Shown here: positions 1 through 37,600 of the stretch, in pieces
Layout of the letters: every line of letters starts with the position of its first letter
Numbering within the stretch: the first letter of the stretch is position 1
Made by a program: the position numbers and the translations under genes
Notes under the pieces: generated by a model
Told to the model about the DNA's origin: nothing
Seen by the model: only the letters and a program-made list of their open reading frames with translations
Database searches by the model: none
Source of the DNA: a virus
Strand: one strand, 5' to 3'
IMG/VR virus record: IMGVR_UViG_3300031772_000117
Coordinates: 1-37,600 of that record
Length of the DNA: 37,600 nt

Positions 1-91
1 TTTTTGGGTAGATACAAACGGCAATAGATGGACTGTGGCCACGCATACCGAGGCGGAAGCTGTGGCCAAGAGTCTAACTCTCAAGAACTGC
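1..91 (+). repeat. 91-bp direct repeat, copy 1 (N-terminal coding part of Cys-triplet genes)
   Basis: This stretch is repeated at 713-803 and 1188-1278 with at most two mismatches. It encodes the N-terminal domain shared by the three paralogues. The window begins exactly at the first base of the repeat. Confidence 0.9.
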
Positions 92-622
92 GAAAACTGC
101 GACAACTGCAACGACTGCACGGGCTGCAAGTACTGCAACGACTGCGAAAACTGCACGGGCTGCGACAACTGCACGGGCTGCAAGTACTGCACGGGCTGCA
201 AGTACTGCAATGACTGCAACGACTGCACGGGCGGCAAGTACTGCAACGACTGCTACAACTGCAACGACTGCGACAACTGCACGGGCTGCAGGTACTGCAA
301 GCACTGCACGGGCTGCCAGTACTGCTACAACTGCGACAACTGCACGGACTGCAGGTACTGCGACAACTGCAACGACTGCACGGACTGCAAGCACTGCAAG
401 CACTGCAAGCACTGCAACGACTGCTACAACTGCGAAAACTGCACGGGCTGCACGGGCTGCGACAACTGCAACGACTGCACTGGCTGCAGGTACTGCACGG
501 GCTGCAAGCACTGCAAGCACTGCAAGTACTGCTACAACTGCGACAACTGCGACAACTGTATGAATTGTAACGACGCAACGGAATTAAATAACCAAATCGT
601 AGCTAGTTTTAAAGATTTTTAA
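2..622 (+). CDS. Cys-triplet repeat protein, copy 1 (5' partial)
   Basis: Only the 3' part is in the window; the reading frame is already open at base 2 and ends with TAA at 620-622, giving 206 visible residues. By comparison with copies 2 and 3, about six N-terminal residues are missing. A short N-terminal region ([10 protein letters not shown]...SLTLKNC) is followed by 54 consecutive three-residue units ending in Cys, made from a small vocabulary ([21 protein letters not shown]). One unit is TGG, where Cys is replaced by Gly. A Cys-free tail (NDATELNNQIVASFKDF) ends the protein. No signal peptide or membrane segment is visible. I do not recognise a characterised family. The dense CxxC spacing suggests metal or Fe-S binding, or a disulphide-rich repeat fold, but this is inference. 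Confidence 0.8.
   Translation, partial: FWVDTNGNRWTVATHTEAEAVAKSLTLKNCENCDNCNDCTGCKYCNDCENCTGCDNCTGCKYCTGCKYCNDCNDCTGGKYCNDCYNCNDCDNCTGCRYCKHCTGCQYCYNCDNCTDCRYCDNCNDCTDCKHCKHCKHCNDCYNCENCTGCTGCDNCNDCTGCRYCTGCKHCKHCKYCYNCDNCDNCMNCNDATELNNQIVASFKDF
92..566 (+). repeat. 9-bp-period tandem repeat encoding x-x-Cys units
   Basis: Low-complexity DNA with a strict 9-base period. Almost every unit ends in a codon of the form NNC followed by TGC. The same composition fills about 804-1130 and 1279-1584. Units are shuffled between the three genes rather than kept in order, which suggests expansion and contraction by slippage or recombination. Confidence 0.85.
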
Positions 623-630
623 AAAAAAAC

Positions 631-659
631 TTGACAAAGCATTGCAATGGTGTTATATT
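631..659 (+). promoter_or_regulatory. sigma-70-type promoter for Cys-triplet copy 2 operon
   Basis: TTGACA at 631-636, a 17-bp spacer and TATATT at 654-659. A run of nine A lies just upstream (UP-element-like). The downstream leader TATTACCGACTCAAATTAAA is repeated after the promoter at 1813. Confidence 0.8.
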
Positions 660-695
660 ACCGACTCAAATTAAACAACAGCGAAAGGAAGTGAG

Positions 696-1169
696 ATGAG
701 AATAATAAACGATTTTTGGGTTGATACAAACGGCAATAGATGGACTGTGGCCACGCATACCGAGGCGGAAGCTGTGGCCAAGAGTCTAACTCTTAAGAAC
801 TGCTACAACTGCGACAACTGCGCGGGCTGCGACAACTGCGACAACTGCAACGACTGCAACGACTGCAACGACTGCACGGGCTGCAAGCACTGCACGGGCT
901 GCAAGCACTGCAACGACTGCACGGGCTGCAAGTACTGCGCGGGCTGCAAGTACTGCAACGACTGCAGGTACTGCACGGGCTGCAAGCACTGCACGGGCTG
1001 CAAGCACTGCGACAACTGCGACAACTGCACGGGCTGCGAGCACTGCACGGGCTGCAAGTACTGCTACAACTGCGACAACTGCACGGGCTGCAGGTACTGC
1101 ACGGGCTGCAGGTACTGTAATCACTGCACGTGCGGTGAGGGTAACATTAACAACAACGAAAGGAAGTGA
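696..1169 (+). CDS. Cys-triplet repeat protein, copy 2
   Basis: Complete paralogue of 157 residues. The ATG at 696 follows a good ribosome-binding site (GAAAGGAAGTGAG). The N-terminus reads [16 protein letters not shown] and the shared region ends in LTLKNC. Then come 37 consecutive x-x-Cys units and a short tail, TCGEGNINNNERK. Gly-centred units (TGC, AGC) are usually followed by a KYC, KHC or RYC unit, so a hexapeptide pattern overlies the triplet. The stop codon (1167-1169) lies inside the ribosome-binding region of copy 3, whose ATG is one base further on, so the two are probably co-translated. Function unknown; metal or cluster binding is a guess from the Cys spacing. Confidence 0.85.
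   Translation: MRIINDFWVDTNGNRWTVATHTEAEAVAKSLTLKNCYNCDNCAGCDNCDNCNDCNDCNDCTGCKHCTGCKHCNDCTGCKYCAGCKYCNDCRYCTGCKHCTGCKHCDNCDNCTGCEHCTGCKYCYNCDNCTGCRYCTGCRYCNHCTCGEGNINNNERK
713..803 (+). repeat. 91-bp direct repeat, copy 2
   Basis: Second copy of the repeat at 1-91. I see two base differences from copy 1: GTA to GTT in a Val codon and CTC to CTT in a Leu codon. Confidence 0.9.
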
Positions 1170-1170
1170 G

Positions 1171-1485
1171 ATGAAAAATATTAACGGTTTTTGGGTAGAT
1201 ACAAACGGCAATAGATGGACTGTGGCCACGCATACCGAGGCGGAAGCTGTGGCCAAGAGTCTAACTCTTAAGAACTGCGACAACTGCGACAACTGCAACA
1301 ACTGCTACAACTGCGACAACTGCCAATACTGCTACAACTGCGACAACTGCGCGGGCTGCAAGTACTGCACGGGCTGCAAGAACTGCACGGGCTGCAAGTA
1401 CTGCGCGGGCTGCAACGACTGCACGGGCTGCAAGTACTGCACGGGCTGCAAGTACTGCAACGACTGCACGGGCTGCAAGTATTGA
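1171..1485 (+). CDS. Cys-triplet repeat protein, copy 3, ending at an in-frame TGA
   Basis: The ATG at 1171 is preceded by AAAGGAAGTGAG, as in copy 2; the frame is open further upstream, but that part is the tail of copy 2 read in another frame. The product starts [16 protein letters not shown] and has 23 Cys units. It stops at TGA (1483-1485) exactly where the period demands a Cys codon, TGC in nearly every other unit. The repeat continues in frame after the stop to TAA at 1594-1596. The short product is 104 residues; the uninterrupted form would be 141. This is either a nonsense mutation, a read-through or recoding event, or a sequencing error. Confidence 0.7.
1188..1278 (+). repeat. 91-bp direct repeat, copy 3
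   Basis: Third copy of the repeat at 1-91, differing from copy 1 only at the CTC/CTT Leu codon. Confidence 0.9.
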
Positions 1486-1596
1486 ACGGGCTGTAAGCAC
1501 TGCACGGGCTGTAAGCACTGCGCGGGATGTAAGTACTGCACGGGCTGCAAGTACTGCACGGGCTGCAAGTACTGCGAGGGTTGTAATGAAATTTAA
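1486..1596 (+). other. in-frame continuation of Cys-triplet copy 3 beyond TGA
   Basis: Eleven more units ([18 protein letters not shown] ...) follow the TGA in the same frame, ending EGCNEI and TAA. The first three Gly-centred units use TGT for Cys, whereas upstream units are almost all TGC. The next gene starts at 1586 inside this segment, so the original gene boundary was probably here. Confidence 0.75.
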
Positions 1597-1792
1597 GAAC
1601 GTAGAACTGGAAGCGGTTATATCTGAAAAGAAAGTAGTTTGTTCGATCTTCGGGCAAGGAAAGATTACCAGAACTAAGGGCACGGGGAACTTCCCGTTAG
1701 TGTGTCAATTTAAATCCGGTGTAGTGTGCTCGTATACTACGGACGGTCGACTGGCTGTAGGTGGGAAGATCACGCTGACGATGAACTTTTAA
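1586..1792 (+). CDS. small phage protein with G-x-G ... DGR motif
   Basis: A 68-residue protein. The ATG at 1586 overlaps by 11 bases the ancestral end of Cys-triplet copy 3 and follows GAGGG at a 5-base distance, suggesting translational coupling. The sequence is beta-rich, with IFGQGKITR, a central [10 protein letters not shown] and YTTDGRL. From memory, this pattern resembles small phage proteins with an SH3-like barrel appearance. Function unknown. Confidence 0.65.
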
Positions 1793-1812
1793 ACAAATAG
1801 TCAAAAAAAAAC

Positions 1813-1841
1813 TTGACAGAATGAAAATAAAGAGTTATATT
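1813..1841 (+). promoter_or_regulatory. sigma-70-type promoter for the replication block
   Basis: TTGACA at 1813-1818, 17-bp spacer, TATATT at 1836-1841, with a run of nine A upstream. The start region and leader (GTTATATTACCGACTCAAAT) match those of the promoter at 631. Confidence 0.8.
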
Positions 1842-1880
1842 ACCGACTCAAATTAAATAACTAACTAAAAGGAGAAAGAA

Positions 1881-2534
1881 ATGAAAGTATCAATCGAACT
1901 AAACTTACCACAGGACACACAAATAATGGAAATGCTCATGAAAGAGCTAAACAAGGCTAACCCGACTAATAGACCAGTTGAGAGCACAACAACTAACGAA
2001 GATGGAGAACTTGCGGACACTACAGGTGATTTAGAACTTTCCGACGATCAAGGGACTATCAGAGAGACAGACGCTAAGGGTATAGCGTGGGACGCCCGTA
2101 TTCACTCAGGTAATAAGAAATGTCTGGCTTCTACCGGATTATGGCAGAGACGCAAAAACGTTAGCGACGCTGATTATGCACGTATCACGGCTGAGATCAC
2201 GCCAGTAGTAACCGAGGACACAGGCACCCAGACATTACCTCCGCCGCCACCAGTAACCGAGGCCACAGGCACCCAGACATTACCTCCGCCGCCACCAGTA
2301 ACCGAAACCACCCAGACACTACCTCCGCCGCCGCCACCAGTAACCGAAACCACAACCGTGGCCTTTGACGGGAATGCCGCTGTAGTTAAGGTCAGATCGT
2401 GGCTTGTTAAGGATGCAAGCCGTATGCCAAAGCTTAAGGAAACTTTAGCCGCTTTCGGTATTATCGGTTACTTAGATATTGCTAAAGATAAAGATACAGC
2501 GGAAGCATTTTTAATGGCGTTGGGAATTGAGTAG
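1881..2534 (+). CDS. hypothetical early protein with Pro-rich repeat linker
   Basis: A 217-residue protein, ATG at 1881 after AAAAGGAGAAAGAA. The N-terminal part (1-60) is acidic. Residues about 64-93 (AKGIAWDARIHSGNKK and WQRRKNV) match a short motif I associate with phage proteins encoded near recombination genes. Residues 110-158 form a linker of three VTE-x-T...TLPPPPP repeats. The C-terminal 60 residues look like a compact helical domain. It overlaps the next gene by 8 bases. Its position ahead of the nuclease and SSB suggests a role in DNA recombination or replication, but no catalytic motif is visible. Confidence 0.65.
   Translation: MKVSIELNLPQDTQIMEMLMKELNKANPTNRPVESTTTNEDGELADTTGDLELSDDQGTIRETDAKGIAWDARIHSGNKKCLASTGLWQRRKNVSDADYARITAEITPVVTEDTGTQTLPPPPPVTEATGTQTLPPPPPVTETTQTLPPPPPPVTETTTVAFDGNAAVVKVRSWLVKDASRMPKLKETLAAFGIIGYLDIAKDKDTAEAFLMALGIE
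2208..2354 (+). repeat. 45-bp in-frame tandem repeat (Pro-rich linker)
   Basis: Units 2208-2252, 2253-2297, 2298-2339 and a partial 2340-2354. The first two differ by two bases. The third has lost one codon net and gained a proline. They encode VTE-x-TGTQTLPPPPP. Confidence 0.85.
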
Positions 2535-3615
2535 CGCGCCAGACACTCACAGCTTTTTAGCCCCTTCGGGGGCTTCGGCTTGGGTGAAGTGTGCTGGTGC
2601 CGCCTACATGTCCAAGAGCTACGATAAGGGTAGTAATCCAGCCGCAGCGGAGGGAACGGCGGTACACGAGATCGCAGAGACAATATTAACAGGTGGCGAG
2701 GTGCTCGCGGGTTCTCTGGCCTCAAATGGTGTGATCATAACCGCTGATATGATAGAAGCTGCATTATTCTATGTCCAAGGTATTAGACAGCTATGCTTAT
2801 CCAATGTCCAGTATGAACAACGCTTATTTTGCAGGGGGGTCCACCCAGAATGTTTCGGAACGGCTGACACCGTGGGTATTAAAGGTATAGACACTATAGT
2901 TATTTGCGATCTTAAGCACGGGTTCAGACAAGTAGACCCCTTTGAAAACTGGCAGTTAATAACCTACGCAAACGGAGCCTTAGAGAGACTCCCGAACGCA
3001 ACGTTCTTTGAATTTTACATCTTCCAAACGAGACCCTCTCCGACTGTCCGAAAATGGAAGGTACGAGTGGAGCACTTGAAAATGTTTTGGGAAGAACTAA
3101 AAGTATCGGCAGCTAATGCCACATGTGAGGGATCGCCAACACTAACGGCAGGGCAACAGTGTAGAGACTGCAAAGGCAGACACCTGTGTCCAGCACTTAA
3201 GGAATCAGCGTTATTTGCTGTAGAGATGGCTTATGAGTATGTAGACTCTGATACAATAGGGCTTGCTAAAGAACTAAAAGTACTATTGAAAGGAAGAGAC
3301 GCCATAAACTACCGTATCACAGGGATTGAGGCAGAATTAACCAGCGTTATAAAGTCTGGAAAGCCTGTTCCGGGATTCGTTCTGAACAGAGTAGAGGGAA
3401 ATATGGCGTGGGACATACCCATTGAAGACGTCGTATCCTTGGGCGAAATAGAAGGAATAGACTTGAAGAAAGATGGCGTTTTGACGCCTACACAAGCGAT
3501 AAATAAAGGACTACCTAGAGAATATACTAAAAATTACGCATCGAGACCGCTTAAAGAATTTAAGCTGGAGATTCTTGATGAGAAACAAATAAGAAAAAAC
3601 TTTGGAGAAAAATAA
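2527..3615 (+). CDS. DUF2800 family PD-(D/E)XK (Cas4/RecB-like) nuclease
   Basis: 362 residues from a TTG start at 2527 that overlaps the previous stop. No ATG lies upstream of the conserved N-terminus (HSFLAPSGASAWVKC), so a non-ATG start is likely. Family signatures: AAEGTAVHEIAETIL near residue 40, GTADTVGIKGIDTIVICDLKHG near 112-135 (the D...D-x-K nuclease core), and a C-terminal Cys cluster (CRDCKGRHLC) near 213-222, as in Cas4-like Fe-S nucleases. In phages this family sits beside DUF2815 and family A polymerases, as here, and probably acts in DNA processing or recombination during replication. Confidence 0.85.
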   Translation: MSSAPDTHSFLAPSGASAWVKCAGAAYMSKSYDKGSNPAAAEGTAVHEIAETILTGGEVLAGSLASNGVIITADMIEAALFYVQGIRQLCLSNVQYEQRLFCRGVHPECFGTADTVGIKGIDTIVICDLKHGFRQVDPFENWQLITYANGALERLPNATFFEFYIFQTRPSPTVRKWKVRVEHLKMFWEELKVSAANATCEGSPTLTAGQQCRDCKGRHLCPALKESALFAVEMAYEYVDSDTIGLAKELKVLLKGRDAINYRITGIEAELTSVIKSGKPVPGFVLNRVEGNMAWDIPIEDVVSLGEIEGIDLKKDGVLTPTQAINKGLPREYTKNYASRPLKEFKLEILDEKQIRKNFGEK

Positions 3616-3616
3616 A

Positions 3617-4510
3617 ATGGCAGATTTCAATTGCGGCCCAGTGGGCAGAATGTTACAAGGCGACTTTTTTACACCGGAAACTACTGATTATAACGGAAAA
3701 CCACTTGAAAACAAAGACGGAACTCCCGCAGTTAATTACTACGTAGTTCTTGCAGTACCAAAACTTAGCCCAGAGTGGCCAGCTTTTAGAGATATGGTAT
3801 TGCAGACAGCAAGGGAGGCATTTCCCCGATTGCAATTTAGTGTTGCGGCAAACGGTGCACTACAATGCAACCTACCAACATTCGCCTTCAAAATCACGGA
3901 TGGTGACAGCACGGTACCAGATATGAAGGGCAAAGCTCCGTGTGCTAAAGAAGGTCATCCGGGGAACTGGATAGTTAAGCTTAACACCCGAATGGCCCCG
4001 AAAGTCGTAGACTATAACATGGAAACCCGAGTAACTACTATCTTAGAGAACTATACCCAAGCTAAACGCGGCTGGTGGTACCGCATGTCTGGAAATATTA
4101 GAGGTAACAGAGAAGAAGGTAAACAGGGTCTATTCCTTAACATGGGAATCGTTCAACGCATGTCTTTTGATACCGAAATTTCAGGCGGAATCAGTGCCGA
4201 AGAGGCTTTCGCGTCCGCTCCGTTAGTTCAGTATGGTACTCAGATACAAACTTACTCTACAAACTCAGTAGCTCCGGGAATGGCGTATGTCGCTCCAGCA
4301 ACACCAGCAACGACAACGACAACGACAACGACAACACCGCCAGTAACACCACCGCCAGTGGCTAGCTTCTTAGCGGGTGCAGCGGCTCCACTACCTCCGC
4401 CGCCGCCAGCCGGAAAAGCAACAGTTCCGGGATGCGCTTATACCTATCAGCAGTTAGTAGACGCAGGATATAGCGACGAACAAATGAAACAATCTGGGTT
4501 TTTAGTATAG
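3617..4510 (+). CDS. DUF2815-like single-stranded DNA-binding protein
   Basis: The ATG at 3617 is preferred because GGAG lies 9 bases upstream, one base after the previous stop; a TTG at 3602 would add five residues. The 297-residue protein has an OB-fold-like core (about 1-200) with family landmarks: the early GPVGRMLQGDFFTP, the GNWIVKLNTRMAPKVVD segment, a WWYRMSGNIR segment and SGGISAEEAFAS. A Thr/Pro-rich linker (TTTTTTTTTPPVTPPPV, encoded by an ACGACA microsatellite) follows. The protein ends in a small helical region, YTYQQLVDAGYSDEQM. The linker plus C-terminal tip is SSB-like architecture. It acts with the neighbouring nuclease and polymerase in replication. Confidence 0.75.
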   Translation: MADFNCGPVGRMLQGDFFTPETTDYNGKPLENKDGTPAVNYYVVLAVPKLSPEWPAFRDMVLQTAREAFPRLQFSVAANGALQCNLPTFAFKITDGDSTVPDMKGKAPCAKEGHPGNWIVKLNTRMAPKVVDYNMETRVTTILENYTQAKRGWWYRMSGNIRGNREEGKQGLFLNMGIVQRMSFDTEISGGISAEEAFASAPLVQYGTQIQTYSTNSVAPGMAYVAPATPATTTTTTTTTPPVTPPPVASFLAGAAAPLPPPPPAGKATVPGCAYTYQQLVDAGYSDEQMKQSGFLV

Positions 4511-4519
4511 CAGTGATTC

Positions 4520-4547
4520 AGGGGGTGAAAGCCCCCTAATCTTTTTT
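4520..4547 (+). terminator. Rho-independent terminator after the SSB gene
   Basis: Stem AGGGGG/CCCCCT (4520-4525, 4532-4537) with loop TGAAAG, followed after AATC by six T. A promoter follows within 11 bases. Confidence 0.85.
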
Positions 4548-4624
4548 AAAATAAAACTTGACATTGCTATGTTTTTGTAGTATCTTTGGTAAGTAACAGT
4601 AAATAATTAACAAACAGGAGAATA
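4532..4624 (+). repeat. 93-bp exact direct repeat, copy 1 (terminator half-promoter-leader cassette)
   Basis: Identical base for base to 8275-8367. It covers the 3' half of the terminator, the T-run, the promoter, the leader and the AACAGGAG ribosome-binding site. Confidence 0.95.
4558..4586 (+). promoter_or_regulatory. sigma-70-type promoter for the polymerase operon
   Basis: TTGACA at 4558-4563, 17-bp spacer, TATCTT at 4581-4586. It lies inside the duplicated cassette and drives the genes from 4627 to 8255. Confidence 0.8.
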
Positions 4625-4626
4625 AA

Positions 4627-5430
4627 ATGGGTGACAACGTAATAGGGTACTGGGTAGATGAAAAAGGTATTATCGTGGGTAGATACTACAAAGGCGTAGA
4701 AGTAGCACCGTTACACGCTGGACAAAGAGTTATGAATTGCAACAGTTGCGCACCTTCCTACCGCATGCACTGTGATATGAAAGTTTGTAAAAAATATCTT
4801 GCCGTGGAACAGTTAATAATAGAAGAAGAAATCGGCCACCTGTCATCGAACGCTATTAAGTATCTTAAAGAACGTATCCGATCGGAGGACGCTATGAGCA
4901 GGGAGAAACAGGAGTTTAGCTACATAGCTGATAAACTGCGAGACATACAAGCCTCGTCGGAACGTGCCGCAAAGGAACTGGTTAACCTGTCTAAAGAGTT
5001 TCCGAAAAACCGGATTGAAACACACGTGGAGATCAAGGGGGCCACACCATTACAAGATGTGTTTAGACTTATGCCCACCCCTTCCCCTAAAATATTCAGC
5101 GAAATAAACCTAAAAAACCTAAAGCGTGACTTTAAAGCTGGGGCATATGTCACGTTATACAGTATTCCAACAGATACAACCTTACGACAGATTGGGGCAC
5201 TTATGAAGGACATTGGTGCGGATGAGTGGGTAGCCGGAAGCCTCGGCCTTTTAGAGTCACACCTTACATTTGGTGATCGCTCCTTTATCATAATTAGAGA
5301 CCATAGCGATTTATTGACGCGGCTACTCAACTTCAGAAACACAAGTATATGTACTATTAAGACTAAACCAAACATCCTTGTGCTCTCAGATAGTGAGAGA
5401 TTCCAGAAAATATCAATGAAAGGGTATTAA
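4627..5430 (+). CDS. unknown early protein with CX2CX7CX4C motif
   Basis: 267 residues; the ATG follows AACAGGAGAATAAA. The N-terminus has YWVDEKG, similar to FWVDTNG in the Cys-triplet proteins. A Cys motif, C38-x2-C41-x7-C49-x4-C54, probably binds Zn or an Fe-S cluster. Residues about 64-125 are charged and helical, likely a coiled coil. The C-terminal half (from about 155) has alternating hydrophobic strands and ends RSFIIIRDHSDLLTRLL ... NILVLSDSE, which resembles the end of the next protein. I do not recognise the family. Its place in the polymerase operon suggests DNA metabolism or host takeover. Confidence 0.7.
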   Translation: MGDNVIGYWVDEKGIIVGRYYKGVEVAPLHAGQRVMNCNSCAPSYRMHCDMKVCKKYLAVEQLIIEEEIGHLSSNAIKYLKERIRSEDAMSREKQEFSYIADKLRDIQASSERAAKELVNLSKEFPKNRIETHVEIKGATPLQDVFRLMPTPSPKIFSEINLKNLKRDFKAGAYVTLYSIPTDTTLRQIGALMKDIGADEWVAGSLGLLESHLTFGDRSFIIIRDHSDLLTRLLNFRNTSICTIKTKPNILVLSDSERFQKISMKGY

Positions 5431-5431
5431 A

Positions 5432-5974
5432 ATGAATGACGAAGTCAGGGGGTTTACAGCCTACATAAACCAAGAACGCAGGGAATGCACAAAGTGCCCG
5501 ACACCATACCGTGTGGCCTGTAGTGGTAAAATCTGTCAGAAAGATATAGACGACAGGAACTTAGAGAAGCATAAGGCACTTACACCCGAAGAAAGCACCC
5601 TTACCGATTGCCAAAAGTACCTTATGACGAAAGAGCCGCCAAAAAACACGCTAAAATTTATAAAAGACTCCTTATCGGGTGAACTAAATTACCCTGTCCG
5701 CGTGTCCACACAATGTAAACTTAGGGAGTTCCAGCTGTTGCTTCAATCTACGGATAACCAGCGTTCCCGAATTGGGGGGACTGAGATTCTTAAGATGTGT
5801 TCATATACCGCTAAGTTCTTCAGGTTCCTGATCGTCTTCGATAGAGGTGAGTCTGACCTCCGTCGTCTGGTTGAGAATCACTACATCAGTCGAGCACTTG
5901 AGGACGGAAGGTATCCAAACGTAATTATTATCTCCGATACCTTCCAGTGTGCGGATATGGCTACTTTATGTTAG
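5432..5974 (+). CDS. unknown early protein, partial paralogue of the upstream gene
   Basis: 180 residues; the ATG lies one base after the upstream stop. It carries the same Cys spacing, C19-x2-C22-x7-C30-x4-C35 (CTKCPTPYRVAC). Its C-terminal part, FLIVFDRGESDLRRLV ... NVIIISDTF, parallels the upstream protein, but it lacks the long coiled-coil segment. It overlaps the polymerase start by 7 bases. The two proteins probably arose by duplication. Function unknown. Confidence 0.7.
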   Translation: MNDEVRGFTAYINQERRECTKCPTPYRVACSGKICQKDIDDRNLEKHKALTPEESTLTDCQKYLMTKEPPKNTLKFIKDSLSGELNYPVRVSTQCKLREFQLLLQSTDNQRSRIGGTEILKMCSYTAKFFRFLIVFDRGESDLRRLVENHYISRALEDGRYPNVIIISDTFQCADMATLC

Positions 5975-8055
5975 ATATAGCACACATAGATTTCGAGACT
6001 TTCAGCGAGTCGGATATAACCGAAGACGGGGCGGCGGTATACTCAGAACATCCGAGCACGGAAGTGTTATGTATGGCATACTATATACCGTACCTAGAAG
6101 GCGTTAGACTCTGGGAACCTTCCAAGCCAGCACCACAAGAACTGTTTGACTTCATTCAGTCGGGCGGTCTGATAGCCGCGCATAACTCAGGGTTTGAGTT
6201 CATGATATGGCATAATGTTTGCACTCCCCGCATGGGTTGGCCCGTTCTCCCGTTCTATCAAATGCGTTGCTCAATGTCACGTGGTAGGGCGTGGGGACTT
6301 CCGGGCAAACTGAAGGAGGTGGCCAAGATACTGGGAACCTCAGAGCAGAAAGACACCGAAGGCCAGAGGCTGATTAAGAAATTCAGTAAGCCACGCAAGC
6401 CAACTGCCAAAGACCCACGTACCCGAATACATATGTTACCGGAAGATCCTGACACCCAACTAATGTATGAATACTGTAAGCAGGATGTATTAACGGAGAT
6501 GTCAATTTCTGAGAAACTACCAGAACTTAGCCCCATAGAACTAGAACTGTGGCTATTAGACCAGTATATAAATTTATGTGGCGTCCATATTGATACAAAA
6601 GCCCTTGGAGACTTACAGAGCCTTGTTAATTCTGCATTCTCGAGGTACACCCAAGAGTTGTGCCAGATCACGGGTAACGCGGTGCAAACGGGCTCGGAAG
6701 TTGAGAAGATGGGGGATTGGTTGCGAGCTCAAGGTGTGGATTCTGATAGCATGGATGCCAAAAGCGTTGAAGCCTTACTAAAACATGAGAACTTGCCACC
6801 TGATCGCCGCAGAGTCTTAGAGTTACGGCAGATTTTGAGCCAGTCGAGTGTTAGGAAGCTTGACACTATAGAACGCATGTTAAGCCACGATAAACGGTTA
6901 CGTAACTTATTTATGTTCTGTGGAGCAGCGAGAACCGGACGGTTTGCAGGGCGTGGCCCACAACCTCAGAACTTACCGAGTTCTGGCCCTTATTTGCAAC
7001 TTTGCCCGAAGTGTGGGAAGTATAGCGGAGTCTATGGGTTCTGCCCTCACTGCATGAGTGAAGAAGTCACATCCTCGGAATGGACGAGTGATGCCGTAGA
7101 AGATATATTAACCGTTGCCGCTTCCCGCAACATTGATATTTTTGAATCTGTATTCCCTGACTTACTGGGAACTGTATCAGGCTCAATGCGGGGGCTGTTT
7201 TGTGCCGCTCCGGGGAAAGATTTGTTGTGCTCGGATTACTCAGCGATTGAAGCGGTAGTTCTGGCTTTCCTGTCCGGTGAGTCTTGGAGGGAAGAAGTAT
7301 TTAGAACCCACGGAAAAATATATGAGATGTCTGCTTCCAAAATATCAGGCGTTCCGTTTGAGGAACTTATGGACTATAAAAAGCGAACAGGAGAGCACCA
7401 CCCACTAAGAAAGAAAGTCGGAAAAGTTGCGGAGCTCGCCTCTGGCTACGGTGGAGGTATTGCTGCTTGGAAGGTCTTTGGAGCTGATAAATTCATGAAT
7501 GATGAAGAAATAAAACAGAAAGTAGTTGATTGGCGGGCAGCTTCTCCGAACGTTGCAGGAATGTGGAAAGCCCTTGAACGTGCGGCCGTAAGATGCCTGA
7601 AGACCTGCCAGCCACAGAGCTACCGAGACACGACATTTACCTTTGACGCTATTACGGGGGTTATGTACGCCCGCTTGTTATCCGGCCGAAAACTGGCTTA
7701 CCACGGGGCTCGTTTGGTTCCGGTAGTTAAGCCTTGGGGAACAGCGGAGTGTATAACTTACATGTCCATGCAGATCAAGGGCGGCTGGCAACGTATAGAC
7801 ACTTGGGGTGGGAAACTGACAGAGAATATCGTACAGGCCACGGCTAGAGACCTCCTAACACACGCAATGGTTAACGTCGAAAAGGCGGGTTACCACGTGA
7901 TCTTACATGTACATGACGAGATTGTTACCGAAGTTCCCGAAGGAACCGGAAGCATTGAAGATCTCGAAAGAATAATGGGCACTATGCCAGAATGGGCCAA
8001 AGATTGGCCGATAAAAGCTAGGGGCGGATGGAGAGGAAAAAGGTATAGAAAATGA
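5968..8055 (+). CDS. family A DNA polymerase with 3'-5' exonuclease domain
   Basis: 695 residues from the ATG at 5968, which overlaps the previous stop; an in-frame GTG at 5947 is less likely. The proofreading domain shows DFETFSE (Exo I, D8/E10), HNSGFEF (Exo II, about 72-78) and YCKQDV (Exo III, about 169-174). The polymerase domain shows GRFAGRGPQPQNLP, motif A DYSAIEAVV (about 421), GKVAELASGYGGG (motif B region) and motif C HDE (about 649-651). A zinc ribbon (CPKCGKY...CPHC) is inserted before motif A, as I recall for related phage polymerases. No 5' nuclease domain is present. It is the likely phage replicase, working with the SSB and DUF2800 nuclease. Confidence 0.95.
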   Translation: MLDIAHIDFETFSESDITEDGAAVYSEHPSTEVLCMAYYIPYLEGVRLWEPSKPAPQELFDFIQSGGLIAAHNSGFEFMIWHNVCTPRMGWPVLPFYQMRCSMSRGRAWGLPGKLKEVAKILGTSEQKDTEGQRLIKKFSKPRKPTAKDPRTRIHMLPEDPDTQLMYEYCKQDVLTEMSISEKLPELSPIELELWLLDQYINLCGVHIDTKALGDLQSLVNSAFSRYTQELCQITGNAVQTGSEVEKMGDWLRAQGVDSDSMDAKSVEALLKHENLPPDRRRVLELRQILSQSSVRKLDTIERMLSHDKRLRNLFMFCGAARTGRFAGRGPQPQNLPSSGPYLQLCPKCGKYSGVYGFCPHCMSEEVTSSEWTSDAVEDILTVAASRNIDIFESVFPDLLGTVSGSMRGLFCAAPGKDLLCSDYSAIEAVVLAFLSGESWREEVFRTHGKIYEMSASKISGVPFEELMDYKKRTGEHHPLRKKVGKVAELASGYGGGIAAWKVFGADKFMNDEEIKQKVVDWRAASPNVAGMWKALERAAVRCLKTCQPQSYRDTTFTFDAITGVMYARLLSGRKLAYHGARLVPVVKPWGTAECITYMSMQIKGGWQRIDTWGGKLTENIVQATARDLLTHAMVNVEKAGYHVILHVHDEIVTEVPEGTGSIEDLERIMGTMPEWAKDWPIKARGGWRGKRYRK

Positions 8056-8255
8056 GTAGAACACAATCAACTAAATGTCCCCAATGTAAAGAAACAGTGG
8101 TTCTCACGCCCAAGTTACGGGCGGAAAGTAATAAAAAGAAGTATAACATCGCGTTATTTAATTCCACAGCTTCGGAAGCTACCAAGATAGCATTCAACAA
8201 GAAAGCCACATATATTGTTTGCCCACACTGTCATAGAGAATTTGGAGCACTGTAA
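8052..8255 (+). CDS. small zinc-ribbon protein
   Basis: 67 residues, starting ATGA over the polymerase stop codon, so translationally coupled. It has two CxxC knuckles, CPQC near residue 9 and CPHC near 57, separated by a basic middle part: a single zinc ribbon. It probably binds nucleic acid or a polymerase partner; the role is unknown. It is the last gene before a terminator. Confidence 0.7.
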   Translation: MSRTQSTKCPQCKETVVLTPKLRAESNKKKYNIALFNSTASEATKIAFNKKATYIVCPHCHREFGAL

Positions 8256-8261
8256 GACTCT

Positions 8262-8290
8262 GGGGGGTGAGAGCCCCCCTAATCTTTTTT
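8262..8290 (+). terminator. Rho-independent terminator after the polymerase operon
   Basis: Stem GGGGGG/CCCCCC (8262-8267, 8274-8279), loop TGAGAG, then AATC and six T. Compared with the copy at 4520, the outer base pair has changed on both arms (A-T to G-C), which keeps the stem. Confidence 0.85.
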
Positions 8291-8367
8291 AAAATAAAAC
8301 TTGACATTGCTATGTTTTTGTAGTATCTTTGGTAAGTAACAGTAAATAATTAACAAACAGGAGAATA
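8275..8367 (+). repeat. 93-bp exact direct repeat, copy 2
   Basis: Identical to 4532-4624; see that entry. The downstream leader differs only just before the ATG (CAATG instead of AAATG). Confidence 0.95.
8301..8329 (+). promoter_or_regulatory. sigma-70-type promoter for the methyltransferase operon
   Basis: TTGACA at 8301-8306, 17-bp spacer, TATCTT at 8324-8329, in the second copy of the duplicated cassette. Confidence 0.8.
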
Positions 8368-8369
8368 CA

Positions 8370-8933
8370 ATGATACTAACTACGATGCCGAAACTACCAT
8401 CTGTGGACGAGAAAGCTAATCGGATAGGTAAGGACTTGGACACACGTCCTTGCAGGATCTGGATAGGGAGAGCCCTAGAAGCAAACACCGCCGTAAACAT
8501 AATGTTAGATAGAAACATACAAGGTGGTGAAAGCTTCTTACTAGGGGGTTGTGCCACAAACCTATTTATTAAACACCCTGAGGACGCACGTGCTTTCATC
8601 CTTGCCCTGAGCATGCGGGGCTTAACCAGTTTACTATGCGGTGAGTTGGCACCACTGGAAGACTTTAATACTCCGTCACCCCCAGCGGCACTCTCCACCA
8701 CACTTGCCGACATCCAGAGGCACGTAACCGAAATGTCTATATCCGAGTGGATTAAGGCGGTCAAGGAGCACGGGGAGTCCGTTAAATTAGAAGTGTGCTC
8801 GTGGATGACTCCGGGGGCCATGGTGCTAACTGCCCGTAGTATAGAGTTAGGTGATACCAGACAAGTAGAGGGTATTAAACAGGCATTAGATAGATTAAAG
8901 GTACCTTATGAAGACTTAACGGAAAGGAGATAA
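8370..8933 (+). CDS. hypothetical early protein
   Basis: 187 residues. The ATG at 8370 follows AACAGGAGAATACA, the same site used at 4627. The sequence looks globular and mixed alpha/beta, without membrane segments or clear catalytic motifs. Recognisable stretches include FLLGGCATNLFI (about 52-63) and a C-terminal helix, VEGIKQALDRLKVPYEDL. It is the first gene of an operon of small coupled proteins. I do not recognise a family. Confidence 0.65.
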   Translation: MILTTMPKLPSVDEKANRIGKDLDTRPCRIWIGRALEANTAVNIMLDRNIQGGESFLLGGCATNLFIKHPEDARAFILALSMRGLTSLLCGELAPLEDFNTPSPPAALSTTLADIQRHVTEMSISEWIKAVKEHGESVKLEVCSWMTPGAMVLTARSIELGDTRQVEGIKQALDRLKVPYEDLTERR

Positions 8934-8935
8934 CC

Positions 8936-9193
8936 ATGCGTAAAGTAGTTACATATGAAGTACATCCTGAGGGAAACAGTGAACGGGAGCTAGAGACCGC
9001 AAGGCTCATATTAGCGGCCAAGAGTTGTCGGGGCTACATGTGCTACGAAGATAGTTGTCCACTAAGGGGTAGATGCCGCATGTCTGGGATATTCCCCCCA
9101 ACCACGCAGGACATTAGTATAATGCTGATATTAATGCGCGACTTTGTAGCTCGCCACACGGTAACCCAGTTTGACGGGGTGGGACATGCCTGA
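8936..9193 (+). CDS. small Cys-containing protein (CX4CX4CX5C)
   Basis: 85 residues; the ATG lies two bases after the previous stop, with GGAAAGGAG just upstream. The central motif CRGYMCYEDSCPLRGRC has four Cys and may bind Zn. The C-terminal half is helical (ISIMLILMRDFVARH). It overlaps the next start by 8 bases. Function unknown. Confidence 0.65.
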   Translation: MRKVVTYEVHPEGNSERELETARLILAAKSCRGYMCYEDSCPLRGRCRMSGIFPPTTQDISIMLILMRDFVARHTVTQFDGVGHA

Positions 9194-9392
9194 CGTAAAT
9201 AAACGCGATGTTATCGCCGAGGGCGTGAAGCACGGAGGGGACAAGGCCACGCTTGAGAAAATGAAGTCCGCCGAGGTCTGCAAGGTGGTCAATACCCTCG
9301 TTGGACACGGTAGGTACTATTTCTGCGCCAGATCGAAGGCTATAAGGTTTGTTAAGATGTACCGTGGTGTTATGGGCAGGGGGAACCGATGA
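9186..9392 (+). CDS. small basic hypothetical protein
   Basis: 68 residues. The ATG at 9186 is preferred over the upstream TTG at 9171 because GGGGTGGG lies just before it. The protein is basic (MPDVNKRDVIAEGVKHGG ... KAIRFVKMYRGVMGRG). Its stop overlaps the ATG of the next short frame (ATGA). Function unknown. Confidence 0.6.
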   Translation: MPDVNKRDVIAEGVKHGGDKATLEKMKSAEVCKVVNTLVGHGRYYFCARSKAIRFVKMYRGVMGRGNR

Positions 9393-9442
9393 GTAAATTT
9401 CAATACACATGTCCAAGATGTTGTGCATTGGTACGATTATGA
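9389..9442 (+). CDS. 17-codon peptide with CPRCC knuckle, coupled to the methyltransferase
   Basis: MSKFQYTCPRCCALVRL. The ATG overlaps the upstream stop (ATGA) and is preceded by a strong AGGGGG site. Its own TGA (9440-9442) overlaps the methyltransferase ATG (9439), again as ATGA. It may be a leader that carries ribosomes onto the methyltransferase, or the N-terminal remnant of a zinc-ribbon gene. Confidence 0.5.
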   Translation: MSKFQYTCPRCCALVRL

Positions 9443-10161
9443 AGCATGCGAGCCTGTTCTCAGGAATCGGCGGCTTTGATCTGGCCGCTGAGTGGCTCGG
9501 TTGGGAAAATATATTTCAAGTAGAAAAAGACGCCTTCTGTCAGGGGGTGCTTAAAAAGAATTTTAAAAACACAAGGATCTATGATGACATTACCACTTTC
9601 GACGGAACCCCCTATAGAGGAACGATCGATGTTCTCTCAGGCGGATTTCCCTGCCAACCTTTCAGCATCGCAGGGCATATGCGTGGCCATGAAGACGAGC
9701 GTGCCCTCTGGCCTGAAATGCTTAGAGTCATTCAAGAGATCCGGCCTCGCTGGGTCGTTGGTGAGAATGTTGCTAACTTCGCCAAAATGGGGCTCGACAG
9801 TGCGTTTGCTGACTTGGAAAACCTCGGCTACTCCGTCGGGGCGGCAATACTTCCAGCTTGCGCCGTCAACGCTCCACACCAAAGAAACCGGATTTGGATT
9901 ATTGCCCACGCCAGCGGCACGGGACTACAAGGGGTCTCGGAGTCTGGAAGCCCTAGAACGATCGGGACGGGGACAGCGCAACAATCTACCCGACTTCTTC
10001 GCACAGACTGGAAAAAGTTCCCGACTCAATCACCGATTTGTACTGGAGATGATGGGCTTTCCCCCAAACTGGTGCGATTAGCAACTAAAGCGGCCGGAAA
10101 TGCGGCAGTACCGCAATTAATTTACGAAATTTTTAAAATGTTACAGGAGATTGAAAAATGA
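9439..10161 (+). CDS. DNA cytosine-C5 methyltransferase
   Basis: 240 residues from the ATG at 9439, giving the typical N-terminus MKHASLFSGIGGFDLAAEW; the frame is open to 9409 but the extra residues are not family-like. It transfers methyl from SAM to cytosine C5. Motif I is FSGIGGFD (7-14). Motif IV is GGFPCQPFS (68-76, catalytic C72). Motif VI is ENV (109-111), motif VIII is QRNRIW (148-153) and motif X is GNAAVPQ (220-226). The target-recognition region between VIII and X is short. The gene probably protects phage DNA from host restriction. A 500-base second frame overlaps it (see 9581-10081). Confidence 0.9.
   Translation: MKHASLFSGIGGFDLAAEWLGWENIFQVEKDAFCQGVLKKNFKNTRIYDDITTFDGTPYRGTIDVLSGGFPCQPFSIAGHMRGHEDERALWPEMLRVIQEIRPRWVVGENVANFAKMGLDSAFADLENLGYSVGAAILPACAVNAPHQRNRIWIIAHASGTGLQGVSESGSPRTIGTGTAQQSTRLLRTDWKKFPTQSPICTGDDGLSPKLVRLATKAAGNAAVPQLIYEIFKMLQEIEK
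9581..10081 (+). CDS. overlapping ORF in an alternative frame inside the methyltransferase
   Basis: Open for 166 codons in the +1 frame relative to the methyltransferase. It starts with two ATGs (9581, 9584); AAGGA at 9573-9577 is 6 bases before the second. The translation is not random-looking. It contains VRLLTWKTSATPSGRQYF, GLLPTPAARDYKG and, at the end, RLNHRFVLEMMGFPPNWCD. From memory, I associate these blocks with regions encoded in or beside phage cytosine methyltransferase genes. The same DNA encodes FPTQSPICTGDDGLS in the methyltransferase frame. It could be a true overprinted gene or the relic of a frame-shifted target-recognition region. Confidence 0.5.
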   Translation: MMTLPLSTEPPIEERSMFSQADFPANLSASQGICVAMKTSVPSGLKCLESFKRSGLAGSLVRMLLTSPKWGSTVRLLTWKTSATPSGRQYFQLAPSTLHTKETGFGLLPTPAARDYKGSRSLEALERSGRGQRNNLPDFFAQTGKSSRLNHRFVLEMMGFPPNWCD

Positions 10162-10412
10162 CTATAAGTGAAGAAACACGTGATTTATGGAAGAAAGTTA
10201 AAGACAACTCGAGTGTGCTAAAATCCTGCGCAGTTCACAATTTTGGGAGAGTAGAGATCAAGAGCATCCTCGTTGACCCTAAATTAAAATGCACCCTTTG
10301 CGGCGGAGAAATGAGGGTTATGGTCATATCCCATTACGTAGATGGGTACCGTGCGGCTGGAGGTAAAATAAAGGACATCATAGATAGTCCCTTCTTTGGG
10401 GAGGACAGGTAA
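10158..10412 (+). CDS. small putative zinc-finger protein
   Basis: 84 residues; it starts ATGA over the methyltransferase stop. The pair CAVH (about 24-27) and CTLCGGE (about 45-51) resembles a small phage family with a C-x2-H plus C-x2-C knuckle. Probably metal-binding; role unknown. Its stop overlaps the next ATG (TAATG). Confidence 0.6.
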   Translation: MTISEETRDLWKKVKDNSSVLKSCAVHNFGRVEIKSILVDPKLKCTLCGGEMRVMVISHYVDGYRAAGGKIKDIIDSPFFGEDR

Positions 10413-10696
10413 TGACTATGCCAACAGTAAGAAACGATCTATTGACAAAGATAACTGCCAATGTGCCTATGTCCGAAAAGTGGCTTGAAGAAAACGGGTT
10501 TGACGGATTATACAACGTGTCGGCAGGTTGCGCTTGTGAGAGGGCTGATTTTCTAATCTGTAGTGAGGATTGTTCTTTTAAGGATTGCAAACCCGGAGTC
10601 TACAAAAACTGCCGAACCTGCCGCCTACGCCAATTCGAGGACTGTTCAGATCCTTTCTGTATCGAGATGGGCACACGGGGGGTAACCAGTGAATAG
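10412..10696 (+). CDS. small Cys-rich phage protein
   Basis: 94 residues; the ATG at 10412 lies after GGGGAGGACAGG. The N-terminal half, WLEENGFDGLYNVSAGCAC, matches a common phage pattern (NG-x-DGL-x-N ... C-x-C). Eleven Cys occupy the C-terminal half, including CSEDC, CRTC and CSDPFC. Likely metal-binding, function unknown. It overlaps the next start by 8 bases. Confidence 0.65.
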   Translation: MTMPTVRNDLLTKITANVPMSEKWLEENGFDGLYNVSAGCACERADFLICSEDCSFKDCKPGVYKNCRTCRLRQFEDCSDPFCIEMGTRGVTSE

Positions 10697-10961
10697 ATAC
10701 GCCAAACATTTCAGCAAGAAAGATGCCCCTATCGTTACGAAACTCATAGCCGTGGAGGCTCTACTTGCCGATATTCATGACGATATGCTAAAAATGCCAG
10801 CCTCCAAGGTCGAGAAGCTCTCGGCACTTAGGGCTTACCTGCATCTTGTCACGTGTGATCTTGACGAACTAACCGAGGGTATAAAGTCACAGTTTATGAA
10901 GCACTACAGCCATACCGACTGGGATAACATGATAACTAAAGTATTGGAGAAACTAAAATGA
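10689..10961 (+). CDS. small helical hypothetical protein
   Basis: 90 residues from GTG at 10689, preceded by six G (GGGGGGTAACCA). The sequence is almost entirely amphipathic helix, with no Cys motif, and ends ITKVLEKLK. It is the last gene of the operon that begins at 8370. Function unknown. Confidence 0.6.
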   Translation: MNRYAKHFSKKDAPIVTKLIAVEALLADIHDDMLKMPASKVEKLSALRAYLHLVTCDLDELTEGIKSQFMKHYSHTDWDNMITKVLEKLK

Positions 10962-10969
10962 GAAAAGAC

Positions 10970-10998
10970 TTGACAAAGCATTGCAATGTTAGTATATT
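10970..10998 (+). promoter_or_regulatory. sigma-70-type promoter for the last early operon
   Basis: TTGACA at 10970-10975, 17-bp spacer, TATATT at 10993-10998. The stretch TTGACAAAGCATTGCAATG is shared with the promoter at 631. Confidence 0.8.
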
Positions 10999-11031
10999 GT
11001 AGATGTACCAAATTAAACGAAAGGAATCAAA

Positions 11032-11214
11032 ATGAGTGTATGCCGTTGCTGTTGTTGCGGAAAGCAAGCCGTGGCCGAGGAGGTCTCCCCTACTGATCGT
11101 TATCGAACAACGTTGAAGGGGGCGAAACCGGGCTTTGCAGGTAATGAATGTTATTGTGGGCATTGTGCCAAAGATTTAGATAAAAATGGGTTATTCCCAG
11201 AAGAAAGGAATTAA
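11032..11214 (+). CDS. small zinc-binding-type Cys-rich protein
   Basis: 60 residues; the ATG follows GAAAGGAATCAAA. Cys clusters lie at the N-terminus (CRCCCCGK) and near the C-terminus (CYCGHC), with a polar loop between them. This gives two knuckles of a treble-clef or zinc-ribbon type. Role unknown. Confidence 0.65.
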   Translation: MSVCRCCCCGKQAVAEEVSPTDRYRTTLKGAKPGFAGNECYCGHCAKDLDKNGLFPEERN

Positions 11215-11215
11215 A

Positions 11216-11446
11216 ATGGGTTCGGAGGGTATGAAACGATTACAGCTCCTCGCCACTATAATAGTAGGGGTGCTTATCCTGCTGGTAACGCACTACTCTC
11301 AAACACTAGCTTACAAGGAGGGTATTGAGACTGGCCGACAGATTGAAATTAACAAACGTAAGGCATTTATAGACAGCCTTGCGAACCATAATACTTACCG
11401 CAATGGCATACCTAAAGAGCTTTGCGGAGATGAAGACGAGGAATAA
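11216..11446 (+). CDS. small single-pass membrane protein
   Basis: 76 residues. The ATG at 11216 is chosen because AAAGGA precedes it; an in-frame ATG at 11186 lies inside the previous gene. A short N-terminus is followed by a hydrophobic segment (LLATIIVGVLILLVTHYS, about 10-27) and then a polar, charged C-terminal part ending in an acidic tail. Probably an inner-membrane protein expressed early, possibly for superinfection exclusion or host takeover; this is a guess. Confidence 0.6.
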   Translation: MGSEGMKRLQLLATIIVGVLILLVTHYSQTLAYKEGIETGRQIEINKRKAFIDSLANHNTYRNGIPKELCGDEDEE

Positions 11447-11450
11447 AATA

Positions 11451-11675
11451 ATGACTATGCCTGTAGAAGGGGGCTTTGCCCTCAAAAGAGCGGAGTTGAT
11501 CACCCGCTTAAAAGAACAGATCAAGGGTAACGGGTACGGAGCGGCTAAAGCTTTTTACCTGAGAAACTTCAAGAGTGAAATTGACTTTCAGACCTTCCGA
11601 AACATATTGTATGGAAATTCCCGAAATCTACCAAGTGCCAGTGTGTGTGACATTATCGAAAAGGGGTTACTATGA
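11451..11675 (+). CDS. small hypothetical protein, possibly DNA-binding
   Basis: 74 residues from the ATG at 11451 (GAGG 8 bases before); a longer TTG start at 11379 would run through the previous gene. It is basic and helical, with a C-terminal part (FQTFRNILYGNSRNLPSASV) whose helix-turn-helix-like rhythm resembles small phage regulators. This is only suggestive. The stop overlaps the next ATG (ATGA). Confidence 0.5.
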   Translation: MTMPVEGGFALKRAELITRLKEQIKGNGYGAAKAFYLRNFKSEIDFQTFRNILYGNSRNLPSASVCDIIEKGLL

Positions 11676-12541
11676 ATATAATGGTAAAAACCGGAGAGCT
11701 TAGAGAGGCTTTCCGGTTCTCGGTGGGCGGTGAGTTTCGTATCGTGACTGACGCCGCAGGTAAGACCTCCGTAAGATCAACAGACGGGGCATTGAGCGCA
11801 AAATACGAGCTACCCTCTGCCGAAGTACTGGGAACAACCGACACCGTGGCCATATCTAATAGCGATAAAACGATAATCCTAGAATCGGAAGACTCGGAGG
11901 GTCTGAGTATTATAAGCACTGACAGTGCGGGAATAGTAGAAATTACATTTCCTTCTGGAAACACCGAAAGATTAGTCAGAAAGCCCTTAACCACTCCATT
12001 AAGTTGGGAGCCAGTACAAACCCCCTATCAAACGATGACTATAGCCCCTTGGGAGTACGGTACCGTTAGGCCGTTCGTGACTGAGGAAGAGAGTAAATTT
12101 GGCCATCGCTTGCCTCTGAGGCACATACACTTAAGCGGTATTTCGCTACGGGCGTCTAACAGTTATTCAGCAATCGATTTGTTTCTTTCGGAACCACCGT
12201 TATTTGAGGCTTTTATACCGGTACTCCCTAAAGGTCTGGAGATCGCAAAGGATGTAATCGTTAGGGCAAATGGTAAGGTCACGGTTGTGGTTGCGGGCAA
12301 CCTATCGTTACGTTTAGATTCCGAAGGATTAGAGTGGCCGAAGTGGCCAATGGACAATCTGCTACCAAACTGTACCGTGTCGCAAGACTTCCCTAAGATT
12401 CCACTGGCTGAGAGAGCTAAGGTTAAGCAAGCCCTTGCGGGTTCACACGCTCTATGCGAAACCAGACAACAGGTAGGGAAGTTCCCGGCTCCATATATCT
12501 GGAATCTCACAGATCGCACCATTGCTGCAATGCCTGAATGA
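11672..12541 (+). CDS. putative sliding-clamp-like protein
   Basis: 289 residues; the ATG at 11672 overlaps the upstream stop and follows AAGGGG. The middle section (about 150-235) has the rhythm of a DnaN-type clamp domain: SYSAIDLFL, FIPVLPKGLEI, VVVAGNLSLRL, WPKWPMDNLLP, comparable to the ivP...RLleg-x-yP...iiP signature. Overall similarity is weak and only part of a clamp would be present. A processivity factor for the phage polymerase is plausible but unproven. It is the last plus-strand gene and ends flush against the convergent minus-strand gene. Confidence 0.45.
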   Translation: MNIMVKTGELREAFRFSVGGEFRIVTDAAGKTSVRSTDGALSAKYELPSAEVLGTTDTVAISNSDKTIILESEDSEGLSIISTDSAGIVEITFPSGNTERLVRKPLTTPLSWEPVQTPYQTMTIAPWEYGTVRPFVTEEESKFGHRLPLRHIHLSGISLRASNSYSAIDLFLSEPPLFEAFIPVLPKGLEIAKDVIVRANGKVTVVVAGNLSLRLDSEGLEWPKWPMDNLLPNCTVSQDFPKIPLAERAKVKQALAGSHALCETRQQVGKFPAPYIWNLTDRTIAAMPE

Positions 12542-13102
12542 TTAAAAACCGATAGGGGTTACGGTAACTCGTACATTACGGGTTCCCGCTCCACCCCCTG
12601 TGGTTATACGCAATTGATTTCCTACCAAATAACGGTCATTGCTTAACGATACAGTACAGTTAGCCATGTCCAACGGCTTCCAAGCAAACACCCCAACCGT
12701 CCAAGTAACGATTCCCACACAAATAAGCATGTAATCTGTATTCTCGCAGGTAATGGAGATCATAAACTGGTTCCCCCTTGCTCCGGGGTGCGGCATAGTA
12801 GGTGCCCATACTGTAACGGGAACCCCTTCTGTAGTGGTAACAACAGGGTAACGTAAAGCTACAATCTGCTCTATGGCTTCCACCCCTTGCGAAACATGCG
12901 CGTTCTCAGGGTTTCCACTAACTGACAGGTTCGCCCTGTGCAGCAAGGCGTGTAAGAACCCTATTAGATCCTTCCCTAGAGCTTCTTCCCAAGGTGTACC
13001 GTCACCCGCTCCGGGCAACAGTTCATTTCTCGGCTCACCCCATGGCCATGCGCCACTAGGGGGGTCAATTCTTCCGGGGTACTGTGTTGATAAATTTATC
13101 AT
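12542..13102 (-). CDS. tail-fibre-associated or minor structural protein
   Basis: 186 residues. The N-terminus INLSTQYPGRIDPPSGAWPWG with the GTPWEEALGKDL segment is of a type I associate with proteins encoded next to phage tail fibres. The C-terminal half is beta-rich and ends in a Gly-rich stretch. Its place right after the gp48-like baseplate gene fits a fibre or baseplate-periphery role. It is the last gene of the minus-strand unit. Confidence 0.6.
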   Translation of the reverse strand: MINLSTQYPGRIDPPSGAWPWGEPRNELLPGAGDGTPWEEALGKDLIGFLHALLHRANLSVSGNPENAHVSQGVEAIEQIVALRYPVVTTTEGVPVTVWAPTMPHPGARGNQFMISITCENTDYMLICVGIVTWTVGVFAWKPLDMANCTVSLSNDRYLVGNQLRITTGGGAGTRNVRVTVTPIGF

Positions 13103-13116
13103 GGTAATGTCTCCTT

Positions 13117-13851
13117 TTAGTTCGGCACTCCGCCGTAATTAACTAATACACCAATCCACAAGTGTGATGGTATCAGCTTCTTTAATAATCTTTCAAACCC
13201 TTCTTGCTGGCTAGGATCAAGGATTGCATGTTGTGGGAAAATCTCATCACCAACATACACAAAATACGGCCACAGAGCAGGGTCGTTGGGTACTTCCAAC
13301 CGAACGGGCGTGAAAGCATAATCGTTGTAACGTCCCAGACTCATTTTCTCGTTACCCAGACAAGAAAGCACATCCGTGGACATACTCGTTACGTACTTAA
13401 TATCTGCGAACCGTGAGTTATTAACAAGTGGGTAACCTAGCGCAGGGTTGTCGGGAACGGGCGGTTGAGTAGTCGGCCACAGGTATAGCCTTGGGTCTCT
13501 GGGTACGATATTCGGTAAGAAGTCAGGATCTGGGAACTCGTGAAGGTACACCATGTAACCTGCGGCTTGCAAGCGTTCTTGAATGTATGGTAAGGTAGGG
13601 TTGCCCCCTTCCTTCCAAGCGGCTTCAACCTTAACAATGCTTTCACCTAGCGGAAGGCCAAACTGACGCGCCCATTTGTCTAAGCGGTTGGTTGTCTTAG
13701 GCGATAGTTGCGCGTACTGGTGATCTATGTACTCACGGGTTGTGGTGATCAGAGAGGCACTGAGCCCCTCAAAGAATTTCCGCAAGTTCTTAGTTGCCGT
13801 AAGACTCCAAGCCTTGGAGCGCGGCAATAAGTGCTGAAACATACTAAGCAT
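13117..13851 (-). CDS. Mu gp48-like baseplate/tail protein (DUF2313)
   Basis: 244 residues. N-terminal LLPRSKAWSL and LSPKTTNRLDKWARQFGLPL followed by ERLQAAGY are the conserved features of the YmfQ/DUF2313 family, which in Mu-like phages follows the baseplate J gene. It overlaps the upstream gene by 8 bases. Likely a baseplate component linking the wedge to the fibres. Confidence 0.85.
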   Translation of the reverse strand: MLSMFQHLLPRSKAWSLTATKNLRKFFEGLSASLITTTREYIDHQYAQLSPKTTNRLDKWARQFGLPLGESIVKVEAAWKEGGNPTLPYIQERLQAAGYMVYLHEFPDPDFLPNIVPRDPRLYLWPTTQPPVPDNPALGYPLVNNSRFADIKYVTSMSTDVLSCLGNEKMSLGRYNDYAFTPVRLEVPNDPALWPYFVYVGDEIFPQHAILDPSQQEGFERLLKKLIPSHLWIGVLVNYGGVPN

Positions 13852-14968
13852 AACTGACCGCCAAGCATCTTACAAGCTCACCTTCTGCAAGGGCATAGAC
13901 CGCCGTACTTGAGCCATTTCTACGCATAACCACACGGCCAAAACTTGCACCATACAGATCGCAAATATCCTGCACAATACCACTTAAAGAATTAACATAT
14001 ACACGATCTCGACGAATCCCTGAACTAACCCCCTCAAGGAATGGCTCCCTATCAAGGAAGTAGTTTTCTATGGCATCTGTGATCTCTGGGCGTAAACCGT
14101 CTTCTGTAAGTGATACGGAGACTGTGAAGTCTTGAATAGTTATAGGCTTGATAATCGGCTGGGCGTTGATCGGTTTGCGTAAAGTACTACCCACAGCCAT
14201 GGACACACCAGCCAGAGCATTTATAGACGGGTAGCGATCCTCTCCGGTGCCTTCGACATAAACGTCAACCGTTCCCGGTACTGCTCCGGTATATGGGTAA
14301 ATATTACGAACTCCGGCAACAGTCATGCCCCAAAGGTAATAGTCAGCCGCTGCCCCACCCTGTGGCCTTCTCTGGAAGTAATCAGTGATTCGCTTCCTAT
14401 AAGCCCCTTCGGTCTCTGCGTCTGTACCAGCTCCAAGGCTTACGGTTACATCCGTCTCAGAGTATACTTGTACCGGAGGGGTCAGAAAGGATAGTTTTGC
14501 TCCAACGGCTACAGCTCCGATAGTTCCCAGCGTGGTGCAGTCAACGTTTAAGGTATATGCCCCCGGAACGCCTAGAAATAGGGTAGTTTTAGTAATGTAG
14601 ATCAATTGAGTTAGCGGGTTGACAAGTTGAGTTCCGGCAGGTATTGGGTCACCACCAGCGGCTATGACTAGTACTCTAACTGTAGCACTTGCGGCCGTTG
14701 CGGCGTAAGGGTCACCTGCCCCGATCATTCTTCCCCACTCTTTAAGCGGACTTATCCGGTTTCCAAGTATTTCAGTCTCCGCCATGCTGGCCGTAGCGAC
14801 AAAGAGCTGCAAGCAAATGTAATCTGCGTACTTATTCAGGATAACGAAAACACCCGCAAGGACTCTGGCCAGAACACGGATAAAAGATTTTGGAAAAATA
14901 GGTATTTGCTGACCAAGTGAAATCTGTAACTGTGCTATGATGTTAGCGTCTATTTCGGAAACTTTCAT
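13844..14968 (-). CDS. baseplate J-like protein (Mu gp47)
   Basis: 374 residues, within the usual range. Typical features: an N-terminal helical part, the PIPAGTQL segment and the central AETEGAYRKRITDYFQRRPQGG box. YYLWGMTVAGVRNIYPYTG...GTVDVYV and the C-terminal YVNSLSGIVQDI-like region follow. Forms the baseplate wedge. Order gp46-gp47-gp48 is as in Mu. Confidence 0.92.
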   Translation of the reverse strand: MKVSEIDANIIAQLQISLGQQIPIFPKSFIRVLARVLAGVFVILNKYADYICLQLFVATASMAETEILGNRISPLKEWGRMIGAGDPYAATAASATVRVLVIAAGGDPIPAGTQLVNPLTQLIYITKTTLFLGVPGAYTLNVDCTTLGTIGAVAVGAKLSFLTPPVQVYSETDVTVSLGAGTDAETEGAYRKRITDYFQRRPQGGAAADYYLWGMTVAGVRNIYPYTGAVPGTVDVYVEGTGEDRYPSINALAGVSMAVGSTLRKPINAQPIIKPITIQDFTVSVSLTEDGLRPEITDAIENYFLDREPFLEGVSSGIRRDRVYVNSLSGIVQDICDLYGASFGRVVMRRNGSSTAVYALAEGELVRCLAVSYA

Positions 14969-14970
14969 AT

Positions 14971-15330
14971 CTATGTACCTCCCAGTATTGTTATTTCTGT
15001 TCCTACGGTAATTTGAACTTTATTGACGGCGGGCATGCTTACACCCACGTCGGGTGCCTTGTCCATCCAAGCAATATCACGCTTGACGGCGTCCCTGATA
15101 CGCAACAAGTTAGCCGGAATCAAAGGTATTGAACCTGTTAGTGCTTGCGTTTCGCTGGGGGTCTTCTGGTTTTCAACCTTGCCGAAGGTATCACCCCACC
15201 AAGTTCCGCCCATGTTCCCACCGTAAAGGCTTAAATATATTGCGGTATCGTAACCAGCGGTCATTTGTATCTCACCCGTGATAACTTCTATATCCCCGTC
15301 GTCGAGTGTCTGAAATAGTTTTACGTCCAT
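14971..15330 (-). CDS. Mu gp46-like baseplate wedge protein
   Basis: 119 residues. The segments DDGDIEVITGEIQMTAGYDT, AIYLSLYGGN and WWG are the gp46 signature. It is the short wedge component (functional counterpart of gpW/gp25) that starts sheath assembly. It sits between the spike and gpJ genes. Confidence 0.88.
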   Translation of the reverse strand: MDVKLFQTLDDGDIEVITGEIQMTAGYDTAIYLSLYGGNMGGTWWGDTFGKVENQKTPSETQALTGSIPLIPANLLRIRDAVKRDIAWMDKAPDVGVSMPAVNKVQITVGTEITILGGT

Positions 15331-15339
15331 TGTTGCCCC

Positions 15340-15879
15340 TTACGGATAGTTAAGACTATGAATACTGCCAGTTGTGACAATATTACCCAATAAGTCTATA
15401 TTAACGAGGTTGTTAAGCGTGATTATACCCACTGGCGAAAGAGCTATCTTACCCAGAGTATTGGAGACCGTAACGCCTCCGGTTGACTGTAGGTCTATAG
15501 CCCCCAGATTATTAGAGGCTTTGAGCCCTCCGGTTGCTGATAGTTCCACCTTGCCAGCCAGATTAGAGATAACTACGGTACCGTCTTTCTTAAGCCATAT
15601 TTCAGCCATTGGCACGCTTAATGCACCACGGGAATAAAATCGCTTCTCTCCCGCTGCGGCTTTAGGTACGTTAACAACGTCTATACTGCCGACTATAATT
15701 GAACGTCCATTCTCCCCGATCTCCATTATGGCCACGGTATCACCCGCCATCGGTGCGCTGTCGTCTCCCGCGGGGCCGAACTGCTCGGCGGTAACCTTAG
15801 CCGTGTACCCCTTATCACAAACACCCTTACGCAATACACCTTTAATCATCTGAGACAATATTTTTGCTACTCCTCCCAT
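15340..15879 (-). CDS. baseplate spike / assembly protein V (Mu gp45)
   Basis: 179 residues. An OB-like N-terminal domain ends with GEKRFYSR, followed by AEIWLKKDGTVVISN and a beta-helical repeat section (GGLKASNNLGAIDLQSTG). These mark the trimeric membrane-piercing spike of Mu-like tails. It overlaps the upstream gene by 13 bases. Confidence 0.9.
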   Translation of the reverse strand: MGGVAKILSQMIKGVLRKGVCDKGYTAKVTAEQFGPAGDDSAPMAGDTVAIMEIGENGRSIIVGSIDVVNVPKAAAGEKRFYSRGALSVPMAEIWLKKDGTVVISNLAGKVELSATGGLKASNNLGAIDLQSTGGVTVSNTLGKIALSPVGIITLNNLVNIDLLGNIVTTGSIHSLNYP

Positions 15880-17177
15880 GGCATTTTCTCCGACATGTAA
15901 CCACCAAAAGCTCCATGAACCGCGAGGGTTAGGGTTGCTCTCTGCTGATTACCTTCTTTGGTAAGTCTAACATTCTTGATATGGAAATTTGACTGTCGGT
16001 AAATCATCGCCCCCGGAGCAAGCAAGGATAGGGTAGTGTAAGGACACCAGATTTTACCCGTACCGTCAAGCCACGTGTCCACCTCGAGCGTGTAGCTTAT
16101 AGCCCCTGCAATCATTCGGGACTTCTTGCTACGTACCGCTTCGGACAAACCCCCCATCGGTGAGGCTTGGACTCTGAAAGCAAACGGCCTGTAAACGCCT
16201 TTAAGGTATTCGTTCTTCATAGTCAATTTAGCTCCGATATTCAAACCCTTACCACCGAAAGTAGCCGCATCACCACCGAAAGGGTCCGGCCCAGCCCCAG
16301 CGTCTGGATTCTCCAGATTTGCGAAGGGGTCAAAGTTACCGTCGCTTGGTATAGATTTTGCCATGATTCCGGTAATATGTGAATAGTACTCTTGCGCATT
16401 AAATACGGGCTCAACGGAGACAAGAGGAGACTCACCCTCAGTCAAGACCGTACTTGGCGCGACATCTTGCGGTTTGTAGAATATTAGCGTCCCTTGGGCA
16501 TCGTCCGTAATCATAAGTTTTCGCTGCTTTCCCAGATCAACAAGGAAGCTAAGAACCTTGTCTTCAGGCTCTATAGCCAGAAGGGGGAATACATCTCCCG
16601 AGGGGTCACGAAACTTAAATTCCACGTTGAAGGGTTCTAAGAGACTTGCGGTAATACTTTCGATACCAACGCCGTTAAACTCTTGGCCTTCACCATGGCA
16701 ACAGTCGTTAAGAACTCCGGGCAGACTGTAGGCGTTTATCTCTACCGTCCGGCTGTTCTCGGTTTTCTTCGGAATAATATTCATTATAATTCCCGTAAAG
16801 ATCACATTCCCACCTGCCATGACTATGATAGACTTATAGCTGAAAGGTACAAAGACCTTGCGAAAGTCAGAGTTTAGGGGGTCGAAAGACGCCATCATTG
16901 CCACGGTGCCGATACTATCCATAGAACGGTTAATCGTGATCTTATTCCAGAATGAGAAACGCTCACCATCAATAATTACAGCTACTTCTTCATTTTGAGT
17001 CAGGGCGTTACCTGCGAAAACCTCTGGCGTTAAGGGGGTTATAATACTCTCTCCACCCCTAAGCGGAAAGAGTACACCCGGATTAGCCCTGCGTATTAAT
17101 GCTGCTTTGAACTCGGAACCGTATGTTATTCGTGCGATAGATTCCGTGGTATCGCCTTTTTTGCCTATATAATTCAT
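15867..17177 (-). CDS. baseplate hub protein (Mu gp44/gpP) with N-terminal LysM-like segment
   Basis: 436 residues. Residues 1-50 (YIGKKGDTTESIARITYG ... ANPGVLFPLRGGESI) resemble a LysM-like fold. The rest matches the gpP/gp44 hub family, with IIDGERFSFWNKITINRSMD, the NAYSLPGVLND segment and a C-terminal TLEVDTWLDGTGKIWCPYT. It forms the central hub onto which the spike attaches. It is first in its transcription unit, behind its own candidate promoter. Confidence 0.88.
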   Translation of the reverse strand: MNYIGKKGDTTESIARITYGSEFKAALIRRANPGVLFPLRGGESIITPLTPEVFAGNALTQNEEVAVIIDGERFSFWNKITINRSMDSIGTVAMMASFDPLNSDFRKVFVPFSYKSIIVMAGGNVIFTGIIMNIIPKKTENSRTVEINAYSLPGVLNDCCHGEGQEFNGVGIESITASLLEPFNVEFKFRDPSGDVFPLLAIEPEDKVLSFLVDLGKQRKLMITDDAQGTLIFYKPQDVAPSTVLTEGESPLVSVEPVFNAQEYYSHITGIMAKSIPSDGNFDPFANLENPDAGAGPDPFGGDAATFGGKGLNIGAKLTMKNEYLKGVYRPFAFRVQASPMGGLSEAVRSKKSRMIAGAISYTLEVDTWLDGTGKIWCPYTTLSLLAPGAMIYRQSNFHIKNVRLTKEGNQQRATLTLAVHGAFGGYMSEKMPWEE

Positions 17178-17183
17178 GCTGAT

Positions 17184-17212
17184 AATATACCCTCAATACT
17201 TAGAAAAAGCAA
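17184..17212 (-). promoter_or_regulatory. candidate promoter for the baseplate operon
   Basis: On the minus strand TTGCTT (17212-17207), 17-bp spacer, TATATT (17189-17184), just upstream of the hub gene and just after a terminator. Spacing and -10 match the early promoters; the -35 is weaker. Confidence 0.6.
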
Positions 17213-17222
17213 CAATTATTTA

Positions 17223-17246
17223 AACGAAAGGGAGCCGAAGCCCCCC
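17223..17246 (-). terminator. Rho-independent terminator after gpN
   Basis: On the minus strand GGGGGC-TTCG-GCTCCC (arms 17245-17240 and 17235-17230), with a stable UUCG tetraloop, followed by TTTCGTTT. It lies right behind the gpN stop codon and ahead of the candidate promoter at 17184. Confidence 0.75.
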
Positions 17247-17253
17247 ACCGTTA

Positions 17254-18510
17254 CTAAACGTAGTATTTGATTGTCCGCCCTGTAGGTATCTCCAGAATCT
17301 CCGAGCCTGTAAGGGAATTAGAGGTTATGAAGAAATCAAGGTACTCGTCAACACCCCCGTATAACTCAGCGCACAGGTCAATTATAGACCTTGGCGAAAC
17401 CGTGACTATCGCCCTTTCACGCTTGAGGCTAAAGCTGATCTCAGCGATATAACCAACGCACAGAGCTATCATATCAATCAGTGTGGCGTAACCCTCACCG
17501 GAATCTACTAGATACAGTTCGGCAAGTTTATTATCACGCCATGTGGTGTAGTCCGCCAGCATAGTTTGTAGTTGCTCTGCTGCCTCTAAGGCTTCGGTTC
17601 TGTTTCCGAAAGTTGTCTTAAGTACTCCGCTGACACTCCCTACCATAACCGCTGAAGCGAACAGCGTTGAGGTCGTGAAGTCCGCCGCTTGTGTAGTGGC
17701 TGTAAGTGTGGCCGAACTGTAACCAGTCGATACCGCACGAGGTGCCATAATCTCAGTCATAAGGTTAGCATAGGCTTCAAGGCTTGCGGTTATTCCAGCC
17801 ACGGTATTGAAGGGGGATTTGACGAGCTGGATAGCCTGAAATGCCAGAGTCAGAGGGGTCAGTATAAGTAAGTCCATTGCTCCGGTAATACTGGTTTCAA
17901 TCTCGTTGTATTTGCTCTGTGCGTCTTCAAGGGCTATGGTCACGCTTGTCATTGCTTCCTTAACTCTAGCCATCGTATCACTAAACTGGTTCTTAACGGA
18001 AGCTTGACCTGCTGTATCGTCAAGTGGTGCGTCTGCTGCGAACTGCTCAGCGGTAGCGGCTTCACAGGTATTCGCTGCGGATTTTACCATACTGGCGGGG
18101 TCGGCGACATTAGCCGGATATGCGGCAAGGATTGTCTCGAAGAATGTGACTTCTACGGTGCACATGTTAGCACCTGTGGCCAGCGCATCCTTGCGAGTTA
18201 TGGCACCGAAAGGCACCACATTCTTAACGCCGTATATCGGATGTTCTAAGACACCGACACCGTTTTCAAGTAGTGCAGTTTCAAAGGCGTCCGCCCTTAC
18301 ATCATAGTCACTGCCAGCGAATATCATACTTAACGGGTACCGGAATCCCGTATGTCCTAAGTCCTGTACGTAACTCCCGTTTGTCTCTGGAAACTCATAG
18401 ACTGAGGTCTTCTTATCAACAGACTTTTCGACATCGGTGTAATCAAAGACAGTACGAACCCCCGAAGGGGAGGTATACGCTGCCTCCTTGATATTATCTT
18501 CCCAGCTCAT
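17254..18510 (-). CDS. DNA circularisation protein N-like tail/baseplate protein (Mu gpN)
   Basis: 418 residues. The N-terminal domain (SWEDNIKEAAYTSPSG ... VYEFPETNGSYVQDLGHTG ... YPLSMIFAGSDYD) is the DNA_circ_N signature. It is a tail-tip/baseplate protein encoded after the tape measure in Mu-like phages. Its start touches the tape-measure stop, so the two are coupled. Confidence 0.88.
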   Translation of the reverse strand: MSWEDNIKEAAYTSPSGVRTVFDYTDVEKSVDKKTSVYEFPETNGSYVQDLGHTGFRYPLSMIFAGSDYDVRADAFETALLENGVGVLEHPIYGVKNVVPFGAITRKDALATGANMCTVEVTFFETILAAYPANVADPASMVKSAANTCEAATAEQFAADAPLDDTAGQASVKNQFSDTMARVKEAMTSVTIALEDAQSKYNEIETSITGAMDLLILTPLTLAFQAIQLVKSPFNTVAGITASLEAYANLMTEIMAPRAVSTGYSSATLTATTQAADFTTSTLFASAVMVGSVSGVLKTTFGNRTEALEAAEQLQTMLADYTTWRDNKLAELYLVDSGEGYATLIDMIALCVGYIAEISFSLKRERAIVTVSPRSIIDLCAELYGGVDEYLDFFITSNSLTGSEILEIPTGRTIKYYV

Positions 18511-20435
18511 TAGAACCCCCCAGAAGTTAGTAGTTTAAGTCCGGTAGGGCTCCAATTGTCTTGTAACGGCCCAACCTTAATGTTAGGATCTTCGGTATAG
18601 AATTTGAAGTTCGCCACTCCCATGCTCTGGCGTTGAGGTACCGCTTGCGGTTGGATAGACTTTTTATCCCCGTAAAGCTCATCGTATAAGTCTTTGTCTC
18701 TATCCCCTTTTAATAATTTCTGTCTATAAGTCGGGTCATCAACTGGAATACCCTTCGGCATGCCCACGGTCGTAAGGTCATACAGAGCATTACCCGCCGC
18801 ATTACCGATGCTGTCGAAAAACTCTCGAATAGGGTCTATGGCCTGAATAAGCAGGTAGATAGCCGTGGTTAAAGCCACGAATGCCGCTACTGGGTTAGCT
18901 AAGGCCGCACCACCTGCGAGGGTTCTAGCTCCGGCGCCTACTGCTCCGGCTCCTACTGCTCCGGCTCCTACTGCTGCAAATATTCCCTCTGCGGCTGCCA
19001 CTCCAAAAACGATGTTATACGCTGCCAGTGCTGCGGTTATGCCTTTCCAAGCCTTTTCTACACCATATAAAACGGCTGCAAACTTAGCAAACGTGGCTAT
19101 ACCCTTAGCGATCGGTTCAATGTTCTCAACCAAGAATGCCATGCCCTTTGCGACATTAAGTATGAAGTCTCCGAGTTTTGTAGCGATAACCTCTTTGTTT
19201 GCTTTAATCCATGCACCCGTTTTCCTTAAAATGTCTTGCAGTGGGTTTCGGATTTTATCGTAGATTGCGTTACTTGCGAAATCTAGTGCCCTTGTGACGG
19301 AGTCCCATGTGTTCTTGAAGTCACTGGCCATTACGCTTGCTATTCGCCCTGTTGCGTTATTTTGCGCGTAGAGAGCATCCCTATCCTTACGGATTTTGCT
19401 AAGACCTTTGTCAGCGTGTGCAAGTAAGGTCATTACCTTCTCAGCGGCCTTACCTTCGTCACCGAATATGGATTTAGTAATAAACTTGCGTTGTACTTGG
19501 GTATATTTAGACATCTTTTTTGATAGGTCTTCCAGAATGTCGAGTTGATCTCGGAAGTCCCCCTTCTTGTGGATAACTTTTCCGCTTGCATCAAGCACAT
19601 CCTTTTTATAGCCCGCATAAACTCCGATGAAGTTTAAAAGTTTCTGCTTACTCTCGTCTGTAGGTATTAAGCGATTGTATAACAGTTTCAATCCCGTTCC
19701 GGCTTCTTCACCTTTGATATTGGCGAGGTTGATAGCCAGAGCCGTAAATGTCTCAATATCCGAACCAGAAGCTACAGCGGCGTCACCACCGTTTTTAATC
19801 GCCTCCATTAACTGCGTTATGTCAGTCGTGGCCATTCTTGCACCTTCAGTAAGTACACCAGATATTCGAGCCATGCTCTCCGTGTTTTTAACGTAGTCCT
19901 CAGTTCTCAGGCCGAAAGCATCCAGAATATCAACGAGCCCGAGAGATGTTTTACCTAAATCCATTTGACCTGCTGTAGCCAATTCCGCCGCACCTTTTAT
20001 GGACATCATACTTTGTGTAGCGTCAAAGCCTGCCGAGGCGAACTCGTCAAAAGCCTTTGCTCCGTCTATAGCCTTATAGGAAGCTCCGTCCAGATTCTCT
20101 ACAACGTCCTTAATGCTTGTAGCGATCTTGTCAAACTCGGCCGTTCCTGCTCTCAGTGGCTCTGGGAGCTTAGAGGTTCCAGACAGTACAGCTCTCTCAA
20201 AGTCCATACCGGAACCCACTATCTTAGCCATCGGTAGCCCTATTGCGGCAACGGCTACACCAGCACCCGTGATCATACCTTGAAAGCCACGGTTGATGCG
20301 CTCCAGTTTCGTGGAGGCCTTGGCAAAACTGCGCTCCATGCGGTTAGTGAAGCCCGAAACATCGTTGGACATTGAGCTTACTACGCTGGATAGCTGATTC
20401 ACACCTTTAAATACTGTTTCTACTATGTATTTCAT
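18510..20435 (-). CDS. tail tape-measure protein
   Basis: 641 residues. The N-terminal coiled coil and TP901-type core (MDFERAVLSGTSKL ... AIDGAKAFDEFASAGFDA ... KSIFGDEGKAAEKVM) are followed by hydrophobic segments (about 440-550), including an Ala/Gly repeat, AVGAGAVGAGAVGAGA. At about 1.5 angstrom per residue (family rule) this predicts a tail near 95 nm. The ATG overlaps the stop of the frameshifted chaperone extension (ATGA). Confidence 0.9.
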   Translation of the reverse strand: MKYIVETVFKGVNQLSSVVSSMSNDVSGFTNRMERSFAKASTKLERINRGFQGMITGAGVAVAAIGLPMAKIVGSGMDFERAVLSGTSKLPEPLRAGTAEFDKIATSIKDVVENLDGASYKAIDGAKAFDEFASAGFDATQSMMSIKGAAELATAGQMDLGKTSLGLVDILDAFGLRTEDYVKNTESMARISGVLTEGARMATTDITQLMEAIKNGGDAAVASGSDIETFTALAINLANIKGEEAGTGLKLLYNRLIPTDESKQKLLNFIGVYAGYKKDVLDASGKVIHKKGDFRDQLDILEDLSKKMSKYTQVQRKFITKSIFGDEGKAAEKVMTLLAHADKGLSKIRKDRDALYAQNNATGRIASVMASDFKNTWDSVTRALDFASNAIYDKIRNPLQDILRKTGAWIKANKEVIATKLGDFILNVAKGMAFLVENIEPIAKGIATFAKFAAVLYGVEKAWKGITAALAAYNIVFGVAAAEGIFAAVGAGAVGAGAVGAGARTLAGGAALANPVAAFVALTTAIYLLIQAIDPIREFFDSIGNAAGNALYDLTTVGMPKGIPVDDPTYRQKLLKGDRDKDLYDELYGDKKSIQPQAVPQRQSMGVANFKFYTEDPNIKVGPLQDNWSPTGLKLLTSGGF

Positions 20436-20656
20436 GCGCTCCCCCTTGTACTTGGTTTTGTTCGTTCCATAAGTTCCCCTGTAATTCCCCTATAAAAAAA
20501 CCGGATGTCTGAGGCTGTAAGCGTTCTAACATCCGGTATAGAATTATACACGCTACAAATTTGAATTATCATTTCTCGTAGGGTGTTTACCGCCGTGTGT
20601 CTTCCACCAGTGTAGAAGTATTCTCGGCCTTTGCGGATTACAGGGGTCTTGACTCC
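20432..20656 (-). CDS. tail assembly chaperone, -1 frameshift extension (T part of GT)
   Basis: No start codon is needed: this frame is reached by a -1 slip from the upstream gene at GGGGG (20659-20655). The P-site codon GGG re-pairs perfectly in the -1 frame. The -1 frame is closed just upstream (TAA) and opens only in this window. It reads GVKTPVIRKGREYFYTGG ... LTASDIRFFYRGITGELMER for 74 residues, and SDIRFFY is typical of T-type extensions. The fusion would be about 211 residues. Its TGA overlaps the tape-measure ATG. GT proteins guide tube assembly around the tape measure. Confidence 0.8.
   Translation of the reverse strand, partial: GVKTPVIRKGREYFYTGGRHTAVNTLREMIIQICSVYNSIPDVRTLTASDIRFFYRGITGELMERTKPSTRGSA
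20494..20537 (-). promoter_or_regulatory. terminator-like hairpin inside the T extension
   Basis: On the minus strand ACCGGATGT and ACATCCGGT (20537-20529, 20508-20500) form a perfect 9-bp stem with a 20-nt loop, followed directly by seven T. It lies in the frameshift-extension coding region, about 60 bases before the tape-measure start. It could be an attenuator, or chance in conserved coding sequence. Confidence 0.5.
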
Positions 20657-21066
20657 CCCTGCATAATGCCCAGAATTGCGGTTAAGTTATAAGTGTCTCG
20701 TTTATTGAGCTTCAGGAACACGTAGGGTTCGCACCCTGTAAGCTGGGAAAGCATCACTCTGTTTTTCTTAAAAGCACCCTCTTTGGAATACTTGTCGGCT
20801 TCTTCTGCTGCACCGTAAGACCACTCTTGAAATACAATAGGTTGGGTGATTCCGGTACTTGACGGACGGACGGCAGGACAACCCTTTTCGTTTATCTCAA
20901 CATCCCCGAAGCGTATAGCCTCTAGCACGGTGCCCTTTAGTTCATTGAAGACTTTGAGGCCTGCGGCATCAAAATTTTCTGGCTTAACTTCTAAGTCCAT
21001 ACGGTCGCAAAATCTGGTGAATTCCTGTTCTGCCACTTCTGGGCAGATAATTTCTTTTCTTGTCAT
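20638..21066 (-). CDS. tail assembly chaperone (G part), gp41-like
   Basis: 142 residues; the ATG follows AAAGGAGC. A helical acidic protein with TGCEPYVFLKLNKRDTYNLTAILGIM near the end. The C-terminus overlaps the slippery GGGGG, then ends TAA. Position between tube and tape measure, plus the frameshift, identify it as the short form of the chaperone pair. Confidence 0.8.
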   Translation of the reverse strand: MTRKEIICPEVAEQEFTRFCDRMDLEVKPENFDAAGLKVFNELKGTVLEAIRFGDVEINEKGCPAVRPSSTGITQPIVFQEWSYGAAEEADKYSKEGAFKKNRVMLSQLTGCEPYVFLKLNKRDTYNLTAILGIMQGESRPL

Positions 21067-21081
21067 ATTGATAGCTCCTTT

Positions 21082-21153
21082 TGTCCTGTTAAAAAAATTG
21101 CGTTCTTACCTCCTTTTCTGGGAGCCTAGGGCACAGGACAGCCGAAAGAACGC
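21082..21153 (-). promoter_or_regulatory. interleaved inverted repeats between tail tube and chaperone
   Basis: Minus-strand order: GCGTTCTT (21153-21146), TGTCCTGT (21140-21133), AAGAACGC (21107-21100), seven T (21097-21091), ACAGGACA (21089-21082), ribosome-binding site, ATG. The first and third arms form an 8-bp stem followed by a T-run (terminator-like). The second and fourth arms form a competing 8-bp pairing. This is an attenuator or pseudoknot arrangement filling a 94-base non-coding gap. Confidence 0.55.
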
Positions 21154-21160
21154 ATAAATA

Positions 21161-21544
21161 CTACTGTTTAGTTAATTTGCCCGGACCGGATAAGGATACT
21201 GGCATACTGGCGTTTTGGTTGGATGACGCCGTTTCGTCTATAATCTGACCTCTACCCTGATAGACGCTACCGTCTACGTAAGTGATAGTGATCGGATACC
21301 AGTCCGTTTTAGCTTTTAAGTTGGTGATATACTCTTGGTCACCTCTGGAGTCGTCAATACGAATTACCAGACCCGTTAGACTCCAAGGGATTCTGGTCTT
21401 CTGCATTGCTGCGCTTCCGCCGCCGTTAGGCAACAGGGCGTTTTTCCAGCCGCCAAGTTCTCTTTGCACGTCGGTATCCGCGGGAACGGCAAACGATCTA
21501 CCCGCAAGTGATATGCTTTCTATTGACCCTGCGATATGTGCCAT
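21161..21544 (-). CDS. tail tube protein (Mu gpM-like)
   Basis: 127 residues. AHIAGSIESISLAGRSFAVPAD, GKNALLPNGGGS-type and VDGSVYQGRGQIIDE are typical of the Mu-type tube family. The ATG touches the sheath stop codon. It polymerises inside the sheath to form the DNA channel. Confidence 0.9.
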   Translation of the reverse strand: MAHIAGSIESISLAGRSFAVPADTDVQRELGGWKNALLPNGGGSAAMQKTRIPWSLTGLVIRIDDSRGDQEYITNLKAKTDWYPITITYVDGSVYQGRGQIIDETASSNQNASMPVSLSGPGKLTKQ

Positions 21545-23031
21545 TATGCGCCCCCTGTTCCGAAGTTAAATCCGAAGTTAATAGTCACGCTCTCTTGGTT
21601 ACAGTTACCTGATAACTTCAAGGTTGTGGCTAAGTCAAGTCTGTTTGGGTTAGTCCCGTTGATTCCGGCTACCGTGGAAGCATTGGCTTCTTCCGGTGAG
21701 CTGATTATTGCATCTTCAGCTAGTCCGTCGTTGATCGCACACGCTGCCGCAACTGCCATCTTTGGAGACTTAGCCGTCGGGTTAGTCGTGAACTGATCGT
21801 TAGGAATCAGCGGAGCACCTGCCCACTCTGGTGAGTCAAACTCAAGAGCGTAACGGTACTGAGCCTGTTGAAGCTTAACAATCTGAACTACGTAACGGTA
21901 AGCAGGTAACGCATCGCCAGACGGGTGATAAGTTGTGATTATGTCGCCTAATACTACTTGACTGTCTCTTACCTCAGTGGTACAGATTCCGCCTTGAACA
22001 GCTACTTCACGATCGGCGTACGCCCATTGTAGGGAGTCTTGACCGGGTAGGATGTCCGAGAGCACAAGCCCATAGTAAGATTGAGCTGGGTTACTGTTTG
22101 CCATTCTTGCGATACGCATTGCGGCTGCTGCTGCAAAGAGGCAAGGCAAGTTAGGGGAGCCCGGAACTGGAATAAGTACGTTTGATCTTCCGGCTGCCTG
22201 AGCTGAATAAGCTGAAACAGCTCCCGCGGCGGTCAGGTTAGCAATTCCGCTTATGATAATAGCTGGCTTGCGAGTTAACGGGTGCCATCTACCTTCACCC
22301 CATGTCTTAAGTAAGTTAAGGTTTGTTGTGTCTGCTGCATCACCACAGTTGATGACTATGGTTTCCCACACACTACCGATTTGAGCTAACGCCTCTGTAA
22401 TAGCTGGTTCTACTGCACCTGCAAAAGGTTTGGTCACGGTGAAATGTGTACCTGCGGTAGTTGAGCCAACCACGCTAACCGTGATGTTATTTCCGCTCTT
22501 ACCTGCCCATTTACATGTTATACCAACCTTACCCGTCCCAGAGGCCGCAGATACTGGCATGTCTAAAACGCCCACGATTGCGTTAACCATTTTAGCGACG
22601 ATTGCGGACGCGGCTTCAGCAGGTTCGATAGCGAAAGTCTTAGACTGCACGCCACCGATTAAGACATAGTATTCCGCGGTTACTAGTTGTGTACCGGATA
22701 CGGCTATTTCCCCCGCTGCGGCTACTGCGTCGTCGGCGTCTATCAACGGATACACTGTAACCGGAATGGTCCCCACGCCATCACCATTCAAAGGGAATAA
22801 CTGCTTGGCGGCTAAGTGCAGAGGTGAACCGTAGCCATAGACGGCACCGATAGCCGTAGCCGAGGTGTATTGTTGCTTGTTATTAGGGTAAACCGCTGAG
22901 GTCGTCCCTTGCCCCATCAAAGCGATTCTCTGAGGCAGGAAGGGAGCGGAGCCCTTGAGGTTCTTATAGACCATTTCAATGCCTACCGCCCTTGCGATAG
23001 AAGAAGGATCTAATGCATTTGATATGCTCAT
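21544..23031 (-). CDS. tail sheath protein (Mu gpL-like)
   Basis: 495 residues from the ATG at 23031 (MSISNALDPSSIARAVG). A longer frame to 23049 runs into the upstream gene, and the site GTGGAG sits before 23031. Sheath landmarks: RIALMGQGTTSAVYP, YGYGSPLHLAAKQLF, the Ala-rich insertion with SVVGSTTAGTHF, and the C-terminal DLATTLKLSGNCNQESVTINF. It forms the contractile sheath, and its co-occurrence with the tube shows a myovirus tail. Confidence 0.92.
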   Translation of the reverse strand: MSISNALDPSSIARAVGIEMVYKNLKGSAPFLPQRIALMGQGTTSAVYPNNKQQYTSATAIGAVYGYGSPLHLAAKQLFPLNGDGVGTIPVTVYPLIDADDAVAAAGEIAVSGTQLVTAEYYVLIGGVQSKTFAIEPAEAASAIVAKMVNAIVGVLDMPVSAASGTGKVGITCKWAGKSGNNITVSVVGSTTAGTHFTVTKPFAGAVEPAITEALAQIGSVWETIVINCGDAADTTNLNLLKTWGEGRWHPLTRKPAIIISGIANLTAAGAVSAYSAQAAGRSNVLIPVPGSPNLPCLFAAAAAMRIARMANSNPAQSYYGLVLSDILPGQDSLQWAYADREVAVQGGICTTEVRDSQVVLGDIITTYHPSGDALPAYRYVVQIVKLQQAQYRYALEFDSPEWAGAPLIPNDQFTTNPTAKSPKMAVAAACAINDGLAEDAIISSPEEANASTVAGINGTNPNRLDLATTLKLSGNCNQESVTINFGFNFGTGGA

Positions 23032-23035
23032 GTTT

Positions 23036-23704
23036 TTAGTTCTCCACATCGTATATGTAGTCTGCGGCCATAACTATTTGGCCGTTCTCTTGGCGTTTGA
23101 AGTTTACGTTCGTCTCTAAGAGGGTTACAGGTGTATATTGCGGTGAGTTCTCAATAAAGCTAACCCTAAGTTGCAACCTCATAACCACGATCCTAATTGA
23201 CGCTTCCATGTCTGCTGGGGCGAGGCTTTTTATGCTCAAAGGCCATCTCCGGCCAACCGTTCCCCTCAGTCCAAGGTAGCGATATTCTGACGACATTATT
23301 ATATTACGCACGAGGCGTAAAGCCCTTTGTGCATTCTTTGCAGCCTGTTCATCTGCGCACAGTTGCCCGCTTTGGGTGTCTTCCGACATTCCGGCACCGT
23401 AGCAATCTATGTTGAATGTGGCTTCATGTGTTTGTTGTTCTCCGGTATCGCCCTTGGACTGTGGAAACTCTCCGCTCTCGTAGGATACGTTTACAATCGG
23501 TGTAATGTCGAATGACTGAGAGCTATACTGCTCGATAGCGTCGGAACGTTCGATGTAGACATTCAATGCCCAGAGGCTCGAATTTTTATTCGCCAGAACG
23601 GCCTTAGCCTTCTGTAAAACGGTTTCTGCAACCAGAATTTGAGCTATCTTATCTCGAACGATCTCGAAACTATCTTGTTTATCAATGAGTACGCTAATTG
23701 CCAA
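23036..23704 (-). CDS. tail completion / head-tail connector-like protein
   Basis: 222 residues. It has alternating beta segments (FEIVRDKIAQILVAE, FDITPIVNVSYESGEF, EATFNIDCYGAG, RLVRNIIMSSEYRYLGLRG, MRLQLRVSFIENSPQY). It is located directly upstream of the sheath, where Mu-like phages encode a tail terminator such as gp37. Overlaps the upstream gene by 11 bases. Function by position and general shape only. Confidence 0.65.
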   Translation of the reverse strand: MAISVLIDKQDSFEIVRDKIAQILVAETVLQKAKAVLANKNSSLWALNVYIERSDAIEQYSSQSFDITPIVNVSYESGEFPQSKGDTGEQQTHEATFNIDCYGAGMSEDTQSGQLCADEQAAKNAQRALRLVRNIIMSSEYRYLGLRGTVGRRWPLSIKSLAPADMEASIRIVVMRLQLRVSFIENSPQYTPVTLLETNVNFKRQENGQIVMAADYIYDVEN

Positions 23705-24089
23705 TTGGTACCACCTGCTTGTGAGTTCCTAGAGTTAATACAATGACTCCAAGGGTTTCATCGGTTGCCGAACGGAGCACCTTCCATTTAGTGCTGGTTC
23801 CGCGTAAATTTGAGATTGTTACTGTCCACGGTACTGCCGTCAGGTTGGTTACTCCAAACGGAACGCCTGAGGTAGTTAGTGACGCCAGTCGTAAAGTCAC
23901 ATTCACAAGCGAACCCGTGACTATCTGCCCTGTTTGGGGGTCGATAGCTCTACCGATATTATCGGAGATCCCTACAATTGGATAAGCTACACCAGCGGGG
24001 CTATTTAATACCATATTCCAGCCCCCACCGTTGACGCTATCTTCTACTGTAAAGCTTAAGTCCGCTTCTGCTTGTGCTCTAAGATTCAA
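23694..24089 (-). CDS. head-tail joining protein, connector-like
   Basis: 131 residues. MNLRAQAEADLSFTVED and NSPAGVAYPIVGISDNIG ... IDPQTGQIV match a small phage family found between capsid and tail genes. Probably a neck or stopper protein of gpFII type. It overlaps both neighbours. Confidence 0.65.
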   Translation of the reverse strand: MNLRAQAEADLSFTVEDSVNGGGWNMVLNSPAGVAYPIVGISDNIGRAIDPQTGQIVTGSLVNVTLRLASLTTSGVPFGVTNLTAVPWTVTISNLRGTSTKWKVLRSATDETLGVIVLTLGTHKQVVPIGN

Positions 24090-24681
24090 TTACAAGTCCT
24101 CTTTCGATAAGGTCTGATATAACGGACATTCCGCCAGTAAAGTATTCTTCTTTGACTTCTCTACCAGACTCAAGAATACCCACGCTGGAGGTTATTGCAT
24201 TACCCTCAGACACACGGTATTTAACTGGAGATAACTTACGAAGTGTTTGCTCAGCATCGGCAAGTAAGTGCAGGGTTTCTGCCTTAAGGGTTTGAAGTTC
24301 GCTTACTTGGAAGTCAATAACACTTACATAGTCTTGTAACTTCGCAACTTCCAATTCGGCTACTTGTAGCGCGCTGGGTTCTTCCACGGTCTCAACGGTG
24401 TCTGTGTCAGGTTCTCCCGCTGTACTATCGGACGAGGCTTCACCTTCTTCATGGTCAGCGTCGTCGGTAAACGTGGCTGTAGTGTCGTCGGTAACCGTGG
24501 CTGTAGTGTCGTTGTGTTCATCGTTCCCCTCGTCTTCCTTGGTGTCTGTGTCTGCTGGTTTGTTCTGTAGCGATTTAAGCATGGTAACTAATTCCGCTAC
24601 GGTACGTTCTTCAAGATCGGGAGTTTCTGGGGCGAACCCCAGAATATCACTGATCAACTCTGCTTTTGTTGGTCTGGACAT
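24079..24681 (-). CDS. head-proximal protein with acidic linker and coiled coil (gpFI-like position)
   Basis: 200 residues. An N-terminal SAP/HeH-like segment (TKAELISDILGFAPE ... TVAELVTMLKSL) precedes an extremely acidic, Thr-rich linker (about 43-95) containing a short repeat (DDTTATVTDDTTATF). Next comes a coiled coil (about 105-150) and a C-terminal domain. Position after the major capsid gene resembles lambda gpFI. Function inferred only from position. Confidence 0.55.
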   Translation of the reverse strand: MSRPTKAELISDILGFAPETPDLEERTVAELVTMLKSLQNKPADTDTKEDEGNDEHNDTTATVTDDTTATFTDDADHEEGEASSDSTAGEPDTDTVETVEEPSALQVAELEVAKLQDYVSVIDFQVSELQTLKAETLHLLADAEQTLRKLSPVKYRVSEGNAITSSVGILESGREVKEEYFTGGMSVISDLIERGLVIES

Positions 24682-24694
24682 ACTCTCCCCTTCG

Positions 24695-25786
24695 TTATGA
24701 TAATACCGTTAAACAACCGTAAGTATCAATTGCGGTAGGAATGAATAAGAACTTGGTAGCGATACCAACATGTACGTTTTCACCTGTTTGGTCCGTCCAA
24801 GCATTAGCTGAAAAACCAAAGTTGCTGCTGGTTCCGCCCATTCCTCCGAAAGCTCCCGGTAAGAAAGATAAGACTCTTTGATCAATAGGAACAAGTCGGG
24901 CGTAGGCTCCGTAGGTACAGTCAAAACGACTCGCGTGATTCTTAACGATCACTTTGCCTTTAGGGATGTATTGCGTCTCAAGTCCAGTGGTCACATCAAC
25001 GTATGTTGCGCCATAGCTCCATAAGTCCAGACGATACGCACCAACTACTAGTTGACCATGATACACGCCACCTTGACCATTAGGGGCTCTTAAACCAAGA
25101 CTACCGAGCTCCACGTTTCTAAGGTCTAATCTCTTTTGGATAGCGGCGTTACCAAGAATGGTTTCGATAGTTTCAGAATCAGTAATAATCTGATCAGGAA
25201 CCAGCCCACCGTCGTTAATGATAACTTTTACAAGGGCGTCGATGTCTGCGATAATCGTAGCACCTGAGTTTGACCACAGTGTATTAACGGTTACGAAATG
25301 TGTAGATTTAGGTTTGAAGTCTTCCGCGTACACAACGGTTCCGGCAGGGTCTTTCAGAGAAATCTTACCCGTAAGCATTACCTGTGCGGCCTGAATTTCC
25401 ATAGCCCTACGCATCATGTCCTCCATGTTTTGCATTGCTTTAAAAGCAATCTTTGTGGCGACAATGGCGGTCTGAGGGTCAGAAAAATTTATCTGTCCGG
25501 GCTGTCTTTTAGTGATTTCTTCGGCGTTGATAGGTGTAGCTTCCTTGTAAGGAATACCGGTATACGATTTATTTGTGTATTTGGTAGATTGGTTTAAGTG
25601 GTAGCCAGTCTCGCCTTTAGGTAGTGGGTATGACACCGCTTTGCTTTGGCGTAGAAAGTCTCTTTCGATTGAGTCACCCTTGTAGAAGTTCTCCGCTGGT
25701 GCTACACCCATCGAGTGTAAGAACATTTGCGGAGCTACACGGCTGTCATAGGTTTCAAGCAATCTTTTTAATGATGCATCGCTCAT
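24695..25786 (-). CDS. major capsid protein (lambda E family)
   Basis: 363 residues, close to lambda E. Family features: YPLPKGETGYHLNQSTKY, ATKIAFKAMQNMEDMMRRAMEI with LTGKI, LVPDQIITDSETIETIL, YRLDLWSYGATYVD, IPKGKVIV and a C-terminal VHVGIATKFLFI. It follows protease/scaffold and gpD genes in the lambda order. Confidence 0.92.
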   Translation of the reverse strand: MSDASLKRLLETYDSRVAPQMFLHSMGVAPAENFYKGDSIERDFLRQSKAVSYPLPKGETGYHLNQSTKYTNKSYTGIPYKEATPINAEEITKRQPGQINFSDPQTAIVATKIAFKAMQNMEDMMRRAMEIQAAQVMLTGKISLKDPAGTVVYAEDFKPKSTHFVTVNTLWSNSGATIIADIDALVKVIINDGGLVPDQIITDSETIETILGNAAIQKRLDLRNVELGSLGLRAPNGQGGVYHGQLVVGAYRLDLWSYGATYVDVTTGLETQYIPKGKVIVKNHASRFDCTYGAYARLVPIDQRVLSFLPGAFGGMGGTSSNFGFSANAWTDQTGENVHVGIATKFLFIPTAIDTYGCLTVLS

Positions 25787-25805
25787 GGTTATTGGTCTCC
25801 TTTAA

Positions 25806-26198
25806 TTACATGTTATCCAAAACGGAACGTTCAGTAACCAAGTCTACACCGATATTATAGTCTTGTAGTTGGTCTCTAACCACTGAGGTGATATTTGTTG
25901 CGTCGCCGTCCGCGTGGATTACAAGGCGGTGATGGATACAGCGGCCGGAGGACGCTACACGGACAGCGGCAGAACCCGCTCCAGCGAAAACAACTTCATG
26001 GCCAAGAATTTTTTTAGGGATCCCGTTTTCATTAGTAGTTCCACCTTTAACAAACGGAACCAGATTACCACTTACGGAATCTCTGGCTAAAATAGTCGCA
26101 CGCTTGACGGTCATTGCACCAGCTACGGTTAAAGTTCCGTCTTCCCATTGCATATTATCGGAGAAGGGGGCTCCTGTGTCGATAATGGTCGTAATCAT
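25806..26198 (-). CDS. head decoration protein (lambda D-like)
   Basis: 130 residues. TLTVAGAMTVKRATILARDS, VFAGAGSAAVRVA and a C-terminal DQLQDYNIGV fit the HDPD decoration family that trimerises on the capsid surface. It begins one base after the protease stop region and precedes capsid E. Confidence 0.88.
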   Translation of the reverse strand: MITTIIDTGAPFSDNMQWEDGTLTVAGAMTVKRATILARDSVSGNLVPFVKGGTTNENGIPKKILGHEVVFAGAGSAAVRVASSGRCIHHRLVIHADGDATNITSVVRDQLQDYNIGVDLVTERSVLDNM

Positions 26199-26555
26199 TT
26201 ACGCCTTCACTTTCTCAGCACCGCAAATGGCATCCGCTACAATGTCACCGAGGTCTTTGGCTGGTGTGGTTTCATCTTTTAGTTTCGCTGCGTCATCGGC
26301 GGCACTGGCTTCTTTATCTTCTGCGATAGCCTGAGTGGTACCTTTTTTTCCGATTGCTGCAAACATGTGTTCAACCATCAAAGCTTGAGTGAACGGCTGA
26401 CCGTCAGCAACGGCTTTTTTAGCAACATCATGTTTACCTGAATGCTCGGCGGCAGTGATATGCGCTAGGCATCTGTCTTTTTCTTCCGCTTTCCCGAGGC
26501 TCAAAACCTCCGCGTACAAAGCGGGGTGCTCCAATCTTAATTGGTCAATGTTCAT
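26199..26555 (-). CDS. nested scaffold protein (lambda Nu3-like)
   Basis: An internal in-frame ATG at 26555 is preceded by GAAAGGAACCAAG. The product is the C-terminal 118 residues of the protease gene (MNIDQLRLEHPALYAEVLSL ... EKVKA). It is helical and charged, as expected for a capsid scaffold. Lambda C/Nu3 is organised the same way. Confidence 0.65.
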   Translation of the reverse strand: MNIDQLRLEHPALYAEVLSLGKAEEKDRCLAHITAAEHSGKHDVAKKAVADGQPFTQALMVEHMFAAIGKKGTTQAIAEDKEASAADDAAKLKDETTPAKDLGDIVADAICGAEKVKA

Positions 26556-27335
26556 CTTGGTTCCTTTCGTATTAGTATTAGCCTTATTTTTTGTGGCGGG
26601 TAGCGGACTAGCTGCCCTTATTTCGTCAATCATTCCAGCGGCAAGGGCTTTCTCAGCCAAAAACATACCACCTTGACCATACGTGGCGTTGACATTTGCC
26701 ACCGTGGTTTTTCTGCCCTTGGCGATCTTCTCTGCGAAAATCTCGTGCATGTCGTCAAGCCCCTCAACTACTACCGCACGGCCTTCAGGAGTCGAAATAT
26801 CCGGCCGTTTCTTTGGTGCGTTGGTAGAAGTTATTGAAATATCGTTAGGGTAAAAACTTGTATCTATAGCCACGCCTATGCTTCCAAAGCGTGTCATTCG
26901 ACTCGTAGCGGTTACCTTCCCTACCTGACTGATTAAACCATATGCTGCGCTGGCTGCCATATCCCCGACTATAGCCTGTGTAGGCTTCTTGGCATTCCCG
27001 ATCGCATCCATAGCGGCTAACCACCCAGCGGAAGCACTTCCACCGCCTGAGTCAACAATAAATTTAGTACCTTTTATCAGAGGGCTTCCCTCTGCGGCAT
27101 TTACGGCGTTTATGATCTCATAATAAGAGGTCTGCTCGACTCCTTGGCGTTGTAGCCAAGTGTCAATTTCGTCAACTAACACACCTTTAACAGAAATATG
27201 CATGTCAGAGCCCACAACCCTAGCCACATCTAGTGCTACAGGTTTATAGCTTTCAAGTGCGCTGGGGTTAGTTCTGTTTGATGCAAGTATTGCCGTAATT
27301 CTCGCGTGTGTTTCCCGTTCTAGTAACCAGACCAT
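26199..27335 (-). CDS. head maturation protease, S49 family (lambda C-like), with C-terminal scaffold
   Basis: 378 residues; the ATG at 27335 follows TTGGAGAAACTAAA. The ClpP-fold protease domain has VDSGGGSASAG (oxyanion side, about 95-103), the nucleophile S129 in GDMAASAAYGLIS and RFGSIGV (149-155). A Lys pair at 175-176 is a candidate general base. A polar linker (about 250-260) leads to a helical, Ala/Lys-rich C-terminal scaffold region. It cleaves scaffold and head proteins during prohead maturation. Confidence 0.9.
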   Translation of the reverse strand: MVWLLERETHARITAILASNRTNPSALESYKPVALDVARVVGSDMHISVKGVLVDEIDTWLQRQGVEQTSYYEIINAVNAAEGSPLIKGTKFIVDSGGGSASAGWLAAMDAIGNAKKPTQAIVGDMAASAAYGLISQVGKVTATSRMTRFGSIGVAIDTSFYPNDISITSTNAPKKRPDISTPEGRAVVVEGLDDMHEIFAEKIAKGRKTTVANVNATYGQGGMFLAEKALAAGMIDEIRAASPLPATKNKANTNTKGTKMNIDQLRLEHPALYAEVLSLGKAEEKDRCLAHITAAEHSGKHDVAKKAVADGQPFTQALMVEHMFAAIGKKGTTQAIAEDKEASAADDAAKLKDETTPAKDLGDIVADAICGAEKVKA

Positions 27336-27359
27336 TTTAGTTTCTCCAAATTCTAAAGT

Positions 27360-27388
27360 AATATAGTGCTTTATTTACCGTCTGTCAA
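27360..27388 (-). promoter_or_regulatory. sigma-70-type promoter for the capsid operon
   Basis: Minus-strand TTGACA (27388-27383), 17-bp spacer, TATATT (27365-27360), in the 57-base gap ahead of the protease gene. Both hexamers and the spacer match the early promoters at 631, 1813 and 10970. Confidence 0.8.
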
Positions 27389-27392
27389 GTGT

Positions 27393-27581
27393 TTATTTAG
27401 GTGAATAATGCTCCCTGTCCATGTACGTTACACAATTCTTTGTCAGATCGCTAAACGCTGCCGCTACGGTTTCCTTCTTCCACGTATTGATACAAATAAC
27501 CGTTAATAGCCCTACGATAATGACTCCGAGGATTACCAGCCATGTTATTTGACTGAATTTATATTTTTGAAAATTACCCAT
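27393..27581 (-). CDS. small single-pass membrane protein (possible spanin)
   Basis: 62 residues with one strong membrane segment (ITWLVILGVIIVGLLTVICI, about 12-31) after a short basic N-terminus, and a polar C-terminal part with one Cys. It overlaps the holin-like gene by 8 bases. An inner-membrane spanin or accessory holin is plausible by context; no lipoprotein partner is seen. Confidence 0.5.
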   Translation of the reverse strand: MGNFQKYKFSQITWLVILGVIIVGLLTVICINTWKKETVAAAFSDLTKNCVTYMDREHYSPK

Positions 27582-27894
27582 TTTTTTCTCTCTCCTTATT
27601 TGGTTTTTCTGGGGTATATGCCTTTTTGACGTACCCTTCTATTCCATTACACACCGTCTTGATGAATATTTTTCCAGATAATGCCGCCCCAAAAATAAAC
27701 ACGTATGTCCACTCTTTTGCAACGCTTAGAGCCGCCGTTAAGAGTAAGGCCATGAAGACGGCTACCGCTGAAGTAACCGTCGAGGCCAATAATTCTGTTG
27801 CTGTTCTGTGCTTACCCTCACACCAATTGTATAATGCAGATAGAAGGACGGAAGTCACGCATACTACTATCTTTAGCGTTGATATTTGCTCCAT
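27574..27894 (-). CDS. putative holin
   Basis: 106 residues with three hydrophobic segments: LKIVVCVTSVLLSALY (about 8-23), ELLASTVTSAVAVFMALLLTAAL (about 34-56) and WTYVFIFGAALSGKIFIKTV (about 62-81). The tail is charged (KKAYTPEKPNKEREKNG). Size, topology and a charged C-terminus fit a class I holin. No endolysin is encoded nearby. Confidence 0.6.
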   Translation of the reverse strand: MEQISTLKIVVCVTSVLLSALYNWCEGKHRTATELLASTVTSAVAVFMALLLTAALSVAKEWTYVFIFGAALSGKIFIKTVCNGIEGYVKKAYTPEKPNKEREKNG

Positions 27895-27918
27895 CCTCTA
27901 CCCTTCTACTTATTTTGG

Positions 27919-28119
27919 TTAAGCTCTTTGCGTGTCGTCTTTCAGTGTTGCATTACCCCCACAACCCCCGGCTGCACGGATCCAACAACCACTACAAGAT
28001 GTTCCTGTCAAATTTTCTACCGGAACTGGTTCAAGTGCTGAGGTTGTTTTACCTACGCATGCTGCTGGTAAGGTAAGAGTTTGGTGGTCAATAGGTAATC
28101 TTTTTTCGTCTTCTGGCAT
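27919..28119 (-). CDS. small Cys-containing protein with an early-type ribosome-binding site
   Basis: 66 residues. The site AACAGGAGAATAAAATG is identical to that of the early gene at 4627. The protein is polar, with Cys in CSGCWIRAAGGCGG. No membrane segment. It sits between the fibre block and the holin. Role unknown. Confidence 0.5.
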   Translation of the reverse strand: MPEDEKRLPIDHQTLTLPAACVGKTTSALEPVPVENLTGTSCSGCWIRAAGGCGGNATLKDDTQRA

Positions 28120-28137
28120 TTTATTCTCCTGTTATTT

Positions 28138-28171
28138 TAAAAAATTAGCCCTCCAAACCTATGAAGGGCTT
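28138..28171 (-). terminator. Rho-independent terminator after the fibre block
   Basis: AGCCCT/AGGGCT stem (28171-28166 and 28153-28148 on the minus strand) with a 12-nt loop, then TAATTTTTT. The reverse strand has a shorter T-run, so it may be partly bidirectional. The T-run merges into the ribosome-binding site of the 27919-28119 gene. Confidence 0.75.
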
Positions 28172-28177
28172 TTCTGG

Positions 28178-28543
28178 TTATACTCTTGGCGTGAACTCGA
28201 AGCCGTAGAACTGGTTTGGTATGGTCCCTCCCATATACATAACTTCAGGTAATGAAACAAGTAACTCCTCCAAACCGTCCTTGAACTGGTTGTTTACTGG
28301 GTCGGTGAAATCGTTGTTCTGCGGTTCTAACGCCCCTCTGTGGAACCTGACCGAATAGGAATCAAAATCATAGGAGTTCCCTATTGCAGAAATTGACTTG
28401 TAACAAATAACGCCGCAACTAACTACATCCCCGCCCGGTATCTTACGCCAATTTTGAATTAAGCAGAAAGCCTCGAAGTTCTTTTCTGCTACCTCATTTA
28501 ACCCTACTGGCTGAGGCCCCCCCTGTATCATTCCTCTGATCAT
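28178..28543 (-). CDS. hypothetical protein of the fibre block
   Basis: 121 residues; MIRGMIQGGPQPVGLNEVAEKNFEAFC at the start, then a soluble mixed alpha/beta body. No recognised motif. It follows the adhesin genes and precedes a terminator, so a fibre accessory or chaperone is possible. The frame carries no sign of decay. Confidence 0.55.
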   Translation of the reverse strand: MIRGMIQGGPQPVGLNEVAEKNFEAFCLIQNWRKIPGGDVVSCGVICYKSISAIGNSYDFDSYSVRFHRGALEPQNNDFTDPVNNQFKDGLEELLVSLPEVMYMGGTIPNQFYGFEFTPRV

Positions 28544-28553
28544 ACTTTCCTCC

Positions 28554-29309
28554 TTAACGTAATCTTATTATTGTAAGCGTACTATCTGATGCACGCATTG
28601 AAGTCACCCCGCCATTACCTATAATGAATAAATCAACACGCATAAAGGTAGAGGTGTTATTAACTATAATCAAGTCTAGCTGTGTCTGGTTTCCGGCACT
28701 TGTGAAAGTGGGCGATACCAAACTGGCAAAGGTTCCTATAGACGCTAAAGTGTCCGAGTTTTCCCACTGCCAACTTAAATAAACGCCGCTGTTAATGTAG
28801 TCATTTAAACCTGTAAACCTCCACCTGCCCGGAGGTATGGAGATAATACCCGCCGCTTGGTTTGTTCCGGGGGTCACCGTTATCAAGCTGTTAGCGTCAC
28901 CCGTCAAGGTGTTCCATTCAATATGATGTACATTTCCCGTAAGATTAGTCTGACTGTGTGACTTGCTTAGAGCGGCATAAGTGATATAGGCATTAACCTC
29001 ACTCAACTTCCAGCCGTTCCCTGCTACGTGCCTCAGTACTCCCGTGTCTCCGGGTAGCAATACGCCTAACGTACCCAACGTCAGAATCGCGGTAGAAGTC
29101 ACGTCATTAATTACCTTGATGTGGTTATCAACAAATTCACCCGCTATGGGGGTCGGTAGCACAAACGTGGCTGGTGCCGAAATGGTAAACACGACTTTGC
29201 TGTCTGTGGCTAGTGCCGTCGTTCCGGCTGTCACTTCCCTAACTGGGAAGCTGTTTCTCCCCCGGTTTATGACACCGGGGGTTTTAAGAGCTGTTTGACT
29301 CTCAGTCAT
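28554..29309 (-). CDS. fibre/receptor-binding accessory protein with jelly-roll-like C-terminus
   Basis: 251 residues. The N-terminal half is a short structural domain with a Gly/Ala/Thr-rich beta pattern (TAGTTALATDSKVVFTISAPATFVLPTP). After residue 120 the sequence (HHIEWNT ... IISIPPGRWRFTG ... LSWQWENS ... VDLFIIGNGG) resembles a C1q/TNF-like trimeric jelly-roll. Its start touches the stop of the large fibre gene, so the two are co-translated; it probably forms a fibre tip. Confidence 0.6.
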   Translation of the reverse strand: MTESQTALKTPGVINRGRNSFPVREVTAGTTALATDSKVVFTISAPATFVLPTPIAGEFVDNHIKVINDVTSTAILTLGTLGVLLPGDTGVLRHVAGNGWKLSEVNAYITYAALSKSHSQTNLTGNVHHIEWNTLTGDANSLITVTPGTNQAAGIISIPPGRWRFTGLNDYINSGVYLSWQWENSDTLASIGTFASLVSPTFTSAGNQTQLDLIIVNNTSTFMRVDLFIIGNGGVTSMRASDSTLTIIRLR

Positions 29310-32300
29310 TATCTACCTCGTTCTAAAATTATAGGTTCTAAGTATATCGGGAATGACGATGTACTACTTGATGACGGATTCCAGCCGTTCGCCCTTGCCG
29401 TACATTTCGGTATCCCGTTACTCGCCCCGTTACTCACAAGAGTTCCTGACCAGTTGTAAGCGTTGCTCCCCCTTACGTTCTGGTATATCATACGGAAAGG
29501 GTACAGCTTAGCCCCATCCCATGCGGCATTACCTACTTGGGCAAAGTTAAAGGACATGGTGTAAATCTCTGTTCCGGCTACATTCCTACCAACAATGAGT
29601 TCAAAGTATTCTCCTGAATAATACATAGTAGAAGTCGTATTACTTGCTCCGTCACCAGTAGCATTATCCATATCAGTGCTCCCACTCGGAACCACAAACC
29701 AATTACCGAAAGGGAAGTTGTACCATGAAGGGTGTAGGCCTATTAGCTGGTCGAACTGTATATCATTCTCAAGATTCTTAAAGAACGTGGCTAGTTTCTG
29801 CAAGAAGTATGGTAAGGATACTTCGGCCTTATCGATATTCTCAAATACAAACGAGGCATTCGTTGCCTGAATAGCTTGGTTGTTTACACCCGATATAAAG
29901 AAAGAATCTTGGTATATAGAGGTTGGAAATGTTGAGGCTGTTAGGTCAAAGCCCTTTTTTACATTCCAGTTAGTCATATTTACCGTTCTTCCTCCGAACC
30001 TGCCCATCAGATCGTTACCAGAATACCAGATGTCACCGTCTGTCGGTGCGGAAACCGCTACCCCTGCGGGAACGTTTAGTCCAGCCATTCCAGATGTTGA
30101 CGCCGCAACCTTGAACACGTTGATGCAAGTCGTGACTTTATCATTTACGCGTCCGGTTAGCGCCCAGTAGGTATTTGCGCTATCGTAGGTATACTTTGAG
30201 CGGGTAGCTGTATAGACTGTTCCATTAGTTGGGGTCTGTGGGAAATTGAAGTCGTCTATTTTCTCAGCGATTCCATCGTTTTCCATCCAAGCGTAGATAG
30301 CCGGAACTTGACTTACCCTACGGTATAGCATGCTTTTGTTCAGTGTGGTATCATACCAGCTTGTAGGTGCGTACACCTGTGGTAATGGTGTCGTATTCGC
30401 ATCTCTGACGGTTTTAGTGATTGTATTAGTCAGGGTCAGTAATTGTACCTCAGCATCTCGAACCCAATACATATTTGTGTTGTCGTAAGTGTATTTCTTT
30501 CCACGTGGCGAAGTATACTGATTACCCCCCGCTGGACTTACCGGAACTCCTGCACCATATAAATACTCTTCATCCCCGTCATCCTCAAACCACTCAGAAA
30601 CCCCCAAAGAAACAAGTCTATACAATAGAATCTTGTTTAGATCAGTTGCGTGGTATTTAACAGGTGTAAACTGTGGAGGGGTTGGCTTGCTTCCAAGAAT
30701 ACGTTCACTTAAAGTCACGGTTACCACAACCCCCGGAATCTCGGACAACAACGCCAGTCTTCCGCTTGTCGGCGGTAGGTCATAGGTGTTGGTTGTTGCC
30801 GTAGGTACGTTGGCTGCGCTTAACTTAAAGTTGGCAGTAGCATCCGACAGTTTGGCCACGGTGAATTTTGTATCTGTGAAGACGTTTTCACCAATAAAAG
30901 TATTGGCCGTGGTTGGAGCCAGCACAGTTTTGTAGGTACCATCCCCAAAAAACGCCTTGTCTCTATCGGCTATTACTGCGGCGGGAACTGTTCCGGTTAC
31001 GCCGTTGGTTGTTGGTGTAGCACCGACATAGATTCCGGGTATTGACATCGGAACGGCTGAAACTCCTGCGATAATAGGGATTAACTTAGCATTATTAGCC
31101 GCAATAGAAGCCGCTAAATCAGTAGTGGCCTTAATCATTACGATTGATGCCGCATGATACGAACCTTCGAGTATGGCTAACGTATTGGCTGCATACTGTG
31201 GGGGTTCCGCAGCTATTGCATCCGCAAGACTGGAGTATTCAGCAACTCCATACACTACCATCCACGAACCTGAAACAGGGAAAATATACAGCTCCTGTTT
31301 GGAAAATTTGGAGTTATTGGATAGGGCTGTTACCGTTGTTCCTACCGTATAGTTTAAAGGGTCCAGTGATGTTTTGGCAATTGTTGTGTTCAACCCATTC
31401 ACAATGTAGGAGTATGTCGTTCTTGGGTTCTCTACGGGGTCAGAGTGTATATTTTCACTTCCGTAAGTGTCCTCGGCGTGGTACCTCCAAGAGCTACCTG
31501 CCAGTTTGGTTAACCTCAGTGCGTTAGTCGGTGCAAGTGTGTTTCCCGATACAGAAAAACTACCTTTTGCCATCATATAATCTTGAAATGCTGCCAATAC
31601 GCCCCACGTAGGATTTTCGTAGCTATCCATATTTGTGATAATCGGCCCCGCACCAGACGAATTTCGTATTCTACCAAGTACCGCAATACCCCTCCTGTCT
31701 ATTGGGCTGAAGCTATCGGCAATGACTATCTCTAATGCGCCGTTAATATCTTTGCGTAATCCCACCCATTTAGAACGGTTTGTCCCTAGTACTCCAGCGG
31801 AAGATACCAAAGCCACGCTCCAAGATAGTAACGTTTTAGTAGGTGCGTCAGGATCTACAGGGTAGTCGACTAATTGGACTTTTCCGGGGGCGATGTCAAA
31901 CTTGGTATTGTCCAAAGCATTGACCGTAAGCGCGGCACCTTTAATCCATCCTGTAACCTCGTTGGACAACAGAGCTTGCTTACTCTTGGTAATCAGTTCA
32001 TCCCTCGTAAACTGGTCTAAGGTGATAACACTATAAGGCATAAAATCTACGCCAACGGTATGCCCTAGTACTCTGGTAAGAGCTGGGAATTTGATCGTTA
32101 TTCTATACTGGTTGTTAGGTAAAATCCAGAATGGACGGTTAGACTTCAATTCAACTGCTCCCGGAGCAAACGGCTGCTTACTAAAGCCGTTATGGTACTC
32201 AAGGTCAGTCTTAGAATAGTAGTTATACACACCTGTTGAGATGTTGTAGGCTTTCAACTGGTAATCTGTGATAGAATCAAGCAGTTTAATAGCTATTTTA

Positions 32301-33904
32301 GTTATACTTGAAGATAGTGTTACCGCTGGTGTTAAGAATGAATATTCCAGTATGGCTTGGTTCTCATCAAATAGGTTTTGTATTTCTGTGACTATGCCCC
32401 GAACCGGATTGATTAAACAAGTAATGTTCTCACTGCCGGAAACACCAATAAACGTACGGTTTGGGTCACCGAAACTAATACTGTTGTCAGAGGTTGCACG
32501 TCCGCAAATTTTAGCCTCGTAACCATCAGCCGCTTTTTCCAAAGCTAATACACCGAGTTCCGCAAGCACTAAATTATCATGTTTAGCATGAATGCCAAGT
32601 TCGGCGGTTGTCGTCCAGTCCTGAGTAACGGCGTCAAAAGCGTCTACATGTAACTGATCATTTTCGCCTTGAGTTATTTTGTAATCTCCAGCCCCAAAGC
32701 CGGGCGTCGCCATATTCTTCTTAAGCGTGACTTCTTCACCGATTAGAGGTTGTTCGTCTACCCATTCCCTTGTAGCTATGGTTTCTTCCATATCCAGAAC
32801 ACCAGACAGGTAAGTGAAAGGTACCACGTTACCCAAATAACCACTTTGTGAGGTTTCAATAGTAACTTCGTACTCTACTCCGGCTCTTAGATACAGGTTA
32901 CCCTTTAGTAGTACGTTCACGTCTCCGGTCTCAGCTTGTGTAAGTTCGTCCTTTAGTAGTACACCCCCTGTTGCCGCAAATTCTGCGTCGCCCATTGACT
33001 TGTATACAAATACACCACCGACGGCAGTTTTTACCATCAAACGTGCCTTAGTCGGAGTATACAGCTTGTGCAATATTCTAAGTACTTGCCAATCCGTTAA
33101 GGCTGTGAAAGTTTGAGAGAAAACCGCGCCTGTTAGTTGCTGTGAGTAATCAGCATTTAGAGAAGCTGTATTCGCTACTCCCGGATACGATGTCCTTAAG
33201 CCGTCTCTTGCGTTAGCGGTTAGGTACATTCGATAATCTGAATCACCATATGAATTTTCGTGTGGCTCTCCGGTAAGTCCCCATATTTGACGCAAATGTC
33301 CGTCTTCCGCTTGGTAGGCAATCTCATTTATTGCTCCGGTATAGGAGTATTTAACAATGAACTTATCTGAGAGAATAGAACCCCCGAATATGCCAATGTC
33401 CTCCCATACGTTGCCGTTAAATCTTTGAATCTTACAGTATTGTACATCCTTGATAATACGTAGATCAAACATTACTGGGGAGGCTCCTGCACCTTCTCTA
33501 AAATACAGTATTCCACCAACGACACCAATTCCGGTACCTCCACCACTTCCGGCAACTACTGCCGCAAGGGATCCAATGACTACTGTACCTACAAATTTCT
33601 CAGAACTGTAAATCGTAACTGTCCCTGCGTCATCTACGGTGTAATCAGTAACAATACTGTGATTTACACCAGAAAGATCAGTTCTCCCGATGAACGCTAA
33701 GAGTGTTTTAGTTATGGGCTGCAAGTGTGTTGTTGCTGGAATGGTAATTGAGTAGTCCGGTGTCGCTCCCACCCAGTCCGTTGTCGAAAACGGTGTTGAG
33801 TACTCCGGTGTTGAAGTTCCGCCACCGCCACCGCTTCCACCGCCTAAAGGTAAACCCCCTACGATACGGTTACCCACCCCGCCTTTTCGTGTCCAAATAA
33901 TCAT
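29309..33904 (-). CDS. very large tail fibre / adhesin protein
   Basis: 1531 residues. A Gly-rich N-terminal linker (about 17-30) is followed by beta-rich domains. Near 960 it has GVTGTVPAAVIADRDKAFFGDGTYK, a pattern common in phage fibres. About 1073-1152 and 1169-1247 are two copies of one domain (LNK-x-LLYR-V ... W-x-EDDG ... KYTYD-x-N-x-YW). The C-terminal 200 residues are a separate beta domain (DNATGDGASNTTSTMYYSG ... IYLEPIILERG). Probably the host-recognition fibre. Confidence 0.8.
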   Translation of the reverse strand: MIIWTRKGGVGNRIVGGLPLGGGSGGGGGTSTPEYSTPFSTTDWVGATPDYSITIPATTHLQPITKTLLAFIGRTDLSGVNHSIVTDYTVDDAGTVTIYSSEKFVGTVVIGSLAAVVAGSGGGTGIGVVGGILYFREGAGASPVMFDLRIIKDVQYCKIQRFNGNVWEDIGIFGGSILSDKFIVKYSYTGAINEIAYQAEDGHLRQIWGLTGEPHENSYGDSDYRMYLTANARDGLRTSYPGVANTASLNADYSQQLTGAVFSQTFTALTDWQVLRILHKLYTPTKARLMVKTAVGGVFVYKSMGDAEFAATGGVLLKDELTQAETGDVNVLLKGNLYLRAGVEYEVTIETSQSGYLGNVVPFTYLSGVLDMEETIATREWVDEQPLIGEEVTLKKNMATPGFGAGDYKITQGENDQLHVDAFDAVTQDWTTTAELGIHAKHDNLVLAELGVLALEKAADGYEAKICGRATSDNSISFGDPNRTFIGVSGSENITCLINPVRGIVTEIQNLFDENQAILEYSFLTPAVTLSSSITKIAIKLLDSITDYQLKAYNISTGVYNYYSKTDLEYHNGFSKQPFAPGAVELKSNRPFWILPNNQYRITIKFPALTRVLGHTVGVDFMPYSVITLDQFTRDELITKSKQALLSNEVTGWIKGAALTVNALDNTKFDIAPGKVQLVDYPVDPDAPTKTLLSWSVALVSSAGVLGTNRSKWVGLRKDINGALEIVIADSFSPIDRRGIAVLGRIRNSSGAGPIITNMDSYENPTWGVLAAFQDYMMAKGSFSVSGNTLAPTNALRLTKLAGSSWRYHAEDTYGSENIHSDPVENPRTTYSYIVNGLNTTIAKTSLDPLNYTVGTTVTALSNNSKFSKQELYIFPVSGSWMVVYGVAEYSSLADAIAAEPPQYAANTLAILEGSYHAASIVMIKATTDLAASIAANNAKLIPIIAGVSAVPMSIPGIYVGATPTTNGVTGTVPAAVIADRDKAFFGDGTYKTVLAPTTANTFIGENVFTDTKFTVAKLSDATANFKLSAANVPTATTNTYDLPPTSGRLALLSEIPGVVVTVTLSERILGSKPTPPQFTPVKYHATDLNKILLYRLVSLGVSEWFEDDGDEEYLYGAGVPVSPAGGNQYTSPRGKKYTYDNTNMYWVRDAEVQLLTLTNTITKTVRDANTTPLPQVYAPTSWYDTTLNKSMLYRRVSQVPAIYAWMENDGIAEKIDDFNFPQTPTNGTVYTATRSKYTYDSANTYWALTGRVNDKVTTCINVFKVAASTSGMAGLNVPAGVAVSAPTDGDIWYSGNDLMGRFGGRTVNMTNWNVKKGFDLTASTFPTSIYQDSFFISGVNNQAIQATNASFVFENIDKAEVSLPYFLQKLATFFKNLENDIQFDQLIGLHPSWYNFPFGNWFVVPSGSTDMDNATGDGASNTTSTMYYSGEYFELIVGRNVAGTEIYTMSFNFAQVGNAAWDGAKLYPFRMIYQNVRGSNAYNWSGTLVSNGASNGIPKCTARANGWNPSSSSTSSFPIYLEPIILERGR

Positions 33905-33906
33905 TA

Positions 33907-34146
33907 CTACCCCGCCTCTACAATTATGGTCACGCCTTCGCCTTTTGCGTACAAGGTGTCGGTTGCGCTTGTGCTGAATGCCTGATCTCCGGGCACAACT
34001 ATGCCCTTGTTTGCGGTTGCATCTGCTTGCGCTGTGTTAAGGGAGAGTTTACCTGCCCCTTTCACCTCCTCGATGTCTATTCCGCAAACGCCCACGCCTA
34101 CGGGTTGCCAACTACCCGTTAACTGGTACTTCGTTCTTATTCCCAC
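33907..34146 (-). CDS. small structural protein of the fibre block
   Basis: 79 residues from a GTG at 34146, with GGAGG 6 bases upstream inside the portal gene; it overlaps the portal end by 35 bases. KYQLTGSWQPVG at the start and DTLYAKGEGVTIIVEAG at the end give an all-beta impression. Possibly a decoration or fibre-attachment protein; identity unknown. Confidence 0.6.
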   Translation of the reverse strand: MGIRTKYQLTGSWQPVGVGVCGIDIEEVKGAGKLSLNTAQADATANKGIVVPGDQAFSTSATDTLYAKGEGVTIIVEAG

Positions 34147-35662
34147 TTTCGGCCTCCGTCATTATTTTTTGAATTTCTGCCTGAATTGAGGCATCTCTTT
34201 TTAATTGTCTTAGATTGCTGCGGGCATTTGAGCCATTTAATTCCATACACGCTTGTTTTCGTGATACTAACCCGCTGTTTATCTGCTCAATATAAGCCTT
34301 CGTTGTTTGCAGTGTGTTCATTGTCGGTTGTATCGCGCCTACCCATTCCGCACAGACCCAAGCATAGTAAACCTCGTATTGTGTGGGGTCATATTTTGCC
34401 TCACGGAAACCTTTAGCCACTATTTTTCCTTGATTAACAAGTGATAGAAAAACTTCTTCGTAAAAAGGTTGGCAACACTCTTGAGAAAAGAATGTACGCA
34501 TCTTAGTAAGATAGGTTTTGAAGTCGTTTAACTCCGCTTGACTTGCAGAATAATTGCTTGAATACTGTGACATTAGTTTTGCTGGGGGAACCTCTAATTG
34601 CCAAGCAATACCGGACAGTATACATCTTTCAAATTCTGGAAAATTTAATTCGGTACCTTTGTTGTCAAAGCCTACAGGTTCTTCACCAACAGCCAAGTTT
34701 TCGATAATCATTCCGGGGGACATTCCAGCAACTCCGACTTCTCTTTGAGTTCCTGTATCGGAAGTCACGGTAACCGTGTCTTTTAATACTGCTCCGCCTG
34801 ACATTGGCCTAGTAGGTATGCTATCTGCCGAACGCTTGATGAAGATCGTCAAAAGCGAGCTTATAAGGGCTTTCCGTTGCGCTGAATCTCTGTATTTATC
34901 AATTTCTTTCAGTGATTGTAGGATAGCGGATAACAGCGGCACTCCACGGGTTCGGTTAAGCCTTTTTGCTCCACCGTACACCATCCAAGCGAGTTTTCGG
35001 CCGCTGGTTGTGTAAGCAGGTAGCCGTTTGTGTGTTCCGTCTTTCTGCATGATGTAAAACGCTACTTGCGCACCGCTGGCATCTAACTCAACGCCATCAA
35101 AAACGTTGCCATCTGCCCATTTGTCCACAGGTGTAGAGATCGAAGACGCCGAAATAGTTTGAATGCAAGGCAACCCAGAAGCGTTTACCCGACTCACTAC
35201 TAATATATCACCGTCAATAATAGACTCTGTACGGATGTCGCAAAGTATCGCACCAAATGACTTTTCACGCTTATAGTCACACAATTTGGGTGCCCACTGC
35301 CAAACCTCAAAGTGATCCTCCATCCCTTCACACCAGTCTTCTACTTCATCGTCATTCATATCAAGTATGGTCTTCTTTGGGCTACATGCAAGGGAAAACC
35401 CCGTGTTAATCTCGTGGGTCACGAGTCTCTTGATAATACCTGCGGCGTATGGGTTACTTAGGAACAGAGCGGAAGAACGTGCACGTAATGCCACGTAGTC
35501 CTCAAGAAATTCTTCTGTAGAACCGAAGCCCCCTAGGAACTTCTCGCCATCAAAAGTGCGTTGCTGGAAGTTACCACTTGGTGGCTGTACGTACGCCGAT
35601 TGTGGTCGGTCGCTTTTACCCGTGATCTTAGATTTAAATTTGTGGTATAGCTCCACTACCAT
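34112..35662 (-). CDS. portal protein (lambda B family)
   Basis: 516 residues. Landmarks: ALRARSSALFLSNPYAAGIIKRLVTHEINTG near 55, FEVWQ, SIIDGDILVVSR and RLNRTRGVPLLSAILQSLKEIDKY near 236-255. GAVLKDTVTV and the AWQLEVPPAKLMSQYSSNYSAS box near 355-375 follow. Forms the dodecameric DNA gate at one capsid vertex and docks the terminase. It overlaps the head-tail joining gene upstream by 7 bases. Confidence 0.93.
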   Translation of the reverse strand: MVVELYHKFKSKITGKSDRPQSAYVQPPSGNFQQRTFDGEKFLGGFGSTEEFLEDYVALRARSSALFLSNPYAAGIIKRLVTHEINTGFSLACSPKKTILDMNDDEVEDWCEGMEDHFEVWQWAPKLCDYKREKSFGAILCDIRTESIIDGDILVVSRVNASGLPCIQTISASSISTPVDKWADGNVFDGVELDASGAQVAFYIMQKDGTHKRLPAYTTSGRKLAWMVYGGAKRLNRTRGVPLLSAILQSLKEIDKYRDSAQRKALISSLLTIFIKRSADSIPTRPMSGGAVLKDTVTVTSDTGTQREVGVAGMSPGMIIENLAVGEEPVGFDNKGTELNFPEFERCILSGIAWQLEVPPAKLMSQYSSNYSASQAELNDFKTYLTKMRTFFSQECCQPFYEEVFLSLVNQGKIVAKGFREAKYDPTQYEVYYAWVCAEWVGAIQPTMNTLQTTKAYIEQINSGLVSRKQACMELNGSNARSNLRQLKRDASIQAEIQKIMTEAESGNKNEVPVNG

Positions 35663-35904
35663 GCTGGCCTCGCGATCAAAGGTTGGTTATTAGCGGGGAG
35701 CATGCCCTCCAACGTAATAAGTAACCCATACGCCGCCAGCATCGAGGTTTGGATCTCTTGAATGTTGGAACGTGTCACCGTCTGGCGTGATTGCCCTGTG
35801 TCTAGGGTATAACTCTCCGCACCAGCTAAGATCGTGCTGATAGCGGTTTCGTACTTGAGGATAATAGCCTTGTTAGCTGCTATCCTCTCTTCCAGAAATG
35901 TCAT
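35656..35904 (-). CDS. head-tail joining protein, gpW-like
   Basis: 82 residues. Two helices flank YTLDTGQSRQTVTRSNI (about 52-68), a segment typical of small proteins between terminase and portal in lambda-type head modules. Its SD (TAGAGGAG) is good. Confidence 0.7.
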   Translation of the reverse strand: MTFLEERIAANKAIILKYETAISTILAGAESYTLDTGQSRQTVTRSNIQEIQTSMLAAYGLLITLEGMLPANNQPLIARPAW

Positions 35905-35931
35905 TTTTATACTCCTCTAATTTAAGAAAAT

Positions 35932-35960
35932 AATATAAGCTATAATACAGATAATTACAA
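35932..35960 (-). promoter_or_regulatory. weak candidate promoter before the joining/portal genes
   Basis: Minus-strand TTGTAA (35960-35955), 17-bp spacer, TATATT (35937-35932). The -35 overlaps the terminase stop codon. The -10 and spacing match the other promoters; the -35 matches at four of six bases. Confidence 0.4.
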
Positions 35961-37600
35961 GTAAAATAGTTGTTCTTTTTCGCAAGCTTCCCAGAATAGC
36001 ATCCAATTAACCGTTTCCAGCTTCCAGATTTCAATACAACGCTCGTAACAAATGATGTCCAGAGCCGCCATATTATACACCGTTAAATCCCACAATTCAT
36101 TTGCGGAACCGGACGGACGGAACCATTCGAAGCCGAGGACTTTCTTTGTGGCTTTCTCTAGCTTCTCACGCTTGTATTCTACTGTTAATTCTTTTAGCTG
36201 TGCGGTTGAGGTGTTCTCCGGTGCGTTGAAATGGTCACGGGGTTGTAACTGTGCTTCTGTAGGTTCCTCCACGTAATCCCAAGAACGTTTTAACGATGCC
36301 GATAGACGGTCTTTGTACAAACTTACTACAATACCGCATGTCCTGCCACCCATTTCGTTGACCTGTATACTGAAATTTCTAATCCTCGCCACCTTGCTTG
36401 TCGTGTCTATACCTTTGATTGCATATACGCCTCGGTCAAACATTGCGCAGAATCTCACTACCGTATCGTAGTGGTATCCGGCATCTACAAGGGTCATACG
36501 TATTCGGTATTTTTTGCCGTCGTCAGCGCAATACTCCTTATTCAGTACTATGTCAGCCAGATCCCCCCAGCAAGAATTAGATAAATCCTCTGTCTTAGTG
36601 GAGCCGGACTCGGTAACCCCTGTTAGTGTGATGTAGTCTATGATGTAACTACGGGCGTGCTTTGTCCAGCCCATTATTACGACTTTCAGGAATTCACCGT
36701 GGACATCCACCGCCGCAGTGACAAGAAGTATTTCGGATTCTGAATATTTTTTTGCAAATCTGTTTGGTATTTGCCCAAACAAGTACGGTCTTCTATGCAT
36801 GCTGACAGCTTCTTCCCCGACACGATCAAAGGCCGCTGCAAAAGATGCCCCAAGAACGTTATTGTAGAAGGCTTGTAGTAACCCAAGGTCACGGGGGCGA
36901 TTGTTTTGAACATCCCAAGCATCCAACCACTCTTGCACCGCTGCCGCCCAAGGGTAAAATGTCGGGGGGGCGTACAGACCGGATAAGTCAAATGAGCGTG
37001 TGTCGGGGTGTTTCGGTATTGCCGTTGCTTTCCAGTATGCCCCGTTAGGCTTTTCTTCGCAGGCTTCTGGTAGCATGTTTATCTTGTCATCGTTACAGTG
37101 TTCTCCGCCACAGTTCTCACACACATACACCACGGAATCAATGTCAAGCATGCCGTCGTCCCTGTACCTCCATTTTATACCAAATTCGTGGCCTTTCTCC
37201 TTGTTGATTCCGTGCCATCTCAAAACTTGGTGAAAGCCACAGTGTTTGCAGGGGACCATGTAGTAACATTGGTCACCGGACTCAAATAACTCGTCAATTT
37301 TAGATTGATTCTTAATCAGTGGCGTGGACACACAGAATATTTTCCGTGTCAGATAATATGCTTTAGTACGGGAATCGAAAATCTTTTTCGGGTCACCGTC
37401 CTTCCCTATTATGAGCGGCCAGCCAGATATTTCATCTTGAAGCATGAACTGAATAGAGATAGAACGCCCTTTGTTTGGGTTACGAGCACCTGAGGGCACG
37501 AGGTACCCTCCCCCTTCCCACTCCATTTTCTTATCAGTCTTTCCGGTCTTACGACTGTTACCCTCATCAACTGAGCGTAACAGTCGTAAGACCGGAAAGA
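35955..37600 (-). CDS. terminase large subunit, GpA family (5' partial)
   Basis: The reading frame is open to the window end; the ATG at 37526 is internal, because the codons before it (GNSRKTGKTDKK) continue the family pattern. Visible are the ATPase end (GGGYLVPSGARNPNKG, then Walker B-like QDEISGWP), a zinc region (CKHCGF ... CENCGGEHC) and the nuclease domain (AAVDVHGEFLKVVIMGW, TLVDAGYHYDTVV). The Walker A part lies beyond the window. It packages DNA into proheads through the portal. The upstream end is disturbed by the terminal inverted repeat. Confidence 0.9.
   Translation of the reverse strand, partial: FPVLRLLRSVDEGNSRKTGKTDKKMEWEGGGYLVPSGARNPNKGRSISIQFMLQDEISGWPLIIGKDGDPKKIFDSRTKAYYLTRKIFCVSTPLIKNQSKIDELFESGDQCYYMVPCKHCGFHQVLRWHGINKEKGHEFGIKWRYRDDGMLDIDSVVYVCENCGGEHCNDDKINMLPEACEEKPNGAYWKATAIPKHPDTRSFDLSGLYAPPTFYPWAAAVQEWLDAWDVQNNRPRDLGLLQAFYNNVLGASFAAAFDRVGEEAVSMHRRPYLFGQIPNRFAKKYSESEILLVTAAVDVHGEFLKVVIMGWTKHARSYIIDYITLTGVTESGSTKTEDLSNSCWGDLADIVLNKEYCADDGKKYRIRMTLVDAGYHYDTVVRFCAMFDRGVYAIKGIDTTSKVARIRNFSIQVNEMGGRTCGIVVSLYKDRLSASLKRSWDYVEEPTEAQLQPRDHFNAPENTSTAQLKELTVEYKREKLEKATKKVLGFEWFRPSGSANELWDLTVYNMAALDIICYERCIEIWKLETVNWMLFWEACEKEQLFYL
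37538..37600 (+). repeat. perfect 23-bp inverted repeat ending exactly at the window end
   Basis: Left arm 37538-37560 and right arm 37578-37600 are exact reverse complements, with a 17-base loop (CCCTCATCAACTGAGCG) in which CTCA/TGAG can pair further. It lies inside the terminase coding region and most likely reflects a chimeric fold-back at a contig end. Confidence 0.9.

Follow-up and report, generated by a model that had tools for sequence, protein, structure and literature searches.

The window analyzed here is a whole IMG/VR record, a linear viral fragment of 37.6 kb. At its left end, three adjacent frames on the + strand (genes A, B and C) share a near-identical N-terminal header ending in SLTLKNC, followed in register by a run of triplets of the form x-x-Cys (xxC). 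Gene A (2-622, +) is cut at its 5' end by the contig edge and comprises a partial header, an array of 54 triplets (83-568, +) and the tail NDATELNNQIVASFKDF. Because gene A begins before the contig, its start and promoter are out of sight. Gene B (696-1169, +) has a header, the putative N-terminal cap (696-794, +; supported by alignments with homologous headers and by a model of the header of a relative, locus L089), and an array of 37 triplets with zero exceptions (795-1127, +). Its C-terminal residues are the translated leader of gene C, whose ATG lies two bases past the gene B stop. Gene C (1171-1485, +) has a header and 23 triplets, and ends at a TGA (1483-1485) that replaces a Cys codon. 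Followed in frame, array C (1270-1584, +) holds 35 triplets, counting the TGA-containing triplet 24; the untranslated rest of the gene (1486-1593, +), consisting of 11 triplets and the end, overlaps the next ORF, which starts at 1586. The runs are far longer than expected by chance, and Tandem Repeats Finder called them as period-9 arrays.

A preliminary description of this DNA had noted three neighboring genes with a nearly invariant header and 54, 37 and 35 triplets in differing order. That picture holds, but only 23 triplets of gene C are translated. The further statement that the Cys pattern continues without a break has to be dropped: triplet 17 of array A (227-235) reads TGG, with Gly for Cys at 233-235, and gene C has its TGA.

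Between copies, 89-91 of the 93 bases of header DNA agree (96-98% identity), which points to recent tandem duplications as the origin of the three genes. The 126 units of the arrays comprise only 26 different 9-mers, with nearly one spelling per unit type, and the arrays nearly always use one codon per amino acid, with mixed codons in the remainder of the phage. This small set of 9-mers and the use of single codons indicate that 9-bp words were recently copied and shuffled to build the arrays. The order of units differs among arrays A, B and C. Identical units are avoided at adjacent positions (lag 1, z = -5.2), and the periodicity of unit order gave no clear coil signal (lag 4, z = 1.9). A diversity-generating retroelement was considered and rejected: whole units are shuffled, and no reverse transcriptase gene was recognized in the ORF list of the window. 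The contig edge falls inside the repeated header, so assembly may have affected both the number of copies (at least three) and the order of units; similarly, 12 of 69 related loci stop at a contig edge within an array. Given these edges and the short identical units, unit order and unit number should be checked.

We favor reading the TGA of gene C as a plain nonsense mutation or an assembly error, given how related genes are broken. Selenocysteine, considered because the TGA stands for a Cys codon, seems less likely, since in relatives the gene is interrupted by TGA at a non-Cys position, by TAA or by a frameshift, and there is no tRNA gene in the whole window.

A sigma-70-like promoter (TTGACA-17-TATATT; 11 of 12 consensus bases, 17-bp spacer) is predicted upstream of gene B (631-659, +). 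A second copy (1813-1841, +) precedes an ORF at 1881-2534 and the replication genes. A 23-bp promoter/leader stretch is identical at 653-675 and 1835-1857 and occurs nowhere else in the window. The case for these promoters rests on the duplication, because the promoter scan as a whole returned hardly more promoters than were found in shuffled sequence. The genes downstream share homology and gene order with the replication operon found in Acinetobacter phage Scuro and Shewanella phage SppYZU01, and the PolA-type polymerase is 51-54% identical to those of the two phages. In Scuro and SppYZU01, a divergent helicase gene directly precedes the replication operon, and no xxC gene separates the two; in the window, that spot at the head of the operon is taken up by the xxC block (at least 1.6 kb). 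The neighbors of xxC genes in relatives include YqaJ, ERF, DnaB and repressors. The earlier suggestion of an early-type promoter is therefore upheld for a sigma-70-like element that is duplicated before gene B and the next operon, at the head of replication functions. It does not extend to gene A, whose start is off the contig, or to gene C, which follows gene B and for which no promoter of its own was seen.

The ORF at 1881-2534 contains 45-bp repeats (2200-2354) that encode PPPPPVTEATGTQTL. Two other xxC phages also have nearby short-repeat genes (L008, 2400-4434, and L009, 1260-1958; DUF7666 plus ASGxxxx repeats, and GGxIRG repeats), which gives the impression that solenoid genes cluster in one region.

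A profile search of phage genomes, as proposed in the preliminary description, matched all three genes to PHROG 15341, whose function is unknown (E = 7.6e-27 for gene A, 3.6e-28 for gene B and 1.1e-17 for gene C). The matches span header and array, and Cys composition supplies part of the score, as profile scores on such Cys-rich sequences partly mirror Cys content. Genes A, B and C had no matches in Pfam or NCBIfam, and PADLOC matched none of the window genes. Among 50,697 phage records, the header was found in only ten, all from Campylobacter; Flavobacterium phage FL-1 alone had the C-terminal domain that marks the wider family. In IMG/VR, a search with the N-terminal header found 46 loci, and one with the C-terminal domain at least 437 (80 were kept). 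In bacteria, peptide patterns located 3 loci in about 85,000 species, and a profile search of 297 genomes from one order detected 5, some of the matches being pentapeptide proteins recognized by their C-terminal domain. Matches in Acidovorax phage AP1, Aeromonas phage PS and a Furfurilactobacillus plasmid were set aside as low-complexity frames that lack the header. Searches of the literature for phage proteins with CXX or CXXC repeats yielded no description of the family, and a paper on the cysteine-rich rusticalin proved unrelated. From these searches, the xxC proteins appear to form a widespread phage family that has no name, abounds in viral metagenomes but is nearly missing from isolate phages and Pfam, and is thus under-studied.

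Two groups of relatives are informative. The PHROG 15341 members of Campylobacter firehammerviruses (CP21, CP220, F379 and others) resemble the window genes in the header, the xxC register, the variable arrays and their being encoded by phages. Most of them are flanked by portal and DNA ligase genes and present in a single copy, and their outward residues are far more diverse than those of the window. The second group, from IMG/VR and Flavobacterium phage FL-1, is defined by a C-terminal domain with the motif WHTCxTTHCRAGW. Its arrays are of the SxC type and are preceded by either of two different headers, one of them related to that of the window (the 46 loci). Genes A, B and C do not have this C-terminal domain, which most relatives carry, and the first residue of their triplets is T, N, D, K or Y instead of S.

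The Cys position is the most constant feature of the arrays. Across 73 arrays, the third residue is Cys in 2016 of 2034 triplets (99.1%), a tally that takes in the Furfurilactobacillus plasmid set, which is probably unrelated and adds six Arg exceptions. The three-residue register is kept in all 73. In the rare cases where relatives deviate from Cys, the residue is usually A, S, L, G or F, in register, as expected for a core. In the Campylobacter phages, Cys occupies 325 of 332 positions (244 TGT, 81 TGC), while the first triplet residue can be nearly any amino acid. Because Cys is kept in both codons while its neighbors vary, we conclude that it is selected as an amino acid. Replacement by Ala or Ser occurs at under 1%, more rarely than pure packing would allow, so the thiol itself seems to be needed; this would speak for thiol chemistry acting besides packing.

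In contrast to the Cys, array length is not conserved. Proteins with both ends have 7 to 53 triplets, and Campylobacter phage CP21 has 76. There was no preference for multiples of four, and even and odd numbers of Cys were found in 27 and 23 cases, respectively. At the Campylobacter portal-xxC-ligase locus, related phages have intact arrays of unequal length or broken ones: the gene is interrupted in four phages (loci L105-L107 and L110), namely CPt10 and CP20 (TGA), CJLB-12 (TAA) and CJLB-14 (frameshift), and intact in close relatives. Judged from these comparisons, the xxC gene is dispensable and fast-changing in those lineages. The tandem copies in the window, together with the range of lengths and the broken copies in relatives, agree with the earlier view of a modular, fast-changing family.

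The strongest functional clue comes from the C-terminal WHTCxTTHCRAGW domain. Of the classifiable proteins with this domain, 64 have an xxC array in front of it and 8 have pentapeptide repeats; no other repeat was seen there. The pentapeptide nature of the swapped module is confirmed by PF00805 (E = 6.5e-58), and one alphaproteobacterial MAG holds both versions. Since the same domain stands behind both repeats, xxC and pentapeptide repeats are interchangeable modules, and the xxC array takes the position that a pentapeptide beta-helix has in other proteins. Since the C-terminal domain is missing from the window copies, this reasoning applies to them by way of the header and array that they share with these relatives. 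The domain is helical in a model of the relative L089; it had no Pfam match, and a fold search with it gave no useful match. This apparent interchangeability and the abundance of the family in viral metagenomes go beyond the preliminary description.

Pentapeptide repeat proteins (PF00805; Qnr, MfpA) resemble the xxC proteins in their short units, in their position in the swap and, in the low-confidence model described below, in having four units per coil. They differ in that the xxC unit has three residues rather than five and its core residue is Cys rather than Leu or Phe. Pentapeptide repeat proteins have been defined by at least eight contiguous pentapeptides of the type [STAV][DN][LF][STR][G] (PMC8145042); by this sequence definition, genes A, B and C do not belong to them, as they had no PF00805 or other Pfam match.

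Structure prediction, also proposed earlier, gave a beta-solenoid for gene B at low confidence. The AlphaFold model, built with 17 relatives, is a solenoid with a bridge residue at every third position (pLDDT 58.8, pTM 0.40; the other four models had pLDDT of 39-46). This low-confidence model is compatible with four triplets per coil, as in a quadrilateral beta-helix. In the L089 model, the header is a beta-hairpin plus helix with pLDDT above 90, and most of the array is below 50 past the first coils. Among solved structures that match the model in coil length, the Tenebrio molitor antifreeze protein (1EZG) comes closest; the gene B model (pLDDT 58.8) aligned to it over 81 of 82 residues with VIA-align 2 (Z = 7.7, rmsd 3.1, 25% identity). 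The alignment is nearly gap-free, and the coils are therefore of equal length. We take this match as support rather than proof, because large right-handed helices of other coil size have Z scores similar to or above it. Foldseek found no significant match to the gene B model in the PDB. A predicted protein in BFVD (A0A5B8IEK9, Mimiviridae sp. ChoanoV1, annotated TNFR-Cys) superimposed on the model with an rmsd of 1.2 over 113 columns; this giant-virus protein is probably another xxC array. Taken together, the predicted fold is a beta-solenoid with 12-residue coils; the low confidence of the models, the lack of a clear lag-4 signal in unit order and the lack of a preference for array lengths in multiples of four count against it.

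In the Tenebrio protein, a right-handed beta-helix, positions 2, 5, 8 and 11 of each 12 residues face inward, and C2 and C8 are bonded (PMC8038014). The 12-residue coil with each third residue inward is as in the low-confidence xxC model. Unlike the xxC proteins, 1EZG is a secreted insect protein with a TCT ice face and has Cys at only two of the four inward positions. The repeat that marks Tenebrio-type antifreeze proteins (TCTxSxNCxxAx, Thr ice face) does not occur in the window proteins, in which there is no TCT repeat, and phmmer to 1EZG gave only E = 0.2. We found no evidence of homology or ice binding that would link the two.

We propose that the xxC genes encode accessory phage proteins that would be expressed early in infection. 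The short header would cap a beta-solenoid in which each coil consists of four triplets (12 residues), with every third residue, Cys, turned into a narrow core and the other two residues forming the outer surface. Slippage or recombination between identical 9-bp units would lengthen, shorten and shuffle the array while keeping the reading frame, so that surface and length change fast and the core stays Cys. Since the xxC module occupies the place of the pentapeptide beta-helix in related proteins, it probably works alike. We consider the chances of a Cys-cored beta-solenoid used like a pentapeptide helix to be evenly balanced. Of the roles suggested in the preliminary description (metal or Fe-S sequestration, redox buffering or a repeat scaffold), the scaffold fits best. 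The rigid, variable surface might bind a host or competitor macromolecule, although a role in host takeover or counter-defense is a tentative extension that we think is more probably wrong than right. By analogy, the partner may be an enzyme that acts on DNA, though the arrays are not strongly acidic. DNA mimicry through negative charge was rejected, as the arrays are only mildly acidic (25 D+E and 16 K+R in array A, 14 and 13 in array B).

The strictness of the Cys position, much greater than packing requires, is also an argument for a different reading, that of a metal-thiolate protein whose array coordinates Zn, Cu(I), Fe or Fe-S clusters and serves its own folding, starves or buffers the host, or protects the phage. 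Each unit provides a CxxC motif, no signal peptide is visible, and the reducing cytoplasm makes disulfides unlikely. However, there is no match to a ferredoxin, metallothionein or other metal-protein family, array lengths show no multiples of four ligands, and the recurrent neighbors include no metal or Fe-S genes. A bacterial ferredoxin (4Fe-4S; CxxCxxCxxxCP, Fer4) was rejected on the lack of Pfam and NCBIfam matches and of Pro after Cys in the arrays, and the sequence features of metallothioneins, short proteins with CxC and CxxC clusters and few aromatics that bind d10 metals through Cys thiolates, are not those of the arrays, which have no profile match, many Tyr and His residues and no CxC; identity as a ferredoxin or metallothionein is not supported so far. 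We regard metal binding by the array as doubtful, if worth keeping in view. It can be reconciled with the solenoid fold, with metal held within the tube. The two readings combined, a tube whose continuous column of thiolates holds a row of metal ions or clusters and whose length is adjusted by recombination, would amount to a metal-thiolate rod used by phages, which we consider improbable.

The resemblance to 1EZG, a disulfide-dependent fold, raises the prospect of a solenoid locked by disulfides, like the beetle antifreeze protein, that becomes rigid only once oxidized upon lysis, in the periplasm or in the virion. The lack of a visible signal peptide, the early gene position and the absence of a preference for even numbers of Cys make this quite unlikely. 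It is less likely still that these are expanding tandem-repeat genes of little function, heading for decay. The nonsense codon in gene C, the broken genes of the four Campylobacter phages and the single spelling per unit, a sign of recent expansion, are what such decay would leave. Against this, Cys survives the TGT/TGC divergence and broad change of its neighbors, header and C-terminal domain are conserved across hundreds of viral loci, and similar outward residues (D, G, N, Y, H, R) recur in lineages with different codon spelling. A RiPP precursor, with the header as leader and the Cys array as enzyme-cross-linked core, would account for the conserved N-terminus and the variable, Cys-rich stretch behind it but is highly improbable, as the core reaches 76 triplets, most relatives have a predicted folded C-terminal domain after the array, and no modifying enzyme was seen by eye in the window or recurs beside relatives (one Campylobacter copy does have a radical SAM gene in its vicinity).

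If the Cys-cored solenoid reading is correct, phages would have, in addition to the pentapeptide helix, another solenoid made of short units. Its unit, at three residues, would be the smallest, its core would consist entirely of cysteines, and recombination would alter its surface without loss of frame. The family would make a case for testing counter-defense by variable solenoids, and may include a metal-thiolate rod.

Follow-up and report, generated by a model that had tools for sequence, protein, structure and literature searches.

In C5-cytosine methyltransferases such as M.HhaI, M.HaeIII and E. coli Dcm, a single chain carries both motif IX and the recognition domain, unlike the arrangement described here. 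Enzymes divided between two polypeptides have also been described. For M.EcoHK31I, Lee et al. (1995) are reported to have found the beta polypeptide (176 aa) in a different frame within the alpha gene, with activity depending on both polypeptides. According to PMC3404938, the large subunit of M.EcoHK31I (YGGCCR) contains motifs I–VIII and X and is also where the target domain is placed, and the small subunit contains motif IX. M.AquI (CYCGRG) is given there as having motifs I–VIII on one polypeptide and a C-terminal part with motifs IX and X on another.

The DNA analysed is a 37,600-nt stretch of the viral record IMGVR_UViG_3300031772_000117, referred to below as the window. It contains two overlapping frames, alpha (frame 1) and beta (frame 2, offset by +1), and we consider it very likely that they specify a two-polypeptide C5-methyltransferase of the M.EcoHK31I kind, with alpha as the catalytic polypeptide and beta contributing motif IX and, probably, target recognition. 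By the published description of M.EcoHK31I, the motifs are distributed in the same way (I–VIII and X in alpha, IX in beta). The small subunit again lies in another frame within the large-subunit gene, as computed for the window and as reported for M.EcoHK31I. However, the target domain of M.EcoHK31I is assigned to the large subunit, whereas in the window the LPTP/TL-like modules that would take this part are in beta; residues 161–204 of alpha are unfolded in the model and the TL-like module aligns from beta. M.EcoHK31I is also part of a restriction-modification system, whereas the window pair is an orphan in a phage; methyltransferases of this orphan sort usually serve phages as protection against host restriction. 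M.AquI is like the window in having the catalytic motifs I–VIII on one polypeptide, but its small subunit holds both IX and X. Because motif X is retained in alpha, the window pair is not of the M.AquI kind, and that arrangement better fits the relatives of the Abdiel type (gp78/gp77, locus L295 and others) considered below. As the two-polypeptide C5-methyltransferase is already known as a kind, the interest here lies in the breadth of the arrangement and in a poly(G) tract found in the overlap.

The catalytic frame and motif IX

All features are on the + strand. The alpha ORF (9409–10161) opens with ATG 9409 and encodes 250 aa, and the start shared with homologues is ATG 9439, giving a polypeptide of 240 aa (9439–10161). 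In a Pfam search, alpha matched PF00145 (E 2e-43) over profile positions 1–168 of 324 only, and among the PHROG profiles it matched phrog_363. By sequence it aligned with the M.HhaI family over motifs I–VIII (3.5e-38), and the best fold match of the alpha model was M.HhaI (E 2.9e-15). Alpha has motif I (LFSGIGG), IV (PCQPFS with the catalytic cysteine, 9649–9666), VI (ENV, 9763–9771), VIII (QRNRIW, 9880–9897) and X (GNAAVPQ, 10096–10116), and across 59 relatives the key residues are invariant or nearly so; P71, C72 and S76 in IV, E109, N110 and V111 in VI, R149 and R151 in VIII, and G220, N221 and A222 in X are invariant. Motif X aligned weakly to M.HhaI 298–318. The catalytic set of PF00145, namely I, IV (PCQ), VI (ENV), VIII and X, is thus present in one chain. 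Motif IX was sought in alpha and is absent, alpha aligns with single-chain enzymes by hhalign over motifs I–VIII only, and the PF00145 combination of motif IX and a target recognition domain in the same chain was not found in it. Residues 161–204, between motifs VIII and X, have pLDDT <50 in the model. The preliminary description, made from the sequence alone, had placed all core motifs up to GNAAVPQ in frame 1, but motif IX is missing there and sits in frame 2.

Beta (9581–10081) is a +1 frame of 166 aa, or 165 aa from ATG 9584, containing LLTWKTSATPSGR, GLLPTPAARDYKG and LNHRFVLEMMGFPPNW, and the two ORFs reported earlier were confirmed. A possible Shine–Dalgarno sequence, AAGGA (9573–9577), lies 3 nt from ATG 9581 and 6 nt from ATG 9584, and the nearest +1-frame stop upstream is at 9521. 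Searched alone, beta matched phrog_1008 (E 5.1e-26), a phage family named 'DNA methyltransferase', and relatives were found on 365 viral contigs. A profile of beta was compared by hhalign with single-chain enzymes (two phage loci and E. coli Dcm), giving a short match with E 5.1e-5 and a probability of 67%. The match sets the C-terminus of beta, RLNHRFVLEMMGFPPNW (10022–10072), on RRLTPxECERLQGFPDDW, which is motif IX of the single-chain enzymes; LNHRFVLEMMGFPPNW aligns with this motif, and L149 and M158 are invariant. On these alignments, beta carries a homologue of motif IX.

The same comparison sets LPTPAARD, from the beta module LPTPAARDYKG (9902–9934), on the PTL segment of the single-chain enzymes, and the module is repeated in relatives. 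The target domains of single-chain enzymes are described (PMC2413257) as having a conserved 'TL' motif 10–50 residues before motif IX. LPTP is at the corresponding place in beta, and we infer that it corresponds to the TL region found in target recognition domains. Several LPTP modules are present in longer betas, for example those of HB10c2 and Abdiel. Multispecific phage methyltransferases carry several target domains, which the betas with several LPTP modules recall. From these alignments, beta probably provides target recognition, and the earlier suggestion that frame 2 supplies another recognition domain is probably right in part, as beta has the LPTP modules and motif IX at the position that the target recognition domain occupies in single-chain relatives. 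A further beta block, LTWKTSATPSGRQYFQL (9809–9859), lies over alpha motifs VI–VIII and is conserved among beta relatives. It is predicted with low confidence to be a two-strand hairpin (strands 75–83 and 89–96 in a poor-quality model).

Beta could instead be a separate overprinted protein with another role, such as an inhibitor, a partner or an anti-restriction factor, that merely lies inside a methyltransferase gene. Such a role would suit the searches in which no Pfam or NCBIfam model reached the cut-off (a weak FR47 match, E 0.083, was below it) and only chance matches to PDB sequences were obtained, and also the poor structure model of beta alone (mean pLDDT 50.7). However, alpha is consistently without motif IX where beta has it, beta homologues continue in frame into motif X, and one single-chain relative, L293, has LPTP modules and an IX-like block in the alpha frame itself. 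We therefore regard a separate role as very unlikely.

In the two-polypeptide enzyme that we prefer, alpha and beta would be translated from one mRNA, beta presumably from ATG 9581 or 9584 behind AAGGA. Alpha would fold as the large catalytic domain (motifs I–VIII and X), with AdoMet binding and the catalytic Cys, and beta would complete the small domain with motif IX and probably read the target through its LPTP/TL-like part. The two would assemble into one enzyme, neither being active alone, and this enzyme would methylate cytosines in phage DNA, presumably guarding the DNA from host restriction.

Beta is a real overprinted gene

Of the 365 viral contigs with beta relatives, 80 were kept as a beta-chosen sample, and both frames were open at the +1 offset in 81 of 81 loci (these 80 and the window). 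As this sample was chosen by beta, a second was chosen using the first 54 residues of alpha, which are nearly all outside beta. Beta was detected in all 80 loci of this sample and was intact in the +1 frame in 76; in the remaining four (L110, L113, L118 and L122) one indel moves both frames together. Two more sets were recovered with the alpha N-termini of distant clades, represented by Salmonella phage SW3 and mycobacteriophage Zerg. Among intact distinct loci, motif IX was found in the +1 frame in 66 of 66 for the window clade, and in 66 of 67 and 63 of 66 for the other two. It was in the +2 frame of no locus in the three alpha-chosen sets and on the antisense strand in 2 of 199 intact loci. 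Matches to the motif IX regular expression were found in frame 0 in 5, 2 and 3 loci of the three sets, including L436 and L439, which are canonical single-chain enzymes with IX in frame 0 and none in +1.

These counts exclude 15 rows (3, 9 and 2 duplicates by set, with identical alpha ORFs), alphas running off the contig (1, 3 and 1), and alphas without motif IV or X in frame (10, 1 and 11). Motif IX was found in some frame in six of the ten excluded from the first set for this last reason, and in L103, L142 and L145 it was not in +1, owing to an indel or a changed layout. The regular expression was widened after the variants LMALP and LMGIP had been missed, and the narrower version had given 45 of 71 and 67 of 78 distinct loci.

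Constraint was assessed in 65 disjoint pairs drawn from the 184 distinct alpha genes of 216 intact loci, scoring four-fold degenerate codons of alpha whose amino acid is unchanged. Change at these sites was 334/816 (0.41) before beta, 654/2961 (0.22) in the core of the overlap, 208/1668 (0.125) in its variable part and 140/332 (0.42) after beta, and it was lower inside beta than outside in 59 of 63 pairs. Along the gene, the drop in alpha-synonymous change starts at alpha codons 49–56, where beta starts, and ends at the beta stop; the lowest value (0.04) is over motif IX, and just past the beta stop it is 0.51. Changes synonymous in alpha created a beta stop in 5 of 862 cases, compared with 1099 of 17240 expected placements. 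When the alpha protein was kept and its synonymous codons were permuted, the 166-codon +1 frame stayed open in 3 of 2000 trials; with codons drawn from neighbouring genes it stayed open in none of 2000. Against an HMM built without the window, beta scored 195 bits, and 500 alpha-synonymous shuffles had a mean of 53 (sd 11) and a maximum of 89. In the converse shuffle, with the beta protein kept, the score of the alpha overlap, 203 for the real sequence, never exceeded 84.

Alpha and beta are both conserved as coding sequence. The claim that both look like real protein is borne out by the conserved beta frame, the conserved +1 offset, the synonymous-site constraint and the shuffles. Among the options that the preliminary description had listed, an overprinted gene is upheld, as the beta frame and its offset are kept and the alpha-synonymous constraint starts and stops with beta; a relic is contradicted by the same conservation and constraint. 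That description had proposed collecting homologues and testing synonymous sites in both frames, and when this was done frame 2 was not interrupted by stops in most homologues and there was constraint beyond that imposed by frame 1.

That beta owes its similarity to the conservation of alpha or to composition, or that beta is a decaying relic, is in our judgement hardly credible. Long open frames are expected anyway in GC-rich relatives, and shuffles preserving alpha still score about 50 bits with the beta HMM, a share of the similarity that is due to alpha by itself. However, none of the shuffles approached the score of the real sequence, the depression at synonymous sites is bounded by beta, beta stops are far rarer than expected, and motif IX is all but confined to one of the alternative frames. 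In the core of the overlap alpha is more conserved than beta in 63 of 65 pairs, and in the variable part beta is better conserved in 34 and alpha in 25, with 6 ties. The possibility of a reciprocal overprint, in which the variable region of alpha was newly made over beta, is only suggestive.

The preliminary description gave beta its own ATG with a good Shine–Dalgarno sequence, and in the window ATG 9581 and AAGGA are indeed present, but relatives do not regularly have such a sequence ahead of beta. A match of at least 4 bases was found in 95 of 185 distinct loci for the best candidate start and at 195 of 1004 internal start codons, a comparison that proves little because the best of several candidate starts was taken. 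In 213 of 216 loci there is a +1-frame stop upstream of beta inside alpha, which fits an independent internal start.

Other frame arrangements and the poly(G) tract

In Mycobacterium phage Abdiel (cluster A4), the annotated genes gp78 and gp77 overlap by only 23 nt. Gp78 has motifs I–VIII and ends after VIII, and gp77 has three LPTP-type modules, followed by MMGWEEGW (IX) and then, in frame, GNGVVVQQ (motif X). Gp77 belongs to the same family as beta (phrog_1008, 4.4e-79) and like beta has LPTP modules and motif IX, but in Abdiel motif X follows IX in gp77. An IX-like block and then GNGV in one ORF, separate from motif IV, were found in 14 of the 18 viral loci recovered with gp77. A profile of this type was aligned by hhalign to the same region (IX–X) of the same single-chain set, with a probability of 4%. 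L293 is a single chain, in which motifs I–VIII share their frame with LPTP modules and an IX-like block. In L300 (758–2479 and 1365–2306), IX and X are in frame with I–VIII and an open +1 frame has two LPTP modules only. From the layouts of the Abdiel type, L293 and L300, it follows that the LPTP modules and motif IX vary in frame and keep their place relative to VIII and X. We also note L456, where, from position 2001, frame 0 ends in the motif X-like GDAVTV and the +1 frame has a canonical-looking motif IX (LTPTECERLQGLPMGW); this may be an indel, or the same split may have arisen there separately.

A run of 9–12 G (15 in one case, at a contig end) is found in one lineage at alpha codon 117, within the dual-coding region. 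A pattern scan for poly(G) recovered 60 contigs (L462–L521), of which 49 match alpha at the codon 117 site. Both frames are intact in 35 of these, broken in 12 (including L462) and one-sided in two, so that 12 of the 47 that could be evaluated are out of frame. Broken and intact relatives mostly differ by one G, and in the broken form alpha motifs I–VI share a frame with the LTWK–LPTP–IX part of beta. The length differences look like phase variation and may be that, but assembled reads with homopolymer errors would give the same pattern. Other long G runs occur in the same overlapping genes in L118 (10 G at codon 83), L146 (9 G at codon 60) and L225 (8 G at codon 59), and L118 is broken at its run.

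The tract bears on another option of the preliminary description, a programmed frameshift, in which the second half of beta would be made only as the tail of an alpha–beta fusion, through a +1 shift or indels in a G run, and would serve as an alternative recognition end. A one-base change in the G run does join alpha I–VI to LTWK–LPTP–IX in frame in L110, L113 and L122, and the tract is at this very site in most of the contigs found by pattern. However, at this site the window has no more than GGGG, long G runs are missing from most relatives (the longest run is ≤5 in 180 of 216 intact loci), and the fusion would be without motifs VIII and X. Above all, constraint in the beta frame sets in near alpha codon 49, at the start of beta and far upstream of the codon 117 site, not at one downstream slip site. 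For this reason a programmed frameshift is rejected as the main source of beta and is given little credence; translation of beta as a subunit from its own start is preferred.

Breadth, annotation and significance

Motif IX was in the +1 frame in all 17 overlapping phage records that were fetched, the hosts of which belong to the Bacillota, Actinomycetota, Bacteroidota, Pseudomonadota and Cyanobacteria. As these records were picked by similarity to alpha or beta, they indicate breadth, not frequency. Beta is annotated in four of the 17 (Lily, Shelly, PhiXhv-5 and a Porphyromonas phage). The Paenibacillus phages Lily (gp63) and Shelly (gp56) have the same +1 nested beta, annotated as an 'internal gene' of the cytosine methyltransferase and as a hypothetical protein, and the betas of Paenibacillus phages are 35–47% identical to that of the window among the matches listed. 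In the Porphyromonas phage record (L280, 1673–2287), only beta is annotated, as a hypothetical protein, and alpha, the methyltransferase, is unannotated.

Bacterial contigs picked by beta had the +1 offset in 21 of 21 cases. Among 10 flanking ORFs from 8 of these 21 loci, no restriction enzyme was found beside the bacterial copies; a DnaB helicase and a DNA polymerase III beta subunit were. An alpha/beta pair is also present on a contig labelled as a Heimdallarchaeota MAG (L266, 1–381), which may be viral or a contaminant. No description of this overlap in phages was found in the literature, in a search with most subscription journals outside its reach, and one may therefore have been published.

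A wider proposal is put forward tentatively, at less than even confidence. In several large clades of C5-methyltransferases, from phages of at least five host phyla, the default would be a split enzyme with the recognition half (TL-like LPTP modules and motif IX) overprinted on the catalytic gene, and the tract of 9–12 G in one lineage would be a phase-variation switch in which slippage by one base inactivates the two subunits, or fuses them, at a stroke.

If true, few cases of two long conserved proteins encoded by one stretch of DNA would be as old or as widespread, and relatives that are single-chain, separately split and overprinted are at hand for studying how overprinting arises. The poly(G) tract, if variable in real populations, would be a methylation switch in which one base acts on two proteins. 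Should alpha depend on beta, cloning only the annotated frame would give an inactive protein for many phage methyltransferases that are annotated as single genes, and predictions of specificity made from alpha only would leave out the polypeptide by which the target is probably read.
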